Shown one piece after another: positions 1 to 64,000 of a stretch of 64,000 bases of DNA (position 1 is its first letter; each line of letters starts with the position of its first letter). The translations under genes were made by a program, and so were the position numbers. Source of the stretch: a bacterium BMS3Abin14 (GTDB taxonomy: Bacteria; BMS3Abin14); assembly GCA_002897695.1 (NCBI GenBank), contig BDTG01000039.1, positions 16,817 through 80,816 of the forward strand. The letters run 5' to 3'. The notes under the pieces are model-generated. The model was not told where the DNA came from and searched no databases. It saw nothing but the letters and a program-made list of their open reading frames with translations.

Positions 1-126
1 AGGATCGAGAGCCTGGCGGTCGAAACCGATGACATGTTCGAATTTACCGGTAAACCGACGCATAACGGCATCGCCGATTGAACCGTTGGAACCTGTAACA
101 AGGACAATGCCCCTGGATGGTTTCAT
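1..126 (-). CDS. NAD(P)-dependent sugar epimerase / short-chain dehydrogenase, N-terminal part only
   Basis: The gene runs off the left edge, leaving about the first 42 codons. The product begins MKPSRGIVLVTGSNGSIGDA, the glycine-rich Rossmann nucleotide-binding loop of extended SDR epimerases, and reaches a second strand ending in an acidic residue (VIGFDRQ), where these enzymes grip the NAD ribose. The ATG at 126 has a GGAGGGAG ribosome site just upstream on the minus strand. The substrate cannot be told from this fragment; a nucleotide sugar is usual. Confidence 0.75.
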   Translation of the reverse strand, partial: MKPSRGIVLVTGSNGSIGDAVMRRFTGKFEHVIGFDRQALDP

Positions 127-308
127 CAGACTCCCTCCAAATCAGCTCAAACGTTTTATCGGACCAACATATTCCACGGACCCCCATGGGTGGTTGATAC
201 TTTATCATGGTTTACATGGATTGTAGAATATACAGGCGAATCAGTGTATTTTAAAGACTCTTACCATAATATCATGATACATTTTTTCGCTTTGATGGGG
301 TCCTGATA

Positions 309-1067
309 ATGGAGAAATACGCGTGGCTTATCTGGTCGCTGGGTTTCCTTTCCTTCTGGGGCGTCGTATATTTTACGAGGCCTTCAACGAGAAAACAGAT
401 GCTGCGGATGAGTCTGTTCACAGCCCCGCTGGGGCTCACCGAGCCGCTGTTCGTACCGGCATACTGGAACCCCCCTACACTGTTCGGCCTGGCCCAGAGA
501 ACCGGGTTCGATATCGAGAGCCTTATTTTCTGCTTTTCGATAGGCGGTATTGCAACGGTTCTCTATGAGATGGTCGTGCCCGCGCAGCACGTCCCGATGC
601 ACGAGGACGAAAAGCACGATTCTCGCCACCGGTTTCACCTGCTCGCATTGGCAAGCCCGATCATCGTCTTCGTTCCGCTGATGCTGACCACCTCCTGGAA
701 CGCTATCTACCCCGGCATTCTGGCCATGATAATAGGAACGATGGCGTCTCTGTGGTGCCGACCGGACCTCAAGGGCAAGATATGGGTGGGCGGGGGGGTC
801 TTCCTGGTTCTCTATTTCCTGTTTTTCCAGCTTCTGGACCTGGCCTTTCCGGGTTATGTCGAAAAATACTGGACACTTGATGCCCTTTCGGGGATCATAA
901 CCTTGGGAATCCCGATAGAAGAATACCTTTTTGCTTTCACCTTCGGTCTGATGTGGTCCAGCCTGTATGAACACATCTCGTGGCAGAAAATAACACCCTC
1001 TCCCCCGAAGGCGCATTCACCGGACAGAAAGACCCATGATTCACAGGGCGGAACATATGTCGAATAG
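309..1067 (+). CDS. lycopene cyclase domain membrane protein
   Basis: 252 residues with about seven hydrophobic segments. Near the end is PIEEYLF (residues 202-208), matching the conserved P-x-E-E signature of the heterodimeric/fused lycopene cyclase domain (CrtYc/CrtYd, CarR types), followed by a last helix and a hydrophilic tail of about 30 residues. Known members cyclise lycopene ends in carotenoid synthesis, usually as two domains. This protein is long enough for two half-domains, though only the second motif is clear to me. No phytoene synthase or desaturase lies nearby, so the substrate is uncertain. An ICMT-like gene follows after 15 bases and is probably co-transcribed. Confidence 0.65.
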   Translation: MEKYAWLIWSLGFLSFWGVVYFTRPSTRKQMLRMSLFTAPLGLTEPLFVPAYWNPPTLFGLAQRTGFDIESLIFCFSIGGIATVLYEMVVPAQHVPMHEDEKHDSRHRFHLLALASPIIVFVPLMLTTSWNAIYPGILAMIIGTMASLWCRPDLKGKIWVGGGVFLVLYFLFFQLLDLAFPGYVEKYWTLDALSGIITLGIPIEEYLFAFTFGLMWSSLYEHISWQKITPSPPKAHSPDRKTHDSQGGTYVE

Positions 1068-1082
1068 CAGGGGGCACAGGAT

Positions 1083-1724
1083 ATGAGCCAGAGCTACGCA
1101 TATGGAAACTGGCACCTGGTTGTGGGGATGATTATTGTAGCCCTTTTCTTTATAACCAGGTACATCCCTTTAAAAACCAGATTCGAAAAACGCAGCGGCG
1201 GCATGTTGTACGCCTTCATCATCGCTCTTTTCGCCGAAATGTACGGTTTTCCGCTTACTATCTATTTATTATCAACACAGTTCGGACTCAAGATCCCATT
1301 GACGCATTCATATGGTCACCTGTCCGCTTATCTCCTCACCTTTTTGGGAATCGACATAATTTACGGCTGGGCATTAGTGATGATCGTGAGTAACATTGTC
1401 ATCGTTTTCGGCCTGATCTGGATCACCAGAGGGTGGAGCCAGATCTATCATTCGGACGGAAAATTCGTAACAACGGGGATTTATTCAAAAATGCGCCATC
1501 CCCAATACAGCGGGATCATCCTTATGTCCATAGGTTTTTTAATCCAATGGCCGACCCTGATTACCCTGTTCCTGTTCCCCTTTCTTGTAGTGATGTATTA
1601 CAGGCTCGCCATGAGAGAAGAACGCGACGTCGAAAAAGTCCACGGGCCGGAATATTTCGATTACAAAAAAAATGTGCCGGCCTTTGTTCCGCGACTGAAG
1701 CCTGGTCTATTGACAGCAAAATAA
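1083..1724 (+). CDS. isoprenylcysteine carboxyl methyltransferase-like membrane methyltransferase
   Basis: 213 residues with several membrane spans. The C-terminal half holds the family signature: GIYSKMRHPQYSG near residue 135, a hydrophobic hairpin, then EERDVEKVHGPEYFDYKK and VPAFVPRL. These correspond to the RHPxY and E-E-x3-L/V-x3-F/Y-x-Y SAM-binding elements of ICMT/PEMT-like integral membrane methyltransferases. Bacterial members are widespread and mostly have unknown substrates, plausibly isoprenoid or lipid head groups. The pairing with a carotenoid-cyclase-like protein makes an isoprenoid-derived substrate reasonable but unproven. Confidence 0.75.
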   Translation: MSQSYAYGNWHLVVGMIIVALFFITRYIPLKTRFEKRSGGMLYAFIIALFAEMYGFPLTIYLLSTQFGLKIPLTHSYGHLSAYLLTFLGIDIIYGWALVMIVSNIVIVFGLIWITRGWSQIYHSDGKFVTTGIYSKMRHPQYSGIILMSIGFLIQWPTLITLFLFPFLVVMYYRLAMREERDVEKVHGPEYFDYKKNVPAFVPRLKPGLLTAK

Positions 1725-2089
1725 TCAGTAAAAACAGCTTCTTGAAAACTGATTATAACATTCAATAAAGATAGAGTCGCAAAAAGTCCAACCCGGAACT
1801 TTTTGCTCCACGGAAAACGAAAAGGCATCGTGGATTCATCGGAAAGAGTATAAAAAAGCCATGACTTGAAGCTTTAACCCGTTATGGCTTTTGATTTAAC
1901 CCTGCCTGCCACGGCGAAGTCTGGAAGACGAAGACGGGTGTAACTCCGTTAACCCCGTGAACCCTGTGTTAAAGGCTTTTCCCTTTTCGGTATTAATCCA
2001 GGTACTCATTAACCGGATGGCCCAAAAAAACAACGTCAGCGTGCCGGACCCATTCGACATGGCGCGCCTCCCCTGACAGTCCGGAGATT
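1725..2089. other. repeat-bearing intergenic region
   Basis: No gene is evident. It contains a degenerate part of the multi-hairpin repeat (1774-1832, GTCGCAAAAAGTCC and a degraded partner), a piece of the CACCTGCCACGTCGAAG family (about 1905-1940), and a degraded copy of the MITE terminal sequence (about 1995-2030). Confidence 0.5.
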
Positions 2090-2764
2090 ATGATGAATTC
2101 AACACATGAGGGCACCCACACGGGGAAAGACCCCTACCGGCATTTCGGCCGGGGCCTTATACTTCTTGACTGGATGCACAGGTACCTGCTCCCCCGCGCA
2201 GGACGGGACGTGGAAAAGATCCTGCGTGACCGGAACCTGTCACGGGTCCTGGACGTCGCCTGCGGAACCGGATACACCGCCTGCCGACTGGCCCGGGGCG
2301 GGTTTGCCGCAGTGGGGCTGGATCTTTCGCCCAGCATGCTGCGTCACGCGGCCGCCAAACGGGAACAGGGGAACTGCGCCTTCCTTATCGCCAACGCTGG
2401 ATGGATGCCTTTCAACAAAGCCTTCGATGCCGCTGCGATCAGCCTGGCCCTTCACGAAATTTCCGCCGCCGACAGGGAGCAGGTCTGGGCTGAAATGACC
2501 AGGGTGGTGAGGCCCGGCGGTCTCCTGGTAGTGCTGGATTTTACAACCCCCGGAAGGTCCTTATACTGCCGCCTGATAGCCGCCGCCATCGAGTGGGTGG
2601 AAAAGGGGGCCCTTAAGATCGATCCGCCCCATTACATCAACTCTGCCCTGTTCAGGGACGGGGGCGGCCTCAGGACATGGCTTGAAGAACGGGACGCCGA
2701 AATTGTCGGGGAAAGTTCCTACCTGGGGGGTAATGTGGGGCTGTTCGCAGTTGCCGTTGGATAG
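2090..2764 (+). CDS. class I SAM-dependent methyltransferase
   Basis: 224 residues with a class I methyltransferase fold: motif I VLDVACGTGYTACRLA around residue 55, the acidic end of strand 2 (VGLDLS), an SPSMLRHA helix, and motif IV/post-IV VVRPGGLLVVLDF near residue 145. It resembles UbiE/COQ5-type enzymes, which methylate quinones or small acids, but nothing fixes the substrate. Two adjacent ATGs (2090 and 2093) are possible; GGAG at about 2082 favours the second. It stands alone between a repeat region and the convergent acr3 gene. Confidence 0.75.
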   Translation: MMNSTHEGTHTGKDPYRHFGRGLILLDWMHRYLLPRAGRDVEKILRDRNLSRVLDVACGTGYTACRLARGGFAAVGLDLSPSMLRHAAAKREQGNCAFLIANAGWMPFNKAFDAAAISLALHEISAADREQVWAEMTRVVRPGGLLVVLDFTTPGRSLYCRLIAAAIEWVEKGALKIDPPHYINSALFRDGGGLRTWLEERDAEIVGESSYLGGNVGLFAVAVG

Positions 2765-2811
2765 GGATCTTTGGCTTTTGGGTCATAACTTTAACGGCCC
2801 TGAAATACAAA

Positions 2812-3906
2812 CTATGGTTCACAGCTTACATGGCAGACCCCGGTGGGAGTGGCCCTCTGGAACGGGAAATATCTGCCCTTGATCCACAATGCCACGTTCA
2901 CCAGACTTATCAGAACCGGAACTTCCACCAGGGGCCCGATCACTGCCGCAAACGCCTCTCCCGAGTCGATGCCGAATACGGCGACAGCCACAGCGATGGC
3001 AAGTTCAAAGTTGTTGGAGGCGGCGGTGAAACTGAGAGTGACCGATTGTTCATAAGTGGCGCCCGCCCTGTAGGACATGAAAAACGACACGAAAAACATT
3101 ATCATGAAGTAAATGGTGAGCGGAACGGCGATGCGCAGGACATCCAAAGGAAGATGAATAATAACATCTCCCTTCAGGGAGAACATGACCACAATGGTAA
3201 AGAGAAGGAAGATGAGGGTCAGAGGGCTCAGTTTGGGCAGCAGTTTTTCTTGGTACCACTCCTCCCCTTTCAGGCGCATTCCGACGATCCGTGTCAGGAT
3301 TCCGCCGATGAACGGAACACCGAGGTAGATAAAAACCGATTTGGCGATCTGGCCCATGGAGATATCCACGGCAAGGCCTTTTAGCCCGAACCACCCGGGA
3401 AGTACTGTGATGAAGAGCCAGGCGTAAAAGGAAAAGAAGATCACCTGGAATATGGAGTTAAAGGCCACCAGACCGGCGCAATATTCGCGGTCGCCGGCGG
3501 CCAGGTCGTTCCAGACGATGACCATGGCGATGCATCGGGCCAGACCAATGAGGATCAGGCCTACCATGTACTCTTGGTGGCCGGACAGGAATGTTATGGC
3601 AAGCCCGAACATAAGGATGGGACCAACCACCCAGTTCTGGATCAGGGATAACGCCAGCACTTTGCCGTCTCGGAACACTTCGTGAAGTTTCTCATACCGA
3701 ACCTTGGCCAGCGGCGGGTACATCATGAGAATAAGCCCGATGGCCAGGGGAATATTAGTAGTCCCCACCTGGAAGGAGTAGATTAACTGCTTAACCCCGG
3801 GCGCAATGTAGCCGGTAAGCACGCCCACCCCCATGGCCAGGAAAATCCACAATGTCAGGTAACGATCGAGAAAACTCAACTGTCCTTTTACTTTGGTCAT
3901 TTCCAA
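2812..3906 (-). CDS. acr3: arsenite efflux transporter, ACR3 family
   Basis: 364 residues, the usual ACR3 length, with about ten membrane spans in the bile-acid/arsenite transporter fold. The start ([20 protein letters not shown]), the conserved [16 protein letters not shown] segment carrying the essential family cysteine in helix 4 (about residue 130), and the C-terminal [23 protein letters not shown] block are all typical. ACR3 exports As(III) using the proton motive force. It lies 97 bases downstream of an ArsR repressor on the same strand, forming an arsR-acr3 operon without arsC. Confidence 0.92.
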
Positions 3907-4003
3907 AGGCTCCCCTTTAAAGTTGTATTATATAATTCCGTTTATCGAACATGGCCGTTAGATGCCTGCCGGAAGGACCTGATGCATTGATACACTTTCA
4001 TTA

Positions 4004-4351
4004 TTACTGACATTTATCAGACTCCTTTCGTGACATCAGCGCATCGAGTATTTTCCGGTCGGCCTGAATCTGCTCCAGGTGTCCGAGGCCGCCAGAAAGG
4101 ATGTCCAGCAATTCTCTTCCTACCGGCTCCGAACTTTCGCCGAGCCGGTAGTAGATCCAGACGCCCTGCCGGCGGTCCGCAACCAGCCCAGCCTGCCGCA
4201 AAGTGGCCAGATGACGGGATACGGTGGATTGAGGCAGCTCCATGACCTCAATGAGGTCACAGACGCACAGCTCACCACACGTGAGGAGCGCCATGATCCT
4301 GAGACGGGTCTCATCGGAAAGAGCCTTGAAAAGAGAAGCCGTTTTACGCAT
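4004..4351 (-). CDS. arsR: ArsR-family metalloregulatory repressor of the acr3 operon
   Basis: From the ATG at 4351 the product is 115 residues and begins MRKTASLFKALSDETRLRI. ELCVCDL, the classic As(III)/Sb(III)-sensing alpha-3 box, is followed by a winged helix (LPQSTVSRHLATLRQAGLV) and the wing DRRQGVWIYYRL. A longer reading to 4435 is open but crosses a strong promoter at 4358-4386, so I reject it. With the promoter's -10 only six bases before the ATG, the mRNA is predicted to be leaderless. The repressor should leave DNA on binding arsenite. Confidence 0.9.
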   Translation of the reverse strand: MRKTASLFKALSDETRLRIMALLTCGELCVCDLIEVMELPQSTVSRHLATLRQAGLVADRRQGVWIYYRLGESSEPVGRELLDILSGGLGHLEQIQADRKILDALMSRKESDKCQ

Positions 4352-4357
4352 TCGATT

Positions 4358-4386
4358 CTCATATCCGGATAAACGGATATTGTCAA
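4358..4386 (-). promoter_or_regulatory. arsR-acr3 promoter with embedded operator palindrome
   Basis: Read on the minus strand, TTGACA (4386-4381) is followed by a 17-base spacer and TATGAG (4363-4358). Between and overlapping them is an inverted repeat, ATATCCG-6-CGGATAT (4361-4380). The geometry fits an ArsR operator that blocks RNA polymerase. The predicted start site coincides with the arsR ATG. Confidence 0.7.
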
Positions 4387-4520
4387 GCCGAAAACGTCCT
4401 CCCCGGCATGACTTCATACCGGCACTCAGATCCATCCTGGAAAAGAAAAATAAAACGGCCTCGCAGCGACAAACGCGCCTTACGGCCGTAACCCGAAGCC
4501 CTTCTTCGCGAGCTTTGCGC

Positions 4521-5633
4521 TCACACTCTGCATGCCGGCTGCGGCCTCCCGTACTTCGTCAGAACGATCTGCCACACCTGGTTGCTTCGCGCCCGGAAGG
4601 CCCCGGCGAAAGAAAGCAGAAAATACTCCCACATCCGCTTGAATCTATCATCGTACAGCTCCTTCAGCCTGGGCCAGGCACGCTGGAAATTTTCGTTCCA
4701 GGCCATGAGGGTCCTGTCGTAATGGGGAGCCAGGTTATGCACATCTTCGATGACGAACAGACCCTCTACCGCCCTCCCTATCTGGGCAAGGCTGGGAAGC
4801 ATCCCGTTGGGAAAGATATATTTGTCGGTCCAGGGATCACAGTTCACGCCGGACTCGTTGTCTCCGATGGTATGCAGCAGAAAAATACCGTCATCCCTCA
4901 TGCAGCGATGGACCGTTTCCATGAAGGTGCGGTAGTTCTTATACCCGACATGCTCGAACATGCCGACGGAGACGACTTTATCGAAATCGCCCCTGATCTT
5001 CCGGTAATCACAGTCGAGGAACTGGACAGGCAGACCTTCGCAGAACGTTCGGGCGTATTGCATCTGCTCATTCGAAATATTCACGGCCGTCACGCGACAA
5101 CCGATATGCTCGGCGGCATACTTTGCCAATCCTCCCCAACCACAGCCGATATCCAGAACGTGGTCCTCAGGACTGAGGTTCACCTTGCGGCAGATGAGAT
5201 CCATCTTTGCCAGCTGTGCACGGTGAAGGTCCTCCGTACCGTTGAAGAGGGCGCAGCTGTACTGGTTGTAGGGATCCAGGAAGGACAGGAACAGGTCGTT
5301 GCCGGTGTCGTAGTGCCGATTTGCGACCATTCCGGCGCGCCTTCCGGACTGGTGGTTGAACAGACGCGCCGCCATCACGGGCAGAAGATACTTCAACCCT
5401 CCCCTAACATGGCTGGTAAGACGTGCCTTCAGTATCCTTGAAAAAAACTCGTCCAATCTTTCGCAGTCCCACCAGCCGTCCATGTAGGCCTCCCCGAGGC
5501 CCAGGTGTTTCTCACGGAGCAGCCGCGCGTACAGCCTGTCGTTCCTGACCTGGATATCCCACGGGTTCGGGCCGTCAATGGCCACACCCGCAATGGCGAG
5601 CAGTTCTTCCACGATCTGACGTTGTTTCGGCAC
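4521..5633 (-). CDS. cfa: cyclopropane-fatty-acyl-phospholipid synthase
   Basis: About 370 residues. The N-terminal lipid-binding part contains GPNPWDIQVRNDRLYARLL and LGLGEAYMDGWWDCERLDEF, followed by the methyltransferase motif VLDIGCGWGGLAKYAAE (about residue 170) and VSVGMFEHVGYKNY with the active-site acidic residue. The enzyme adds a methylene from SAM across double bonds of membrane phospholipid acyl chains, a common stationary-phase and stress change. I prefer the GTG at 5633, nine bases after a GGAGG site; a TTG at 5639 is closer to it. It is a single gene. Confidence 0.95.
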   Translation of the reverse strand: MPKQRQIVEELLAIAGVAIDGPNPWDIQVRNDRLYARLLREKHLGLGEAYMDGWWDCERLDEFFSRILKARLTSHVRGGLKYLLPVMAARLFNHQSGRRAGMVANRHYDTGNDLFLSFLDPYNQYSCALFNGTEDLHRAQLAKMDLICRKVNLSPEDHVLDIGCGWGGLAKYAAEHIGCRVTAVNISNEQMQYARTFCEGLPVQFLDCDYRKIRGDFDKVVSVGMFEHVGYKNYRTFMETVHRCMRDDGIFLLHTIGDNESGVNCDPWTDKYIFPNGMLPSLAQIGRAVEGLFVIEDVHNLAPHYDRTLMAWNENFQRAWPRLKELYDDRFKRMWEYFLLSFAGAFRARSNQVWQIVLTKYGRPQPACRV

Positions 5634-5859
5634 GACCAATTACCTCCTGAATTTTCACCCTTCAGCCCAGGCGATCGTTTCGTCACCTCTCACACTTTCC
5701 AGGCCCTCCACAGGCGATCACCGTGCTTTAAGTATGACACAAGGAAAACGATGTGGGACATGGCCATGAATTGTGCAGGTGTAACCAGGCGGATATGAAT
5801 CGTAGATTGTTTCTACCTTGAAATGGTTTCCTGGATGTGAAGCCGATATTCCTGCGCCC

Positions 5860-7005
5860 TTACCTGTCGCAACCGTCTGAACAAGCGCTGTCGGAAGGCT
5901 TCGGCCTTTGCCCGGTGATTCCAATCTTCCGGATCCAACCCTTAACCATTTTCCCCAGCGGCCGGATGGATAATATAAGGAGGGCAACGGCGCCGGCGAG
6001 CTGGAGCCAACCAGGAATCACCTCCCCTGCCTGCCCTATTACAGCCTGCGGGGATATCCCTGCCAGAGAATAAATCCGGTCCAGGACCAGGCCTCCCAGA
6101 ACGCTAACGAAAGCGATTACAGCCAGATAAAGGGCTGTCGCCCTTTTTCCGAGGAACCCCACGAGAACGGAAAGGGAGGCCAGGTTTGTCGCCGGGCCGA
6201 CCAGGAGAAAAACCAGCGCCGCGCCCGGGCTTACTCCCTTGAGTATCATCGCGGCCGCGATGGGCGTCGAAGCCGTGGCGCAGATGTATAGAGGGATGCC
6301 TATCACGAGCATGATCAGCATGGCCGGCAGGCCGCCGCCCAGATACGATGAAAAGAGGTCCTCCGGAACGGCTGCGGTAATGATTCCGGCGAGGAGAAGT
6401 CCTACGAAGAACCAGCCGGCCAGATCGCCCCAGAGTTCACTGAAGGAATAACGCATCCCTATCAGAACCTTTTCGAAAAAAGAATGGTGATGACTGTGGA
6501 GCTCGGGGGGGCAATCTTTGCCGTCACAGCAGCCGTCCACCGGACATGCGGCATCGGCCTTCTCCTCGGTGAAATCATCCGGAGGGGCCAGAAAGTTTTC
6601 GCTGATCCCCGCAATGAAAGCCGTAACGAAGGCCACCAGGGGCCTTGCTACGGTCATGATGGGATCAAGCAGGGCATAGGTGATGGAAATGGAATCCACT
6701 CCCGACTCCGGCGTTGAGATAAGGAAGGCCACCGTGGCGCCTCTGTTGGCCCCTTGCTTTCTCAGGGACACAGCAGCCGGCAGAACGCCGCAGGAGCAAA
6801 GAGGGATGGGTATGCCGAAGAACGCGGCCTTGACAACGGGAATAAACCGTCCGCTTCCCAGCTGCCTGGCCACGGTCTCTGGTGACAGAAACATCTTCAG
6901 CAACCCGGCAACCAGGATGCCGAACAGGACGTAAATGCCTGATGCCATGAGGATATCCCAGGTCGCAGTAAGAACCGCCAAAAAACCATGCAGTATTGCC
7001 GACAT
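5860..7005 (-). CDS. Cu/Zn-efflux-type permease (SO_0444/ArsP-like family)
   Basis: 381 residues with two blocks of membrane helices. FFGIPIPLCSCGVLPAAVSLRKQGA and later GIPLYICATASTPIAAAMILKG are the repeated signatures of the ArsP/YraQ-like permease superfamily, each with a cysteine near a proline. A cytoplasmic loop carries a Cys/His cluster (CPVDGCCDGKDC, then HSHHH), typical of the SO_0444 Cu/Zn efflux branch. It follows an SmtB-like repressor by 38 bases on the same strand, so it probably exports zinc or copper under that repressor; organoarsenical export is the alternative. Confidence 0.82.
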   Translation of the reverse strand: MSAILHGFLAVLTATWDILMASGIYVLFGILVAGLLKMFLSPETVARQLGSGRFIPVVKAAFFGIPIPLCSCGVLPAAVSLRKQGANRGATVAFLISTPESGVDSISITYALLDPIMTVARPLVAFVTAFIAGISENFLAPPDDFTEEKADAACPVDGCCDGKDCPPELHSHHHSFFEKVLIGMRYSFSELWGDLAGWFFVGLLLAGIITAAVPEDLFSSYLGGGLPAMLIMLVIGIPLYICATASTPIAAAMILKGVSPGAALVFLLVGPATNLASLSVLVGFLGKRATALYLAVIAFVSVLGGLVLDRIYSLAGISPQAVIGQAGEVIPGWLQLAGAVALLILSIRPLGKMVKGWIRKIGITGQRPKPSDSACSDGCDR

Positions 7006-7043
7006 GTTTTATCGTCTCCCATTCGAGTGGTAAAACCCCGCCC

Positions 7044-7403
7044 TTATTCGTGAACGTGTTCCAGCGCCAGTTGGAGCACGTCCTCTATATGCTCATCGTT
7101 AAGGCGGTAGTACAGAACTGTGCCTTCCCTGCGGTTGGCTGCCAGGTTCAGCTGCCGCAGGTGGCGCAACTGGTGGCTGATCGCCGATTCAGTGATGCCC
7201 AAGGCGGCGGCAATGTCGCAAACGCACATTTCGCCGGATTCGAGTGCGAGAAGGATCCTGAGCCGCGTCGGGTCCCCGAACGCCTTGAAGAATCGTGCCA
7301 GAAGCTTCACCTCGTTCGAATCCAGAGCAGTTTTTTTCGCCTTTTCGACCCGTTCCTCGTGGATGATTCTGGCATCGCAGCGATCTTCCCTGTCATTATC
7401 CAT
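7044..7403 (-). CDS. SmtB/ArsR-type zinc-responsive repressor with alpha-3N and alpha-5 sites
   Basis: 119 residues. The winged helix is ALGITESAISHQLRHLRQLNLAANRR. EMCVCD occupies the alpha-3 position with a nearby N-terminal Cys and His (CDARIIHEE), resembling the alpha-3N thiolate site. The C-terminal helix carries D-x-H-x10-H-x2-E exactly (DEH...HVHE), the alpha-5 zinc site of SmtB/CzrA. With both sites present, zinc is the most likely inducer. The gene sits 38 bases upstream of the permease, and a 14-bp palindrome overlaps its promoter. Confidence 0.88.
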   Translation of the reverse strand: MDNDREDRCDARIIHEERVEKAKKTALDSNEVKLLARFFKAFGDPTRLRILLALESGEMCVCDIAAALGITESAISHQLRHLRQLNLAANRREGTVLYYRLNDEHIEDVLQLALEHVHE

Positions 7404-7432
7404 GGCAACCCCCGAAAATACAGTTATTTGAA

Positions 7433-7469
7433 TATATGCTCATATAATAAAAAATAGATGTTTTGTCAA
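7433..7469 (-). promoter_or_regulatory. promoter and SmtB-type operator for the repressor-permease operon
   Basis: On the minus strand, TTGACA (7469-7464), a 17-base spacer, and TATATG (7446-7441). A perfect inverted repeat, TATATG-CT-CATATA (7433-7446), covers the -10 region, as expected for a repressor of the SmtB family. The predicted leader is about 30 bases and includes a G-rich ribosome site. Confidence 0.65.
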
Positions 7470-7692
7470 CCTCTGAGTTCGCCCGACGGAATTCGTGCCT
7501 CCCGCTATGAAGATCCGTTTTCACACACCCTTTCTTATCGAGTCTGCTATACTTCGAGGAGCTACCCCACCTGAGGGGTCCACAACCGGTTTTTTTGAAT
7601 GCCCTGGAAAACGATCACAGAGGGAACCGGGGTTTGTCTCGACCCCCATTTGCCCGTTAAGGATCATTTGAGACAGGACAGGAGGCAGGAAA

Positions 7693-8994
7693 ATGGCAGG
7701 CAGCAATGAAAAGGTCGTCGTTTCAACCTACACAAACGGCATTCTGGACCCAGATGAGCCGATGCTCGGCCCGGTAAAGGATGGCGGCACCATTGAGGCA
7801 AATACAATGCCCGGCTGTTGGGGGCCGATGATAACCCCAAGTTTGCGGGGCGGCCATGAGGTGACTCAGCCGGTTTATGTGGAGAACGCGGAACCTGGGG
7901 ATGCCGTCGCCATCAGGATCAAGGGTATAAAAATCGCATCCACCGCCACTGCCTCTGGCCATGACCGTATGATTGATGGACATTTCCTGGGTGATCCCTA
8001 TGTGGCCAAAAAATGTCCCCAATGCGGTGCCCTGCATCCCGAAACCACGGTGGAAGGGATCGGCCAGAATGCAATTCGCTGTGCCGGTTGCGGTGCGGTG
8101 ATAACAGCTTTCCAGGTCGAGAATGGCTACACCGTCGTTTTTGACGATGAGAGGTCTATCGGGGTGACCGTTGATAAGAAAACAGCAGAGCGGATTGCCC
8201 ACGATTCCAGGAAATATGCCCAGCTTTCGGAAAACTGCAAACAGCATTCGACTCTGCTTTTTGCTCCTCACGATATCATCGGAGCCGTGTCCCGGACCAG
8301 GCCGTTCATGGGTCAGCTGGGAACAACCCCGGCCGTGAAAATGCCGGATTCCCATAACGCCGGCGACTTCGGGGTTTTTCTCATTGGTGCGCCTCATGAG
8401 TACGCCCTTACCGAGGAGCAGCTCGAACTGCGCACCGACGGACACATGGATATCGACGCGGTCCGGCCGGGGACGATACTGCTGGCTCCTGTGAAAGTGC
8501 CTGGTGCAGGTGTATATCTGGGCGACATGCACGCGCTCCAGGGGGACGGAGAAGTTGCCGGGCACACTATGGATGTGGCCGGGATCGTTACGGTGCAGGT
8601 TGATGTCGTTAAGGGACGGGAGCTTCAGGGACCGGTACTTTTCCCACTTGTCGAAGATCTCCCCTATCTGGCCAGACCTGTCAGCTCCAGGGAGAAGGCA
8701 AAAGCCGAAAAACTGGCGAAGAAATGGGGTATTCCCAGGCTGGAGAAATCCGCTCCTATCTCTGTAATTGGAACAGGGGCTGATCTGAACAAGGCTACGG
8801 AAAACGGGATGCAGCGAGCGGGCGATCTCCTTGGGATGAGCGTTCCGGAAGTGATGAACCGGGCCACAATTACCGGCGCTATTGAAATCGGCCGTCTACC
8901 GGGAGTAGTTCAGGTTACCTTCCTGGCACCGCTGGAAAACCTGGAAAGGGCCGGTCTCCTTCCCTTTGTGCAGGAGCAGTATGGGATTGGCTAA
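7693..8994 (+). CDS. acetamidase/formamidase family protein with a zinc-ribbon-like insert
   Basis: 433 residues of the FmdA/AmdA fold: GPVKDGGTIEANTMPGCWGPMI at the start, VYVENAEPGDAVAIRIKGIK, and the metal-site block YLGDMHALQGDGEVAGHTMDVAG near residue 280. These enzymes hydrolyse formamide or short amides to ammonia and acid. Unusually, residues about 115-142 carry CPQCG, then 20 residues, then CAGCG, a four-cysteine knuckle pair that looks like a zinc ribbon. The start has GGAGG upstream. It is a lone gene; a second family member is at 22306-23607. Confidence 0.85.
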   Translation: MAGSNEKVVVSTYTNGILDPDEPMLGPVKDGGTIEANTMPGCWGPMITPSLRGGHEVTQPVYVENAEPGDAVAIRIKGIKIASTATASGHDRMIDGHFLGDPYVAKKCPQCGALHPETTVEGIGQNAIRCAGCGAVITAFQVENGYTVVFDDERSIGVTVDKKTAERIAHDSRKYAQLSENCKQHSTLLFAPHDIIGAVSRTRPFMGQLGTTPAVKMPDSHNAGDFGVFLIGAPHEYALTEEQLELRTDGHMDIDAVRPGTILLAPVKVPGAGVYLGDMHALQGDGEVAGHTMDVAGIVTVQVDVVKGRELQGPVLFPLVEDLPYLARPVSSREKAKAEKLAKKWGIPRLEKSAPISVIGTGADLNKATENGMQRAGDLLGMSVPEVMNRATITGAIEIGRLPGVVQVTFLAPLENLERAGLLPFVQEQYGIG

Positions 8995-9054
8995 ATAAAA
9001 ACATGATTTTCCCGACGAGAATCTGGAAGGCCTCGTCGTCATCAGGGTTGGAGC

Positions 9055-9675
9055 TTACCGGGTCATCAAACCTCGAATCGCCTTCGCCACGTCCCGGCTG
9101 AAATCCTCCAGAATCCTGTTCTCGGCGGCCACAACGGCATCGTAACTATGTTCAGCGACGTGGACCCGATAGGTGGACATCCGTGTCAGCAGGGACACAT
9201 CTTGTCCATCGATCACATCCCACTGCACGGTAAGGACCGCGTCCCCGTCAAACCGGGCGTCGAACCGGATTACGTTCACAGGCACCCGATACCTTATTTT
9301 CAGATCCCCCCCCCACGGGGCGGCGATGACCTTAGCCGATCCCAGGAGGATCGATACATTCTCAGTCAGCGCCTTGGGAATGCCGTCTTCCAGCGGCTCG
9401 GCCCACCAGTCGAACTCAGCCAACCGGACCTGGTTATCATCCACCCGGGTAATGATCTGCGGTCGGTTGAGATAGGCCGCCAGCCTGACCGGCCCGACAC
9501 CGATGATCGCGTCACCCAACTCCTCAGAGACATTCTGTTTCTCAGCGGTATCCAAGGCTCTTAGAACATACATCTTCGTGGATGTAACCGTACCCTTACC
9601 CAGGCTCAAGCATCCGCTCATAACCAGAAGGGAAAGGAACAGTGCGGGAATCACATAACGACGGGTCCTCATCAT
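9055..9675 (-). CDS. ABC-type transport auxiliary lipoprotein (PqiC/DUF330-like)
   Basis: 206 residues with a lipoprotein signal ending LLVMSGC (Cys about residue 22), then the ABC-transport auxiliary component domain (MYVLRAL near the start and GVGPVRLAAYLNRPQIITR about residue 60). Family members pair with MCE/Mla or Pqi systems as outer-membrane-side lipoproteins. Its start overlaps the mlaD-like stop by four bases, so it is the last gene of the mlaE-F-D operon. Confidence 0.85.
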   Translation of the reverse strand: MMRTRRYVIPALFLSLLVMSGCLSLGKGTVTSTKMYVLRALDTAEKQNVSEELGDAIIGVGPVRLAAYLNRPQIITRVDDNQVRLAEFDWWAEPLEDGIPKALTENVSILLGSAKVIAAPWGGDLKIRYRVPVNVIRFDARFDGDAVLTVQWDVIDGQDVSLLTRMSTYRVHVAEHSYDAVVAAENRILEDFSRDVAKAIRGLMTR

Positions 9676-10727
9676 TCGCCTCTCCTCTTGCCCCTGCCGT
9701 GTAAAAACTCGTCGGGCCTTTGCGCTATGGAATCCGTCAGAACCCTGAGTGACCTGGTCGCCCTGGACAGCTCATCAAGCACCCTGGACAGCTCAAAAGC
9801 CAGTTCGGTCTTGCCGTTTGTGGTGTCCTGTATGCTGGTCAGGGTGGACGTTGCCTGGTTCAGCGTGCCATGGGCCGACTCGACGGCGCTCCGGGCACTT
9901 TTCATCAGGGGACTGATCTGAGCGTCAACCTCCTCCACAAGCTTATCTATGGATCGGGTCAGGGCAGTGACCTCTCCGGCCAGCGGCTTGACCTGGTCAT
10001 TGACGTTCCGGACGAGAATACCAGCGTCCTTCATTGTCTTGCCCGTGGCATCCATGGCAGGAACAATCCCGGCATCCACTTCCTTGACCAGCTTGTCGAC
10101 TTTGATGAGGATCCCCTTTATTTCCCGTATGCTGTCCATGAGTTCCGGAGCGTTGACCACCCTGTCTATCCCCGCCAGAGAACTACTTATTCTGCCTGCA
10201 ATCTTATCCAGGGGCATCCTCTCCAGTTTTTGGACAATTTCCTGAAAGGGCGCCGGGACTGTTGGGATCTCCGGAACTCCCATGTCTGTGCCAATCAGTC
10301 GTGCCGTCTTTTCGGGCATCAGGTCGAGATTCACGACAAGCTGTCCCGTGACAATGCTCTGCATGTCGAGCTGGGCCCTTAATCCATTTTTAACCAACTC
10401 GTCAATGGGGTCAGGAGCTACCTTCCTGATGCCCTGGATCACCGTGAGTTTTTCCGGTTCAATCTCGATGATCACCGGAATCCTGGCGGTCAACTGCTGG
10501 GCATCGATCTGGAGTGTGATGTCCAGGACAGAACCGATCCTTACCCCACGGAAGTTGACCGGGGCGCCTACATGCAGACCTTTCACCGACCCGTTGAAAA
10601 AACATACGAACTTCGGTCTGTTCTCCAGAAACCCGCCACTGCTGAATATCAAAAGAGCAACAACGATAAGCAGGATGGCTCCGACGACGAAAACCCCGAT
10701 AACCCTCGGGCTGGCTCTCTTACTCAT
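9672..10727 (-). CDS. mlaD: MCE/MlaD family substrate-binding protein
   Basis: 351 residues. One N-terminal membrane anchor (VIGVFVVGAILLIVVALLIF) is followed by an MCE domain (FFNGSVKGLHVGAPVNFRGVRIGSV, about residues 40-120) and a long helical region of about 180 residues that may form a periplasmic coiled coil. MlaD-type proteins form hexameric rings on MlaE and pass phospholipids between the membranes. It lies in the operon mlaE-mlaF-mlaD-lipoprotein. The extended C-terminal helix suggests a longer shuttle than in E. coli MlaD. Confidence 0.9.
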   Translation of the reverse strand: MSKRASPRVIGVFVVGAILLIVVALLIFSSGGFLENRPKFVCFFNGSVKGLHVGAPVNFRGVRIGSVLDITLQIDAQQLTARIPVIIEIEPEKLTVIQGIRKVAPDPIDELVKNGLRAQLDMQSIVTGQLVVNLDLMPEKTARLIGTDMGVPEIPTVPAPFQEIVQKLERMPLDKIAGRISSSLAGIDRVVNAPELMDSIREIKGILIKVDKLVKEVDAGIVPAMDATGKTMKDAGILVRNVNDQVKPLAGEVTALTRSIDKLVEEVDAQISPLMKSARSAVESAHGTLNQATSTLTSIQDTTNGKTELAFELSRVLDELSRATRSLRVLTDSIAQRPDEFLHGRGKRRGE

Positions 10728-10793
10728 GGTCCACCTTCATCTTTCCTGTGCAATTTTCACCATAATTTCCATCCAGAATGATAACTGCGATCA

Positions 10794-11573
10794 TCAGGCC
10801 GTTTCTCCCGATCTCCCGCGCATGAGAAACTCACGGACCTTCTGATTCTCCGAATGGTCCCTCAGATATTTCGGATCGCCCCGGGCGATCATGGTTCTGG
10901 TATCCGGGTCCAGAAAAACCGAGTTATTGCCGATGGCGAAGATACTGAACAGCTCGTGGGTGACCACGATGATCGTGGCGCCCAGGCTCTCGCTCAGATC
11001 AACAATCAGTTCGTCAAGCAGACGGGCGCTGATGGGGTCCAGACCTGCTGAAGGCTCGTCGAAGAACAGAATCTCCGGATCAAGAGACATGGCACGCGCC
11101 AGACCGGCCCTCTTCTGCATTCCGCCGCTGATCTCAGAGGGGTAGTAGTCCTCGAACCCTTCCAGACCCACCAGGGAAAGCTTATAGGAAACGATCTCCA
11201 GGATCCGGGAGAGCGTCAAGTCAGTATACGTCTGAAGCGGGATGGCGACGTTCTCCGCCAGTGTCATGGAACTCCACAGTGCCCCGCTCTGGTAAAGGAT
11301 GCCGAAATCCCTCCTGATCTGTCTACGTTCTTCATCGGTCACATCCCAGAAACTCACTCCTTCGTAAAGAATCCTTCCCTTGGCGGGTGAAATCAAACCC
11401 ACCATGTGTCTCATGAGGGTACTTTTCCCGCAACCGCTTCTCCCCATGACAATGAATATCTCACCTTTATTAACGGTGAAATTCAGATCCCGTTGGAGAA
11501 CAAAGCTACCGAAAGCCATGGTCAGGTCCTCAACAACGATGTGGGGTTCTCCCTTTTTAGTTTTCCGAGCCAT
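10794..11573 (-). CDS. mlaF: ABC transporter ATPase, MlaF type
   Basis: 259 residues with Walker A GRSGCGKSTL (about residue 42), the signature EISGGMQKRAGLARAM, Walker B EILFFDEPSAGLDP and a following switch histidine (VTHE). SGGMQKR rather than the common SGGQ matches the Mla/Ttg2A branch, which energises lipid transport with MlaE. It lies 10 bases after mlaE and 66 before mlaD, as expected for one complex. Confidence 0.93.
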   Translation of the reverse strand: MARKTKKGEPHIVVEDLTMAFGSFVLQRDLNFTVNKGEIFIVMGRSGCGKSTLMRHMVGLISPAKGRILYEGVSFWDVTDEERRQIRRDFGILYQSGALWSSMTLAENVAIPLQTYTDLTLSRILEIVSYKLSLVGLEGFEDYYPSEISGGMQKRAGLARAMSLDPEILFFDEPSAGLDPISARLLDELIVDLSESLGATIIVVTHELFSIFAIGNNSVFLDPDTRTMIARGDPKYLRDHSENQKVREFLMRGRSGETA

Positions 11574-11583
11574 CTTCCTTTCC

Positions 11584-12717
11584 TCAGATCCCCAGTTGGT
11601 TGAAGATCATGGTCATGACAGCGCAGGAGGCAATTATCCAGGTGATTCCCGTCACCACCGCCGATGTGGCCGCCGCTCCCACATCCCAGGCGCTGCGACC
11701 GCACTGCATACCCCGCAGGCATCCAGCGACGGCCACCAGAACACCGTACACAGCGCCCTGGAACAGTCCAACCCAGATATTGACCATTGGGATCGCGGCC
11801 CTGGTCTGCTGGTAATACTCTATGGGGGTGATGCCGAACAGGCCAATGCCCACCACAGCTCCGCCCAGGATGCCCAGGAGATCGGCGTAAAGGCAAAGTA
11901 GCGGCGTCATCAGAATAAGGGCCATCATCCGGGGCATGACCAGAAACTCGATGGGAGAGATCCCCAGTGTTCTTAAAGCGTCGATCTCCTCGTTTACCTG
12001 CATGGTTCCCAACTGGGCCGCGTATGAGGCGCCGGTCCTGCCGGCAAGAACAATGCCGGTCATGATTGCGGCCATGGCGCGAACAGTGGCCAGGCCCACC
12101 AGGTTGGCCACGTAAATCTCGGCCCCGGACATCGCAAGCTGTTCCGCCCCGATGAAAGCGAGGATGACACCCACCAGAAAGCTGATCAGGCCGACGATGC
12201 CCAGGGCCTGCGCACCCGATTCCTGGATAAAAAGGAAGAGATCCGATTTCAGGTATTGGGCATTACCTCTGAAGAACCTCCCTGTGGCAATGACAATCTC
12301 GCCCAGAAATGTGAGGGTCTCCCGCCAGGAATGACCGGCATCGATGGTGGAAGTACCCACCTTCACCAGAAATGACCTCTTGATGTCCTCCCTGCGCATA
12401 TCCTCGCGTTCGGGGACAGTCGTTGCCAGGCGCAGAAGATCCCCTGCGCCCTCTGGAAGCCCCGATGGGTCCAGCCCGATCCCTTCCCTGTCACAAACCA
12501 GTTTGATCTTTTTCAGAAATATGGGGAGAGCGGAGTCCCAGGTGATAATCTCTCGGCCATCGAAGGAAACTTTCGTCACCTCTCCTGCCGCAAAAAGCCG
12601 ATTTTCAAACTCTTCCGATGTGGGTATCGGATCCCTGATCCGCCATGATCCGGACAGGGTGAGCAGGAGAATGCGGCCCTCGGCAACGGTGTATGTAATC
12701 CGGAGAGGAGTACCCAT
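11584..12717 (-). CDS. mlaE: MlaE family permease with N-terminal STAS-like domain
   Basis: 377 residues. Residues 1 to about 110 form a soluble domain resembling a STAS fold (TLSGSWRIRDPIPTSEEFE; VSFDGREIITWDSALPIFL); the remainder is the MlaE permease (FIGAEQLAMSGAEIYVANLVGLATVRAMAAIMTG; TGASYAAQLGTMQVNEEIDAL; PRMMALILMTPLL). E. coli uses a separate STAS protein, MlaB; here it is fused. It is the first gene of the operon. The product is an inner-membrane lipid transporter. Confidence 0.92.
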   Translation of the reverse strand: MGTPLRITYTVAEGRILLLTLSGSWRIRDPIPTSEEFENRLFAAGEVTKVSFDGREIITWDSALPIFLKKIKLVCDREGIGLDPSGLPEGAGDLLRLATTVPEREDMRREDIKRSFLVKVGTSTIDAGHSWRETLTFLGEIVIATGRFFRGNAQYLKSDLFLFIQESGAQALGIVGLISFLVGVILAFIGAEQLAMSGAEIYVANLVGLATVRAMAAIMTGIVLAGRTGASYAAQLGTMQVNEEIDALRTLGISPIEFLVMPRMMALILMTPLLCLYADLLGILGGAVVGIGLFGITPIEYYQQTRAAIPMVNIWVGLFQGAVYGVLVAVAGCLRGMQCGRSAWDVGAAATSAVVTGITWIIASCAVMTMIFNQLGI

Positions 12718-12789
12718 ATATATTCCTCAGCACAGGATGATCAGGGTGTTCGGTCATCTGTTGTCAGTGAATCGACAGGGGTCACTACC

Positions 12790-13368
12790 CTAAACCTTGG
12801 GTTCTTCCCCCAGCTTCATCCCCAATTCGAAGGCTGCCTTCATAACCTCTTTACTATCCTTAATCTCCCCTGCTTCATACGCCGATCCATATACGGTCCC
12901 GGCAATCCTTACGCCAAGGTAGGCTGATATATCCTGGAACATGCGCAGGGCGTTGACAGCGCCGGAAGTGAAGGGATCAGAATCGGCGTAGGTAAGGAGT
13001 ATCCCGAATTCTTTGCCCCTGAAAACATTTTTTTCTCCACCACCCACTGCGTAGATCCTGTCAATCACCATTTTGATCTGGGCGGTAACGGAAAACCAGT
13101 AAATGGGACTGGCGAAAACTATGGAGTCGGCCTCCCTGAACTGACCGTAAATCCCCTGCATGTCGTCGTCGACGACGCATCCCTGTGCGTGGGCACCCTG
13201 GCAATGGTTGCACCCCGTGCAGGGGCTTATATCCATACCGTGAAGGTACAGGGTCCGGACGTCAGCTCCGGATTTTTCGGCTCCTTCCGCCAGTTGTTGG
13301 GCGAGTACCGCGCTGTTGCCGGTCTTTCGGGGGCTTCCCAGGAGAATGAGCACCTGTTTTGCAGCCAT
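12790..13368 (-). CDS. NAD(P)H-dependent FMN reductase / flavodoxin-fold protein with Cys motif
   Basis: 192 residues. The FMN phosphate loop is GSPRKTGNSAVLAQQL near the N-terminus, and VFASPIYWFSVTAQIKMVIDR is the isoalloxazine-side segment. SPCTGCNHCQG around residue 50 gives C-x2-C-x2-C, typical of the iron-sulfur flavoprotein/NADPH:FMN reductase branch found in anaerobes. The role is electron transfer or quinone-type reduction, with the acceptor unknown. A 40-bp copy of the Cys-motif region reappears at 18207-18246. Confidence 0.85.
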   Translation of the reverse strand: MAAKQVLILLGSPRKTGNSAVLAQQLAEGAEKSGADVRTLYLHGMDISPCTGCNHCQGAHAQGCVVDDDMQGIYGQFREADSIVFASPIYWFSVTAQIKMVIDRIYAVGGGEKNVFRGKEFGILLTYADSDPFTSGAVNALRMFQDISAYLGVRIAGTVYGSAYEAGEIKDSKEVMKAAFELGMKLGEEPKV

Positions 13369-13386
13369 GTCCGCTCCCGTCTGTTG

Positions 13387-13442
13387 GAAAATGACACTTT
13401 TCGCTTTCCGTTAAGTAAATAGCCATGAATGGACATTTACGA
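13387..13442 (+). repeat. partial multi-hairpin repeat (family A), inverted orientation
   Basis: Carries AATGACACTTTTCGCTTTCC and a degraded AAAAGCCATGAATGGA...TTACGACC end, matching the copy at 56858-56985. It lies directly upstream of the flavodoxin-like reductase start. Confidence 0.7.
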
Positions 13443-13516
13443 CCCTGTCCTGGCTGATGGTTTCGAAAACAGGGCATACTTTATTACATTTTCGATGGAA
13501 AGGTAAGGAGGGGAAA

Positions 13517-13540
13517 ATGTGCGCCGGCGGCGCCCATTAA
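13517..13540 (+). CDS. possible 7-residue leader peptide MCAGGAH
   Basis: A strong ribosome site (AAGGAGGGG, 13506-13513) stands four bases before ATG; the frame reads MCAGGAH and stops at TAA (13540). It lies 198 bases before the cytochrome b module on the same strand. Such a short frame could be chance, but the ribosome site is better than that of most genes here. If real it could be a cysteine- or histidine-sensing leader. Confidence 0.25.
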   Translation: MCAGGAH

Positions 13541-13738
13541 TAGGCACCGGTGATTCCGTAATGGACGGCCCCAGGAATTGCCCGTGTTTCGGTCTTTCGA
13601 GAAAACTTGCTAGTAAGGTCAACTGGAGGTAAACTCTCAGAAGAATATCAGCTTGGCCCGCCGAGTAAAGCGAGTCCGCGTCATTTGCCATTTCAAAACC
13701 AGGTATCCGTCCACGATGGCTAAAGGGAGGTCAATGTA

Positions 13739-13912
13739 ATGGGAGATTTGCCGATCCAGATGCTGCCCGCAGTGCCCCATATTATTCTCGGAGTCTTCAG
13801 CCTTGCCATTCCCAATCTTGTTTTTTGGTTGTTGGTGATTGTTCTTTTCTTCCTGGCAGCTTGGGCCCGTCTGCCCAAAGCCTTTGAACCGGGTCCAGAG
13901 AAGGAGACGTGA
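13739..13912 (+). CDS. small single-span membrane protein of the cytochrome b module
   Basis: 57 residues, too short for most gene callers. AGGGAGG stands about nine bases before ATG 13739. The protein has a hydrophobic helix (GVFSLAIPNLVFWLLVIVLF about residues 18-37) and a charged C-terminal tail. It ends directly before the cytochrome b start (TGA at 13910-13912, next start GTG 13913 or ATG 13916), so translation is probably coupled. I do not recognise a family; the position suggests a small subunit of the complex. Confidence 0.65.
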   Translation: MGDLPIQMLPAVPHIILGVFSLAIPNLVFWLLVIVLFFLAAWARLPKAFEPGPEKET

Positions 13913-13915
13913 GTG

Positions 13916-14527
13916 ATGGCGCACCGGATAAACTTGACGGCGAAAACTCGGCAGGCGCTAACGGACAGTATCTCTCTCGAAGACGCCCTTCCTACCAAGA
14001 TGCCCGTTTATGTCGACTCCATGGCGTATCTCTTCGGCGTATCGGCGCTTTCGGCTTTGGGTATTCTGATCTTTAGCGGTCTGACTTTAAGCATCTTCGG
14101 ACCGACCTGGTACCACATCTCCGGGACAGGGCACTTTGTGCACTCCCTCCATTTCTGGGCTGTGCAGGTCTTTTTCCTGGCTCTCGTGCTCCACCTGCTC
14201 ACAAAATATACATTGGCCGCATGGCGGGACGGACGCTGGAAGACCTGGATGGTGGGCATTCTGGCCTTTGGAATCGCGGTTTTCACCGGTTTGACCGGCT
14301 TTCTGATTCAGACCAACTTCGATGCCCAGTGGATCGCCGTACAGGCGAAAGACGCCATGAACGCCCTGGGAGTGGGTGCCTTTTTCAACACCATGAATAC
14401 CGGCCAGGTGCTGACCTTGCACGTGGTTTTCCTCCCGGCACTGCTTACGGCATTGGTGCTTGTCCATCTTTTCCTGATTCGCCGCGAGGGCCCGGTCAAA
14501 CCATTTGGAGCGGGGAGGGATAGCTGA
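13916..14527 (+). CDS. b6-type cytochrome b (four-helix N-terminal domain)
   Basis: 203 residues from ATG 13916 (a GTG at 13913 is also possible). Four core helices carry two bis-histidine heme pairs: H79/H93 (H-x13-H) and H169/H184 (H-x14-H). The 14-residue spacing in the second pair is that of cytochrome b6 rather than mitochondrial-type cytochrome b. GFLIQTNFDAQWIAVQA replaces the usual Qo-side helix. The product should be an inner-membrane quinol-oxidising cytochrome working with the next gene, whose start overlaps this stop. No Rieske protein is encoded nearby. Confidence 0.85.
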   Translation: MAHRINLTAKTRQALTDSISLEDALPTKMPVYVDSMAYLFGVSALSALGILIFSGLTLSIFGPTWYHISGTGHFVHSLHFWAVQVFFLALVLHLLTKYTLAAWRDGRWKTWMVGILAFGIAVFTGLTGFLIQTNFDAQWIAVQAKDAMNALGVGAFFNTMNTGQVLTLHVVFLPALLTALVLVHLFLIRREGPVKPFGAGRDS

Positions 14528-15480
14528 TGAGCCGCAAATCAGAGGCGTATTTTCGCGACGTTCCCATGAAACCGTATGACTTGCTGCGGGAAGGGCTTGT
14601 GGTGTTTTTGTTTCTGGCGGGAATAATCTTCGTGCTGGCCGCTGTCTTCGGTTCGCCGGATTACCCCCCTGTGAACAGTCATGATGTGGCGAAATACCAA
14701 CCCGTCGCCTATCTCAAGACAACCGCCAATATCCTGGCCGGTAACTCCGGCATCCAGGACTACGGTCCGCCGTATACGTCGGATACCGCCAATGTGCAGC
14801 AGGTTCTGTCTCTTGCTCCGGCGGCCTGGTTCGGGGTGCGCTATCCGCTCGATGCTTCCAGGGATTTTGTCCTCAAGCCCCTGGAGCGGGTTGCCGCCAT
14901 GGACAAGGGGGTGGCCCGCGCCCTCAAGGCCTATGAGGCTGTCGGCCACGACCGGCAACAGACCTGGTTGAAGGCCTACCTTGCCGCCCTTGATAAGGCC
15001 GCCGTAAACAATGGCGAGGTGCAGGTACCCGCCGGCGACTACGGCCCGGTCCCCGTTTTGATGAACGGCATGCTCGGACTGGGACGGGCGGGCCTGTTGG
15101 AAGGCGCCCTGGATAGCAGTGCCTGGACCCCTTTCAACCTGGATTTCACCAGGTCGCTGTTGTTCTTTTCGGAGGATGTGGACGGTAGTGTGGCGGACAA
15201 TCTGAATATGTCGGGCGAGCAGATGGGTATCTCCCATGAGACGGGCCCTTTCCCAGGGGCATGGTGGCTTATGCCTTACGCAGCCCTCTACCAGATACCG
15301 TTCATGTCCGCATCTCCCAACGCCGATCTGCTGGCGGGCGTGATCATGATTGGACTTTTCCTGGTGCTGCTTTTCATACCCTTTCTGCCGGTCTTAAACC
15401 GCGTGCCTTTTTGGGTGAAAATATACAGGATTATCTGGCGCGATTGGTATTCCCGTTCCGGCGAAGACAAGTCGGCGTAG
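14527..15480 (+). CDS. subunit IV-like membrane protein with a large periplasmic insertion and no PEWY motif
   Basis: 317 residues. The start (MKPYDLLREGLVVFLFLAGI, one helix) and end (DLLAGVIMIGLFLVLLFIPFLPVL) resemble helices of cytochrome b C-terminal/subunit IV proteins. Between them is a soluble, presumably periplasmic, domain of about 210 residues. Where canonical proteins have PEWY, this one has PGAWWLMPY (about residues 242-250), so the proton-accepting glutamate is absent. There is no CxxCH, so no heme c. It overlaps cytochrome b by one base. The homology to subunit IV is my inference from context and the flanking helices. Confidence 0.6.
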   Translation: MSRKSEAYFRDVPMKPYDLLREGLVVFLFLAGIIFVLAAVFGSPDYPPVNSHDVAKYQPVAYLKTTANILAGNSGIQDYGPPYTSDTANVQQVLSLAPAAWFGVRYPLDASRDFVLKPLERVAAMDKGVARALKAYEAVGHDRQQTWLKAYLAALDKAAVNNGEVQVPAGDYGPVPVLMNGMLGLGRAGLLEGALDSSAWTPFNLDFTRSLLFFSEDVDGSVADNLNMSGEQMGISHETGPFPGAWWLMPYAALYQIPFMSASPNADLLAGVIMIGLFLVLLFIPFLPVLNRVPFWVKIYRIIWRDWYSRSGEDKSA

Positions 15481-15706
15481 CCGCCTGAAAGGCATGTTCA
15501 AAAAAAATCTGCTCTTCAGCAAATTCATACCAAAGTGCTCCGAACCACCCCGGCTTTTTTTCGGCCTGGTATTTGCCAATCTGAAAAACCGGAGATATAC
15601 TCTAACCAGACACCTCCAGGGAATATCCAGTGCGTAGAGTAAAAAACCATTCATGGACTTTTTACGACACTAAACATAAACCGGTACAAGTAGAGGAGAT
15701 GTATCC

Positions 15707-16885
15707 ATGTACAAAAGGCAGATAAAGAAAAGGATTTACTGGATGGGAGCCGTTGATTGGGACAGGCGCCTTTTTGATTCTCTCATTCCGCTTCCAGACG
15801 GCACTACGTACAATGCCTACCTGGTTGAAGGGAGCGAAAAAACCGCTTTACTGGACACAGTCGATCTGTCCATGGTCGATGAATTGATGGCACAACTGGA
15901 CGGGGTCCCCAAAATCGACTTTATCATCTCTCATCATGCCGAGCAGGATCATTCCGGGGCCATCCCCCGGGTTCTCGACAGGTTTCCAGAAGCAACAGTG
16001 GTCGCGACCCCCAAAGCCAGGGGCATGCTCATTGATCTGCTAAGAATTCCCGAAAACAAATTTGTCACGGTGAAGGACGGCGAGACGCTATCGCTCGGCG
16101 ACAAGACCCTCAGGTTTATTCACACGCCCTGGGTACACTGGCCGGAAACCATGGTGACCTACCTGGAAGAAGATCGCATCCTTTTCAGTTGTGATTTTTA
16201 TGGGTCCCATATCGCGACCACCGATCTTTTCGTGAACGACCAAGGACGTGTGTACGAAGCCGCAAAACGCTACTTTGCCGAGATAATGATGCCATTTCGG
16301 AATGTGATCGCAAAGAATGTCGAAAAACTCAAAGGATACGACATTCAAATGATCGCCCCTAGCCACGGACAGATCTATGACCGTCCGGCCTGGATCATGG
16401 ATGCTTACCTGGAGTGGACTCTTGGAACGCCCAAAAACATGGTTGTGCTCCCCTATGTTTCCATGCATGCCAGTACCAGGCTTATGGTGGATTATATGGT
16501 GTCCTCTCTGGTGAAAAAAGGGGTGAGTGTTGAGCCGTTTAACCTGACGGTGACCGATATCGGAAAGCTCGCCATGGCGCTGATCGATGGGGGAACGATT
16601 GTCCTTGGAACGCCCACGGTCCTGGCCGGCCCTCATCCTCTGGTCGCGTACTGCGCCTTTCTGGCCAATGCCTTGCGGCCCAAGGCTCAATTTCTTTCAA
16701 TTGTCGGTTCGTATGGATGGGGTGGCAAAACCGTGGAAACGCTTGCGGGGATGATACCCAATCTCAAGGTCGAGGTGTTGGACCCTGTATTGTGTAAAGG
16801 GGTTCCATCGGAAAATGATTTCAGGGCGATGGATAAACTGGCTGACGCCATTGCAAAAAAACACACGCAGCACGGATTCAGATAA
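15707..16885 (+). CDS. flavodiiron protein (FprA-type A-type flavoprotein)
   Basis: 392 residues. The beta-lactamase-like diiron domain has all ligand blocks: HHAEQDHSG (about residue 76), HTPWVHWPETM, FSCDFYGSH and PSHGQIYD. The C-terminal flavodoxin domain begins VVLPYVSMHASTRLMVDYM (about residue 247), with the FMN loop, and contains GSYGWGGKTVE. The enzyme reduces O2 to water or NO to N2O in anaerobes, drawing electrons from rubredoxin or an NADH oxidoreductase. GAGGAGATG precedes the start. It stands alone 226 bases after the cytochrome b module and may share its role in oxygen protection. Confidence 0.95.
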   Translation: MYKRQIKKRIYWMGAVDWDRRLFDSLIPLPDGTTYNAYLVEGSEKTALLDTVDLSMVDELMAQLDGVPKIDFIISHHAEQDHSGAIPRVLDRFPEATVVATPKARGMLIDLLRIPENKFVTVKDGETLSLGDKTLRFIHTPWVHWPETMVTYLEEDRILFSCDFYGSHIATTDLFVNDQGRVYEAAKRYFAEIMMPFRNVIAKNVEKLKGYDIQMIAPSHGQIYDRPAWIMDAYLEWTLGTPKNMVVLPYVSMHASTRLMVDYMVSSLVKKGVSVEPFNLTVTDIGKLAMALIDGGTIVLGTPTVLAGPHPLVAYCAFLANALRPKAQFLSIVGSYGWGGKTVETLAGMIPNLKVEVLDPVLCKGVPSENDFRAMDKLADAIAKKHTQHGFR

Positions 16886-16969
16886 TACTGGGGTTCCCCC
16901 TACCCACAGATTTTGCGGAAAAGGCTGAGTAGTTATGTTCTTATTTGATATGGTCGCAGAAAGTCCATC

Positions 16970-17551
16970 TTATTTGGCCTTACCAATTTCCATTGCTTCA
17001 GGAACCTCAACGACCTTTCCTGTCCTTACATCAAAGACGAATCCGTAAATTGGGATTTCAGGAGGTACCAATGGATGAAATCGTAGGCGCCGGACATCCG
17101 CGGTAACGCTCCTGGTTTGATCACTGATTGTTAGCCAATCGATGTAATCTCCTTCAGTTGAACCAGGCCCTTCCCCGGAATCATGCCATCCGCTTGCGTC
17201 AATTGTAGCTGTCTTCAGGCTACTTGCCAACAATGATCGCATAACATCATCAGTGAATGTCTGCATTCCACAATCAGTATGGTGGATGACAAACCACTCG
17301 TTTGTTCCCAGAAGCTTGTATGAGATTACAAAGGAGCGGACAGCATCTTCACTGACTCTGCCACCTGCATTACGAATTACATGAGCATCTCCCTCGCATA
17401 CCCCACAAAATTGAGCAGGATCAAGACGCGCATCCATACAGGTCAGGATGGCTATGCGCCTCCCTGGAGGCATTGGTAAATTTGCTTTATCACCAAAGTC
17501 TTTAGCATAAGCAGTATTTGCAGCTAATACCTCGTCTAATATTTTGCTCAT
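16970..17551 (-). CDS. beta-class carbonic anhydrase
   Basis: 193 residues from ATG 17551 (GGAGAT upstream); an upstream ATG-less extension to 17593 runs into a repeat. Zinc ligands are visible as CMDARLDP (C-x-D-x-R) near residue 39 and HHTDCGM (H-x2-C) near residue 90. It catalyses CO2/bicarbonate interconversion in the cytoplasm. It is convergent with the flavodiiron gene. Its upstream region is immediately followed by half of a family A repeat (17569-17620). Confidence 0.93.
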
Positions 17552-17568
17552 TTTTATATCTCCACATA

Positions 17569-17778
17569 CTTGGACGCCCCTTAGTGGGCGCATTGATGAT
17601 TTCTTACGAAATCATCAATTATGACAGGGTCGTAAAAAGTCCGTTTATGGCTTTTTACTCCACGGAAAGCGAAAAACGTCGTTTTCACTTTCCTCACAAA
17701 TCAACAACTTGCCCTGCAAGTCATTGATTTGGACGCCCTTCAATGGGCGCATTGATGATTTCTTGCGAAATCATCAAT
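17569..17778 (-). repeat. multi-hairpin repeat family A: a half copy and a full copy in tandem
   Basis: 17629-17778 is a full unit of about 150 bp: GTCGTAAAAAGTCC...TATGGCTTTTTACTCC, a linker, AACAACTTGCCCTGCAAGTC, then GACGCCCTTCAATGGGCGC and TTGATGATTTC-ttgc-GAAATCATCAA. 17569-17620 repeats only the last two hairpins. Other copies lie at 39818-39965, 56858-56985 and 21895-22020; strand given is arbitrary. Confidence 0.85.
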
Positions 17779-17792
17779 GGTGTATATTTTAT

Positions 17793-18037
17793 GGATCATC
17801 CAGCTAATGAGTACCTGGATAAGAACCATACCCACCATTTGTCATCGCGAGCTGTAACCCATGCGAAGCGATCCCATAGCGGCCGGAGGGCGCCGTGACA
17901 AGCTTTTTGGCTCCGCCCGGGATTGCCGCGTCACTCTCGTCTCCCTCGATGCTCCTTCCACCTTCGCGTAAAGCTTCGGCGGACAGGCACAATGACAGCA
18001 AAATAATAATATAAGGTACGCATTAGCCGGATGAACC
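17793..18037. mobile_element. MITE-like element with about 27-bp terminal inverted repeats
   Basis: The left end GGATCATCCAGCTAATGAG...ACC and right end (reverse complement) GGTTCATCCGGCTAATGCG...ACC are inverted copies. The interior of about 190 bp carries the TCATTGCGAGC-type palindromic sequence (from about 17838) and ends in CAATGACAGC (17990-17999), so it is itself a large imperfect inverted repeat. No transposase is encoded. Solo ends occur at about 1995-2030, 24190-24216, 47474-47503, 50805-50832 and 56019-56045. Confidence 0.7.
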
Positions 18038-18206
18038 CTATTTTATAAATATCTTAGCTCATTTTGTCAAGGATAAAATACATTATGTGTACACATATAC
18101 CACTAAATTAGTGTGGTACTGGTTTTCCCCTGGAATGACAGGAGCAGAACACCCCACGGGGTTCTGACACCGGATTTTCACTCAACGAACTGATCTAATT
18201 GAGTTG
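18038..18206. other. AT-rich intergenic stretch
   Basis: No coding signal seen. A near-palindrome CACTAAATTAGTG lies at about 18101-18113, next to GTGTACACAT; either could be a protein-binding site, but nothing nearby on this side reads away from it. Confidence 0.3.
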
Positions 18207-18246
18207 TAATGGTTGCATCCTGTGCAGGGGCTTATATTCATACCGT
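18207..18246 (-). pseudogene. fragment of a flavodoxin-like reductase gene (Cys-motif region)
   Basis: On the minus strand this encodes GMNISPCTGCNHY, nearly the GMDISPCTGCNHC segment of the gene at 12790-13368; the DNA matches over about 37 of 40 bases with 13207-13246. Nothing else of the gene is present. It is a decayed or transferred fragment beside the 3' end of the aldehyde ferredoxin oxidoreductase gene. Confidence 0.6.
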
Positions 18247-18254
18247 TCTCCTGT

Positions 18255-20012
18255 TTAGACAAGAGTCTTGCGCACGTGATCCAGGGTTGCCCTGATGTAC
18301 TCCTCACTCAACCCGGAAGCGGGCGCTTTCGTCTGGAGGATCCGCTCAGGTATTCGCAGACCGTCGAAAGTAAACCCCTCCCGAGTCTTGAACCTGAATT
18401 TCTCGCGGTGGATGTCCCTTCCCGTCTTCTGCAACCGATCCACGTCCAGATCGAAGCCGGCTGCTTTAAGGCAGCCAAGAACCGTATCCCGATCGTAGAT
18501 CTCTCTGGCGAAAAAACAGACGACGATGGAGGAGAGGATCTGTCTCCAGCTTTCCTCCTTGAGCAAAGCGTCGCCAAGCGCCTCGGGACTCAACTCCCCC
18601 TTTACCAGGATCTTCTGGTCCACGCTGTAGCCCGCATTGTCAAGGTGGCTGTGCCTGGCGCCCATCAGGCAGCCCACGTGGGCCGCCGGACCCGTGTGAT
18701 AGCCGGGCATCTCGTTCCCTCCGAGGGCGAGGGCGAACTCCTCGCCTCCGTAGATGGACGACGCGTGTTCCACCCCTCTGGCCAGGGCGGCAAAATAATC
18801 GTTTGGCTGCTCGACGATCCTCTGGGTGGCCTCAAGGTAGGTTTTCCAGTCACCCCACGAAAGCCTGAGTCCTCCCGTGTCTTTTTCGGAAACGAGCCCC
18901 TTTTCCTGGGCTTCGGTGGCCCAGGACAGGACGGGACCGGTGGTCATGAGATCCAGGCCCAGAACCTCGGCACGGTCCAACAACCGCAGCAGGCCCTCGG
19001 GATCACCCACCCCAAGCATGGAGCCCATGGCGTAGATGGGCTCGTAGTCGTAGGAAATCATGGAGGTCTTGTAGAAATAAGGCTCGACCTCGTGGGGTTC
19101 CCTGAGGGCGGCGATGTGGATGCACGCCACAGGGCAGTGGGAACAGGCCAGCCGTCTTCCCAGGTATCTCTCGGCAAAGGTCTCGCCTGAGAGTTCCTCC
19201 GCCGCTTCGAACTTCGTCTCCTGCAGGTTCCTGGTCGGGAAAGCGCTCAGTTTGTTGAGTGGGCGGACATTCTGGGCTGTACCGAGATCGTGGTATTTTT
19301 TCATGGCCTCCGATGTGGTGGCTGCTTCGTAAATGTCCTTGTATATGCGACGGTAGGCCTGGTTGTCCGCCACAGGGAGAGATCTTTTGCCGGACACGAC
19401 GACAGCCTTGAGGTTTTTGCTGCCGAACACGGCACCAAGACCGAGCCTCCCGAAGTGCCGGTAGGTTTCAGCGGCGACGCACGCATAGGTCACCATCCTC
19501 TCGCCCGCAAGGCCGATACGCATAATCGTGCGAAGACCCGACCCCGACTCTCTTTCCCTGATGATGTGTCCTACTGTGAGGCTGCTGCTAATGCCCCACA
19601 GGGTGGAGGCATCTCGAAAGTACACTTCACTGCCATGAATGGCCAGATAGATAGGGATCTCGCTCTTCCCCTCAATGACGATGGCCCCGTAACCGGCCAT
19701 CCTTATGGCCACGGCGCTCCTTCCCCCGCAGTGGCTCTCGCCGAGGTTCCCCGTGTGGGGTGACTTGAACATGGCCACCGTTTTGGAGGCCAGGGGGAAC
19801 AGCCCGGTAAGAGGGCCGACGGCAAAGATGATGGGGTTTTCCGGCCCCAGGGGATCGCACCCTTCCGGGCAGGACTGGTACAGAAGCTGAGTGGCCACAC
19901 CCGCGCCCCCAAGGTACCTGTCGAAGAGGTTCTGTCTCTGTTCAACCCTGAACCGTTTTCGGGTGAGATCCACGTAAAGGACGTTGCACAACGGATCGCT
20001 ATTTAGCATCAT
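18255..20012 (-). CDS. aor: tungsten-dependent aldehyde ferredoxin oxidoreductase
   Basis: 585 residues, the AOR family's usual size. The N-terminal domain has VLYVDLTRKRFRVEQ, RYLGGAGVATQLLY and GPENPIIFAVGPLTG; GESHCGGRSAVAIRMAGY and LGLGAVFGSKNLKAV bind the pterin. CSHCPVAC near residue 290 plus a late cysteine (IVVCFFARE) match the [4Fe-4S] ligand set. The enzyme oxidises aldehydes to acids with ferredoxin. A second Met three bases downstream could also start it. It overlaps the polyferredoxin gene by 14 bases, so the ferredoxin is its likely partner. Confidence 0.93.
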   Translation of the reverse strand: MMLNSDPLCNVLYVDLTRKRFRVEQRQNLFDRYLGGAGVATQLLYQSCPEGCDPLGPENPIIFAVGPLTGLFPLASKTVAMFKSPHTGNLGESHCGGRSAVAIRMAGYGAIVIEGKSEIPIYLAIHGSEVYFRDASTLWGISSSLTVGHIIRERESGSGLRTIMRIGLAGERMVTYACVAAETYRHFGRLGLGAVFGSKNLKAVVVSGKRSLPVADNQAYRRIYKDIYEAATTSEAMKKYHDLGTAQNVRPLNKLSAFPTRNLQETKFEAAEELSGETFAERYLGRRLACSHCPVACIHIAALREPHEVEPYFYKTSMISYDYEPIYAMGSMLGVGDPEGLLRLLDRAEVLGLDLMTTGPVLSWATEAQEKGLVSEKDTGGLRLSWGDWKTYLEATQRIVEQPNDYFAALARGVEHASSIYGGEEFALALGGNEMPGYHTGPAAHVGCLMGARHSHLDNAGYSVDQKILVKGELSPEALGDALLKEESWRQILSSIVVCFFAREIYDRDTVLGCLKAAGFDLDVDRLQKTGRDIHREKFRFKTREGFTFDGLRIPERILQTKAPASGLSEEYIRATLDHVRKTLV

Positions 20013-20418
20013 CGGCCGCCTTTCTTTCCCTCATCTCGATGACCCCGTGGGGACAGAAGTCAACACAGAAGCCGCATTGAATGCAGATCATGGGTTTATT
20101 GATCTCACTGTCCCAGTAGACGGCCCCCACAACGCACGCCTCGGCGCAGCTGCCGCACCCGGTGCATTTCTCCTCGGCAAGGTGTATTCCCCTCTTTTCA
20201 GTACGGGTGAGGGCCTCCATGGGGCAGGCCCTGACACAAGGGGGGTCCTCGCAGACTCTGCAGACCACCACGGTGAACCCGTGCTCCATCCCGCCGCTGG
20301 ACCTGATCCCGATACACGACTCCGACAGGCCGTGGCTGTTCGTCCTCCGGGAGCATGCGAACATGCAGCACTGACACCCGACACACCTTTCCGCATCAAC
20401 TACAGACAGCCTTTTCAT
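19999..20418 (-). CDS. polyferredoxin with four [4Fe-4S] motifs, partner of AOR
   Basis: 139 residues with four cysteine sets: RCVGCQCCMFAC (C-x2-C-x2-C-x3-C), CRVCEDPPCVRACP, CTGCGSCAEAC and CIQCGFCVDFCP. This is the DmsB/AorA-like electron-transfer fold with four cubane clusters. The downstream AOR start overlaps its end, indicating translational coupling and direct electron transfer from the tungstopterin enzyme. The predicted location is the cytoplasm; no Tat or Sec signal is present. Confidence 0.92.
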   Translation of the reverse strand: MKRLSVVDAERCVGCQCCMFACSRRTNSHGLSESCIGIRSSGGMEHGFTVVVCRVCEDPPCVRACPMEALTRTEKRGIHLAEEKCTGCGSCAEACVVGAVYWDSEINKPMICIQCGFCVDFCPHGVIEMRERKAADDAK

Positions 20419-20489
20419 CCGCAGGCACCTCCCGGGCTATGGTACCCTTATATTATACGCCTGAAATCGGGATTTAGTCGTAAGTTCGC

Positions 20490-21710
20490 CTAAAAAAACG
20501 AGCTGACCGCAGCGTACAGCCCTAAAATGCTTGTCATTGCCACTACCACACCTACCACCACGGAGTAGACCCCGTGCAGGCAGTACGGTTTTGGCAAGGC
20601 CTTGAGCGCCAGTATGTAGAGAAATCCCAGCACAATCGGCAGCAGTGCCGCGTTCATCACCTGTACGGCCACGCTTAGGTTGACCAGGTTGATTCCCGAA
20701 ACCACCATAAGGCCCCCTATTCCCAGCATAACGGTGTAGACTATGTAAAACCAAGGCGCCTTATGAGGTTGGTGTTCGAGAGACCGCTGGTAACCGCTTA
20801 CTTCGCCTAACCCCCAAGCCGTTGCAAGTGAGACCACAATCGCTGCCACCAGTGACGCCCCGACCATACCCAGGGCAAACAGGATTGTCCCGACCGTCTT
20901 ACCTAAAAATGGGGTCAATGCGTCCGCTATCTGTTGTACCGTGTTCAGGGATTCACCGGGATGGTATACGCCAATGGTCGCGGCGGTCGCCGTCAGTATC
21001 GCAATCATGATAGATTGTGTGATAATTGCGCCTATGGCCGTGTCCCTGCGGGATGTCCGTAGATCTTTGGCTTGCAGGCCTTTATCCACGACCGCAGACT
21101 GATGGTAGAATACCATCCAGGGCATAATCACCGCGCCGATGTTAGCCGCGACCAGGTACATATATCCGGGCTGACGCCATGGGATCTGGGTCAAGCCACT
21201 CAACATGGCCGTAGGGCTGGGATGGGCCCGCCAGGCCACCAGCAGGAAGACCAATTCAAAGCTGCCGATCAGGATGGCAATACGCTCAACAGAGAGATAC
21301 GAACCGGTCCAGGCCACAATCGAAAGCAGCAGCACTGCCATACCTACGCTTAGCCAGGGTGGTATCCCAAACAGCAATCCGGCACCGGCCACCCCGGCAA
21401 ACTCGGTGATTAAAGCTCCCATGCAGGCAACCATCAGGGTGGAGACCGAAAGCCATGCCCAGCCCTTACCGAAATGTTCACGGATGAGTTCGCCATGTCC
21501 TTTGCCGGTTACCAGCCCCAGCCGCACCGCAAGTTCCTGCACCATGTAGACAACAGGGATCAGTACAAGTTGAAGCAGAAGCAGTTTGTACCCCCACACC
21601 GCACCGCTCTGTGCAGCGGTGATTACACTCCCCGCGTCGGTATCGGCGAACATCACCACCAGCCCCGGCCCGAACATCGCAAGAAAACCCAGCGTGCGGC
21701 GACGCTTCAT
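20490..21710 (-). CDS. Nramp-related divalent metal transporter with altered metal-site motifs
   Basis: 406 residues with about eleven spans. Helix 1 aligns with Nramp as FADTDAGSVITAAQSGAVWGY, so canonical DPGN is DAGS (residues 25-28). Helix 6 reads AVIMPWMVFYHQSAVV, keeping A-x2-M-P but replacing the HN of MPHN with WM. Nramp proteins import Mn2+/Fe2+ with protons; changed DPGN/MPH sites occur in Nramp-related Mg or Al transporters, so the ion is open. It is a single gene upstream (on its strand) of the ferredoxin-aor pair. Confidence 0.8.
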   Translation of the reverse strand: MKRRRTLGFLAMFGPGLVVMFADTDAGSVITAAQSGAVWGYKLLLLQLVLIPVVYMVQELAVRLGLVTGKGHGELIREHFGKGWAWLSVSTLMVACMGALITEFAGVAGAGLLFGIPPWLSVGMAVLLLSIVAWTGSYLSVERIAILIGSFELVFLLVAWRAHPSPTAMLSGLTQIPWRQPGYMYLVAANIGAVIMPWMVFYHQSAVVDKGLQAKDLRTSRRDTAIGAIITQSIMIAILTATAATIGVYHPGESLNTVQQIADALTPFLGKTVGTILFALGMVGASLVAAIVVSLATAWGLGEVSGYQRSLEHQPHKAPWFYIVYTVMLGIGGLMVVSGINLVNLSVAVQVMNAALLPIVLGFLYILALKALPKPYCLHGVYSVVVGVVVAMTSILGLYAAVSSFF

Positions 21711-22305
21711 AACTGCCTTTCTCTAAAAACTTCTGCCTCTATGCACGGCAAGGTTTAATGGAGCATCCCATATGCCCATGGAAACACCGAAGCCCATGTG
21801 CAAACACATCATCTTTTTTTATCTTGTTTAATTTTTGTGTCGCCTGACGAAGGGACCCCAGTTGGGACCAACTTCAAACTTCACCTCTAAAACCTTGACG
21901 ACTTCGCAAAAAGTCACCAACGCGCCCGTTAGAGGGCGCACAAATCAATGATTTGTCACGCAAGTCATTGATTTGAGGGACAAGTCGTTGTTTTGTGAGA
22001 AAAGGAAAAATGACACTTTTAATGCTGGCTGCTCCGCCCTTCGACCAAGCTCAGGACAGGCATCATTCACGGTGGAAACCATAAATCTTCCTCTCTGGCC
22101 CATCGAAGCTTTATGCAAGGGAGGCTGGGGGGAGAAAATCGGGGTGAGGGGGGAAGAGAGGATAATACTTCCTTGGGTAAACAGGGGAACTCTTTGTGCC
22201 CTGACAGGTCGCCGCTCAATGGTCGTTTTTAAAGGCCGCCATTCATCCTCCAGGCTTACCTGGTGGATGAATGACGTATGTAACAAAGGATGGCCAAGAG
22301 GGTTG
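21711..22305. repeat. intergenic region with inverted family A repeat and other repeats
   Basis: 21895-22020 is a family A unit in inverted orientation (ACGCGCCCGTTAGAGGGCGC, AAATCAATGATTTG, TGACACTTTT). 22035-22065 carries a CGCCCTTCGACCAAGCTCAGG-type repeat found also near 48180, 50040 and 52474. No gene seen. Confidence 0.6.
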
Positions 22306-23607
22306 TTAATTGACAAAAATTCCCTTCTTCAAGATACCATGCATGCCCCAATTTCCGTTGGCCACCTGGGTAACCCCAAAGTCTGCAGCGATCGACATCA
22401 ACGTGATCGACTCATCTTCGGTGAGTCCTTTCGCCGTCATCATGAACCGGCGCATCTTGTTGACAGCGTCTTTGAACGCGAGGTCCAGGGAGGATTTCTG
22501 GAATATCTCGGATTGAGCATTTTTACCGAGATCAGCAAGGTAATTGGGATAAGTGAAACCCTGGACTATGTACTCGTCCGGGGTTTCGACCAATGGATAA
22601 TCCAGGTTCTGAAGAGAAGTCCCCCGCAGGGAATTCTGAGGATGCAGAATCACCTGCAGGAGAACTGTTATGGACATTTCTATCGCAGTGCCCGCCAGTT
22701 CCGAGTCCCCTTGCACAGCGTGGGAATCCCCCATTGACAATAATGCGTCTTTCACAGCCACAGGAAGATACAGCTTTGTACCCTCGCCAAGTCTGCACTG
22801 ATCCATGTTCCCACCTATGTAGCTCGGCGGAATAGAATTGACCAGACCGTCTGCATCCGCTGCCAGGCCCAAAGTACCGGGATGCATCTTCAACGGCACG
22901 TGAACATTCTCGTGAACAGGCTTAATTTCCTGAATCGTGTTTGGGTCCCTGACTACGCCAGGATAATCCATGATCTTATGCACAACTCCAAAAGGATCGG
23001 TTGATGGAGTCCAGCGATAGCTGTATACGGCTCTGGCGGAGGGGATATTCATGCTGCTATCCACTTCATAGATCGTTATCACCTCTCGGGGCTTTGGTGA
23101 CTCTATCTGGTTGTTATACAGGTATCCCCACCAGGCTGCCGCGTTGCATCCGTACGTCTTCCCGGGGTATTTCGGGTTTGCGCAGGGTCGCGGCCACAGT
23201 TTCAGCAGGCGGACCTCAAGTATGTCACCCGGCCTGGCCCCGGATACCGCGATCGGACCTGTAAGAATGTGGACACCAAGTCCCTCACCATGACCAATTT
23301 GGGCATCCATAGAACCCGAGCCACGACGTTCGACGTTTTTCTCACGCGAGGTCCAGTGGAAAATACTTTCGATGCCGTCATCCCCCTTGATCATTCGGTC
23401 GTAGTCATCTCCAGCATGATGGGATATGGTTTCCACGGTGATGTAGTCACCTGACTGCACGGTCAGTGCCGGGGGAAGATCCCTGCTCCAGTAGCCCCAA
23501 TGCACTGTATCCTTGTTTGCCGGCAACAGATAATGCGCCGACGAAGAGGGGTTTTCCTTGCCGGAAGCGTTAGCCGGCCCTGTGGTCGAAGGAACGATTT
23601 TGCCCAT
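22306..23607 (-). CDS. acetamidase/formamidase family protein
   Basis: About 433 residues. HWGYWSRDLPPALTVQSGDYITVETISHHAG at the start, TGPIAVSGARPGDILEVRLL, IPPSYIGGNMDQCRLGEGTKLYLPV and the metal-site block MGDSHAVQGDSELAGTAIEMS (about residue 305) define the FmdA_AmdA family. It should hydrolyse formamide or another short amide. I prefer ATG 23607, seven bases after GAGGAG, over ATG 23622. Unlike the paralogue at 7693 it lacks the CxxC pair. A short frame and a terminator lie 250-360 bases upstream. Confidence 0.85.
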   Translation of the reverse strand: MGKIVPSTTGPANASGKENPSSSAHYLLPANKDTVHWGYWSRDLPPALTVQSGDYITVETISHHAGDDYDRMIKGDDGIESIFHWTSREKNVERRGSGSMDAQIGHGEGLGVHILTGPIAVSGARPGDILEVRLLKLWPRPCANPKYPGKTYGCNAAAWWGYLYNNQIESPKPREVITIYEVDSSMNIPSARAVYSYRWTPSTDPFGVVHKIMDYPGVVRDPNTIQEIKPVHENVHVPLKMHPGTLGLAADADGLVNSIPPSYIGGNMDQCRLGEGTKLYLPVAVKDALLSMGDSHAVQGDSELAGTAIEMSITVLLQVILHPQNSLRGTSLQNLDYPLVETPDEYIVQGFTYPNYLADLGKNAQSEIFQKSSLDLAFKDAVNKMRRFMMTAKGLTEDESITLMSIAADFGVTQVANGNWGMHGILKKGIFVN

Positions 23608-23850
23608 GACACATCTCCTCATCTAATGAACTTATTGGAATAAACAGCGGCTACCTGGGGGCAGAAGGACTTTATTGCAAAGGCAACCACCCCCCAAGAG
23701 AGCTTATGCAGATAAGTATATAAGGTCCTTTCAGGATGTCAAAAAAAAGAGTCCGGTTCGGGGCGATCCGTCATGATCCGATGGCCCCTCCCATCAGGAG
23801 ACATCGGAGGTTTTCCAGCACCCTGAACCTCGTTACAGCCTGAACCACAT
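23608..23850. other. 5' region of the formamidase gene
   Basis: Leader or promoter region between the terminator at 23851 and the formamidase start. I see no clear promoter hexamers or further structure. Confidence 0.3.
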
Positions 23851-23876
23851 AAAAAAGCCCTCTCGAGGGCTTTTTT
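23851..23876 (-). terminator. bidirectional intrinsic terminator
   Basis: AAAAAAGCCCTCTCGAGGGC then TTTTTT: a perfect GCCCTC/GAGGGC stem with A and T runs, active on either strand. On the minus strand it starts six bases after the stop of the 28-codon frame at 23882-23968. Confidence 0.85.
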
Positions 23877-23881
23877 ATAGT

Positions 23882-23968
23882 TTAAAGGGGCCTTTTACCG
23901 TCCTGCCCGGGACTTCGCTTACAGCCGCCTTCGCAGTGAGCGATACGGGGAATCAAAAAGCGCTCCAT
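23882..23968 (-). CDS. putative 28-residue small protein with CEGGC motif
   Basis: On the minus strand GGGAGGTGAT stands just before ATG 23968, close to the ideal anti-16S sequence. The frame reads MERFLIPRIAH, then CEGGC, then a basic tail ending KRPL, and stops at 23882, six bases before the intrinsic terminator. The three elements (strong ribosome site, short frame, terminator) make a compact transcription unit. I know no family; it could be a cysteine-containing leader peptide attenuating the formamidase gene or a free-standing small protein. Confidence 0.45.
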   Translation of the reverse strand: MERFLIPRIAHCEGGCKRSPGQDGKRPL

Positions 23969-24223
23969 GTCATCACCTCCCTTTATGATTTGGTCGTAAA
24001 AAGGTCATTCGCGGTTGTGTACTTCCTTTATATTATTTCCGGCATATCAGCAGCTCGGATCGAAACCATGTTGGTAAACAATATAACAACTTTTTCCTGT
24101 TTTTCAACCCCCCAACCCCTCCCCTCGAGGGAGGGGGTAACCCAATGACCCTCTGTGTTAAGTCAGCTTTCCACCCATTTCAATTTTCATCCAGGCACGC
24201 ATAAACCGGATGAACCTAAAAAA

Positions 24224-24253
24224 AGAGGGCCTCGCTATCATGCAAGGCCCTCT
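24224..24253 (-). terminator. intrinsic terminator of the tilS-to-tRNA operon
   Basis: Read on the minus strand: AGAGGGCCT, a 12-base loop, AGGCCCTCT and then a run of seven T. It begins ten bases after the tRNA CCA end and closes the minus-strand transcript. Confidence 0.9.
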
Positions 24254-24262
24254 GATTTTTAT

Positions 24263-24339
<77 letters not shown>

Positions 24340-24352
24340 ACAAAAGAGGTTC

Positions 24353-25132
24353 TTACCTACCACCGGGAACGGGGTTTGTCAAGGAATCAGGGGGTGAATT
24401 GAGATAGAATACCTCCATTAGGGTCAGCCCCTGGGCGGGTGCCTTGCGGGGAGCGTTCAGACGGGACCTGGAATCCAGGAGTTTTTTCAGGTTCCCGGGC
24501 TCCATCCTGCCTCTTCCCACCTCAACGAGGGCGCCAACGATGTTTCTGACCATGTGTTTAAGAAATCCGTTGGCCTCAAAGAAGATGGTGACCATATCTC
24601 CGTCCTTCTCAATGGAGATATCCCTCATATCCCTCACGGTCGTTCCGGGGTCTCCGGAGGACCTGAAGGAAAAAAAATCCTTTTCCCCAATAAGGTAAAA
24701 AGCCCCTCCCCTCATGTTGTCCAGGTCCAGGGGATGACGTATATTCCATACCCTGTTTCTCAGGAGAGCGGTGGGCTTCCGGCGATTGAGGATAAGATAA
24801 CGGTATCTTTTCCCCGTTGCCCTGAAACGCGAGTGAAAGCCCTCGGGTGCCCACCTGCACTCAACAACCCTCACATCCCCGGGGAGGATGCTGTTTAATC
24901 CCAATGCTACGTTTTCAGGTGGAATCCTTTTGGGAACATCACAGTGGGCAACCTGCCCAAGGGCATGCACACCGGCGTCTGTCCTTCCCGAGGCTGACAC
25001 CCTGATTGTCTGGCCCATCATCCTGGTCAATGCACTCTCAATATTCAACTGGACGGTCCGGAGGCCGGGCTGTACCTGCCAGCCGTGGAAGAAAGTCCCG
25101 TCGTACTCGATGGTAAGCACAAGTCTTTTCAC
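24353..25132 (-). CDS. truA: tRNA pseudouridine(38-40) synthase TruA
   Basis: 259 residues, usual length. LTIEYDGTFFHGWQVQPGLRTVQ at the start and ASGRTDAGVHALGQVAHCD with the catalytic aspartate (about residue 53) are diagnostic; FEANGFLKHMVRNIVGALVEVGRG is the C-terminal RNA-binding block. It isomerises uridines 38-40 in the anticodon stem-loop. It lies 31 bases after ecfT and directly before the initiator tRNA. Confidence 0.97.
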   Translation of the reverse strand: MKRLVLTIEYDGTFFHGWQVQPGLRTVQLNIESALTRMMGQTIRVSASGRTDAGVHALGQVAHCDVPKRIPPENVALGLNSILPGDVRVVECRWAPEGFHSRFRATGKRYRYLILNRRKPTALLRNRVWNIRHPLDLDNMRGGAFYLIGEKDFFSFRSSGDPGTTVRDMRDISIEKDGDMVTIFFEANGFLKHMVRNIVGALVEVGRGRMEPGNLKKLLDSRSRLNAPRKAPAQGLTLMEVFYLNSPPDSLTNPVPGGR

Positions 25133-25163
25133 TGGAAAAGTCCATCCATCGCTTTTTCCAAAA

Positions 25164-25976
25164 TCATAAGCTCTGAAGGGTCAAAAGCGAAAATGACAGG
25201 ATAAGGATTATGATAAGGGCCATGCTCTCCCTGCCGGTCCAGATGAGTTCCTTCATGCTTGTCCTTCGCTTTCCAGGCACATACCCCCTCGCCTCCAGGG
25301 CCTTTGCCAGATCATCCGCCCGTCGAAATATCCCTACAAAAACCGGCAGCAGGATGGAGACAAGAGCTCTGGTCCTCCTCTTTATTCCGCCGTGCCCCAG
25401 ATCGGCCCCCCTGGATTTCTGGGCCTTCCATATTTTCTGGGTTTCATCCGAAAGCACAGGAATAAACCTGATGGCCATCATCATCATGAGGGAGAAATCC
25501 TGGACGGGGAAATGGAGCTTCCCCAACGGCGACAGGATGGATTCCATGCCACGGGTTATCTCAAGAGGAGTAGTGGTGGAGGTAAAGATGGATGAAAGGG
25601 CGATAACCGTAATGAGCCTCCATGATATAAGCCCCCCCTCTGCTATCCCCTCGTATGTGACCCGGATAAATCCCAGGAACGGGCTGCCGGGAACGGGTTC
25701 CCCGGGGGTAAAGAAGAGATGGAGAACCGCGGTGAAGAAAAAGAGCCAGACAAAGAACCTCAGGCTCCTCAGGAAATACGTCATGGGGATTCGTGACAGC
25801 CGCACCGCCGCGATAATGGCCAATGATTGCAGTAAAATAGCCCACGGATTGCTGACGGCAAAGGTCATACCCATCAACAGGGCCATGGCGGTCATCTTCA
25901 GGCGCGGGTCAAGACGATGCACGACCGAATCAGCGGGATAATAATTACCCAGGGTGATGTCCTGAAACCAGCGCAT
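25164..25976 (-). CDS. energy-coupling factor transporter transmembrane protein (EcfT/CbiQ family)
   Basis: 270 residues with five or six hydrophobic segments. HRLDPRLKMTAMALLMGMTF near residue 20, TTPLEITRGMESILSPLG around residue 130, and the coupling-helix motifs AQKSRGADLG and AKALEARGYVPGKRRT are those of EcfT. EcfT joins a substrate-binding S component to two ATPases in vitamin or metal import. No S component or EcfA is in the window, so it may serve unlinked modules or have another role. It lies in the truA-asd operon. Confidence 0.88.
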   Translation of the reverse strand: MRWFQDITLGNYYPADSVVHRLDPRLKMTAMALLMGMTFAVSNPWAILLQSLAIIAAVRLSRIPMTYFLRSLRFFVWLFFFTAVLHLFFTPGEPVPGSPFLGFIRVTYEGIAEGGLISWRLITVIALSSIFTSTTTPLEITRGMESILSPLGKLHFPVQDFSLMMMMAIRFIPVLSDETQKIWKAQKSRGADLGHGGIKRRTRALVSILLPVFVGIFRRADDLAKALEARGYVPGKRRTSMKELIWTGRESMALIIILILSFSLLTLQSL

Positions 25977-26046
25977 TTTTTATGTCAGGCGGGCCGAAGG
26001 CCGGGGGGCTGTGTTCAATGTCCCACGGGACTGCGCAGCCGGGCTC

Positions 26047-27069
26047 CTAGAGATACTTCCCGGCAAGAATCTCGGCGATCTGGACCGCGTTAGTGGCGGC
26101 GCCTTTCCGAAGTTGATCGCCCGAAACCCAGAATGCCAGGCCGTTCACGGCAGAATAGTCCTTTCTGATCCTGCCCACGTAGCAGGTGTCACCCCCGGCG
26201 GTATAGATGGGCATCGGGTACTTATTCCCTGCCGGGTCGTCGAGCACCTCAACCCCGGGAGCAGCCGACAGAATTTCCCTGGCCTTTTCCGGCGTAATCT
26301 CTTTTTCAGTCTCTATGTTCACCGCTTCCGAATGGGCAGTCAGAACCGGCACCCTTACACAGGTTGCGGAAACCTGGATCTCATTATCATGGAACATTTT
26401 GCGGGTCTCGTTATGCATCTTCATCTCTTCCCTGGTATAGCCATTTTCAAGGAAGGAATCGACGTGGGGAATCACGTTAAAGAGCAGCGGATGAACAAAA
26501 GCCTGGACTTCCAGCGGTTTGCCGCTGCTCCAGTCCTTCGTCTGCTTTTTCAGCTCCTCAATGGCTTTGGCCCCGGCGCCGCTGGCGGACTGATAACTTG
26601 AGACAACGACCCTCTTGACCCGGCTGTAATCGTACAGGGGTTTGAGCGCCACCACCATGATAATGGTCGTACAGTTCGGGTTGGCCACAATCCCTTTTTT
26701 CGCGTAGTACCCCACGTCCCCGGGATTGACCTCCGGGACGATCAGGGGCACATCCGCATCCATTCGAAATGCCGAGGAGTTATCCACAACCACCGCCCCT
26801 GCATCCACCGCTGCCGGCGCAAATTCCAGGCTTTTTCCACCACCGGCGGAAAACAGGGCGATATCCACCCCGGAGAAGGAATCTTTCGTCAGCTCCTGTA
26901 CTGCCACATCTTCATCCAGCCACTTCAGGATTTTTCCTTTGGAACGGGAAGAAGCGAGATATCGGATCTCCCCTACAGGAAAGTTCCTCTCCTGGAGAAC
27001 CTTAATCATCAATTCTCCCACGGCGCCGGTGGCGCCGGCTATAGCTACCGTAAATTTTTTGCTGCCCAT
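26047..27069 (-). CDS. asd: aspartate-semialdehyde dehydrogenase
   Basis: 340 residues. The N-terminal Rossmann motif VAIAGATGAVGELMIKVL, the active-site loop GIVANPNCTTIIMVVAL (Cys about residue 130) and SYQSASGAGAKAIEEL, plus VRVPVLTAHSEAV with the substrate-binding region, are standard. It reduces aspartyl phosphate to the semialdehyde for lysine/DAP, threonine and methionine synthesis. It lies 42 bases after the aminotransferase gene. Confidence 0.97.
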   Translation of the reverse strand: MGSKKFTVAIAGATGAVGELMIKVLQERNFPVGEIRYLASSRSKGKILKWLDEDVAVQELTKDSFSGVDIALFSAGGGKSLEFAPAAVDAGAVVVDNSSAFRMDADVPLIVPEVNPGDVGYYAKKGIVANPNCTTIIMVVALKPLYDYSRVKRVVVSSYQSASGAGAKAIEELKKQTKDWSSGKPLEVQAFVHPLLFNVIPHVDSFLENGYTREEMKMHNETRKMFHDNEIQVSATCVRVPVLTAHSEAVNIETEKEITPEKAREILSAAPGVEVLDDPAGNKYPMPIYTAGGDTCYVGRIRKDYSAVNGLAFWVSGDQLRKGAATNAVQIAEILAGKYL

Positions 27070-27110
27070 TCGGACTTCTCCTTCGATTCCGGGACCTGAG
27101 TCCCACGTTC

Positions 27111-28280
27111 CTAAAACAGCGTTCGCAGCCCTCGAATAGCCTGTCTCGTCCTGTGTTCGTTTTCCACAAGGGCGAATCGAACATGACCATCACCCCCGGC
27201 GCCGAAACCGATCCCGGGAGACACTGCTACCTTGGTCTTCTTCATCGCCATGAGCGAAAACTCGAGGCTTCCCATCTCGCGAAATTTTTCGGGGATGGGT
27301 GCCCAAAGGAACATCGTCGCTTCCGGTTTTTCTACTTTCCACCCAATTCTGTTCAGCCCTTCAACCAGCACATCACGGCGGTTCCGGTAAATATCCACAG
27401 TTTCCTTAACACATTCCTCGGGGCCGTTCAGCGCTATTATGGACGCTATCTGTATCGGTTGAAACATCCCATAGTCCAGATAACTTTTGATACGGACCAG
27501 GGCTCCAACAAGTCTCGGATTTCCCACGACGAACCCCACACGCCAGCCCGGCATATTGTAGCTCTTGGAAAGCGTGAATATCTCAACACCAATATCCTTT
27601 GCCCCCGGCACCTGAAGGAGGCTGGGCGCCTTGTAGCCGTCAAAGACGATGTCAGCGTAGGCCAGATCATGGATCACGAACAGATCGTACTCCCTGGCCA
27701 ACTCAACTACCCTCTCGAAAAATGAAAGATGGACCGTGTAGGTTGTGGGGTTGTTGGGATAGTTGAGCAGGAGGATCTTCGGCCTCGGCCACGTACCCTT
27801 GATCGTTTCTTCCACCCCCGCGAGGAAATCATCCTCGTTGCCGAGACTGGGGACGCTTTTGACGTCGGCGTTGGCGATAATCGCGCTGTAAAAGTGTATT
27901 GGATAGCATGGATCCGGGACGATCACCGTATCGCCAGGCGCTACCATGGCGAGGATCAGGTGTGAAATGCCCTCCTTGGACCCGATTGTGGCAACCACCT
28001 CGCTGTCGGGGTCCAGATCCACACCGTACCTCCTGTCATACCAGTCGGCCATGGCGGACCGTAGCTTGTATATCCCCCGGGAAACGGAATACCGGTGGTT
28101 CCGGGGATCCTTTACGGCCGAAATCATCTTCTCGACGATATGGGGAGGCGTAGGAAGATCCGGGTTGCCCATGCCGAAATCAACGATGTCATCACCCCTG
28201 ACCCGGGCCTTGTACTTGTGCTCGTTTACAATGTTGAAGACGTAGGGCGGAAGCCTCTTAATCCGGTAGAACTCTTCCAT
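27111..28280 (-). CDS. alaC: PLP-dependent class I/II aminotransferase (AlaC-like alanine transaminase)
   Basis: 389 residues. [61 protein letters not shown] and the PLP-lysine loop [19 protein letters not shown] (about residue 235) identify a fold-type I aminotransferase of the AlaC/LL-DAP aminotransferase branch. It most likely makes alanine from pyruvate and glutamate; a role in DAP synthesis is the alternative, since asd follows. Confidence 0.88.
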
Positions 28281-28397
28281 GGGAAATCCTCTCCGTTAAT
28301 TACTGTGATAAAATCGTAAGAAGTCCATTCGTGGAAAAACATTTCCTTACCACCAGGCCCATGAGGTGTCAATAATTCCAAGGTCGTAAAAAATCCA

Positions 28398-28886
28398 TCA
28401 ATGAAGTACGAGATATTCGTCAATGGCCGAAGCCGCCAGTGTTCTGTATGCGTCTCCCCTGGGGAAGAAGGTCACTTTTCTGCCGATATCTTCATATTCC
28501 ATCTCGATTAACAGATTCTCGGGGGTCATGGCGTCCGGCTCTCGCTCAACCCATTCGATAATGACAACTCCGGCGCCGTCAAGGACATCCCGGTAGCCGG
28601 TGGAATCCAGGTCCTCCCGTCCCGCAATTCGATAGAGATCAAGATGATACAGGGTCAACTCACGGCATGGATAATTTTGAAGGATGGTAAATGTCGGGCT
28701 GGAAACAGAATGTCCCTCAGCAATCCCCATGCCCTCCGCCAGACCCCGGACAAGGGTCGTCTTCCCCGCGCCCATAGGCCCGGAAAGACCGATGACGGCG
28801 CCCTCGAATACATGCCTCCCAACGGACAGCCCAAGGGCCAGCATCTCATCGGGTCCGGTGATGGAGAGAGGTTTGGGTCCTTTCAT
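28398..28886 (-). CDS. tsaE: tRNA N6-threonylcarbamoyladenosine synthesis ATPase TsaE
   Basis: 162 residues. Walker A GPMGAGKTTLVRGLAEGMG near residue 40, SPTFTILQNYPC, and LYHLDLYRIAGREDLDSTGYRD with IIEWVER (Walker B region) define TsaE. It powers the TsaBD complex that makes t6A37 in ANN-decoding tRNAs. The ATG overlaps the CBS gene's stop by four bases. Confidence 0.95.
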   Translation of the reverse strand: MKGPKPLSITGPDEMLALGLSVGRHVFEGAVIGLSGPMGAGKTTLVRGLAEGMGIAEGHSVSSPTFTILQNYPCRELTLYHLDLYRIAGREDLDSTGYRDVLDGAGVVIIEWVEREPDAMTPENLLIEMEYEDIGRKVTFFPRGDAYRTLAASAIDEYLVLH

Positions 28887-29341
28887 CCCCTGGTTGATGC
28901 GAGGGCCCTGATAATTTCCCGTTTTCCAACAATACCGGCGGCATGGCCGTTTTCCATGACGGGCAGAAAGTGTACGCCATCCTCGGTCATGATGGTGGCA
29001 ATGTCCGGCAGAGATGTGTCGGGCTTGATTGTTACCGGGTTCATGGTGTAGATGTCAGCGACTTTGCTTGCCAGCATTCGATGAAGCTCCTTCTTGAAAT
29101 GTTCGGAACTCTCCAGGTAGATAGCCGCATCGAAGAGCGAGACGACAGTGGGCAGGTGGAGGTTCTTCTCCTTGGCGATCAGGTCGCTCTCTGTCACCAC
29201 CCCGAGGAGTTTACTTTTTTTATCAACCACGACCGCCCCGGTGACATGCTGCCGCAAGAAAAGCCGGGCAAGTTCCTCAACCCCCATGTCGGGAGACACT
29301 GTCAGAAACGTTTTTTTCATCATCTGTGAAGCATTCAACAT
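28883..29341 (-). CDS. CBS-domain pair protein
   Basis: About 152 residues from ATG 29341, which has GGAG six bases upstream; longer starts to 29401 are open. It consists of two CBS motifs: MMKKTFLTVSPDMGVEELARLF with GAVVVDKKSKLLGVVTESDL, and IYTMNPVTIKPDTSLPDIATIM with VHFLPVMENGHAAGIVGKREII. CBS pairs bind adenosyl ligands and regulate other proteins; stand-alone ones have no enzymatic activity. It lies between nnr and tsaE in the operon. Confidence 0.92.
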   Translation of the reverse strand: MLNASQMMKKTFLTVSPDMGVEELARLFLRQHVTGAVVVDKKSKLLGVVTESDLIAKEKNLHLPTVVSLFDAAIYLESSEHFKKELHRMLASKVADIYTMNPVTIKPDTSLPDIATIMTEDGVHFLPVMENGHAAGIVGKREIIRALASTRG

Positions 29342-29436
29342 CGGCATCTCCATTGGGCTGAAGATCACCCATCCAGATTGATAGGGGGGCAACAAATCCA
29401 CCTGTCTGCGTGCGAGGCGCAGGCAAGTTCATGGTT

Positions 29437-31011
29437 CTATGCTCCATGTAAATCGAACAGAATCTTTTTCAACGCGCAGCCTATATTGTCAAGGATGCTC
29501 ACGGCCGTCAGACTGTGCTGGGTCAACGCTTCAGCTGCCAGGTCCCCGGCAACCCCATGCAGATATACGGAAGCCAGCGCGCTTGTAAGAGCATCTTCGC
29601 CCCGGGCCAGAAGGGCGCCGATCATTCCGGTCAGGACATCCCCGGCGCCCGCGGTCGCCATCCCTGGATTTCCTGTAGGATTAATGAAAAATCTGCCGTC
29701 CGGAGTGGCCACGACCGTCCCGGCGCCCTTGAGAACGACAACGCAGCCGGATCTTCCGGCACAGGACAGGGCTGCCCCTACCCGATCTTCCTGGACCATG
29801 GAGCTGCTCATGTCCAGCAGCCGGGCCATCTCTCCGGGATGTGGTGTCAAGACCGTTTTCCCTTTTCTTTTGCGCAGGGATTCCGGATTCCCGTTCAGGG
29901 CGTTTAAAGCATCAGCGTCAGCCACGACGGGAAATCCCTCCCAGGAGAGAACCTCTCTCACCAGTTCCGCAGTCTCATTCTGCACCGTGAGCCCCGGTCC
30001 GATGGCCATGGCGCTCCTCTCGCCGACAAGCTGTTTCAGGGCAATTTTCCCGTTAGCGGAGAGGGTTCCGTCGCTGGTTTCAGGAATAGGAGCCGTCATT
30101 ATCTCCGGGACTGCGGCATCCACCGCCCAGACCGCAGAGACGGGCAGGGCGAGGGTTACCAGACCAGCACCGGAGGCGAGAGCGGCCCTGGCAGCAAGGA
30201 TCCCGGCGCCCGTTTTTCCCATGGACCCGGAACAGACGAGAAGATGTCCGAAGGTACCCTTATGGGAATCCTCCCAACGCGGGGAAAAGGCTGAAATGAC
30301 CGGTTCCGGCCCCATAATCTCACCGGGAAATTCCGTTCCGTTCTCCGCGGCCGCGGGAATGCCGATATCGGCGACAACAACCTCTCCGGCAAAATGGGCT
30401 CCTGGATACAGAACAAGTCCCAGTTTGGGATATCCAAAGGTGACCGTCACGTCAGCCATCACAGCCTCCCCCATGGGAAGGCCCGTATGGCCGTTGATTC
30501 CGGAAGGGATATCCGCGGAGACAACGATGCCGGGACATGCGTTAATGGCCCTGACCGATTCCGCAGACAGCCCATCGATGTCTCTGTGGAGGCCCGTGCC
30601 AAAAAGCGCGTCAATGACGATATCAGAGTCTCCCAGGCGTTTTCGCTCCATTTCCATGTCGGCCGGGAAATGAACTACCTTAACCGGCAGGCCCAAGTTC
30701 CCCAGAATACGAAGTTGGGACCTGGCATCCCCCCGAAAGGAACCTTTTCGGGCAGTCAGAAATACCATTACCTCATGCCCACGATCGGCGAGATGCCTGG
30801 CAGCCACCATGCCGTCTCCGCCATTGTTTCCGGGGCCGCAGACAACCGATATCTTCGCAGGACCCTGGCCGGCCCCCTGGGGAAGACGCCTCTCGACCTC
30901 ATCAACGAGAGAAAGGCCCGCGTTTTCCATAAGGACCATGGATGGAATCCCGATCTCCTGTATGGCCCTGGAATCGAGCTCCCTCATCTGCGAAGGGGTG
31001 ACCAGCCTCAA
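29437..31011 (-). CDS. nnr: bifunctional NAD(P)H-hydrate epimerase/dehydratase
   Basis: About 524 residues. Residues 1-215 form the epimerase (YjeF N) domain with VVCGPGNNGGDGMVAARHLADRG; residues about 230-510 form the ADP/ATP-dependent dehydratase with GHLLVCSGSMGKTGAGILAARAALASGAG, VLTPHPGEMARLL and NPTGNPGMATAGAGDVLTGMI. It repairs hydrated NAD(P)H. I choose TTG 31011, one base after the acpS stop with GGAG seven bases upstream, over an upstream start at 31038 inside acpS. Confidence 0.93.
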   Translation of the reverse strand: MRLVTPSQMRELDSRAIQEIGIPSMVLMENAGLSLVDEVERRLPQGAGQGPAKISVVCGPGNNGGDGMVAARHLADRGHEVMVFLTARKGSFRGDARSQLRILGNLGLPVKVVHFPADMEMERKRLGDSDIVIDALFGTGLHRDIDGLSAESVRAINACPGIVVSADIPSGINGHTGLPMGEAVMADVTVTFGYPKLGLVLYPGAHFAGEVVVADIGIPAAAENGTEFPGEIMGPEPVISAFSPRWEDSHKGTFGHLLVCSGSMGKTGAGILAARAALASGAGLVTLALPVSAVWAVDAAVPEIMTAPIPETSDGTLSANGKIALKQLVGERSAMAIGPGLTVQNETAELVREVLSWEGFPVVADADALNALNGNPESLRKRKGKTVLTPHPGEMARLLDMSSSMVQEDRVGAALSCAGRSGCVVVLKGAGTVVATPDGRFFINPTGNPGMATAGAGDVLTGMIGALLARGEDALTSALASVYLHGVAGDLAAEALTQHSLTAVSILDNIGCALKKILFDLHGA

Positions 31012-31012
31012 G

Positions 31013-31390
31013 TTATTTCTCCAGAATGACGATCGCAATGGCGCATTCGTCGGTATGCGTCAGGCTCAGATGTATTTTTTCCACCTCCATGGAGTCCGCC
31101 AGTTCCCTGGCTCTTCCCTGAAGGGTGATATATGGCTTCCCGAGTTCATCGTTAAGAATATTTACGTTTGTCCAGGACATGCCCTCCCTAAGTCCCTTGC
31201 CCAGCGCCTTGAAGAAAGCCTCCTTTGCGGCGAATCTTGCCGCCAGGTGGAAATGCGGCTCCCCCTTGGACCTGGAATAGTTCAACTCATCCTCCGTAAA
31301 TACCCGGTCCTCCACTCTCTCGGCCCATTTAAGCAGCATCTCCTGCATGCGTTTGGTCTGGACATTATCCAGCCCCACCCCGATGATCAT
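31013..31390 (-). CDS. acpS: holo-[acyl-carrier-protein] synthase
   Basis: 125 residues. [15 protein letters not shown] at the N-terminus carries the Mg-binding aspartate, and [19 protein letters not shown] around residue 47 is the family signature; [15 protein letters not shown] is the C-terminal strand. It moves phosphopantetheine from CoA to ACP. It overlaps pdxJ by four bases. Confidence 0.96.
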
Positions 31391-32133
31391 TTTGCCCCTC
31401 CCATCACCGCCTTCATGTCGTGGACGGCCCTCTCAATCCCTACCATAATGGCCTTGGCAATTATGCTGTGGCCGATATTCACCTCTACAACCTCTGCAAT
31501 ACCGACGATTCTTTGAACATTTCTGTAATCCAGCCCGTGTCCCGCCACGACCTCCATACGCAGCTTGTCGGTGATTTTGGCTGCGTTAAGGATTCTCTGA
31601 AATTCGGCCTCGGCATCCTCCGGGGTTTTTGCATCGGCATATTTACCCGTGTGGAGCTCCACGGCGTTCGCCCCTATTCTGTGACATGCCTTGATCTGGT
31701 CAACGTCAGGATCTACAAAAATGCTCACCCGTATCTCGGCATCCTGGAGCAGCCGAACAGTTTTTTTGAGGAAATCCACGTTCATGCCGACCTCAAGGCC
31801 GCCCTCGGTGGTCAGTTCCTCCCTGCGTTCCGGAACCAGGGTCGCGGAATCCGGTTTTATCTCCAGCGCAGTTTTCACCATCTCCGAAGTGGCAGCCATC
31901 TCAAGATTGAGCCTGGTTTTTACCGTCTTCCTCAGGATAAACAGGTCCCGGTCCTGAATGTGGCGCCGGTCCTCCCTCAGGTGTACCGTAATCCCGTCAC
32001 ACCCGGCCAATTCTGCCAGGACAGCGGCTTCCACCGGATCCGGCACCTGCACCCGCCGGGCCTGTCTGACCGTGGCAACGTGGTCAACATTGACCCCCAA
32101 TCTTACATAACCCTCACCTGTTCGGCGCATCAT
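31387..32133 (-). CDS. pdxJ: pyridoxine 5'-phosphate synthase PdxJ
   Basis: 248 residues. [30 protein letters not shown] and the ending [17 protein letters not shown] are classical, with the catalytic His in NVDHV. It joins aminoacetone phosphate derivatives and deoxyxylulose phosphate to make pyridoxine phosphate. The order glmM-pdxJ-acpS with overlapping ends is a common bacterial arrangement. Confidence 0.97.
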
Positions 32134-32157
32134 GTCCCGTCACCTTCTTTCTTTGGT

Positions 32158-33525
32158 TCATCCGATATCTCCGCACCCGAGGCGGCTGGTCAGTTCATCA
32201 CAAATACGTTGGGAAACCTCCTTTGCCAACGGCCCCGAAGCACACGATACCGTCACACGGAGGAGAGGTTCTGTTCCGGAATACCTCAGGCTGAGGAGGT
32301 GGTCATCCCCCATGGCATCTCTTGCATCGAGGATGATCCGCCGGTACCAGGATTGTTCCTCCAGGGGTGGTTTACTCTGGACCTTCAGGTTTCTCATGAC
32401 CTGGGGATAGCGTACCCATCCGCCCTTCAACTCACTGAGGGTTCTGCCGGTCCTCACCATGACCCTGAGAACCTGAAGTGCGGTGATTATCCCGTCACCC
32501 GTGGTGGTGTGATCAAGAAAAATTATGTGTCCTGAGGGTTCTCCACCGACAATGGCCCCGGTGCTGATCATCTCCTCAAGAACGTAGCGGTCTCCGACCG
32601 GAGCCCGGATAACCCTGATGCCCCGGCTCTTCATGCTGCTCTCAAGGCCCATGTTGGTCATCACAGTTCCCACCATTGTGCGCCCTGAAAGATTTTTTTC
32701 CTCGTCCATCCGGGAGGCGCAGATAAAGAGGACGTCATCACCGTCGAGGATCTCTCCCCCGGAATCGGCCAGAATCACCCTGTCTCCGTCACCGTCCAAT
32801 GCCAGCCCGAGGTCTGCGCCGGTTTCCACTACTTTGCGGGCCATAAACTCCGGATTGGTTGAACCACACCCTAAATTTATGTTCATGCCGTCCGGATCAT
32901 CGCCAATGGTAATGACATCGGCGCCAAGCTCGGAAAAAATGGCGGGGGCAACCTTGTAGGTGGCTCCATGGGCGCAGTCCACAACAATTTTTAACCCGTC
33001 AAGGGTCATATCCCTCGGGATGCTGGACTTGGCAAAAACTATGTAGCGTCCCTCGGCATCGTCTAACCGGAATGCCCGGCCAACGTCAGAATGGGTAGGT
33101 CTGGGAAGGTCCTCACGATCCATGAGATGTTCAATTTCCGCCTCATCTGCGTCCGGGAGCTTCATTCCGTCCCGCCCGAAAAATTTGATCCCGTTGTCCT
33201 GAAAAGGGTTATGGGACGCAGAAATTATGATCCCGGCATCTGCCCTCATGGAACGGGTAATAAAGGCAATTGCAGGGGTCGGCATGGGACCGACCAGGTA
33301 AACGTCCGTTCCCATGGAACATATGCCGGACATCAGGGCTGATTCGATCATGTAACCGGAAAGTCTGGTGTCCTTTCCGATAATTATCCTGGGTTTGCCC
33401 TTTCTGTTATGAAAAAAAACACCGGCGGCCATTCCGAGTTTAAGGGCAACTTCGGGCACGATAGGAAAACGGTTGGCCTCTCCTCTAACTCCATCAGTGC
33501 CGAAAAGTTCTCTTTTATTGGTCAT
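32158..33525 (-). CDS. glmM: phosphoglucosamine mutase
   Basis: About 455 residues. LFGTDGVRGEANRFP at the start, the phosphoserine loop ISASHNPFQDNGIKFFG (about residue 100), the Mg site LALDGDGDRVILAD and GGEPSGHIIF substrate loop all fit GlmM. It interconverts glucosamine-6-P and -1-P for peptidoglycan and LPS. Start MTNKRELF at 33525 is preferred on family length; ATG 33543 is possible. Linked to cdaA-cdaR as in Firmicutes. Confidence 0.95.
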   Translation of the reverse strand: MTNKRELFGTDGVRGEANRFPIVPEVALKLGMAAGVFFHNRKGKPRIIIGKDTRLSGYMIESALMSGICSMGTDVYLVGPMPTPAIAFITRSMRADAGIIISASHNPFQDNGIKFFGRDGMKLPDADEAEIEHLMDREDLPRPTHSDVGRAFRLDDAEGRYIVFAKSSIPRDMTLDGLKIVVDCAHGATYKVAPAIFSELGADVITIGDDPDGMNINLGCGSTNPEFMARKVVETGADLGLALDGDGDRVILADSGGEILDGDDVLFICASRMDEEKNLSGRTMVGTVMTNMGLESSMKSRGIRVIRAPVGDRYVLEEMISTGAIVGGEPSGHIIFLDHTTTGDGIITALQVLRVMVRTGRTLSELKGGWVRYPQVMRNLKVQSKPPLEEQSWYRRIILDARDAMGDDHLLSLRYSGTEPLLRVTVSCASGPLAKEVSQRICDELTSRLGCGDIG

Positions 33526-33576
33526 TTCAGGCATTATCCTCATGTTTTACATCAATTCCAGCACGCCGGGCGGCGA

Positions 33577-34272
33577 TCATTTTCCCTTTGATCCCGGTTT
33601 GCTGGGCGGAATCTTATCCTTTACGTGCGTTATGGGTACAGTAACAGTGACCATGGGCTTTCCTACAACACGAACCATGTGATCAGGCCTTACAAGGGAC
33701 ACCTTCATTTTTACGGTCGCAACTGCACCTTCGATAATCACCGGAGCTGTCATGACTGAATGAAGCGGCCTGACCTGGGACCTGGGGCCACGTATCTCGA
33801 TCGTTGCAGGATCCGAGACCGGATCACCGGCCACAAACCCTTTAGAGGGTTCGCCCTTAACCACAGGGACAACGTGCAACCGCCTCTGGAGGGTCATCTC
33901 AAGTTTGAGACTCACGGAAGAGGGGCTGATCCTCCGTACGGTTGTTTGTTCAGGAACCCTGACATCCCCGGGATAAAGTTCAAAAGTTGTCACGCCCTCA
34001 ACGGCTCCGCTCAGGTCCAGGGGAATGGTAATACCCATCCGGGATATTCGGGCAACGATTCTCCTTGGTCCGGAGATACGGACATCCGTCCTTTCCACCG
34101 GCCCCTTGACCACCTCCATCTCTGAGGGAAGATTATGAAGCACAATAGGAATCCCCAGACTGATCTCCATCTCTCTGCCTCCTGTGCCTCTGTTGATTAC
34201 AACCCAGAGGAAAAGGGCCAGAAACAGGGAAAAAAGCTTAAGCGGCAGGTTTTTTTTCAGTACCGACAGCAA
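33577..34272 (-). CDS. cdaR: YbbR-domain protein, regulator of the diadenylate cyclase
   Basis: 231 residues with one N-terminal membrane span (LPLKLFSLFLALFLWVVINRG) followed by about two YbbR beta-domains, e.g. VYPGDVRVPEQTTVRRISPSSV-type strands around residue 95. CdaR is the extracytoplasmic modulator of CdaA. The gene start overlaps the cdaA stop by about 35 bases, supporting a membrane complex; glmM follows 33 or more bases later. Confidence 0.88.
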   Translation of the reverse strand: MLSVLKKNLPLKLFSLFLALFLWVVINRGTGGREMEISLGIPIVLHNLPSEMEVVKGPVERTDVRISGPRRIVARISRMGITIPLDLSGAVEGVTTFELYPGDVRVPEQTTVRRISPSSVSLKLEMTLQRRLHVVPVVKGEPSKGFVAGDPVSDPATIEIRGPRSQVRPLHSVMTAPVIIEGAVATVKMKVSLVRPDHMVRVVGKPMVTVTVPITHVKDKIPPSKPGSKGK

Positions 34273-35074
34273 CGCGTAATCTCTCCCACCAGTGCCCCGG
34301 CTTCAGCGGTTTTCTGCTTCCGGCCAGGAGTTTTTCCAGCATCATCTTCAGTTCATCCGTTTCCAGGCGCGAATACAGTTTTCCCTCGCAGGCTGTTGAT
34401 ATTTTTCCGGTCTCCTCAGATACAACAACTACAACCGCGTCTGTCTCCTCTGTCAGCCCCAGGGCGGCTCTGTGACGAGTCCCCAGGATTTTCTCCAGAC
34501 GAGGATTGAGGGTCAAAGGGAGGAAGCAGCGGGCCGCGGCCACAGTGCCTCCGCCTATGATTACCGCGCCATCGTGAATTGGCGAGAAGGGCATGAAGAT
34601 TGACATAAGAAGGTCCTTGCTGATGTTTCCGTTGATGGCCAATCCCTTCTCGATGTAGTTTTTCAGCCCGGTGGAACGTTCCAGAACAATCAGTGCCCCA
34701 ATGCGACGGTTTGACAGAGCAGCGACAGTCTTTACAACCTCTTCAATAAGGTGTTTCTGCTCCCCTGGGTTGGCCCCGGTCAAAGGGTTGGACCCAACCA
34801 GAGCCAGCGCTCTTCTTATCTCGTTCTGGAACAGGATGACGATGATTATGACGATGGATCCAAGGAATGTCTGAAGAATCCATGTTAGCGTATTGAGTTC
34901 GGTACCCTGGGCGAACAGATAAGCGACCCCAAGAACGACAAGCCCAAAGACCATCTGTATGGCTCTGGTCCCGCGTATAAGAGTCAGGATCCAGTAGAGG
35001 ATCACCGTAACCAGAGCAACGTCGGCTATATCCTGCCACCTTAAACTCTTGAGAAACTCCAGGATGAGCGGCAT
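34238..35074 (-). CDS. cdaA: diadenylate cyclase CdaA
   Basis: 278 residues. Three N-terminal membrane spans are followed by the DAC domain, with RRIGALIVLERSTGL, the catalytic DGA motif in SPIHDGAVIIGG (about residue 168) and GTRHRAALGLTEETDA (the RHR motif, about residue 200). It makes c-di-AMP from two ATP at the membrane, controlling osmolyte uptake and wall synthesis. The gene shares one base with folP and lies in the conserved cdaA-cdaR-glmM block. Confidence 0.96.
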   Translation of the reverse strand: MPLILEFLKSLRWQDIADVALVTVILYWILTLIRGTRAIQMVFGLVVLGVAYLFAQGTELNTLTWILQTFLGSIVIIIVILFQNEIRRALALVGSNPLTGANPGEQKHLIEEVVKTVAALSNRRIGALIVLERSTGLKNYIEKGLAINGNISKDLLMSIFMPFSPIHDGAVIIGGGTVAAARCFLPLTLNPRLEKILGTRHRAALGLTEETDAVVVVVSEETGKISTACEGKLYSRLETDELKMMLEKLLAGSRKPLKPGHWWERLRVAVGTEKKPAA

Positions 35075-36276
35075 CAGTTTACCCGTACCTTGATCCGATC
35101 AACAATCTTCAGTGCCCTGACCGTTTGGACCACATCGTGGACCCTGACCATATCGGCGCCACCGAGCACAGCTGCCGAGGCAGCAGCCACAGAACCTTCC
35201 AGCCGGTCGGTCACCTCCGTCCCGAGGATGTTTCCTATGAACGACTTCCTTGATGCTCCGACCATAACGGCTGTCCCGATGGACCTGAGTTCCCCTGCCC
35301 GGGCAATAAGTTCCACATTCTGCTCCGTATCCTTCCCGAAGCCTATCCCGGGGTCTACACAGAGCCTTTCGTGCGGGTTCCCTGCTGCCTCCGCCCGGCA
35401 AACGGCCGCATCAAGAAAGGAATAAACCTCCGCCATGAGGTCCCGGTATGAGAGGCCGGCCTGCATGTTCCGTGGTTCTCCCCTGGTGTGCATGAGGATG
35501 GCGGACGCCTCGGCATCCACCGCAACGGACGCCATCCCGTCATCGAAGGACATCCCGCTGATATCATTGATGACCGAGGCTCCCGAGGCAAGAGCCCTCC
35601 TGGCCACCGAAGCCCGGGTCGTGTCAACAGAGATCACCCGAACCCCTTCCCCGGCTAGCTCCTCGATCACGGGAATGACCCTGGAAAGCTCCACTTCAGG
35701 GTCCACCCTTCCGGCGCCTGGTCTGGTGGACTCCCCACCGACATCCACGATGTCAGCTCCCTGCCGGATCATCTCCAACCCTCTGGCGACGGCCTTTGAC
35801 GGATCGACGTACTGTCCGCCATCCGAGAATGAATCCTCCGTGACGTTGAGAATCCCCATGACAAGGGTCTTGCCGTCTTCCAGAAGGTTCCTGCCGTTAA
35901 CCACAAAATGGCGGGAAGAGCCAAGTGTTTTCACGGCGCCCTCCAGGGAGTCGGCAAGCCCTCCCAGTCCAAACGGCTGGCCTTTCAGCTTACTGACCAG
36001 TCTTCCAACCTGGAGGGAAGTGCCCATGATCAAAGCCGGAGTTTTGTCAATGGTCAATCCGGCGGCATCACGCCGCAACGCCACATCTCCGCCAAGGGAA
36101 AGCATATCCTGCTTGAGAATCAGAGCGGCTCTGATATCTATGGCATCAACCCTGATCAGGAGGTGGGATGCCTTGTCCTGCATGATCCTGATTCCCTCTG
36201 GATCAACACCCAGACGGGTCATTTCATCACGGATGCCCTCAGGAGTCAGACGAAGGATTCTCGGTCGCAGTGTCAT
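35074..36276 (-). CDS. folP: dihydropteroate synthase with N-terminal extension
   Basis: 400 residues, about 120 more than E. coli FolP. The core is complete: [64 protein letters not shown] and [15 protein letters not shown]. The first roughly 110 residues form a separate small domain ([21 protein letters not shown]) seen in some bacterial DHPS but of unknown role. It condenses pterin pyrophosphate with p-aminobenzoate in folate synthesis. It overlaps ftsH by 38 bases. Confidence 0.93.
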
Positions 36277-38185
36277 CTGAACTTTCCGGGGAATCCGTTT
36301 CGGGCTTCTCCAACTGCTCTGCGGATGAGTCTTCCCGGCGTGTCTCGGCCTTTGGTTCCTCTGGTTTCATGGTATGGTTTCTCTTGGGCGCGGGCAGCTC
36401 TTTCCCCTTGATAACCGCCTCTATCTCAACCCCGTCGAGAACCTCCCGCTCGAGCAGGATGTCGGCCAGTTTGTGCAGGATCTCTATATTTTCTTCCAGA
36501 AGTTTGGTGGCCCTGTCATGGGAGTTCTGGACCAGCTTTTTAACCTCATCGTCAATCTTGATTGCCGTATTCTCGCTGTAGTCGCGGTGCTGGCTGATCT
36601 CCCGGCCCAGAAATATCTGCTCTTCCTTCTTTCCGAAGGACAGCGGGCCCATCGCCTCACTCATCCCCCATTCGCATACCATCTTCCTGGCGAGTTCAGT
36701 CGCGCGTTCGATGTCGTTCCCGGCGCCGGTCGTCTGCTGCTTGAGTACCAGCTCCTCGGCAACGCGGCCGCCCATGAGGATGGCAATCCGGTCGACAAGG
36801 TAGTCCATGGGGTAGGTGTGCCGCTCATCTATGGGCAACTGTTGAGTGAGGCCCAGGGCTCTCCCTCTGGGAATAATGGTAACCTTGTGAATGGGATCGG
36901 TCCCTGGAATCATCTTGGCCACAAGCGTATGTCCCGCCTCATGATAGGCCGTTATCCTCTTTTCCTCATCGCTGATGATCATGCTCTTTCGCTCGACGCC
37001 CATGAGGACCTTGTCCTTGGCGTCCTCGAAATCTTCCATCATAACAGCCTGCCGGTCCCGGCGTGCAGCCAGGAGCGCGGCCTCATTGACCAGATTGGCA
37101 AGGTCTGCTCCAGAAAACCCGGGTGTCCCACGCGCGACAACTTCAAGCGCCACATCATCATCAAGGGGAATATGCTTTACGTGAACAAGCAGGATGCCCT
37201 CCCGGCCCTTGACGTCCGGATTTGGAACCACAATCTGCCTGTCAAATCTGCCGGGCCGCATGAGGGCTGGGTCCAGGACATCGGGGCGGTTGGTCGCCGC
37301 GATAAGGATGACCCCCTCGTTGGATTCGAACCCGTCCATCTCAACCAGGAGCTGGTTCAGAGTCTGTTCTCGCTCATCGTGCCCGCCTCCCAGACCGGCC
37401 CCCCGATGACGACCGACTGCGTCGATTTCATCAATAAATACGATGCAGGGCGCGCTTTTCTTCCCCTGTTCAAAGAGGTCTCTGACCCTGGAAGCCCCGA
37501 CCCCGACGAACATTTCCACAAAATCGGACCCGCTGATGGAAAAAAACGGGACGCTCGCCTCACCGGCAATTGCTTTGGCAAGCAGGGTCTTGCCCGTTCC
37601 GGGAGGCCCCATGAGCAGAACACCTTTGGGTATTTTCCCGCCAAGTCGCTGAAATCTCTGGGGATCCTTCAGAAAGTCGATAATTTCTTCCAGTTCCTCC
37701 TTGGCCTCGTTAATCCCCGCAACGTCCTCGAATGTGACCTTGACCGAGGAGTCCGTCAGCAAACGTGCCTTCGATTTTCCAAATGACAGGGCTTTGCTGC
37801 CCCCGGCCTGCATCTGTCTCATGAAGAAGATCCAGACCCCGATAAGCAAAAGCATGGGGAACCAGGAGACCAGGATGGTCACATACCAGGGACTTTGCTG
37901 GGACGGTCCTGCGTTAATTTTTACATCCTTGCCCCTCAGGAACGAGACGAGGTTGGGATCATCCGCAGCGTAGGATTTGAAGTGTTTCCCATCGTCGAGT
38001 GTGCCGGTGATTACTTTTCCCTTGAGCATAACATCCTGGACACTGCCATCCTCGACGCGGGAGAGAAAATCACTGTATCCCAATTCGGTTATCTGCTGGG
38101 GCCGGACGGAAAAAAGGTTATATAGCAGGATCATTACCAGGGCGATAACGACCCACAATGATAGATGACGCAAGAAGTTATTCAA
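36239..38185 (-). CDS. ftsH: ATP-dependent zinc metalloprotease FtsH
   Basis: 648 residues. There are two membrane spans (residues about 10-25 and 105-122), Walker [19 protein letters not shown], the pore motif [17 protein letters not shown], Walker [34 protein letters not shown] and the zinc site HEAGH (about residue 420). The C-terminal tail is acidic and disordered. FtsH degrades membrane proteins and unstable regulators. HflKC, its usual inhibitor/scaffold, is encoded at 52.5-54.6 kb. Confidence 0.98.
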
Positions 38186-38233
38186 GGGTGGTGACCTCCA
38201 TTTTCTCCAGTTATATTAGACATTTACCATATT

Positions 38234-39661
38234 TCACTTAATGTAACAACCATAATCATTTCCCGGCGTGGTTCCATTGAGGCGAAGGAGATAGGCCTCC
38301 GATGGAATTCCTGCCTTCAGGGCGATCATCTGGGAGATTTCAACACCCCCGATCCAGATGATGGTCCCCTCCCTGTCAGTAACAACCGGAAGGCCATCCC
38401 TGTCTGGCCGGGGAACCTTCCGGTCCATGAGAAAACGCTTAAGTGTCTTCGAATGCCGCATTCCCAACGGCTGAAAACGGTCCCCGGGTCTTCGTTTGCG
38501 GACAAAAAGGGGCTTTTTCAGGCCTTTTTTTGCAACCAGAGCCTCCAGACCGCGTGGAAAAACGCGTTTGCCGTCATAAAGCGCTTCAGAGGCAGTCAGA
38601 AACGCACCCAGTTCCGGGACATTAACCCTGCCCGGCACCTGCCACTCCCGCTCACGGAAGATCGCCGGAACACGGTCGCAGCCGGGGCCTTTCCCAAGGA
38701 CCACCTTTTCACGGAGAACCTCGATCTCCAGGCGGTCGGACAGTTTGACCTTTCCCGCTCCCTTCTCCAGACACCCGACAAATTGCTGAACAACGGACCT
38801 TTTGGGATATCCGGGCATCACCGCCTGAACCATCCTGATGGCAGCTCTTTCCATCAAGCATCGAGGGATGCGGTCAATAACACCGCGGTCAACGGCAGTT
38901 GCCGACAGGTCGAATCCCTGTCCGGCCAGATGACCAAGGGCACGGGTTTCCCATCTTGCCAAGGCCCCTGCTGTTTTACCAAGCCGCACGAGCAATGGGG
39001 AGATATCCGTTTCAAATCGCCTGTTTAAGCCCGGGATAGTGATATGCCTCAACCTGTTTCTTGAAAAAATCATATCACGGTTGGATCTGTCCTCCAGTGG
39101 AATCAACCCGGCCAGGGCACAGCATTCCTCGGTATCACGGCGAAAAACGCCCAGCAGTGGGCGAAGAACCTGCCCTTCCTTCTCACTGATCCCCCCAAGG
39201 GACCGCCAATCCATCGCTCTGAGGGTACGGAAGAGTACGGTCTCGGCCTGGTCGTCAGCCTGGTGGCCGGTCAGTATCCAGCTCGCCCCAACCTTCAGGG
39301 CGGCTTCACGAAGGAAGCTGTACCGCATTTCCCTCAGGGCCGCTTCCAGGGACCGCAACCGATTCCTCGCCGCGCGGACATCAGCTTTTACAAGAACACC
39401 GGTGACAAGAGGCACGCTCATTTTCCTGCAGATTTCCCGGACGGCCAGGGCATCACGTGCAGAATCACCTTCCCGGACATTATGGTCAAGATGCGCGGCT
39501 GTCAGCACCCCGGAGCGGCCCGCCTGCAACAGGGAGAGCGCTTTTAAAAGAGCCAGGGAATCCGCCCCCCCTGATACGGCAACGAGAAGGCCCTGATCGG
39601 GATCAACACCCAATCGTCCGAGGGACTCTGACACCAGGTTCTGGAAGTCTTCCGCTTTCAT
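38234..39661 (-). CDS. tilS: tRNA(Ile)-lysidine synthase
   Basis: 475 residues. The N-terminal PP-loop ATPase motif is VAVSGGADSLALLKAL (about residue 26), with ILTGHQADDQAETVLFRTLRAM later; the C-terminal substrate-binding domain has RRPGDRFQPLGMRHSKTLKRFLMDRKVPR. It converts C34 to lysidine in tRNA-Ile(CAU). It heads the long minus-strand run and lies just upstream of ftsH, a common order. Confidence 0.96.
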   Translation of the reverse strand: MKAEDFQNLVSESLGRLGVDPDQGLLVAVSGGADSLALLKALSLLQAGRSGVLTAAHLDHNVREGDSARDALAVREICRKMSVPLVTGVLVKADVRAARNRLRSLEAALREMRYSFLREAALKVGASWILTGHQADDQAETVLFRTLRAMDWRSLGGISEKEGQVLRPLLGVFRRDTEECCALAGLIPLEDRSNRDMIFSRNRLRHITIPGLNRRFETDISPLLVRLGKTAGALARWETRALGHLAGQGFDLSATAVDRGVIDRIPRCLMERAAIRMVQAVMPGYPKRSVVQQFVGCLEKGAGKVKLSDRLEIEVLREKVVLGKGPGCDRVPAIFREREWQVPGRVNVPELGAFLTASEALYDGKRVFPRGLEALVAKKGLKKPLFVRKRRPGDRFQPLGMRHSKTLKRFLMDRKVPRPDRDGLPVVTDREGTIIWIGGVEISQMIALKAGIPSEAYLLRLNGTTPGNDYGCYIK

Positions 39662-39731
39662 GTTTTATTGCACATCCCCGCCCGCATCCCGGTTGGCTGG
39701 CTGTTTTACCGGCTCATCGGCGCCTATAAAA

Positions 39732-39757
39732 AACCCGGAGCCACGGGGCTCCGGGTT
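39732..39757 (-). terminator. intrinsic terminator between the ferritin-like gene and tilS
   Basis: AACCCGGAGCC, a four-base loop (ACGG), then GGCTCCGGGTT. On the minus strand the stem is followed by a T run (39733-39728), so it should end transcripts from the ferritin-like gene about 200 bases downstream of its stop. Confidence 0.85.
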
Positions 39758-39817
39758 CATTCCATGAGAGGAGATCATACTTGGAAATACTGCCAAAGCC
39801 TATCTATTTTTATGGAA

Positions 39818-39965
39818 TCGTAAAAAGGCCATTCGTGGCTTTTTACTCAGCGGAAGGCGGAAAGTGTCATTTTCGCTTTCCTTACAAATCAATGACTTGC
39901 TTTGCAAATCTTTGATTTGGGCGCCCTTCCCGGGCGCATTGATGATTTATTACGAAGTCATCAAT
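39818..39965 (-). repeat. multi-hairpin repeat family A, full copy
   Basis: Same module order as 17629-17778: TCGTAAAAAGGCCATTCGTGG / CTTTTTACTC, AAGTGTCATTTTCGCTTTCC, AATGACTTGC/TTTGCAAATC, GGGCGCCCTTCCCGGGCGC, GATTTATTACGAAGTCATC. Its right end supplies the TGATGA stop of the ferritin-like gene. Confidence 0.85.
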
Positions 39966-40434
39966 TTTCAATCTCCTGATTCTCCCAGCCCGGTCTGCTT
40001 TTTATCAGATCGAGTTCATTTGAAAGTATCTCGTAGTGTCCTCGCTCCATATCGGCGAGGTACTCGAGAAAGCCACGTGCCCTGGCATCGTCTGCCTTAC
40101 CGGCCATCTCATCGTACACCTTTGCGGCATTTTTTTCGTTTTCCATCGCCAACAGGAGGATATTCTCCATGGACATCCTGGCCACATCCGGATCGACTCC
40201 TTCGCGGTTTTCGGACTTCGCCTCGCCTGGTTCCATGCCCGTCTGGGCCCAGTAAAGCCGGCTCAGGGTGTTCCGGTGTTCCATTTCGTCATCGGCCAGG
40301 CCCAGAAGCCTCCTTCGGACAAGCGGGTTTCTTACCTTTTGCGCCGCGGCCAGGTAGAAATCTCTTCCTTCCATCTCGGCTTTAATGGCGTTCAGGATTG
40401 TCTCTCCGGTTTTTACGTTTACAGCCATCGGCAT
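39961..40434 (-). CDS. ferritin-like / rubrerythrin-type diiron protein
   Basis: 157 residues in a four-helix bundle. KAEMEGRDFYLAAAQ (helix 1, E), DDEMEHRNTL (E-x2-H), MENEKNAAKVYDEM and DMERGHYEIL (E-x2-H) provide the expected carboxylate/His iron ligands. There is no rubredoxin CxxC domain. Such proteins take part in peroxide reduction or iron handling in anaerobes. The stop codon lies at the edge of a family A repeat. Confidence 0.85.
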   Translation of the reverse strand: MPMAVNVKTGETILNAIKAEMEGRDFYLAAAQKVRNPLVRRRLLGLADDEMEHRNTLSRLYWAQTGMEPGEAKSENREGVDPDVARMSMENILLLAMENEKNAAKVYDEMAGKADDARARGFLEYLADMERGHYEILSNELDLIKSRPGWENQEIEN

Positions 40435-40528
40435 CGCCCCCTTGGATTTTTTATGAACCTAGCATTTTCCGGTGATCCATTCCAGATAAAGATGATGACC
40501 TGCTGCAAAATTCGTCCAGCTTGAAGCC

Positions 40529-41434
40529 CTAAATGATTTCATCCAGGGAGATGTTGAGCCTCATGGTGATTTTTTTCAGCTTTCTGATCGCAGTTGCTTC
40601 GATCTGACGGATCCTTTCCCTCGTGACGCCATAGCTCAATCCTATAGCCTCAAGGGTCTTCGGTTCCCCGTCGTCAAGGCCGAACCGCATGATAATGATC
40701 TCTTTTTCGTTCTCGTGGAGCTCGTCCAGCCATCCATAAATTAATGAAACCCTCTTTTCATTCTCGACCATTGCCGAGGGCGACACGGCTTTTTTATCCT
40801 CGATAAGGTCAATCAGCTCCTGTTTCTCGTCAGCGCCGACAGGGGCGTCAATGGAGGAGGTTCGCCTGACTAACTGAAGGATGTTATGAACCTTGGAAAT
40901 GGGCATATCAAGATGTTCGGATATGTCCTGCGGGAGAGGATCCCTGCCTAAATCCCGCATGAGCTGGCGTTCCGCCTTCAGGACCTTGTTTATGGTCTCA
41001 GATACGTGCACGGGCAGTCTTATAATCCGTGCCTGATTGACGATCGCCCTCTCAACCGCCTGACGAATCCACCAGGTGGCATAGGTGCTGAACCTGAATC
41101 CCCTCCTGTAGTCAAATTTTTCGACAGCCCGGATAAGGCCCAGATTACCCTCGTCAATGAGGTCCAGAAGCGGCAGCCCCCGGTGGATATACCTTTTGGC
41201 GATGTTGACCACCAGACGAAGGTTGCATTCGATCATCTCACGTCTGGCGTCGTCGTCGGATTCGGAAACGCGCCTGGCAAGTTCCAGTTCCTCTTCAGGG
41301 CGAAGCAGTCTTGTCCTCCGTATCTCCTGGAGGTATAGCTTTATGGGGTCCTTCGATGCGGATGATGATGTTCCTGGAGGTTTGAAATTTTTTTCAGGAT
41401 CCCCGGAAAATGATTCGTCCTTTTTTTTGGCCAT
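40529..41434 (-). CDS. rpoS: RpoS-like sigma-70 family factor
   Basis: 301 residues with regions 1.2 ([16 protein letters not shown]), 2 ([42 protein letters not shown] and [17 protein letters not shown]), 3 and 4 ([12 protein letters not shown] helix-turn-helix). It lacks the large non-conserved domain of RpoD. The neighbourhood surE-pcm-dedA-nlpD-rpoS is the classic RpoS context, which supports the call of the general-stress/stationary sigma factor. Confidence 0.9.
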
Positions 41435-41451
41435 ATCCCCCGAAAATTATA

Positions 41452-41483
41452 GTTTGAGAGTTTGAGAGTTTGAGAGTTTGAGG
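41452..41483 (-). repeat. short tandem array GTTTGAGA x3 plus GTTTGAGG
   Basis: Four 8-bp units immediately upstream of the rpoS start. The core GTTTGA is also used, at 7-bp spacing, at 58868-58888. Confidence 0.95.
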
Positions 41484-41588
41484 TTAAGAGCAAATAACTC
41501 CCCTGCTCCCAAGCCCGCTCTCTCCCGCGTCTTCGCGTCCCCGTGTCTGTCCCTTCACCCTCCTCCCCATGCTCCCATGCGCCGATCT

Positions 41589-42293
41589 TCAGGTCCTCGG
41601 AAGGTACGCCATGGGATTTTCTGGAACCCCGCGCACACGCACCTCGAAGTGGAGATGAGGTCCCGTTGCCCATCCTGTTTTTCCGACTCTGGAAATGATC
41701 TGCCCCTTCTTGACACGGTCGCCCATCCTCACGAGGATGACCGAGTTGTGGGCATAAACAGTCGATACCTCATCGGCATGCTTGAGGACAACCACATTTC
41801 CGTATCCTCTCATGCCATGGCCGCTGTAAACCACTTTTCCATCGGCCGCCGCCCTGACGGGTGTCCCGACGGGAGCGGGGAGATCTATACCCTGGTGTTT
41901 TTTCCCATTCCTGAGCCCGAACCCGGAGGAGATAGTAGCTGTGAGAGGCCAGGCAATCCGGACGACCCCGGGAGAAGGCGGTTTTAAAAGGCCGGGGTGA
42001 TAGGGCTCGACATGCAGAACCCTCCTGGCGCCGGGGATGAAGAGCCTGCGGCCAACCGGAATGGCCGTTACATCCTCAATACCGTTAACCCATTGAAGGG
42101 TTTCCAGTTCCACCCCGTAGGCCTTCGCGATACGCCACAGGGTCTGGCCCTTCTCCACGGTATGGTAAACGCCTCCGAAGTCCGCGGAGTATTGCGGAGC
42201 GCCCCTTTCGCTGCGCACCCCCCCGTACTGGGCACAAGCGACCGTAAGCATAATAACAGGAATCAGGAACCACAGTCGAATATTAAATTTCAC
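41589..42293 (-). CDS. nlpD: LysM-M23 murein hydrolase-like lipoprotein (NlpD type)
   Basis: About 234 residues from GTG 42293 (AAGGA just upstream); a TTG at 42329 is also open. A lipobox VIMLTVAC follows the signal. One LysM domain (YHTVEKGQTLWRIAKAYGV) precedes an M23 domain with HQGIDLPAPVGTPV and GPHLHFEV. The H-x3-D and HLH zinc ligands are present, so unlike E. coli NlpD this copy may be an active endopeptidase rather than an amidase activator. It lies directly upstream of rpoS. Confidence 0.88.
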   Translation of the reverse strand: MKFNIRLWFLIPVIMLTVACAQYGGVRSERGAPQYSADFGGVYHTVEKGQTLWRIAKAYGVELETLQWVNGIEDVTAIPVGRRLFIPGARRVLHVEPYHPGLLKPPSPGVVRIAWPLTATISSGFGLRNGKKHQGIDLPAPVGTPVRAAADGKVVYSGHGMRGYGNVVVLKHADEVSTVYAHNSVILVRMGDRVKKGQIISRVGKTGWATGPHLHFEVRVRGVPENPMAYLPRT

Positions 42294-42325
42294 AAGGTCC
42301 TTCCGACAGGGCCGCAAAAAGCTAA

Positions 42326-42919
42326 TCAATTATCCGTCTGGCTACTGTTTCGCTTCACCAGTGGTTTCAGGATAAGAAAACCGCCCAGAAGGAGCGCCAC
42401 GAATACCAGCGTGAACCAGTTGAAATACCGCTCGATGAGGACTTTCATCTCCTCACCCCAAAGGAAAATGGATCCCGCCACCAGGAAAAACCTGGCGCTT
42501 CGGCTGATGGCCGAGACCGCGGCAAACGGGATAAACGGGATGGCAAAGGTTCCAGCCGACAGGGTGAACACCTTGTAGGGAATGGGGGTGAAGCCGGCAA
42601 TACCGATAGCCCACACTTCATACTTCTCGTAGGCGTCCTTCACCATGTTGATTTTCGCCTCGGAAAAAAACCGGTGGAGCAGCGGCCGTCCTCCCACCCA
42701 GCCCAGGAAGTACCCGAACATGCCTCCGATAAGGGAACCGGCGGAGCAGACGAGGGCAAAAACAAAAGCTTCCCTGGGGCGAATGAGTGCCATGGCGATG
42801 AGAAGGACGTCGGGCGGAATGGGAAAGAATGAGGATTCTGCGAAAGCCAGTCCGAAGAGGGCAATGACGCTCGATGGGTTATGGGACCAGGCAATGACCC
42901 ACTGGACTAGTCCGCTCAT
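42326..42919 (-). CDS. DedA/VTT-family membrane protein (YqaA-like)
   Basis: 197 residues. AFAESSFFPIPPDVLLIAMALIRP, GSLIGGMFGYFLGWVGGRPLL and IAGFTPIPYKVFTLSAGTFAIP are the SNARE-associated/VTT signatures. DedA proteins move lipids (such as undecaprenyl phosphate or phosphatidylethanolamine) across the membrane. It is inserted between pcm and nlpD in the rpoS cluster, overlapping pcm by four bases. Confidence 0.88.
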   Translation of the reverse strand: MSGLVQWVIAWSHNPSSVIALFGLAFAESSFFPIPPDVLLIAMALIRPREAFVFALVCSAGSLIGGMFGYFLGWVGGRPLLHRFFSEAKINMVKDAYEKYEVWAIGIAGFTPIPYKVFTLSAGTFAIPFIPFAAVSAISRSARFFLVAGSIFLWGEEMKVLIERYFNWFTLVFVALLLGGFLILKPLVKRNSSQTDN

Positions 42920-43584
42920 CGGCCGTTTGTCTCCCAGCCGTGTTTTCCGACGAGTCTGACAAAAACGCAGCCTCCCATCTTTCTCTGACTTACGGAACCA
43001 TCCTGCTTCCGGGTCACCTGGACAAGTTCCTGACTGAGGCTGCTTCCCACAGGCACCACCAGGATTCCGCCCTCGGCGAGCTGTTCCACCAGGGGCTCCG
43101 GGATGGACGGGGCCCCGGCCGTCACCATGATGCGATCAAAGGGCGCGTATTCCGGCCACCCCAGGGAACCGTCGGAGAGACGAACGAGAATGTTTTTATA
43201 GCCCAGGGAATCAAGGGTCTTCCGGGCCTGCCCGGCAAGGGATGGTATCCTCTCAACCGAATAGACCTTGCAGGAGAGCTCCGCGAGAACAGCAGTCTGG
43301 TACCCGGACCCGGTCCCTACCTCGAGGACAGACTCCTCCCCGGTGAGGTTCAGCGCTTCCGTCATGAGCGCAACCATGAAAGGTTGGGATATGGTCTGCC
43401 CATCGCCTATGGGGAGCGGATAGTCTTCATACGCGCTCCCACGTTGGGTCTCCTGGACAAAAAGGTGCCTGGGTACCTTCCTCATGGCTTCCAGCACTCG
43501 GGGGTCCTTTATCCCCCTGGGCACGAGCTGGCTATCCACCATCTTTTTTCTGGCCCAGTCGAGCCTTCCGGCCTTGCGGTTCAA
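42916..43584 (-). CDS. pcm: protein-L-isoaspartate O-methyltransferase
   Basis: 222 residues. SQPFMVALMTEALNL, motif I VLEVGTGSGYQTAVLAEL (about residue 85) and FDRIMVTAGAPSIPEPLVEQLAEGG are diagnostic. It methylates isoaspartyl residues to repair aged proteins with SAM. It overlaps surE by four bases and the dedA gene by four, so all are translationally linked. Confidence 0.96.
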   Translation of the reverse strand: MNRKAGRLDWARKKMVDSQLVPRGIKDPRVLEAMRKVPRHLFVQETQRGSAYEDYPLPIGDGQTISQPFMVALMTEALNLTGEESVLEVGTGSGYQTAVLAELSCKVYSVERIPSLAGQARKTLDSLGYKNILVRLSDGSLGWPEYAPFDRIMVTAGAPSIPEPLVEQLAEGGILVVPVGSSLSQELVQVTRKQDGSVSQRKMGGCVFVRLVGKHGWETNGR

Positions 43585-44348
43585 GTGTTGTCCTTCCTTT
43601 CCCGAACGCCGTTCCAGGAACGGACGGCGTCCAGCGCGTCATGGTCGGTTAAATCGGAATGCAGGGGTGTCACGCTGATGTATCCCCGCCCGACTGCCCC
43701 CACATCTGTTTCTTCGTCCTCCTCCACGCTGACCTGGTCTCCGCCTATCCAGAAGTAGGGCCTTTCCCTCGGGTCTTTCTTCTCGATAACGCTCTCGAGA
43801 AATTGGCGGCATCCCTGGCGCGTGACGATGAACTTCTCCAGGTCCTGCCGCGGGTTGTCGGGAACGTTGACATTCAGTATGGTGCCCTCGGGGAGGCCGT
43901 TGCGTTCAACCCAGCGCCCCACCTTCAGGGCGAAGAGCCCCGCCGGTCCGTAATCCAGGCTCCCGGCCTCAACGAGGGACATGGCGAAGGAGGGTACACC
44001 CATCATGTTTCCCTCCATGGCGGCCCATACCGTTCCCGAATAGGTTATGTTGTGGCCGAGATTCCCCCCCCTGTTGATACCCGACACGATGAGGTCGGGC
44101 TTTTTGCCTTTCAGAATCACGTGCACGCCCAGATGGATACAGTCCGTTGGGGTACCGTCAATGGCGTAACAATCCTCCCTTACCCTTTCAATCCTCAGTG
44201 GATGATGCAGGGTCAGGGAGTGGCTCACAGCACTGCGTTCCCTGTCGGGGGCGGCGACCACCACCCTGCCAAGCCCCTTCATCGCCCTGGCGAGGGCCTG
44301 GATTCCGGGAGCGTTGACGCCATCGTCGTTGGTTACGAGAATGATCAC
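43581..44348 (-). CDS. surE: 5'/3'-nucleotidase SurE
   Basis: 255 residues. ILVTNDDGVNAPGIQALA at the start supplies the metal-binding DD; APDRERSAVSHSLTL and SGINRGGNLGHNITYSGTV complete the active site. It dephosphorylates nucleoside monophosphates in stationary phase. It overlaps galE by four bases. Confidence 0.97.
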   Translation of the reverse strand: MIILVTNDDGVNAPGIQALARAMKGLGRVVVAAPDRERSAVSHSLTLHHPLRIERVREDCYAIDGTPTDCIHLGVHVILKGKKPDLIVSGINRGGNLGHNITYSGTVWAAMEGNMMGVPSFAMSLVEAGSLDYGPAGLFALKVGRWVERNGLPEGTILNVNVPDNPRQDLEKFIVTRQGCRQFLESVIEKKDPRERPYFWIGGDQVSVEEDEETDVGAVGRGYISVTPLHSDLTDHDALDAVRSWNGVRERKDNT

Positions 44349-45343
44349 CGTTTTGCCTCTTTCCGCCCTGAATGGAACTGCCAGGCTGTTCCTATGATTT
44401 CATTCAGACCGGAATGCCTTGGCTCCCAACCCAGCTCGGCCTTTGCCCTTGAGGAATCGGCGACGAGGACCGCCGGATCCCCCTCCCTCCTGCCTCCCAT
44501 GACAATGGGTACCCTTTTCTCCGTCACCCGTTCGGCCTCCCGGATCACCTCCATAACCGAGAACCCCTCTCCGATTCCCAGGTTAAAGGCCCTGGCTGTT
44601 TCGCCGGCGTCGATCCTTTCCAATGCCAGGACGTGCGCCCGCGCCAGATCAGTGACGTGGATGTAGTCCCGAAGGCAGGTACCGTCCGGAGTTTGATAGT
44701 CGTTGCCGAAGACTGTAATGTCGGGCCTGCTCCCCATAGCCGCCTGGAGAACGAGGGGTATCAGGTGGGTTTCCGGGTCATGCAGCTCCCCCGACTCCCC
44801 CTCCGGATCCGCCCCGGCGGCATTGAAATACCGCAGGGAGACGGACCTCATCCCGTGGGCGGCGGCGAAATCGCTCAGGATGCCCTCCACGATGCGTTTG
44901 GATTCGCCGTAGGGGTTGATGGGGGCTGGAGGGTAATCATCGGGGATGGGCGAAATTCGGGGAATACCGTACACCGCGGCGCTGGACGAAAAGATGAAGC
45001 TCATCACGCCGGATTCCAGAAGCGATCCCAGCAGGGCGATAGACCCCGAAACGTTGTTTCGGTAGTATTTGAGCGGATCCAGGACCGATTCCCCCACCTG
45101 TATGTATCCTGCAAAGTGGATGCAGGCCGATGGGCGGTATTTTTTCAGAACATCCTTTACCCTCTTCCCGTCACCTACATCCCCCACCTCCAGGGGACCC
45201 CACTTCACCAGGTCCGCATGACCGGTGGAGAGGTTGTCCAAAGAGACTGGAGTGTATCCGGCCGTGGCCAGGGCCTTGCAGGTGTGACTGCCGATGTATC
45301 CCGCGCCGCCGGTGACCAGGACTGTTTTTTCGCTGGTATCCAC
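44345..45343 (-). CDS. galE: UDP-glucose 4-epimerase
   Basis: About 332 residues. VLVTGGAGYIGSHTCKAL, FAGYIQVGESV, SSAAVYG, the catalytic YGESKRIVE and SLRYFNAAGADP match GalE. It interconverts UDP-glucose and UDP-galactose for surface sugars. I prefer GTG 45343; a TTG at 45379 is open. No good ribosome site is visible for either. It sits upstream of surE. Confidence 0.93.
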   Translation of the reverse strand: MDTSEKTVLVTGGAGYIGSHTCKALATAGYTPVSLDNLSTGHADLVKWGPLEVGDVGDGKRVKDVLKKYRPSACIHFAGYIQVGESVLDPLKYYRNNVSGSIALLGSLLESGVMSFIFSSSAAVYGIPRISPIPDDYPPAPINPYGESKRIVEGILSDFAAAHGMRSVSLRYFNAAGADPEGESGELHDPETHLIPLVLQAAMGSRPDITVFGNDYQTPDGTCLRDYIHVTDLARAHVLALERIDAGETARAFNLGIGEGFSVMEVIREAERVTEKRVPIVMGGRREGDPAVLVADSSRAKAELGWEPRHSGLNEIIGTAWQFHSGRKEAKR

Positions 45344-45638
45344 GGGGCACAACTTACATGGTCCGGAGGAATGAGACAAGGTTCAGGTTTCAGGAATCTG
45401 AAACCCGGGGCCAACGTCTAAAGTCCAACGTCCAACGTGGAAAAGCAGTCAAAGGGGCCGTATGGGAGTGAGGGAGTAAGGGAAGAGCTGACGCGGAGAC
45501 ACGGGAAATAAAACGAAGCCATTGCGAGCGACTGATCCAGGAGCGCGGCAATCCCGTGAATATTGGCGGGATCGCTTCGCACATGTTCTGCTCGCGATGA
45601 CAACCCTTTGGACCCTGGACTTTGGACATTTTTTAAAA
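45344..45638. repeat. repeat-rich spacer between wecA-like gene and galE
   Basis: Contains a heptad-like run around 45413-45437 (TCTAAAGTCCAACGTCCAACG), a palindromic GCCATTGCGAGC / GCTCGCGATGAC element (about 45519-45603) and GGACCCTGGACTTTGGACA (45608-45626). No gene seen. Confidence 0.6.
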
Positions 45639-47312
45639 CTAATTCAAAAACAGCACTGCAATAACCAGGATCACGGGCATTGCCGCATAGGCCTTTCTCA
45701 TACCGAAAGTGGCATGGGTGTTGTTTATCAGTATCCGAAAGATGAAAAAGAGAAGAAACGTATTGAGCAGGATAAGGAAAAGCGGTACGGGAGCGTAAAT
45801 TCCCCGAGAGTAGTTGAAAACGGCAATGATCAGGCCCGCCATGTTCAGGCAGATGAAATCCATCGGGTCCAGAAGAAAAATCGAGAACCGCCCCTTCAAA
45901 ATGCGAGCAGCCAGAAACCAGGCGATAAACATCAAAAGGAAGGAGAGAAGTAGCCATTGTTCAACTGGAAACCCGGTCTGATACCGTAAGACCAGTGACA
46001 GGTTCATGGTCAGGATGAGGAAGAAAATGACCCCATTTGAGAAGAACATGGGCCTGGCAAAGCCGTTTTCCGTCCGGTCCATAAGATCCGGTATGGCAAG
46101 AAGCGGTAAAAGCAGTGTCATCGCAAGGAACACCCCTCTCCCTGCCTCCACGTAGAATGCGGCCAGACCGAGATTAAAAATCAGCATCAGGATGATCGCG
46201 GCTAAAGTGCCGTTATAGACACCTCTAATGTCCGGCCGCTTCCCGTCCAACTTCCCAAATGATCGCAACTTCGTGTTGACCGTCTTTATTTTCGCGTTGA
46301 AGTTATAGACGTTGAGGGTCCTGATGATGATTATCATGAGGGCGACCAGGAGCAGAGAGACAGTAAGGGCATAGAGACTGCGGCGGTGGCTGAGATGGAT
46401 CGCTATCTGGCCAAGAAAAAAGGAAAAAGCCAGGAAATAGATCAGGGTCTGGCGTGGGGTGAAGTTGAGGTCGAGGAGCCTGTGATGCAGGTGTCCCCTG
46501 TCCGGCTTGAAGGGATTGTTTCCGGAAGATACCCTTCTCACGAAGGCGAGGGACGTGTCCACCATGGGAATGGCCAGGAAGAGGATGGGGATGAGCAGGA
46601 CCATCAGGGTGGTTGTCTTGGCCGACTGGATGATGGCGATCACCGCGACGGAAAACCCAAGAAGCAGGCTTCCGCTGTCCCCCAGAAAAATCCTGGCAGG
46701 GTGAAGATTGAACTTCAGCAGGCCGAACAGCGCTCCCGAAACAACAAGGCAGAAGAGGACGAGAGCTGTCTGCCCCTGCAGGAAGGCGATAGCCCCGATC
46801 CCCAGGAAGGCGTTGAGTGAAAGAGCGGTGGCAAGCCCGTCCAGACCGTCGATGAGATTAACGGCGTTGGTCAACCCCACGATCCAGAAGACTGTCAATA
46901 GAACGGAAAACAGGTTTTCCTCGCTGGAAGAAAGATTTCCGAATATCCCGAAATGGAGGAGATTGATTCGAATTCCACACTGAACGACCAGCAACGCCGC
47001 GGTGACCTGGGCGAAAAATTTCGTCGAGTACGCAACGCCCCGCAGATCATCCAGAATGCCCACGGTGAAAACGATGAGAACCGCGAAAAATACATATGGT
47101 AAGCGCTGGTCGCCCCAAAGGGGCAGAGAGAAACCAGCGAGAATGACCGGGAAGAGGAGCAGACCTCCGGCCAGCGGCATGGGTTCCTTGTGGGCCTTTC
47201 TCTCCCCGGGATAGTCCATGAGGTTCCAGGACCGGCAGAAGGAAATGGCCCTCGGCGCCCACAGAACCGTAAGCACGGCCGCTAGAAAGAAAGCGAAAAC
47301 ATAGTTGTACAC
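45639..47312 (-). CDS. WecA/MraY-like polyprenyl-phosphate glycosyl-1-phosphate transferase with C-terminal membrane extension
   Basis: About 557 residues. LMDYPGERKAHKEPMPLAGG, VGILDDLRG, NAVNLIDGLDGLATALS, HPARIFLGDSGSLLLGF and GHLHHRLLDLNFT are WecA/TagO motifs, including the DD and HIHH-like loops. The core ends near residue 340; about 200 further residues add roughly six membrane spans of unknown role. It starts surface glycan on undecaprenyl phosphate. GTG 47312 is preferred by family alignment; TTG 47360 is open. Confidence 0.9.
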   Translation of the reverse strand: MYNYVFAFFLAAVLTVLWAPRAISFCRSWNLMDYPGERKAHKEPMPLAGGLLLFPVILAGFSLPLWGDQRLPYVFFAVLIVFTVGILDDLRGVAYSTKFFAQVTAALLVVQCGIRINLLHFGIFGNLSSSEENLFSVLLTVFWIVGLTNAVNLIDGLDGLATALSLNAFLGIGAIAFLQGQTALVLFCLVVSGALFGLLKFNLHPARIFLGDSGSLLLGFSVAVIAIIQSAKTTTLMVLLIPILFLAIPMVDTSLAFVRRVSSGNNPFKPDRGHLHHRLLDLNFTPRQTLIYFLAFSFFLGQIAIHLSHRRSLYALTVSLLLVALMIIIIRTLNVYNFNAKIKTVNTKLRSFGKLDGKRPDIRGVYNGTLAAIILMLIFNLGLAAFYVEAGRGVFLAMTLLLPLLAIPDLMDRTENGFARPMFFSNGVIFFLILTMNLSLVLRYQTGFPVEQWLLLSFLLMFIAWFLAARILKGRFSIFLLDPMDFICLNMAGLIIAVFNYSRGIYAPVPLFLILLNTFLLFFIFRILINNTHATFGMRKAYAAMPVILVIAVLFLN

Positions 47313-47473
47313 GGACTCCCCCAAAAACAATTCCCCGAACGAAACAAGGTACAACCCCAAAAGCGTACTGAAAAGTACTCCTGTAACGTGTGATGATTTT
47401 AGCAGATTTCCACGTTAGGGGATAGGGATTATTAATTTGAGAGTTTGGGGGTTTGAAGTTGGTAAAAGAAAGT

Positions 47474-47503
47474 TTGGTTCATCCGGCTAATGCGTACCTT
47501 ATA
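47474..47503. repeat. solo MITE end
   Basis: GGTTCATCCGGCTAATGCG followed by TACCTTATAAT, the terminal sequence of the element at 17793-18037, without the second end. Confidence 0.7.
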
Positions 47504-47538
47504 ATCTTCCTTCCCAAGCCTGCTCCTCCAAACTTTCC

Positions 47539-47820
47539 CTACCCCTGATACACTTTCTCATGTTTTCCCACATTGACGGGGATTATTATTTTCTCGTCCA
47601 TAAGGAATTCGAGGGTAATACGGTAACTGATGTTTATGGAAACAGAGTGCAGGGCACTGAGCCGGCCCTTGAGACGATGCAGGCGAAGGGAAGGGTGGAA
47701 GGGATCGATCTCGAGGAGTTTGAGCGTCTTCCCGTATTGATCTACAAGGTTACGGTGATGATTGAGGGATCTGGCTGCTTTACGATTATAACTGTGCGTG
47801 TAGAGAATCCGGAAATTCAT
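47539..47820 (-). CDS. RelE/YafQ-like type II toxin
   Basis: 93 residues. The fold is suggested by RILYTHSYNRKAARSL, LHRLKGRLSALHSVSINISYRITLEF and the final GKHEKVYQ, which correspond to the RelE superfamily helices, the conserved L-x-G-x-hydrophobic strand and the C-terminal H-x3-Y. Such toxins cleave mRNA in the ribosome. It overlaps the Phd/YefM-type antitoxin gene by four bases. Confidence 0.8.
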   Translation of the reverse strand: MNFRILYTHSYNRKAARSLNHHRNLVDQYGKTLKLLEIDPFHPSLRLHRLKGRLSALHSVSINISYRITLEFLMDEKIIIPVNVGKHEKVYQG

Positions 47821-48077
47821 TCAGCGGCTTTGGAAACACGCCTGATATGGGCCTCCACAGATTCCTCAACGTATTCGCTGACGGCTATTTCCCGCCTGGA
47901 CTCGTTTAAGGCCGCTTCAAGCTCACAGACCCGCAGCCGATTGTAGGTTGCAAGATCCATTACAACATAACGATCCTGCCCGCGAATCGTGATTATAGCT
48001 TCACCACCACCTTCGAGAGCTTTGCTGATGGAAGAAACACCCCTCGTCTTCAGTTCGTTCGCCGCGATACTCTTCAT
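47817..48077 (-). CDS. Phd/YefM-type antitoxin
   Basis: 86 residues. IAANELKTRGVSSISKALEGGGEAIITIRGQDRYVVMDLATYNRL is the Phd/YefM DNA-binding fold, here with an unusual spacing; the C-terminal half (ELEAALNESRREIAVSEYVEESVEAH) would wrap the toxin. The downstream toxin gene overlaps by four bases. Confidence 0.85.
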   Translation of the reverse strand: MKSIAANELKTRGVSSISKALEGGGEAIITIRGQDRYVVMDLATYNRLRVCELEAALNESRREIAVSEYVEESVEAHIRRVSKAAE

Positions 48078-48395
48078 AACTCACCTACCTGAAAAGGTTC
48101 ATAGCGCTGTTAACAGTGCTAACAATGGTACTGTGATTAATGTGGTTTGGCAAGAGAAAGGTGGGTAATGAATGTTTGAAGCCTGTCCTGAGCAAACGTC
48201 AGTGCGTCGAAGGGCGTAACTCTGCGTTACAGTGCCAAAGCACAGGTTTTATCGCAGGGGGCGCTGATCGTTCACCGATATGGAAAACTGACCTTCCCTT
48301 TCCCTCCCGGGTCCATGGAGTCTATTGACGCTTGTCAAGAAACACAAACTGGGTTTGCCCCGGAATTGTGTTGTGGTTTTTCGATGTTTCAGATA
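48078..48395. other. intergenic region between divergent toxin-antitoxin loci
   Basis: CTGTCCTGAGC...GTCGAAGGGC (about 48182-48218) belongs to a widespread intergenic repeat type. The rest appears noncoding. Confidence 0.4.
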
Positions 48396-48409
48396 CTATA
48401 CACGTATAG
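48396..48409 (+). promoter_or_regulatory. operator palindrome upstream of the RHH-RelE pair
   Basis: CTATAC-AC-GTATAG, six-base perfect arms, 14 bases before the antitoxin start and overlapping a TATACA-like -10. Such sites typically bind the RHH antitoxin for autoregulation. Confidence 0.55.
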
Positions 48410-48423
48410 CAAAGGGGATGGTC

Positions 48424-48648
48424 ATGCTCGCACTACGTTTACCAAAGGACATCGAACAACGCCTGGAAGCGCTGGCAAAGCGCACAGGCCGATCGAAATC
48501 ATTTTATGCTCGTGAGGCTATCCTTGAACATCTGGACGACCTCGAAGCGGTATACCTTTCCGATGAGATCCTGAAACGGGTCGAAACCGGACAGGAACAA
48601 ACCTACACCCTTGATGAACTGGAGCGGGAGCTTGACTTGGCGGATTGA
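48424..48648 (+). CDS. ribbon-helix-helix antitoxin (RelB/StbD-like)
   Basis: 74 residues from ATG 48424, six bases after AAGGGG; another ATG is at 48418. LALRLPKDIEQRLEALAKRTGRSKSFYAREAILEHLDDLE is a canonical ribbon-helix-helix. The acidic C-terminus (YTLDELERELDLAD) would bind the toxin. The toxin start overlaps by 17 bases. Confidence 0.88.
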   Translation: MLALRLPKDIEQRLEALAKRTGRSKSFYAREAILEHLDDLEAVYLSDEILKRVETGQEQTYTLDELERELDLAD

Positions 48649-48931
48649 AGCCACCGCTACCGCCAAAAAGCAGTTAGCCAAACTTGATCGGAAGGTCCAG
48701 TCTGAAATCGTGCGATATCTGCGGGAAAGGATCAGCACGGATGAAGACCCGCGCCGGTTCGGCGCCCCCTTAAGAAAAGAGCTGACCGATCGCTGGAAGT
48801 ACCGCGTCGGCGCGTATCGTCTTATCTGCGAAATTCAGGACGAAAAAGTTCTGGTGCTGGTTTTGATGGGCGCACTACAGAAAAAACACGACTCACACTT
48901 ATTCCCCTCACCGGATTTCGCCCGCTTTTAA
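48632..48931 (+). CDS. RelE-like mRNA interferase toxin
   Basis: 99 residues from TTG 48632, seven bases after GGAG within the antitoxin gene. It begins TWRIEATATAKKQLAKLDRKVQSEI and has DRWKYRVGAYRLICEIQDEKVLVLVLMGALQKKH, matching RelE with conserved R-x-G-x-Y-R-(L/V)-x-C/Y and the final K-K/R-x-Y/H. It cleaves ribosome-bound mRNA. Both partners look intact. Confidence 0.88.
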   Translation: MTWRIEATATAKKQLAKLDRKVQSEIVRYLRERISTDEDPRRFGAPLRKELTDRWKYRVGAYRLICEIQDEKVLVLVLMGALQKKHDSHLFPSPDFARF

Positions 48932-49032
48932 AACTGTTTTATCTTCGACAGCGGCTTCATCCAGAGGGTCCACCTCTTTAGCCCGACAGCCTGCTTTTCC
49001 CATTGCCCTTAGCCTGCCTTTATCGCTCATCC

Positions 49033-49372
49033 TCAACTTTTTTTGCCAACTATTTTCTCCAGTTCATCGATCAAAGCCGGCAACTCATCCGCAACCGTTG
49101 TCCAGACAATGTGAAGATCGACATCGAAATAGCCGTGAATGAGACGGTTTCTCATGCCAATTGCGTTGCCATGGAATATTGGGGTTTTTCTCCCTGGTCG
49201 AATCCCCCACCTTTCCTGCAGCCTCGCCGAGGATCTCAATGTCCTTTAGTAGAGCAAGCACGAGCATCCTGTCCGAATCGAGGTCCGCTCTGGATCGATC
49301 TTTGACGAAAGCGACGGCCTCCCTCGCTGCGTCAAGCATGTGTCGGAGACGAACCAGATCGTTTCTAACCAT
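49033..49372 (-). pseudogene. HepT-family (DUF86) toxin with a frameshift
   Basis: The first frame (ATG 49372) gives MVRNDLVRLRHMLDAAREAV ... EKNPNIPW; the second (to 49033) continues IGMRNRLIHGYFDVDLHIVWTTVADELPALIDELEKIV. Joined by a single-base change within about 49155-49172 they make one standard DUF86 protein with the RX4HXY site RNRLIHGY. As it stands the catalytic motif is out of frame. It may be true decay or a sequencing error. The upstream mntA overlaps by eight bases. Confidence 0.8.
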
Positions 49373-49655
49373 ACTGTGTCTCGGCAGAAGCCACCACCTC
49401 GTCGCGGAAGTATCGGCTAAGTTCATCAGGAGTCCTCATGTCCACTTTACGACCTCCCGGCAACTCAGACAATTCCATTTCCATTCCAGCCAACCCTAAA
49501 AACCCTGGAACCTGTGTAGGCTCAAATTCGACAAGGACGTCGATATCGCTACCCTCATTGAAATCTTCCCCGAGGACAGACCCAAAAAGGGATAATTTTA
49601 CGATCCTGTTTCTCCGGCAGAAATCGGTGATCTTGATAACAGATATAATCCTCAC
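49365..49655 (-). CDS. mntA: MntA-type nucleotidyltransferase antitoxin
   Basis: 96 residues from GTG 49655 (AGGA five bases upstream). LSLFGSVLGEDFNEGSDIDVLVEFEP carries GS-x10-D-x-D, the minimal nucleotidyltransferase motif. MntA neutralises HepT by adding AMP units to the tyrosine of RX4HXY. It overlaps the hepT start by eight bases. Its 5' end is antisense to a vapC remnant (49642-49935), so the start region may have been remade by a rearrangement. Confidence 0.82.
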   Translation of the reverse strand: MRIISVIKITDFCRRNRIVKLSLFGSVLGEDFNEGSDIDVLVEFEPTQVPGFLGLAGMEMELSELPGGRKVDMRTPDELSRYFRDEVVASAETQYG

Positions 49656-49935
49656 GGAAATCCTGCAGGGCATAAAAAACGACGTAAAATTCAAGAGCGC
49701 AAAAGATTACCTCCTCGAATTTCCAATCTATGGCCCTAAAAACACCGGAACCTACACCAGGGCTGCTCAACTGTACCGGGACTGCAGAAAAAAAGGAAAA
49801 ACCGTCAGGAAGACGATCGATTGTATTATCGCCGCGATCTGCATTGAAAACGACCTGGCGCTTCTTCATAAGGGTGCGGATTTTAATTCCATCGAGGCGT
49901 GTACAGCTCTCAGGGTGATTCGGAACCGTTGTTGA
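49642..49935 (+). pseudogene. vapC (PIN-domain toxin) remnant lacking its N-terminus
   Basis: About 97 codons encoding DIILTEILQGIKNDVKFKSAKDYLLEFPIYG ... TVRKTIDCIIAAICIENDLALLHKGADF: the second half of a VapC, with its later acidic residues (E of LTE, D of TIDC, D of ADF). The first strand with the essential N-terminal Asp is missing; upstream is antisense of mntA. No antitoxin for it is nearby. Confidence 0.75.
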
Positions 49936-50225
49936 ACCCTGCATGTCATCGGACGTGGCAAGATACACTCCTTCAGGCAAGGCGTACCCCCCCCTCTGTT
50001 CATCCACGGTAAAGTAATTGAAAGCTTATTGGCCGCTGATACACGCCCTTCGACGCGCTGTGGCTTGCTCCCCTCGACATGCTCGGGACAGGCTGATCTA
50101 CGCTGATAGATACAGTACTGACTGGTTTGATGTTTGAGGGGGAAAAGAAAGTTTGAAGGTTTGATATATACTGGTTTGTGGTTGTTATCCCTTAACTTCA
50201 AACTCTCAAACCAGCCCCCTCCTTC
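49936..50225. repeat. repeat-rich spacer
   Basis: 50001-50050 is the CACGG...TTATTGGCCGCTGAT family (also 52281-52330, 57869-57920, 62969-63020). 50040-50095 has a CGCCCTTCGAC...GGACAGGC repeat. GTTTGA-type runs lie at 50127-50172. No gene seen. Confidence 0.55.
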
Positions 50226-50263
50226 TTGACATTTATATACCGCTAAGGTATCTTTTTTATACC
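50226..50263 (+). promoter_or_regulatory. brnTA promoter with ATACC/GGTAT operator
   Basis: TTGACA (50226-50231), a 17-base spacer, TATCTT (50249-50254). ATACC (50237), GGTAT (50247) and ATACC (50259) form alternating inverted repeats around the -10. The predicted start site is only about three bases before the brnT ATG, so the message is nearly leaderless. Confidence 0.65.
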
Positions 50264-50533
50264 ATGATATTCGAGTTCGACGCACGCAAAAGTGCTGTTA
50301 ACAAGGCCAAACACGGGATCGATTTCAACGAAGCCCAAACGCTGTGGATCGACCCGGACCTATTGGAAATCCCCGCCATGACCAGCGAGGAGCCGCGTTT
50401 TTTGGTGATCGGCAACATCAACGGCAAGCATTGGTCTGGCGTCATCACTTATCGGGACGCCGCTGTACGCATCATTTCCATCCGGCGTTCCCGGCCTGAG
50501 GAGGTTGCCCTTTATGAAAACGAAAGCTACTGA
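50264..50533 (+). CDS. brnT: BrnT family toxin
   Basis: 89 residues. It begins MIFEFDARKSAVNKAKHGIDFNEAQTLW and has RFLVIGNINGKHWSGVITYR and IRIISIRRSRPEEVALYE-like sequence, all diagnostic of BrnT, a RelE-fold ribonuclease. No ribosome site precedes the ATG; see the promoter entry. The antitoxin start overlaps by 20 bases. Confidence 0.92.
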   Translation: MIFEFDARKSAVNKAKHGIDFNEAQTLWIDPDLLEIPAMTSEEPRFLVIGNINGKHWSGVITYRDAAVRIISIRRSRPEEVALYENESY

Positions 50534-50744
50534 TTTCGACCGGAAATTCGCCGCCGGCGAAGATATCACCGGTCATCTCGACCTTGGCAAGGCACGGCGC
50601 CGGGAACGTGAGCACAAACGGGTCAATGTCGACTTTCCGATCTGGATGATTCACGCCCTCGACCGGGAAGCCAGACGGCTTGGCGTACCTCGCCAGTCCA
50701 TCATCAAGCTCTGGCTCGCCGACCGCCTGGAAAAGACGTCCTGA
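50514..50744 (+). CDS. brnA: BrnA antitoxin
   Basis: 76 residues from ATG 50514, with GAGG within brnT nine bases upstream. RVNVDFPIWMIHALDREARRLGVPRQSIIKLWLADRLEK is the ribbon-helix-helix C-terminal half; the N-terminal half binds BrnT. The toxin-first order is normal for brnTA. Both look intact. Confidence 0.9.
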   Translation: MKTKATDFDRKFAAGEDITGHLDLGKARRREREHKRVNVDFPIWMIHALDREARRLGVPRQSIIKLWLADRLEKTS

Positions 50745-51032
50745 TTAGTGAACTACCACGGGCTCATGCCCGCAGAATTACGAATGAGTATTAAAATATG
50801 GTTCATCACAATAATGCGTACCTCATTGCATCTTACAGCATGATTTAACAGGACGCAGGGGATGGAGGGGATAAGGCAAACACCGGAAGCGGATAAAACC
50901 TGAAATCTTTTGGGGTTAAGGAGCGGCGCTCCGCCGCCTTCCCATCCCACAGAGGGGGTATCCTGCCTTTCACTCTGCCCTCCTCGTTGGTCTTTGGACT
51001 TTGGACGCGCCTAATTGGCCTGCTTTTCCGCC

Positions 51033-52208
51033 CTATGGCCTGCATTTCCCCAAAAGCCTCCCAACAGCCTCCCAACCTGAAACGCTGACCCCTTTGCGCA
51101 CTTGAGATCCAGTGCCTCCATAGACGAGCGTCGGATCGGTAACCTGATCACCTGCCAGGGTCTGCCAGCGTTCCAGCCCGATAAAAAACCCCCGGTTAAG
51201 GGTCTTGCCTGATTTGATCTCGATGGGCATCAACCTGGTTCCGACCTCGGCGATGACATCCACCTCGTTGCCGTTGCTGTCACGCCAGAAGTGAAGCCCC
51301 GCCTTTTCCCCCTGATTGAATCTTGTTTTCACCAATTCAGAGACGATGAAGGTTTCAAAAATACTGCCGCGCAGGGGATGAGCTGCAAGCTGGTCCTGCT
51401 CTCGAATGCCCAACAACCAACAAAGCAGGCCCGTGTCGTAAAAATATATTTTAGGCGATTTGACCAGCCTCTTGTTGAAATTGGCATGGTGTGGACGAAG
51501 AGTGAACAGTATGTAACTCGCCTCCAGGACAGATATCCAGGCCCTGGCCGTGTTGTGGGTAATGCCGCAATCGGTGGCAAGGGAGGAAAGGTTCAGGATC
51601 TGCCCGCTGCGGCCGGCACAAAACCTCAAAAAACGCTGAAACGCTTCAAGGTCCTGGACCTTCAGCAGTTGCCGGACGTCGCGTTCCACATAGGCTGTCA
51701 CATAGGATCTGAACCAGGCGCCCGGCGAAAGATCACGGTCGTACAGGGGCGGATAGCAGCCGTTGAAGAGCATAGCATCGAGCAGGTTCGGCCTGACCCC
51801 CGCCCGGTCCAGTTCCCCGATGGAAAAAGGCAGCAATTCAATAAAGGCCGTCCTGCCTGCCAGCGACTGCGAGATTTCCGACATCAGGTTGAATTGTTGG
51901 GATCCCGTAAGCAGAAAAAGCCCCATCCGGCCATCCCCGTCGACCCTCGTTTGCAGGTAGGAAAGTATTTCCGGCGCCCGTTGCACCTCATCGAGCACCC
52001 CCCCGTCCGGAAAACGTTCCAGAAAACCTCTCGGGTCGTCGATAGCCGCAATCCTGACGTCTGGATCCTCAAGCGAAACGTAGGGTCTGCCGCTAAAAAC
52101 AACCCGGGCCAAGGTCGTCTTCCCGGACTGCCTGGGTCCTGTGATAGTCACAATAGGAAAACCACGCAGGAATTGACGGATCGTTGATTCGGCGTTGCGC
52201 TTGATCAT
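51033..52208 (-). CDS. AAA ATPase with DUF4143 domain
   Basis: 391 residues. Walker A GPRQSGKTTLARVVF (about residue 24), Walker B GGVLDEVQRAPEIL, LLTGSQQFNLMSEISQSLAGR and ELLPFS in the ATPase part; the C-terminal DUF4143 has AEVGTRLMPIEIKSGKTLNRG, a PD-(D/E)xK-like E-x-K strand. Function of the family is unknown; they are common in mobile and defence-rich islands. Another member is at 61039-62262. Confidence 0.9.
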   Translation of the reverse strand: MIKRNAESTIRQFLRGFPIVTITGPRQSGKTTLARVVFSGRPYVSLEDPDVRIAAIDDPRGFLERFPDGGVLDEVQRAPEILSYLQTRVDGDGRMGLFLLTGSQQFNLMSEISQSLAGRTAFIELLPFSIGELDRAGVRPNLLDAMLFNGCYPPLYDRDLSPGAWFRSYVTAYVERDVRQLLKVQDLEAFQRFLRFCAGRSGQILNLSSLATDCGITHNTARAWISVLEASYILFTLRPHHANFNKRLVKSPKIYFYDTGLLCWLLGIREQDQLAAHPLRGSIFETFIVSELVKTRFNQGEKAGLHFWRDSNGNEVDVIAEVGTRLMPIEIKSGKTLNRGFFIGLERWQTLAGDQVTDPTLVYGGTGSQVRKGVSVSGWEAVGRLLGKCRP

Positions 52209-52543
52209 GGTGAAAAGATATACCGTAGCGTGTTAATTGTCAAACTCTTTTACATTTTACATAAATAATGCTGCATGGCACTCCGTGGTGAATGACTTTA
52301 AAGACTTACTTAGCCGCTGATTCAGGCTGAAAGTTGCAGGCTATAGGATATAGGCAATGGGCCAGAGGTTATAGGCTAACAGTGCACATGTGCACCAGTG
52401 CACTGCTCTCATCGTCACCTCGATACTTCGACACCGCCCTTCTCGCCCCTCACCTATTGCCTCCAGCCTGCCGTGAGCAAGCGAAGCGCGCCGAAGGGTG
52501 TTAAATAAGCTTTTCACTGGTCACGGATCACTGATCACGGCCT
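52209..52543. repeat. repeat-rich spacer upstream of the DUF4143 gene
   Basis: 52281-52330 (TCCGTGGTGAATGACTTTAA family), GGCTATAGGATATAGGCAAT heptad-like run at about 52338-52380, and TGGTCAC-GGATCAC-TGATCAC (52518-52538). A ...GTGCACATGTGCACCAGTGCAC block at about 52380-52402 is palindromic. Confidence 0.6.
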
Positions 52544-53503
52544 TTATTTCTGCGGCTTCGCGGATTTTAAATACCGATAAAAATCGCTGTCGGTGGTAAG
52601 CACCAGTGTGCTGGTGCCGTTCACGCCCTCCTTGTAGTTCTCCAGGGTCCTCAGGAAAGCGTAGAACTCGGGATCCTTGTTGTAGGCGCGCCCGTAGATC
52701 TTCGTGGCCTCAGCGTCACCCTTGCCCTGGATCTCCTGCACCTTGCGGTAGGCCATGGATCTTATCTGCCTAAGCTCGCGCTCCATCTCTCCCAGGATCT
52801 CGGCGCTCCGGCCCTCCCCTTCCGATCTGAACTGGGCCGCGATGCGTTTTCGTTCGGAGATCATGCGCTCGTAGACCTTCTCACGGACGCTCTTGACGTA
52901 GTCCAGGCGCTTGATCCTCACGTCCACAAGCTCGATCCCGTACTGGGGAATGATCTTCCGCGCATTGGCCAAAATGATCCGCGTGATCTCCTCCCTCCCA
53001 CGAGCGATCTTCCTTTTGAGCTCCTCCTCCCGCTCCTTGGGGATGGCCTCGAGTTCCTTGCCCTCGGGGATCACCCAGGAGGTGCTTCGGACCAGTTCCA
53101 CCAGCTCGCTGTTGGACACCTCGTCCCGGACCACGGAATCGATGATGTCGTCCAGCCGCGATTGAGCCCCTGCTTCGGTGGCGACATTCTCTAAAAACTT
53201 CTTGGCGTCCGCGATCCTCCAGCGCGCCGTGGTGTCCACCCAGATGAACTCACGCCCCTTGGTGGGGATCTGGTTGGGATCGCCGTCCCACACGAGAAGG
53301 CGTTTCTCGAAGACCCGGACCTCCTGGACGAAGGGCAGCTTGAAGTGAAGACCCGCATCGGTGATGGTGTCCCCCACGGTGCGGCCGAACTGGAGGATGA
53401 TGGCCTGCTTGCCCTCCTCCAGGGTAAAGTACGATCCGGAAAGGACGATGAGGACCGCGAGGATCAGGACGGTCAGGATGGTTAACTTGATGGACGACTT
53501 CAT
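52544..53503 (-). CDS. hflC: protease modulator HflC
   Basis: About 319 residues from ATG 53503. One N-terminal membrane span (IKLTILTVLILAVLIVLSGSYF) and an SPFH domain (EGKQAIILQFGRTVGDTITDAGLHFKLPF; FIWVDTTARWRIAD; RIAAQFRSEGEGRSAEIL). With HflK it forms the ring that encloses FtsH and limits its activity on membrane proteins. The start overlaps the hflK stop (ATGA). ftsH is 15 kb away. Confidence 0.95.
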   Translation of the reverse strand: MKSSIKLTILTVLILAVLIVLSGSYFTLEEGKQAIILQFGRTVGDTITDAGLHFKLPFVQEVRVFEKRLLVWDGDPNQIPTKGREFIWVDTTARWRIADAKKFLENVATEAGAQSRLDDIIDSVVRDEVSNSELVELVRSTSWVIPEGKELEAIPKEREEELKRKIARGREEITRIILANARKIIPQYGIELVDVRIKRLDYVKSVREKVYERMISERKRIAAQFRSEGEGRSAEILGEMERELRQIRSMAYRKVQEIQGKGDAEATKIYGRAYNKDPEFYAFLRTLENYKEGVNGTSTLVLTTDSDFYRYLKSAKPQK

Positions 53504-54564
53504 TTCGCACCCCCTTGCACATCCGGCGACATGCCCGAATCGAGACTTATCCACGGCACCAGGGCCTTCTGGTTCTCGTCCACGACGTAGATCCCCTTCA
53601 CACCTTTAAGGTATTCACCCATGGCCTCCAGGTACAGCCGCCGCCGTGTGACCTGGGGGGCACTCCGGTATTGCGTCAGGATGGCCTCGAAGCGGGTCGC
53701 CTCACCCTCGGCGCGGTTGACGCGCTCCGTGGCGTACCCTTGGGCCTCGCTGATGCTCTGCTCCGCCACACCGCGGGCCTTGGGGATCTCCCGGTTGGCC
53801 TGCTCCTGGGCCTGGTTGATGGTGCGTTCCTTGTCCTGCCGTGACTCGTTGACCTCGTTAAAGGCCGGTTTCACGGGGTCGGGAGGGGTCACGTCCTGGA
53901 GCTCCACAGTGACGAGGCGCACCCCGGATTTGTATTCGGAAAGGATCGACTGGATCTCCTTCTTCGCCTCGCTGGCGATCTCCACACGGCCCGTGGTCAG
54001 AACAGCGCTCCCGAGGCGGTTGCCCACCGCGCGCCGCATGATCGCCTCCGTGATGTCGCGAATCGTCTTCCGTGTGTCACGCACGTTGAACAGGTAGGCG
54101 ATGGGGTCTTGGATCCGGTACTGTACGATCCACTGGACGTCGATGACGTTCAGGTCCCCCGTGAGCATCAGCGACTCGTCCTGGTAGGAGCGGCCACCCG
54201 AGTACTGTGTCCGCTCACCGGGATTGACCGCAGTGGTTCTGAAACCGAATTCCTCTTTGAGAACGCGCGCGGTTGGTACCAGTTTGACCGTCTCGATCAA
54301 AAACGGCAGTTTGAAGTGAAGCCCCGGGCCGGCCGTGCGCGAGACCTCCCCGAACCTCTGCACGACGCCTGTCTCTTCCGGCTGGACCGTGAACCAGGAG
54401 GTCCATGCCGCAAAGGCCAGCAGCGCAAGAATGAGGAGGGAAGGCAGGAAGGACGCTCCGCCCTTGAACCCCTGGAACCCTTTGAACTTCTGGCGGATCT
54501 GCTCCAGGGAATCATCGAGGGACGGCTGGGACTCTCCGTTGGTCGGATTCCATTTAAAAGCCAT
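53500..54564 (-). CDS. hflK: protease modulator HflK
   Basis: About 354 residues from ATG 54564, preceded by AAGGAGG. The N-terminus has a glycine-rich/coil stretch (FKWNPTNGESQP), then one membrane span (LPSLLILALLAFAAWTSWF) and the SPFH domain (EETGVVQRFGEVSRTAGPGLHFKLPF). The C-terminal helix contains QEQANREIPKARGVAEQSISEAQGYA. It pairs with HflC to modulate FtsH. It lies in the middle of the repeat-rich accessory region. Confidence 0.96.
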   Translation of the reverse strand: MAFKWNPTNGESQPSLDDSLEQIRQKFKGFQGFKGGASFLPSLLILALLAFAAWTSWFTVQPEETGVVQRFGEVSRTAGPGLHFKLPFLIETVKLVPTARVLKEEFGFRTTAVNPGERTQYSGGRSYQDESLMLTGDLNVIDVQWIVQYRIQDPIAYLFNVRDTRKTIRDITEAIMRRAVGNRLGSAVLTTGRVEIASEAKKEIQSILSEYKSGVRLVTVELQDVTPPDPVKPAFNEVNESRQDKERTINQAQEQANREIPKARGVAEQSISEAQGYATERVNRAEGEATRFEAILTQYRSAPQVTRRRLYLEAMGEYLKGVKGIYVVDENQKALVPWISLDSGMSPDVQGGAK

Positions 54565-55166
54565 AAAGCTACTACCTCCTTCGAGTAAAAAAGACTTACG
54601 AATCACGGCATTTCTTAATTCTACATTATTTCCACCAACTTTTCAGGGAACTGACTCAAAAAATGTGTTGTGGGTCCGTATCCTACACGAAATAACGGGA
54701 AACACCTAATAACGATACACTGATTACGGATTACGGATCAAACCTTTGGCAGGCGCCTGAAGACCCTCCTTTACCCCTCAAGGCGGTTTCTAACAGGGAT
54801 GAAGGGGATAGATAAAGGGGATGAGTCAAAACCATTTAACGCAGAGGGCCGCTGAGGGCACCTCTCCCAGGTGCAGCCGTACACCTCTTGGTGCTGTCCT
54901 GGATCGTTTTCCGGACACGGTCATTGTTGGACGTGGGGTCATTTCCGCATCTTTAGTGATTTCATAGCTGTGAAAAACATCCTGATCATAAATTATCTCA
55001 TCGTAGAGAATTCAATTACGCGTCAAAGGAATTTAAGATTTCATTCACCGCTGGCGCACCTGATCTACGCTGATTTACGCCGCCCTTTATTACCCCCACA
55101 AGGTCGACAGAGGCGCCGCCCAAAGACGATCACCGAGCGGCAGGGTTTCGGTTCCGTCGTAAAGGA
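54565..55166. other. intergenic region with scattered repeats
   Basis: TGATTAC-GGATTAC-GGATCAA (54721-54741) is a three-unit heptad array. A CGCTGAT/TACGC-type repeat lies at about 55048-55085. I see no coding frame of interest across the 600 bases. Confidence 0.4.
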
Positions 55167-55580
55167 TCACCCCCAGCCGGAAAACGTCACCGGCAACCGG
55201 GCGAGAACGAAATTCAGCACCTCTTCAGCCGCGTCCAAAGCCTCCTGCGCATCTTTCCTTGCCGGCTCCAGAACATCTCCCGGGTAGCGAAATGCAATCG
55301 CGTAAGGCGTCAGCAAATCGGCAATATCCATCAACTCCGCAAAGGTCGGGTCGCTCTGCATGCATTGCTCAACCAGCACGGAAAGAGCATGGACTTTCTG
55401 GAAAGGTGTATCTTTAAGGGTCAGATACGCTTTGAAGGCCTTTTCCGCCGTCTGCTGACAGTGGTAGACAGCCGTATCAAGCAAAGGCGGGTCAGCGATG
55501 AAAAGTTGTCCGGCGGAACGGAGATCGTGTTCCGCCCTCACCAGCCACTGCCGGATTTCATGGACTTTTGGATCAACCAT
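55167..55580 (-). CDS. HEPN-domain protein (RYPGD type)
   Basis: 137 residues from ATG 55580. The HEPN helices are visible as WLVRAEHDLRSAGQL, YHCQQTAEKAFKAYLTL and TPYAIAFRYPGDV. The RX4HXY RNase site is absent, so it belongs to the branch thought to act with a nucleotidyltransferase of unknown target. It overlaps its nucleotidyltransferase partner by eight bases. Confidence 0.88.
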   Translation of the reverse strand: MVDPKVHEIRQWLVRAEHDLRSAGQLFIADPPLLDTAVYHCQQTAEKAFKAYLTLKDTPFQKVHALSVLVEQCMQSDPTFAELMDIADLLTPYAIAFRYPGDVLEPARKDAQEALDAAEEVLNFVLARLPVTFSGWG

Positions 55581-55893
55581 GAAGGACCTTTCCCTCTTCC
55601 ATGACTTTTCTGGCCAGCGAGGTGACCACTTGTCTGCTGCGCTCCACTTCATCATGGGTCTGGACCACCACGTCGACAGGAACACCTATGCCGCGCAAAG
55701 AACGGTAGATCCCCCTGGCACGGCGATAGGCAGGCTGGTCCGAGGAGTGGATAACGACAAACAGATCAAGGTCGCTGTCCACAGTAGGCTGCCCCCAGGC
55801 ATATGAACCAAAGAGAACAATCTTCACCGGATGGACGGCTTCAACAATCCGGCGTGTGATCTCATTGAGTATCTCGGGACTGAATTCTTTCAT
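55573..55893 (-). CDS. minimal nucleotidyltransferase (HEPN partner)
   Basis: 106 residues. KIVLFGSYAWGQPTVDSDLDLFVV provides GS-x10-D-x-D; VPVDVVVQTHDEVE supplies the third acidic strand. It forms the NT half of a HEPN-MNT pair, whose partner starts eight bases before this gene's stop. ATG 55893; ribosome site not strong. Confidence 0.88.
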   Translation of the reverse strand: MKEFSPEILNEITRRIVEAVHPVKIVLFGSYAWGQPTVDSDLDLFVVIHSSDQPAYRRARGIYRSLRGIGVPVDVVVQTHDEVERSRQVVTSLARKVMEEGKVLHG

Positions 55894-56018
55894 GGGTTCA
55901 CTATATCACAACAAATTACCGCTGAAACAAAACTATCGTGTACAATCCGTGCCTCAAGTTTCTTTCAGGTTCCAGGGGGACAGTCCAGAGACCAAGCCCA
56001 ACAGACTACCCTTTAATT

Positions 56019-56140
56019 TTGGTTCATCCGGTTAATGCGTACCTTATTATTTTTCTGTCATTGCGAGCCTGAGTGAAACCGCGGCGCGGCAATCTCATGC
56101 GGCCTGTCGCGGCAAAGTTCGAAGAACGAAGACGGAAGCT
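56019..56140. repeat. MITE-derived sequence (one end plus palindromic interior)
   Basis: GGTTCATCCGGTTAATGCG-TACCTTATTA, then TCATTGCGAGCCTGAGTG and GCGGCAATC, ending near GTTCGAAGAACGAAGACGG. It overwrites the 3' end of the toxin gene at 56024-56350 and supplies its stop codon. Confidence 0.7.
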
Positions 56141-56350
56141 AAAAAGATCACCATCAAGGTCAAAAACCACCCGATAATCGCCGATTCTGAATCGAAAGGT
56201 TCCCAGAGCAGGGTTGGTTAACCGTTTGGAATGTTTTAACGGATCTGCCGCAAATCGAAGAAGCGCTTTACCTATGCGTGCTTTGACACTCTGATCAAGT
56301 TTTTGAATATCCTTGACTGCTCGCCGGGTGTAGACCAGGCCAAAGCTCAT
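56024..56350 (-). pseudogene. RelE/ParE-like toxin whose C-terminus has been replaced by a repeat
   Basis: The first 65-68 residues look normal (LVYTRRAVKDIQKLDQSVKARIGKALL; TFRFRIGDYRVVFDLDGDL). The expected final strand and H-x3-Y/R ending (about 15-20 residues) are missing; instead the frame runs into MITE-type sequence (FAATGRMRLPRRG..., QARND) and ends at a TGA inside the MITE end. The product would be 108 residues with an artificial tail. It overlaps the antitoxin by four bases. Probably inactive. Confidence 0.7.
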
Positions 56351-56547
56351 TGCCCGAAAACTTCATCATGGCTCCTGGTCCGACCATTCCCGTAATCAGC
56401 CCTGGCCTCCCTGATGCTCGTTAGATATTCCGGGCAGGTAGCAGCGAGCAGGTCTTCAAGAAAATCTTCCCGATCCTTCCTTTTCATCTTCTTGACTGCC
56501 GCAATGATTTTTTCGGTATCGATTTCCATTTTCAGCGCTGTGGACAT
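56347..56547 (-). CDS. RelB-like antitoxin
   Basis: 66 residues from ATG 56547. ALKMEIDTEKIIAAVKKMKRKDREDFLEDLLAATCPEYLTSI...REARADYGNGRTRSHDEVF-like sequence resembles small antitoxins with a dimerising N-terminus and a toxin-binding tail ending in SHDEVFG. Its toxin follows with a four-base overlap. The first 24 codons and 74 bases upstream recur at 58684-58830. Confidence 0.75.
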   Translation of the reverse strand: MSTALKMEIDTEKIIAAVKKMKRKDREDFLEDLLAATCPEYLTSIREARADYGNGRTRSHDEVFGQ

Positions 56548-56621
56548 GATCGACCCCCGCTTTTGATACTTTCCAGAAATAATCCTCTCACAATCTACAA
56601 GAACTTTCGATCCCAGGCAAG
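56475..56621 (-). repeat. 147-bp duplicated antitoxin leader, copy 1
   Basis: Matches 58684-58830 without gaps at about seven mismatches. It spans the 5' leader and first 24 codons of the antitoxin gene. Confidence 0.9.
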
Positions 56622-57148
56622 AGACAGGCGAGGGGCTAGAGGCTATGGGTAATAGCACAGTCCAGAACCTGAATCTTTTTAGCCGCCAGACTGGAGCCCG
56701 GGGCGAGATCGCGTCATCCGGTCCCTATTCGCGATGACATCTTTTCTCCGTTGGACATTGGACCTTGGACGTTGGACGTTTTTATAGCCCCTCGCCCAAG
56801 TTGCTGCTCGTCCTTGTTGCCCTGGATGAAAGTGAACTTTGATCCAGGGTGTAGGATGATGACTTTGAAAAAAGTCATCGACGCGCCCACTGAGGGGCGC
56901 CCAAATCAAAGATTTGTGAGGAAAGTGAAAATGACACTTTTCGCTTTCCGTGGAGTAAAAAGCCATCAATGGACTTTTTACGCCCCTATCAACGGAGAAA
57001 TCAGCCGATTTCAAGGAAATCCCGCTCCTGTCAGGGAGCGGTTGGGTGAGGGACGGAATCGTTCCGGTGTTTGCCTTATCCCCTTCATCCACTCCACCTG
57101 CCACGTCGAAGTCACCGAAATGTGTGACGAAGACGGGTCCCTGTTGAA
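56548..57148. repeat. spacer with family A repeat, heptad array and CACCTGCCACGTCGAAG repeat
   Basis: 56751-56778 is TTGGACA-TTGGACC-TTGGACG-TTGGACG. 56858-56985 is a family A unit in inverted orientation. 57081-57150 is a 70-bp repeat also at 60783-60852. No gene seen in between. Confidence 0.7.
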
Positions 57149-57550
57149 TCAGCCTTTGCATCCGCTTTTTCCCATGCTGTTCAACCAGGTCTGCAGCAAA
57201 GCAGCGTAACCGGCCAGGCGGGAGAAGATCTTCCGGGCAAGTTCTTCGTTGTAGGTGTGGACGGTAAGGTTTCTGTCATCGGCCATCTCCAGGGCCAGGC
57301 GGACCTGGTCTTCGGTGAGTAAGCCGACCTGCAGACATGCGCGCATTACCCCCTTTGGCGAACCCACCTCCAGGCCCTCTCTTTCCCTCAATAATAGTTG
57401 AGCCGCTTTCCATGTCGCCTCGAACGTGTATTCGAAGCGCTGTATCGCGGCATCCCTGACAACATTGTCGCCGGCGTCATCCAGCGGAAGCTCACAGAAT
57501 GTCGCAAGCGCCTTATCGGCTACCTGTAAACGCTCCTTTAAACGGTCCAT
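57149..57550 (-). CDS. HI0074-type HEPN protein (nucleotidyltransferase substrate-binding), RX4HXY present
   Basis: 133 residues. RFEYTFEATWKAAQLLL and GVMRACLQVGLL are HI0074 helices; ADDRNLTVHTYNEELARKIF contains RX4HXY (RNLTVHTY), the HEPN RNase site and AMPylated tyrosine. Its nucleotidyltransferase partner overlaps by 13 bases upstream. Confidence 0.9.
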   Translation of the reverse strand: MDRLKERLQVADKALATFCELPLDDAGDNVVRDAAIQRFEYTFEATWKAAQLLLREREGLEVGSPKGVMRACLQVGLLTEDQVRLALEMADDRNLTVHTYNEELARKIFSRLAGYAALLQTWLNSMGKSGCKG

Positions 57551-57855
57551 ATGATACCCTCCGCGAGTACGCGTTCTCTGAAGGCCTCATCCGTTTGCGA
57601 AAGATCAACCAATTCCACACTGAACGGCACATAGCTCTCCTGGAGAGATTCCCGAATCCGGCTCAAAAGTCCCGCCGGAAGTTCTCTCACCGGCAGAACG
57701 GCGACATCGATATCAGAGGCCCTTCCAGCCTTGCCCGTAGCGTGCGACCCGAAGAGAAAAACCTGGGCGTCATGCCCCAGCAACCCTTTCAATACAAGGC
57801 GCTTGACCTGGTCCAGGTCGTGCTCAATATTTTTTCCGGAGTCTTTTTTACGCAT
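57538..57855 (-). CDS. nucleotidyltransferase (HI0073/MNT type)
   Basis: 105 residues. QVFLFGSHATGKAGRASDIDVAVLP gives GS-x10-D-x-D; VPFSVELVDLSQ the third acidic strand. It pairs with the HI0074-type protein. Confidence 0.9.
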   Translation of the reverse strand: MRKKDSGKNIEHDLDQVKRLVLKGLLGHDAQVFLFGSHATGKAGRASDIDVAVLPVRELPAGLLSRIRESLQESYVPFSVELVDLSQTDEAFRERVLAEGIIWTV

Positions 57856-57955
57856 GGCTTCCGCCTTTATCCGCGGTGAATGACTTTAAGGCTTATTGGC
57901 CGCTGATGCACACTGATAGTTCTAAACCTGGGAACAGGAATGGATCGCCATCAAT

Positions 57956-58348
57956 TTACCTGGTCAGTAACGCGTCCGCTTCATCCATGGCCTCGGCAGC
58001 GAAACGCGCCAGATCTCGGGCATCTTCCAGGGACGGGGCTCCGTTGGGCAACAGACCAGACTCGGTGGGATAACGTGAGTCTATATACAGTTTGTTGAGC
58101 AGACTCAGGGTATCCTCATCCCAGTCTATGGAATAATCCCGCTCCGCAGCAGCTTTCAATGTCAGCAAACTGTGGGTTTTTCCGACCTCAATATCAATCT
58201 CCTCCAGGAGCGCCTTCAGGCATTTCTCGACACACTGCTGCGCATGGAAAGCGACTACTGCCGCCAGGTTCGGCTTGTCAAGAATGGCGTTAATGGTTTC
58301 GAGATCGGCCCTGGCCGATCTGAGCCAGTCGGTGGTAACGGCTTTCAC
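57956..58348 (-). CDS. HEPN-domain protein (RYP type)
   Basis: 130 residues. WLRSARADLETINAIL, FHAQQCVEKCLKALLEE, KTHSLLTLKA and LYIDSRYPTESGL are HEPN features; there is no RX4HXY. Overlaps its nucleotidyltransferase by four bases. Confidence 0.9.
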   Translation of the reverse strand: MKAVTTDWLRSARADLETINAILDKPNLAAVVAFHAQQCVEKCLKALLEEIDIEVGKTHSLLTLKAAAERDYSIDWDEDTLSLLNKLYIDSRYPTESGLLPNGAPSLEDARDLARFAAEAMDEADALLTR

Positions 58349-58677
58349 GAGAGCTCGACCCCTTCACGCAGCGCCCGGCGGACAAAGAGGCTCCCGCCCG
58401 CCTTGATTTTTTCGAACTCAGAACGAGTATAAACCAGCAGATCGATGGGATATCTCTTTTCAATTTCCCGTATGGCGCGGCTGACTTGGAGGTAATTGGT
58501 GCAACTCTCCCGGAAGTTCCCCGGCGAAGTATCCTGGTCAAGAACAACGATCAGGTCGATATCGCTGTCGGGACCGGCCGTGCCCGATGCCTCGGAACCA
58601 AACAGAATAATTTTGTCGATCCCGCCGGATGACTTGATTTTTTCCACCAGTTCTTTTTTTACTCCATCAGTCAGCAT
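58345..58677 (-). CDS. minimal nucleotidyltransferase (HEPN partner)
   Basis: 110 residues. KIILFGSEASGTAGPDSDIDLIVVLD provides GS-x10-D-x-D; YPIDLLVYTRSEFE the third acid. Its ATG lies 11 bases inside a short frame derived from the duplicated antitoxin leader (58667-58756), so it may be translated by coupling. Confidence 0.9.
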   Translation of the reverse strand: MLTDGVKKELVEKIKSSGGIDKIILFGSEASGTAGPDSDIDLIVVLDQDTSPGNFRESCTNYLQVSRAIREIEKRYPIDLLVYTRSEFEKIKAGGSLFVRRALREGVELS

Positions 58678-58756
58678 ATCTTACCTTCCTTTTCACCTTC
58701 TTGACTGCCGCAATGATTTTTTCGGTATCGATTTCCATTTTCAGCGCTGTGGACAT
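58667..58756 (-). pseudogene. 29-codon antitoxin-derived leader frame in front of the nucleotidyltransferase
   Basis: Starts like the antitoxin at 56547 (ALKMEIDTEKIIAAVKK), then diverges to VKRKVRYAD and a TGA at 58667. It ends inside the nucleotidyltransferase start (ATG 58677). The gene is truncated after about 24 codons by the junction of the duplication. Confidence 0.75.
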
Positions 58757-58830
58757 GATCGACCCCCGCTTTTTGTACACTTCAGAAATAGTCCTCTCAC
58801 AATCTACAAGAACTTTCGATCCCAGGCAAG
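58684..58830 (-). repeat. 147-bp duplicated antitoxin leader, copy 2
   Basis: Gap-free match (about 140 of 147) to 56475-56621. Confidence 0.9.
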
Positions 58831-58867
58831 GCACAGAGGGTTATCCGCGTCCATCCGCGGCGCTGGG

Positions 58868-58888
58868 GTTTGAGGTTTGAGGTTTGAA
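58868..58888 (+). repeat. heptad array GTTTGAG-GTTTGAG-GTTTGAA
   Basis: Three 7-bp units, followed by GGAACCA-GGAACCA at 58899-58912. Confidence 0.9.
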
Positions 58889-59032
58889 GTTAAGACATGG
58901 AACCAGGAACCAGAAAAGGTAAGCGGAAGGGCGGCAACCTCAAACTTCAAACTCTCAAACCTCAAACTCGCCCTTACCGCTTACAGCCCGCATTTCCTGG
59001 CCGCCGGTACACGCGGGGGTCCCTGGTTCCGG

Positions 59033-60253
59033 TCAATACAGGAACCCGAAGACCCAAAGCGGTATCTTTCTTCCAAACCCATTTTCCATATCATCCACGG
59101 CCAGAAAGCTGTTTTCAATGTCCTTTATCTGATCAAACCCCTTGTTTCTGCCACCAATTTCAAAGAGGTATGCATCGTCAACCAGAAAGTCTCCTTGCCG
59201 CGGCGCCTTGAGCACGTGCCCGGTGCTGAGCATATTCAGAAAAAAAGTCTCCCGGATGGTTCCCGTGTCAGAGTCCGGTGCAAAGGCATGGATAAGGTTG
59301 GTGTTGTTAAGAAAAATCTTTTCCGGCTTCTCAAACCCACGGAGTCCCTTTCCGGAGCGACTCAGCCCCAGAACCAAACCACAGTCTTCCAGATATTTCA
59401 GATAGGTCTTGAGTGTGCGCTGATCGCCGACATCCGTCAGCTTTGTCAATTTATTAAAATCGGGAACAAATGGGACAGTCGCGGAAATGACCCGCAAAAG
59501 CGCCGCAATCTTTTTAACACTGTTTCCGGTCAGAGCGGGCTGAACAGCAATAAGGTCGCTCTCAATGGTCGTGTGCAGGTTCTGATTGAGCAGTTGATAA
59601 AACAGGGCTTCATCCCGATCCTCAAAATAGAATGGGTAATAGCCATGTTTGAGATAGGCCTTGAACAGCGCCAGGACCTTTTTCTCACGAAGTTTGTCGA
59701 CAATCTCGTGTGTTATGCGAACATGATCGCTTAATATATCCTCGAGGGTGCAGGAAGGCAGCCCAACATCGAGGGATATTTCGATATATTCCCGAAAGGA
59801 CATGCCCCACATTCGAATCTGCAAGGCTCTGCGGCTCAAATCATGGCTGCCTTTATAAATTTCCAGGGCTGAGCTTCCCGAGGCCAGAACGTTGAGCCCG
59901 GCAAAGGTATCGGTGATGGACTTGAGTTCCATGGACCACTGCGGATATTTGTGTATTTCATCAAAACATATGGTTTTACCACCGCGGTTGACGAACTGTT
60001 CAGCGATCTCGTACAGGCTCCGGGATCCAATGAGAAAATGATCCGCCTGAACATACAGGATGGTCTCACTCAATCTGTCCTGCCCACCCACATCCAGGAG
60101 ATGCTGGACCATGGCTGTGGTTTTACCTATGCCCCTCTGCCCCAGGATGACACACAATCTTCGGGACAAGTCGTGCTCCCGCAGCAAGTATCGCCTGTAG
60201 GGTCTGTTAAAAACCGTCAACTGGGTCTGGCTGAGCCGATAAAGATTTTCCAT
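59033..60253 (-). CDS. AAA ATPase of the DUF4143-related group
   Basis: 406 residues from ATG 60253. It has Walker A LGQRGIGKTTAMVQHLL, a Walker B ICFDEIHKYPQWSMEL, LASGSSALEIYKGSHDLSRRA and a middle winged-helix part (FNKLTKLTDVGDQRTLKTYLKYLED), and the final segment GDFLVDDAYLFEIGGRNKG. The C-terminal nuclease-like E-x-G-G-x-K strand is seen. Function unknown; such ATPases are common in accessory islands. Confidence 0.85.
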   Translation of the reverse strand: MENLYRLSQTQLTVFNRPYRRYLLREHDLSRRLCVILGQRGIGKTTAMVQHLLDVGGQDRLSETILYVQADHFLIGSRSLYEIAEQFVNRGGKTICFDEIHKYPQWSMELKSITDTFAGLNVLASGSSALEIYKGSHDLSRRALQIRMWGMSFREYIEISLDVGLPSCTLEDILSDHVRITHEIVDKLREKKVLALFKAYLKHGYYPFYFEDRDEALFYQLLNQNLHTTIESDLIAVQPALTGNSVKKIAALLRVISATVPFVPDFNKLTKLTDVGDQRTLKTYLKYLEDCGLVLGLSRSGKGLRGFEKPEKIFLNNTNLIHAFAPDSDTGTIRETFFLNMLSTGHVLKAPRQGDFLVDDAYLFEIGGRNKGFDQIKDIENSFLAVDDMENGFGRKIPLWVFGFLY

Positions 60254-60380
60254 AAAGAATCCTTTTACATGGGATCGCATTACATATTATTCAAATAATA
60301 TTAGGAATGCAATACCATATTCCCTTATCCCTTATCCCCCGTTGAACCATCCTTCGCGCTTCGAGCTACGGCCGGCAAGC

Positions 60381-60401
60381 GTTGAACTTGGAACATTGAA
60401 C
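60381..60401 (+). repeat. heptad array GTTGAAC-TTGGAAC-ATTGAAC
   Basis: Three 7-bp units. Confidence 0.85.
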
Positions 60402-60412
60402 GCTTTCCCTAC

Positions 60413-60769
60413 TCATCCCCCGCCCTTGTGGGCCTCGGTGTCGCGGCGGTGGGCCTTCAGGTCGTTGGCGACACCATCGACCTTTTCCTCAACACGGACC
60501 AGCCGTTCATCCAGGCGATCGATCTTTTCATTCAACCGCTCATCCACGCGGTCCATCTTTTCATTCAGCATCTGGTGCCCTTCAACGACGATATCCATCT
60601 TGTGCTGGAAATTATCCATCAGCATGCCGCGCTGGTGGCTGAATTCTTCAATGATCTCGCCTTTGAATCGCTGATTCTCTTCCGAAATTTCTTCCTTGAA
60701 CTGACCAAACCGGTTATCGACAACCGTGGTAACAAGTTCGGCTATTTCTTTCAGGTCATCTTTTTTCAT
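60413..60769 (-). CDS. small coiled-coil protein of unknown function
   Basis: 118 residues, highly charged. Heptad repeats run from about residue 25 to 110, e.g. LNEKMDRVDERLNEKIDRLD and ERLVRVEEKVDGVANDLKAH. No membrane span or catalytic motif is seen. It stands between the ATPase at 59033 and the DUF4143 gene at 61039 on the same strand, but with spacers on both sides. Confidence 0.7.
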   Translation of the reverse strand: MKKDDLKEIAELVTTVVDNRFGQFKEEISEENQRFKGEIIEEFSHQRGMLMDNFQHKMDIVVEGHQMLNEKMDRVDERLNEKIDRLDERLVRVEEKVDGVANDLKAHRRDTEAHKGGG

Positions 60770-60782
60770 CCTTGATTCCTAT

Positions 60783-60852
60783 CCCCCTCCATCCCTTCAC
60801 TTGCCACGTCGTAGTCACCGATTTGTGTGACAAAGGCAGGTCCCTGCTGAAT
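60783..60852. repeat. 70-bp repeat (CACTTGCCACGTCG family)
   Basis: Direct copy of 57081-57150. It is followed by TTGCTTCGCATCG...ACAAGCGCAATGACACC (about 60870-60932), related to the MITE interior. Confidence 0.75.
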
Positions 60853-60986
60853 CCAGGCTGTGCACGAGATTGCTTCGCATCGTATCGGCTTCCACCTTCG
60901 CGTAAAGCTTCGGCGGACAAGCGCAATGACACCTTTCCCCCATGCGCCCACGCTCCGCGTCCTCGTGTCTGCCTTTTCGCCCTTCC

Positions 60987-61033
60987 CCCTATCGCCCATA
61001 GCCTATAGCCTATTGCCCATAACCCATAGCCTG
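60987..61033 (+). repeat. heptad array (GCCTATA-type)
   Basis: CCCTATC-GCCCATA-GCCTATA-GCCTATT-GCCCATA-ACCCATA-GCCTG: six 7-bp units of consensus GCCYATW. Relatives at 63139-63171 and 63878-63903. Confidence 0.95.
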
Positions 61034-61038
61034 CTCTT

Positions 61039-62262
61039 TCAGGAAAGGATCATTCCCAACGGTATTGCCCACAGTCGTTTCCCCAACCGGACCGCACTGT
61101 CACCGTTGTAGGCCAGTATCGCAGCCGTGCATTGGGGAGTTTTCCCGAGAAACGTTTTGAGGCCGGACAGTTCCCTTTCGCCCCATCTCGTTCCGGATTT
61201 AATCTCGAGGGCGATGCATTTTCCGCCGTCCTCAATGACAAAATCCACCTCATGCCTGCCCTGGATATGCCAGAAACCAAGTTCCGCGTCAGGCCAGAAG
61301 GAATCGATCAGGCCCGCCAGGTTCTGCGCCATGTACGTTTCTAACAACGCTCCCTTGAACGGCACCCCGCCTTCAATATCGAAATTCCTGATCCCGGCGA
61401 GATGGCAGGCAAGCCCGGAGTCACTGACGTACATCTTAGGCGACTTGATCAGCCTGGAAGACCGGTTTCTCAGGTAGGGAAAGACACGTCGGATCACGAA
61501 AGAGGCCTCGAGAATGGACAGATACCGTGTTGCGGTAGCCGCCTTCAATCGGGCGTCGCGGCCAAGTCGGCTCGGGCTCAGCAGCTGCCCGGTCCTCAGG
61601 GCGGCCAGGTGCAGGAGGTTCCTGAAGGGGATCACGTTCCCCATCCGGCTGAACTCCCCTATGTCCCGTTCGAGATAGGTCTGCTCGAACCCCTTGAACC
61701 AGAATCCCGCGTCTTCAATCTGACGCAGGCATACGGAAGGCATCCCGCCCGTCAGCACCTCTTTCCATTCCACCGGGGCCGCTTTAACGTCCGGGACTTC
61801 CCGCTTATGGAAAAACTCCAGGAGGAATGGACTTTCGCCCGGCTTCCCCGTGATTTCCCGACGGGTAAACGGATGAAGGGTAAAATAGACGGCCCTGCCG
61901 GCGAGTGTTTCCTGCACGCCCTTGAGCATGGAAAAGTTCGCCGAACCGGACAGGAGAAACCGTCCCGGCGTTCTCTCCTCGTCCACAGCCTTCTTTATCG
62001 CAGTAAGAATCTCCGGGCACTTTTGGGCCTCGTCTATGGTTATCAGCTCACGTGACCGCACAAAACCGTCCGGGTCTTCCCGGGCCGCCGCCAGCTGAGC
62101 AAAATCATCAAAACTGACATAATCCCTCTCTCTCAGAGAAGGATCCATCTTCAGCATGGTGCTCTTGCCCGTCTGCCTCATGCCGGTAACAACAACGACC
62201 GGCATTGATCTGAGGGCCCTTCCGATCAGCGGAACGATATCTCTGGGGTAATAGTTTGTCAT
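61039..62262 (-). CDS. AAA ATPase with DUF4143 domain
   Basis: 407 residues. Walker A TGMRQTGKSTMLK (about residue 26), Walker B LITIDEAQKCPEILTAI, LLSGSANFSMLKGVQETLAGR and the C-terminal EVDFVIEDGGKCIALEIKSG, a PD-(D/E)xK-like D-x8-E-x-K core. It is closer to the 51033 gene than to the 59033 gene. A long inverted-repeat-rich spacer lies on each side. Confidence 0.9.
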   Translation of the reverse strand: MTNYYPRDIVPLIGRALRSMPVVVVTGMRQTGKSTMLKMDPSLRERDYVSFDDFAQLAAAREDPDGFVRSRELITIDEAQKCPEILTAIKKAVDEERTPGRFLLSGSANFSMLKGVQETLAGRAVYFTLHPFTRREITGKPGESPFLLEFFHKREVPDVKAAPVEWKEVLTGGMPSVCLRQIEDAGFWFKGFEQTYLERDIGEFSRMGNVIPFRNLLHLAALRTGQLLSPSRLGRDARLKAATATRYLSILEASFVIRRVFPYLRNRSSRLIKSPKMYVSDSGLACHLAGIRNFDIEGGVPFKGALLETYMAQNLAGLIDSFWPDAELGFWHIQGRHEVDFVIEDGGKCIALEIKSGTRWGERELSGLKTFLGKTPQCTAAILAYNGDSAVRLGKRLWAIPLGMILS

Positions 62263-62470
62263 AATACGTCACAGCGTAATGGCATTATGACACCACGTCA
62301 AGTGGTTAAGAACGTTCAACGGTTCAACGGTGATATGGTCGCGAAAAGTCCATTACTGGCCGCTGATGAACGCTGCGCTCCGCGGGCCCCAGATGCCAGA
62401 GTCCAGAGGGCAAAGTCCAGAGAGCGTAGTCCAGAGTCCAGAGAACGCGGCGACGGAAGTCCGAAGAACG

Positions 62471-62602
62471 AAGGGGGGTCCCCGCCTTCTCCAGTGAGGT
62501 GCGGATATCACCGACCTGGTAGTCTAAAAAGCGTTCAAGCACTGACTCCGGCTGCTGTTTGATAATGTAGATGCAGATGTTGGTGTCGAGCATCAGCTTC
62601 AT
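62471..62602 (-). pseudogene. vapC remnant with an internal deletion
   Basis: Starts MKLMLDTNICIYIIKQQPES, the normal PIN-domain N-terminus with its Asp. After VGDI (residue 33) the frame jumps to RTSLEKAGTPL, which resembles the later I-R-x-x-L-E-x-x-G-T-P-(I/L)-G segment of VapC, then continues into repeats (RSSDFRRR...). Middle and C-terminal parts are missing. The ATG overlaps the vapB stop. Confidence 0.65.
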
Positions 62603-62829
62603 CAGAAGCTCTCCCGCTTGTCAGGTTCCGGTTGGGATCGTTCGGACATGAAGTCCCGGGAAAACTTTTTCAGGCTGCCGAAAAGGACATCCCAGGAATT
62701 ACTGCGGGGAATGAGATATACGACATGGCCGCTTTTCTTGATAAAGACTTCAGTGTCGTCAAACCGGAATTCCTTAGGCAGGCGTACCGCCTGACTTTGA
62801 CCATTTTTGAAGATTTTCGCTGTTTTCAT
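62602..62829 (-). CDS. vapB: VapB-type antitoxin (AbrB fold)
   Basis: 75 residues from ATG 62829. MKTAKIFKNGQSQAVRLPKEFRFDDTEVFIKKSGHVVYLIP is the swapped-hairpin AbrB DNA-binding domain; the C-terminal tail (LFGSLKKFSRDFMSER) binds VapC. The gene looks intact although vapC is decayed. Confidence 0.92.
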   Translation of the reverse strand: MKTAKIFKNGQSQAVRLPKEFRFDDTEVFIKKSGHVVYLIPRSNSWDVLFGSLKKFSRDFMSERSQPEPDKRESF

Positions 62830-63188
62830 TCTACACCTCCACACGCAATTAAAGTATATACTTAACATATATACTTTGATGGGTGTCATGGCAAGGAGAA
62901 AAGAAGGTTTGGGAATTTACCTCAAACTTTCCTTTTCCCCACGCTACCGCCATCAGGGTGAAAAGCTTCATCCTGGAAGCAATGATTTTAAACCTTATTT
63001 ACCGCTGATTTTCGCTGATAAACCTAACTGCAATCCATTACCCAAGATGCCGTTGATCCTTGGTGCCCGGGATTAAAGGCCACTTTCATCCAGGGCTCAA
63101 GGGAGGGGAAGTTCTTAAGATTGGCTGTCTTTCCCGTTGCCTATAGCCCATCGCCTATCGCCTCTAGCCTGCTCTTTTCCCGTAAAAG
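62830..63188. repeat. repeat-rich spacer between vapB and the RfaH-like gene
   Basis: 62969-63020 is the TGATTTTAAACCTTATTTACC-type family; 63139-63171 is GCCTATA-GCCCATC-GCCTATC-GCCTCTA. No gene seen. Confidence 0.6.
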
Positions 63189-63698
63189 TCAGCAGGCCGC
63201 AACCAGGTTCAGGGGTATTTGCACTTCTACGAAGCGGTTCAGGAGCTCCATCAGAATGAGCACCCGTTCCTCACCGCTCATGCGCCGGAAAACCCCCTCC
63301 AGATCCCTCATGGGGCCTTCGACAACCCGGATTCTCTGCTCGGGACAAAAGGGCGCCCCGGGGTTCGACTCGCACAGTATGACCCCGTTGTCGTCCTCAT
63401 TCCCTTTGAGACCGGCTATCACCTCACCCGGGACCTGCGGATAATATGGACCGAAACTGACGGCGCCGATGGCCCCATAGGTGCCGGCAATGGAGACCCA
63501 GTTCCGCTCATGTGGCGCCAGGCTCAGGAACAGGTATCCGGGAAAAAACGGCCTCGACACCCAGCATTTTTTCCGGGCATGGCTCGTGAGCGACAACGTC
63601 CGGGGAAGGTAGGTCTCGTACCCCTGACGTTCGAACTGCTCTTTGGCGTAGCATTCTTTTCTGGGTTTGGTTCGGACCGCGTACCATCTTTTCCCCAT
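63189..63698 (-). CDS. NusG-like antiterminator (RfaH/UpxY family)
   Basis: 169 residues. WYAVRTKPRKECYAKEQFERQGYETYLPR and VSRPFFPGYLFLSL form the NGN domain; the C-terminus RIRVVEGPMRDLEGVFRRM.. is the KOW part. RfaH/UpxY proteins promote read-through of long polysaccharide operons. The BY-kinase end and the presumed EPS locus lie to the right on the same strand. Confidence 0.9.
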   Translation of the reverse strand: MGKRWYAVRTKPRKECYAKEQFERQGYETYLPRTLSLTSHARKKCWVSRPFFPGYLFLSLAPHERNWVSIAGTYGAIGAVSFGPYYPQVPGEVIAGLKGNEDDNGVILCESNPGAPFCPEQRIRVVEGPMRDLEGVFRRMSGEERVLILMELLNRFVEVQIPLNLVAAC

Positions 63699-63725
63699 CA
63701 GCAGATCCCCCGTAGTGTCAAAAAA

Positions 63726-63746
63726 AGTCCAGAGTCCAGAGTCCAG
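63726..63746 (+). repeat. heptad array AGTCCAG x3
   Basis: Three perfect 7-bp units. A related array of AGTCCAGA/GTCCAGAG units lies at about 62395-62445. Confidence 0.95.
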
Positions 63747-63877
63747 AGTTTCAGGTTCTTCGATACCTCGGTACTGCCACCCCTCCTGTCTCTGACACCG
63801 GGGGGTCGCTGGTCACTGCGAGGCCGATCCCTGTAATGACTTCGCTGGTCGTTGAACATTGTTTTTGGGTCTGCTTT

Positions 63878-63903
63878 ACCCATAGCCCATTGCCCATTGC
63901 CTG
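63878..63903 (+). repeat. heptad array ACCCATA-GCCCATT-GCCCATT-GCCTG
   Basis: Same consensus as 60987-61033. Confidence 0.9.
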
Positions 63904-63932
63904 CTTTTCCCCTCTGGACTCTGGACTATTAT

Positions 63933-64000
63933 TTAATACCCATATCCGCCGTACTTGTACCCGTATTTTCCGGGTTGTTTTATGGCGTTCACGACCAGGC
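63933..64000 (-). CDS. BY-kinase / polysaccharide biosynthesis tyrosine kinase, C-terminal tail
   Basis: Only about 21 codons are inside the window: LVVNAIKQPGKYGYKYGGYGY and a TAA at 63933. LVVN-A/D is the last strand of the CpsD/Wzc ATPase fold and the tyrosine cluster is the autophosphorylated tail of BY-kinases. The gene continues past the right edge. It would control polysaccharide chain length and export. Confidence 0.7.
   Translation of the reverse strand, partial: LVVNAIKQPGKYGYKYGGYGY

Follow-up and report, generated by a model that had tools for sequence, protein, structure and literature searches.

Cytochrome bc complexes are defined by cytochrome b, a Rieske protein and a c-type cytochrome, and a Qo motif is present in all of them (review, PMC9162462). 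At the Qi site, Arg207 of cytochrome b6, Asp20 of subunit IV and the Lys251/Asp252 pair of bc1 have been described as proton paths (PMC9162462; PMC5001787). The window analysed here (the whole stretch of 64,000 nucleotides) encodes a trio of proteins, consisting of a small single-span subunit, a b6-type cytochrome b and a third protein, P3. As read from its sequences, this trio belongs by descent to the cytochrome b/b6 superfamily. It resembles cytochrome b6f in its split cytochrome b, the b6-type spacing of the heme-ligating histidines, the equivalents of Arg207 and of subunit IV Asp20, helices E and F, and the small single-span subunit. In contrast to cytochrome b6f, it comprises no Rieske protein, cytochrome f, PEWY motif, cd1 PW-x-Q motif or helix G, it carries an insert of ~190 aa in the ef loop, and the window protein has no Cys at the heme c(n) position. 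Because the Rieske protein, the c-type cytochrome and the Qo motif, which are the three defining features, are missing, we set the trio apart from b6f complexes.

With cytochrome bc1/bcc, the trio shares two predicted b-hemes, and the Lys251/Asp252 pair of the Qi site appears as Lys/Arg21-Glu22, whereas the Rieske protein, cytochrome c1 and the Qo motif are missing from the trio and its b-type core is split. In transmembrane ferric reductases and NADPH oxidases, two b-hemes pass electrons across the membrane to an outer acceptor. This likeness is an analogy only, as no sequence relation to these enzymes was found, the trio has no flavin domain, and its donor side resembles a quinone site.

In the open-licence literature, we found neither a description of a Rieske-less cytochrome b6 module nor a described system that matches the trio, in agreement with the suggestion of an earlier note on this DNA that the locus might encode an undescribed membrane complex. 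On the basis of these sequence comparisons, the trio represents a branch of the cytochrome b/b6 superfamily that has not been described before. If the trio transfers electrons along a single branch, as proposed below, it would show that the Qi half of the b6f core is able to function by itself. A widespread homologue that has the inner site and both hemes but none of the Qo and Rieske features would represent a naturally occurring half of the Q-cycle engine, and would allow one to ask directly how a b-heme branch functions without bifurcation. The trio would also be a new respiratory component in anaerobes and acidophiles, organisms in which electron transport chains are little understood.

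Cytochrome b core, P3 and the quinone sites

The three open reading frames at 13739-15480 were confirmed as the earlier note had described them, including the one-base overlap of the P3 start with the cytochrome b stop and the small 57-residue single-span frame that ends at the cytochrome b start (Table 1). The start of cytochrome b was assigned to the ATG at 13916, with the GTG at 13913 as a possible alternative. A search of the host genome (2.28 Mb in 49 contigs, rated 100% complete) revealed no second cytochrome b of the b6 type, and the small protein had no match in Pfam or NCBIfam.

Table 1. Positions of the trio genes and of the features discussed in the text, numbered from the first letter of the window
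Feature	Position	Strand	Evidence
Small subunit, 57 aa, one predicted TM helix, N-out/C-in	13739..13912	+	directly 5′ of the cytochrome b gene
b6-type cytochrome b, 203 aa, four helices	13916..14527	+	PF13631, PDB b6 match
Predicted heme ligand H79, cytochrome b	14150..14152	+	invariant, 20 homologues
Predicted heme ligand H93, cytochrome b	14192..14194	+	invariant, 20 homologues
cd1 region, TGFLIQTNFDAQW in place of b6 TGYSLPWDQVGYW; PW-x-Q Qo signature lost	14294..14332	+	1q90 alignment, family alignment
Predicted heme ligand H169, cytochrome b	14420..14422	+	invariant, 20 homologues
Predicted heme ligand H184, cytochrome b, 15 after H169 (b6-type spacing)	14465..14467	+	invariant, 20 homologues
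R189 of cytochrome b at the b6 Arg207 position, Qi side	14480..14482	+	invariant; role of Arg207, PMC9162462
P3, 317 aa, subunit IV-like helices E and F, large ef-loop insert, no helix G	14527..15480	+	hhalign with insert cut; two helices in nearly all members
Qi-side D18 and R21-E22 of P3 at the places of subunit IV Asp20 and bc1 Lys251/Asp252	14578..14592	+	insert-cut alignment; PMC5001787
Insert domain of P3, about 194 aa, mainly helical, predicted extracytoplasmic, no conserved Cys/His	14665..15246	+	charge distribution, domain model, family alignment
PGAWW at the PEWY position, P3 residues 243-247	15253..15267	+	P243 and W247 invariant; aligned to PEWY
Helix F of P3	15322..15384	+	AF2 model of P3, helix prediction
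Right breakpoint	15539..15540	.	sister species G001 matches the window only from 15539 on; G001 genome without the trio

The cytochrome b matched Pfam PF13631 (E=2.6e-10), and its family profile matched the cytochrome b6 of PDB entry 1q90_B (E=2.4e-16). The histidine pairs H79/H93 and H169/H184, with spacings of 14 and 15, were unchanged in 20 homologues, as expected of a cytochrome b core whose four heme-ligating histidines sit on helices B and D. These results bear out the b6-type assignment made previously, and the alignments show that the core carries two predicted bis-His b-heme sites across the membrane. R189 lies five residues past a heme ligand, like b6 Arg207, and QTN(F/W) occupies the place of the cd1-helix PWDQ in the cytochrome b family of the trio. 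The top NCBIfam match of the cytochrome b was ExtP (NF040969; E=2.5e-12), a b-type cytochrome of selenite/tellurite reduction operons, but the score of 47.1 was below the membership cut-off of 290 bits. In addition, no ext genes were noticed near the trio, and ExtP has no known P3-like partner.

P3 had no match in Pfam, NCBIfam or PDB in sequence and profile searches. Nearly all members of its family have two strong hydrophobic helices, near both ends of the protein. When residues about 53-235 were removed by hand from the P3 family alignment, and the remainder was compared by hhalign with a profile built from typical cytochrome b C-terminal/subunit IV domains of other genomes, the match had a probability of 93.4% (E=2.4e-7; a single comparison), and the reversed control had a probability of 0.3%. 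Either end alone aligned at the right place with a probability of about 58%. Because the full-length comparison was weak (36%) and misaligned beyond helix E, the match between P3 and subunit IV rests on removal of the insert. In the insert-cut alignment, PGAWW fell on PEWY and YQIP on the next helix, and the proline-rich segment that ends helix F was paired with the corresponding segment of the profile. Helix G was absent from P3 by helix prediction. Since both ends align once the insert is cut out, P3 is best read as a subunit IV with helices E and F, no helix G and a large ef-loop domain of ~190 residues. This agrees with the previous proposal that the ends of P3 look like subunit IV helices. 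The PGAWW at the PEWY position was also confirmed; it varies within the family to PGPWW, PAAWW and PGQxW, and P243, W247, Y251, Y255 and Q256 are invariant at and around this site. As to whether a profile would identify P3 as a known subunit IV variant, P3 is a probable subunit IV homologue, but no described variant with such an insert was found, and the insert has no counterpart in the matched subunit IV/cytochrome b C-terminal domains. The AF2 model of P3 was weak (pLDDT 70, pTM 0.60).

The soluble domain that had been proposed for the centre of P3 is present, although its size was ~185-195 residues (about residues 47-240) rather than 210. The domain is conserved across the family, and its invariant residues include Y79, G80, P82, Y83, Q91, G103, D113, W147, G173, P174 and G189. 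By charge distribution, both termini of P3 are inside and its insert is outside, and the insert is predicted to lie on the periplasmic side, at the usual docking place of the Rieske protein. A model of the domain had an overall pLDDT of 75.5 and a pTM of 0.73, with blocks of 82-97 between model residues 61 and 140, and neither the insert nor the P3 fold had a match in the PDB or in a viral library (Foldseek, VIA). Conservation of Cys and His columns in the P3 family never exceeded about half of the sequences. For this reason the insert is unlikely to bind an iron-sulfur cluster or heme, and a redox cofactor in the insert was rejected.

The residues that form the Qi-site proton paths (b6 Arg207, subunit IV Asp20 and bc1 Lys251/Asp252) all have equivalents in the trio. 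D18 and E22 of P3 are invariant, and position 21 is always K or R. In contrast, both Qo signatures, PEWY and cd1 PW-x-Q, are missing from the trio family. Our main argument is that, because the inner-site residues are kept and the Qo motifs are lost, the inner half would work and the outer half would have been rebuilt. At the level of these residues, an inner (N-side) Qi-type quinone site is shown to be kept with its proton-path residues, and the outer (P-side) site to be altered. We consider it probable that the three proteins assemble into a single membrane complex, complete in itself, that descends from the cytochrome b6/subunit IV core.

Distribution and gene neighbours

A search of other genomes found a homologous trio in another phylum (47/54/49% identity), and the occurrence of homologous trios in other phyla, at these identities or higher, indicates that the arrangement is not due to chance. 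A scan of 84,980 species genomes yielded 20 trio loci, and the total came to about two dozen loci with the same gene order in several phyla, so that the question raised earlier of whether the trio is conserved can be answered in the affirmative. By record label, the carriers include Actinomycetes, Thermoleophilia, Cellulomonas, Spirochaetaceae, Acidithiobacillus, Acidihalobacter, Bacillota and Athalassotoga. Almost every locus with sufficient sequence has a short frame with one predicted helix, then cytochrome b and then P3, with stop and start adjacent or overlapping; no small frame was placed in locus L042.

The occurrence of the trio is sporadic. It was present in 1 of 12 genomes in the window's own phylum, 3 of 4 in the phylum of G123, 2 of 103 in the Athalassotoga phylum and 2 of 31 in the Acidithiobacillus order. 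Well-supported groups in the cytochrome b and P3 trees agree with each other and cross phyla, and no relatives were found among viral contigs and plasmids. One contig (L038), binned as Candidatus Micrarchaeum, carries a trio close to that of the Thermotogota MAG L036; it is probably mis-binned. The copy in Athalassotoga saccharophila (L050, 9397-10685) is broken, with a frame change dividing cytochrome b and the central part of P3 lost, and represents either a pseudogene or assembly errors.

Clustering of the neighbouring genes revealed no fourth gene common to many loci within about 10 kb, and the surroundings of the trio vary between carriers. The only other recurrent cluster directly adjacent to the trio was a UbiE/MenG-type methyltransferase gene, which directly follows it in L036 and L050 and was seen in a single lineage. 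In the window, a flavodiiron-type (A-type flavoprotein) gene lies directly downstream of the trio at 15707-16885. This gene was rejected as a partner, since it has no homologue beside other trios and is kept in the trio-less sister species. The clustering likewise found no flavodiiron or c-type cytochrome gene co-conserved with the trio, a pairing that the earlier note had singled out for checking.

The claim that no Rieske protein, cytochrome c or CxxCH lies nearby held in the window, where none of the 28 ORFs between 4 and 26 kb contained CxxCH; nor was CxxCH found in ORFs near any trio examined. The Rieske domain (PF00355) is absent from 4 of 4 carriers with a stated completeness of at least 94% (G123, G194, G195 and the whole 2.28 Mb host genome, G000). 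Rieske domain proteins, counted with their types mixed, occurred in 15 of the 18 other carriers, and none was seen beside the trio. The description of the trio as Rieske-less stands for the loci themselves and for the near-complete carriers, but some carriers have Rieske-domain proteins elsewhere. The cytochrome c assembly domain (PF01578) is missing in the Thermotogota carriers G199 and G212, the former of which has an intact trio and no Rieske domain. In the host genome, six PF01578 matches elsewhere indicate that c-type cytochromes are made. UbiA-type prenyltransferases were found in 12 of 12 genomes tested (10 carriers and two sister genomes), which fits the presence of quinones but is no proof of it.

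Proposed electron transfer

On balance, we lean towards the reading that the trio is a horizontally spread membrane oxidoreductase, in which a b6/subunit IV core would have received a new domain in exchange for the Rieske-dependent Qo half and would carry electrons along a single branch, without bifurcation, between the inner quinone site and a substrate on the outer side. The insert domain would cap the outer site and take the position of the Rieske protein, and the small subunit would supply a seventh helix in place of helix G. Electrons would pass via hemes bL and bH, in either direction, between a small diffusible outer reactant and a quinone at the inner site. The outer reactant might be a quinol/quinone, or a small oxidant or reductant. 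Because no dedicated partner gene accompanies the trio, quinol/quinone exchange or a generic small molecule is favoured over a protein partner. We infer that the three proteins form a complex, that its heme sites are occupied, that transfer is non-bifurcating and that the seventh helix comes from the small subunit. The earlier note had concluded that a normal Q cycle could not run and that a different acceptor or a one-electron quinol route was implied. Such routes are possible, but a two-electron quinone-to-quinone route and a quinone reductase fit equally.

If the trio were instead a quinone reductase driven by a donor, a periplasmic redox protein or enzyme encoded elsewhere would dock on the insert, and electrons would flow via bL and bH to the inner quinone, as in the b-type subunits of formate dehydrogenase and hydrogenase. 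The conservation and predicted extracytoplasmic location of the insert and the retained inner quinone-site residues are consistent with this, but no conserved neighbour of the trio qualifies as a candidate partner and the surroundings differ among carriers. Furthermore, the pI of the insert varies between 4.3 and 9.9 across members, arguing against a single docking partner, and we consider a donor of this kind unlikely. Electrons might also be exported, with quinol oxidised at the inner site and heme bL reducing a small one-electron acceptor outside, for example acid-soluble Fe(III), as ferric reductases do. Such a route would not need a partner gene. Acidithiobacillus and Acidihalobacter are acidophiles, and the names of several other carriers, as given in the record titles, suggest an origin in acid mines, acid caves or peat. 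However, this is a habitat association read from record names, only two genomes of the Acidithiobacillus order have the trio, and P3 has no conserved iron-binding residues, all of which make electron export improbable. Since many carriers come from acidic places by record name, we regard Fe(III) or a similar acid-soluble acceptor as a lead only.

A non-catalytic relic of cytochrome b6f, either decayed or serving in assembly only, would account for the broken copy in A. saccharophila. The other complete copies are open, however, with heme and inner-site residues strongly conserved across phyla, and gain or loss affects the three genes together. We therefore judge a relic to be very improbable.

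Flanks of the window locus

The genome of sister species G001 contains no P3 and no detectable cytochrome b of the trio kind, and its match to the window begins 59 bases past the P3 stop, with unrelated DNA to the left. Downstream, G001 shares the flavodiiron, carbonic anhydrase and oxidoreductase genes at 94-98% identity. The three genes were thus gained, or lost, together.

Copies of a dispersed repeat family (about 165-210 bases) lie in the window at 13387-13468, 15633-15671, 17570-17778, 21896-21984, 39801-39966 and 56855-56991, and the first two of these copies flank the trio on both sides. The family has about 100 matches in G001 and dozens in G007, G008 and G011. In addition, a 39-base stretch of the FMN reductase gene (13203-13241) recurs with 92% identity at 18208-18246, next to where the aldehyde ferredoxin oxidoreductase gene ends. 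G001 carries its FMN reductase gene beyond this oxidoreductase gene, on the other side, an order that suggests a local rearrangement.

Follow-up and report, generated by a model that had tools for sequence, protein, structure and literature searches.

How a gene pair encoding a nucleotidyltransferase (NT) and a HEPN protein comes to lie directly behind the start of another toxin-antitoxin (TA) system, and whether that start could drive its expression, is the question raised by this locus. We analysed a stretch of 64,000 nt (hereafter the window), for which the initial annotation had described a gap-free recurrence of 147 bp (56475-56621 and 58684-58830) with about seven mismatches. Repeat search and ungapped comparison found exactly seven mismatches over this core stretch, but the end of the repeat had to be moved, as it reaches 6 nt further in the 5' direction. 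The whole repeat lies on the minus strand and extends over 153 nt, from 56475 to 56627 (copy 1) and from 58684 to 58836 (copy 2), without gaps, with 94% identity, 9 mismatches, a spacing of 2209 and a longest identical run of 77 nt. It covers the 80 nt upstream of an antitoxin ATG (56547) and antitoxin codons 1-24, and its 5' edge is located just upstream of the antitoxin's promoter-like sequence. Copy 1 belongs to the intact antitoxin gene, of which it holds the promoter-like region, the 5' leader and codons 1-24, and copy 2 is fused in front of an NT gene, NT2. We thereby confirmed that the duplication in front of the NT-HEPN genes is real. A chance repeat is ruled out by the comparison of one copy with the other (BLAST E ~4e-62 within the window), and a dispersed repeat is ruled out by a genome search that found these 2 copies and no third one, unlike the true dispersed repeats nearby. 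The mismatches are unevenly distributed: 8 of the 9 precede the ATG, within 80 nt and for the most part between the promoter-like site and the Shine-Dalgarno sequence, and the 73 nt of coding sequence have 1 (Fisher p 0.035). This skew is weak evidence, the coding part of copy 1 being constrained anyway.

The antitoxin gene of copy 1 (66 aa, 56347-56547, minus strand) is located directly upstream of a toxin gene (108 aa, 56024-56350, minus strand), with an overlap of 4 nt, and the same pairing was found in other families of the domain, where homologues of the antitoxin stand beside ParE-like toxins. The toxin belongs to the ParE/RelE superfamily: it matched PF05016 ParE_toxin (E 1.3e-7; 32.5 bits, cut-off 23), and by structure match it resembles RelE structures. 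The antitoxin, which had been called RelB-like, itself matched no Pfam or NCBIfam family, and no DNA-binding family was recognised. Its single-sequence model (pLDDT 81), in which two helices come after 10 unstructured residues, matched no PDB structure significantly, and the viral relatives of the antitoxin were limited to two weak C-terminal matches. The last ~30 codons of the toxin (56021-56102) consist of a repeat that is dispersed over many sites of the genome, and the C-terminus of the toxin may have been replaced by a repeat insertion.

Read 5' to 3' on the minus strand, the island begins with a coiled-coil gene (60769-60413) and an AAA ATPase gene (60280-59033), followed by copy 2, NT2, HEPN2, NT1 and HEPN1; then come a dispersed structured repeat (about 56992-56857), copy 1 with the antitoxin, the toxin, NT3 and HEPN3. 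The initial annotation identified a nucleotidyltransferase and a HEPN partner, and Pfam agrees (PF01909 and PF05168); the pair is present, but it is not single, as a second pair (57149-57855) follows on the same strand and a third (NT3-HEPN3, 55167-55893, with NT3 at 55573-55893 and HEPN3 at 55167-55685, minus strand) lies downstream of the toxin. NT1 (57538-57855, minus strand) is a second minimal nucleotidyltransferase, MntA-like (PF01909, E 6e-9; NCBIfam MntA model 54 bits, below the cut-off of 60), and HEPN1 (57149-57550, minus strand) is of the NTase_sub_bind/HI0074 type (PF08780, E 2e-26; TIGR01987). They carry the motifs GSHATGKAGRASDID (GSX10DXD) and RNLTVHTY (RX4HXY), respectively, and by these features NT1-HEPN1 is classed as a class I HEPN/MNT pair, a class in which PF01909 is accompanied by PF08780 or PF01934. 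Class II pairs are defined as a PF05168 HEPN protein without RX4HXY beside a PF01909 NT with GSX10DXD, and had been without biochemical work at the time of that paper (PMC7641770). The pair directly behind copy 2 is by its motifs of this class: NT2 (58345-58677, minus strand) is a minimal nucleotidyltransferase with PF01909 and GSX10DXD, and in HEPN2 (57956-58348, minus strand; PF05168) a motif search found neither RX4HXY nor RX4-6H. Because HEPN2 is without RX4HXY, NT2-HEPN2 cannot be called HepT/MntA by the RX4HXY criterion, but it may work like a HepT/MntA system. As in HepT/MntA (type VII; PMC7641770, PMC4621449), the NT gene is upstream of the HEPN gene and the two overlap, in both NT2/HEPN2 and NT1/HEPN1, and all four genes are on one strand. 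PADLOC gave weak candidate-defence matches, PDC-S09 for the NT genes and PDC-S01 for the AAA gene, and no named system, and no plasmid relatives were found of the block (DNA) or of NT2 (protein).

By a weight-matrix scan, an identical promoter-like site, TTGCCT-17-TAGATT, was found in copy 1 (56592-56620, minus strand) and copy 2 (58801-58829, minus strand). The matrix consisted of approximate textbook hexamer frequencies of E. coli sigma-70. In copy 2 this site outranks all others over the 355 nt that precede NT2, scoring 10.7 against 6.5 for the next best, and a score of 10.7 was attained by the best site in only 1.65% of random 133-nt minus-strand pieces. A strict consensus scan missed the site and gave no minus-strand promoter in either leader. 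In genome G004, which belongs to another genus of the same family, the corresponding sequence is TTGCTT-17-TAGATT, with one change and an 18-nt identical core, ahead of a truncated copy of the same toxin, and the 5' limit of its similarity to the window coincides to the base with that of the duplication. Since G004 keeps the core and the 17-nt spacing beside the same toxin, with homology ending at the same 5' base, the leader belongs to this TA locus, and on these alignments the promoter-like core is the most conserved part of it. Two other matches to the core motif, a second one in G004 (C40) and one in G052, stand in unrelated contexts and are not extra copies. That the NT-HEPN pair sits behind the promoter and leader of another TA system, as proposed in the initial annotation, is thus supported as an inference: the copy contains the best promoter-like site, which does not differ between copy 1 and copy 2 and is kept in G004.

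Copy 2 ends between the Shine-Dalgarno sequence of NT2 and the NT2 ATG (58677). The sequence AAAAGGAAGG, which consists of copied lysine/arginine codons and is purine-rich, is common to both copies at the right edge of the duplication; in copy 1 it is followed by further antitoxin codons, and in copy 2 by TAAGATATG, which leads into NT2. As the predicted Shine-Dalgarno sequence of NT2, AAAAGGAAGG (58684-58693, minus strand) has a duplex energy of -9.2 kcal/mol, and the leader start has -11.1 kcal/mol, energies that place the two no further out than the lowest 3-8% of random 20-mers. NT2 may have carried a comparable run of purines beforehand, at which the recombination then took place. The leader frame, MSTALKMEIDTEKIIAAVKKVKRKVRYAD followed by a stop codon (58667-58756, minus strand), has 29 codons, 24 from the antitoxin and 5 from the junction, and stops 11 nt inside NT2, in agreement with the break after about 24 antitoxin codons and the end 11 bases inside the NT gene that had been reported for it. 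Among 29 NT homologues, a frame of at least 20 codons that ends near the NT start was present in about half; because such frames are common by chance among these homologues, the overlap alone proves little. What is special to the 29-codon frame, judged from the comparison of the copies, is that its ATG and Shine-Dalgarno sequence are inherited from a real gene. Translation of the nucleotidyltransferase by coupling to this frame, which the initial annotation considered likely, is possible because the leader frame overlaps the NT2 start, but NT2 could do without it, since a separate Shine-Dalgarno sequence precedes the gene. The 177-nt leader folds no better than shuffled sequences (z +1.7), and no known RNA family matched in the leader region. 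The genome is a draft of 49 contigs and a misassembled junction is possible, though the longest identical run at the repeat is only 77 nt.

We consider capture of a TA initiation region by the NT-HEPN block, with the captured region driving NT-HEPN expression, to be the best explanation of these results, and hold it with moderate confidence. A rearrangement in a changeable TA island would have left a second antitoxin initiation region upstream of the block, made up of the promoter-like site, a 5' UTR of about 38 nt, a Shine-Dalgarno sequence, an ATG and 24 codons. The break in the purine-rich lysine/arginine codons would have turned AAAAGGAAGG into the Shine-Dalgarno sequence of NT2, just before its ATG. 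Transcription would probably start near 58794 and run through NT2-HEPN2 and likely NT1-HEPN1, and ribosomes would translate the 29-codon leader, start at NT2 directly, or both; as the leader frame overlaps the NT2 start, translation of the two is probably linked. Against this reading, the AAA ATPase gene (59033-60280), upstream on the same strand, could supply read-through transcripts. The SO_3165-3166 operon has its own promoter, which is repressed by its NT antitoxin, SO_3165 (PMC4621449), whereas the initiation region here comes from a RelE/ParE-type antitoxin; by analogy, the captured promoter would also replace control by the block's own NT protein. If the copy works, it would represent a one-step takeover by a TA operon of the control region of another TA system, in which lysine/arginine codons double as a ready Shine-Dalgarno sequence. 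It would also give an example at the sequence level, with a defined promoter pair, of the way in which TA systems become linked in their regulation, and would place a class II HEPN/MNT pair, a kind little studied experimentally, under a borrowed promoter.

The main rival to capture is that copy 2 is an inert relic: a second antitoxin gene would have been reduced to a stump through an insertion, a deletion or unequal recombination, and the NT-HEPN genes would be expressed by read-through or from another site. We regard this as possible rather than probable, but it stays a serious rival because the junction is seen in one genome only. A search for the junction in related genomes, as had been suggested, gave no second example in 12 genomes of the family (searches widened to the order and the phylum added none to these 12) or in about 370 others sampled with the core motif; with the junction known from one genome, the 94% identity may simply reflect a recent copy. 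In favour of a relic, the same TA locus is decaying in G004 (C57, L037 1279-1541), with the leader kept, the antitoxin deleted and the toxin truncated. In G001, of the same genus, the hflKC block is 99% identical, but the island (54.8-62.5 kb) is missing beside it: of the 54.8-62.9 kb region, nothing aligns on that contig except short repeats and a 406-nt stretch (62496-62901) located elsewhere on the contig. The region is, moreover, full of dispersed repeats. Against a relic, the promoter-like core, Shine-Dalgarno sequence, ATG and frame are all intact in copy 2, and the break falls exactly between a usable Shine-Dalgarno sequence and the NT2 ATG. The direct repeats also allow the block to be read as an excisable passenger, the repeat being the scar of its entry and not a regulatory device. 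If the two copies recombined with each other, 2,209 bp would be lost and a complete TA locus would remain, and a repeat of 153 bp with a 77-nt identical core suffices for homologous recombination. In G004 the order is coiled-coil gene, leader and toxin, with no NT-HEPN genes between them and a DUF4143 gene beyond, which resembles the empty arrangement and suggests, from one decayed relative, that the leader-antitoxin-toxin unit next to the coiled-coil gene was there first and the NT-HEPN block entered between two copies afterwards. The block showed neither a recombinase or integrase nor terminal repeats, however, and 153 bp is far above the usual length of a target-site duplication. We think this account rather unlikely; it is compatible with a regulatory effect of the repeat and overlaps the other readings, so that the degrees of confidence given here are not exclusive.

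A further proposal, made in the initial annotation, was that the RelB-like antitoxin cross-regulates the NT-HEPN pair: with its toxin, it would bind both copies and co-repress the NT-HEPN operon, thereby linking the regulation of the two TA systems. The duplication would have carried along any operator present in the 80-nt leader, type II antitoxins usually autoregulate, and a ribbon-helix-helix dimer is compatible with the model of the antitoxin. Experiments have shown cross-regulation by way of promoter motifs that resemble each other for ParE/CopA on pemIK, Axe-Txe on yefM-yoeB and MazEF on ratA, in one case between adjacent modules (PMC10305079); the likeness here is a similar sequence at two TA promoters, and the difference is that it is known from shared DNA alone. 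The specific evidence did not bear the proposal out. An operator palindrome was looked for and no inverted repeat of at least 8 nt was found in either upstream leader, the antitoxin showed neither a DNA-binding family (Pfam, NCBIfam) nor a significant structural match, and most mismatches between the copies lie in the UTR, where an operator might be. We therefore hold control by the antitoxin to be doubtful. A fuller version, which would tie two unrelated kinds of TA system to each other and in which a RelE/ParE-type antitoxin complex acts on a shared operator of its own genes and of the class II/class I HEPN/MNT operon while the truncated frame sets NT translation, appears more improbable still.

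The initial annotation knew of no described case of such an arrangement. This holds for the junction itself, which was not found in the open-access literature, but is too broad as a general statement, since TA cross-regulation (PMC10305079) and short-ORF fusion in integrons (PMC8876359) have been described. In the attI1 site of class 1 integrons, ORF-11 or ORF-18 is fused before a captured gene, and translation of the short ORF can help that of the gene (PMC8876359). Capture of the TA initiation region would give a similar layout, a short ORF with its own Shine-Dalgarno sequence behind a promoter, for which the joined gene supplies the stop codon; unlike ORF-11/ORF-18, the short ORF here derives from the beginning of an antitoxin gene, NT2 is preceded by a separate Shine-Dalgarno sequence, and no integrase gene was found beside the repeat among the genes examined. 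The toiL upstream ORF likewise precedes a TA operon, topAI-yjhQ, where it acts by ribosome stalling and a repressive hairpin (PMC12121999); the leader frame may also set translation, but its leader, in contrast, lacks folding beyond that of shuffled sequence. On these comparisons, promoter/leader capture is a type of event already on record, of which the junction is most likely a new local form.

Several other elements were observed in the island and its relatives. In G001 (L075 6145-7853), two genes whose translations resemble an AbiEi/AbiEii pair lie between the DUF4143 gene and hflKC, and are absent from that place in the window. The dispersed repeat at 56850-56999 is about 140-170 nt long and folds into five hairpins in a row on either strand (z -6.6 and -7.1), with no Rfam family; more than 40 copies were found in a genome of the same genus, and it occurs in 10 of the 11 other family genomes searched, some copies having an extra hairpin. 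A 74-nt repeat is present at two places in the island (57077-57150 and 60780-60853, 81% alike), and G004 (L037 2110-2350) carries a tandem array of about six units related to it (GCCACGGCGTAGTCACTGATTTGTATGACGAAGAC). The interval that separates copy 2 from the AAA gene contains GTTTGAGGTTTGA units arranged as nested inverted repeats (58868-58967); a 191-nt stretch with these repeats folds moderately better than shuffled sequences (z -2.2) and could affect read-through.
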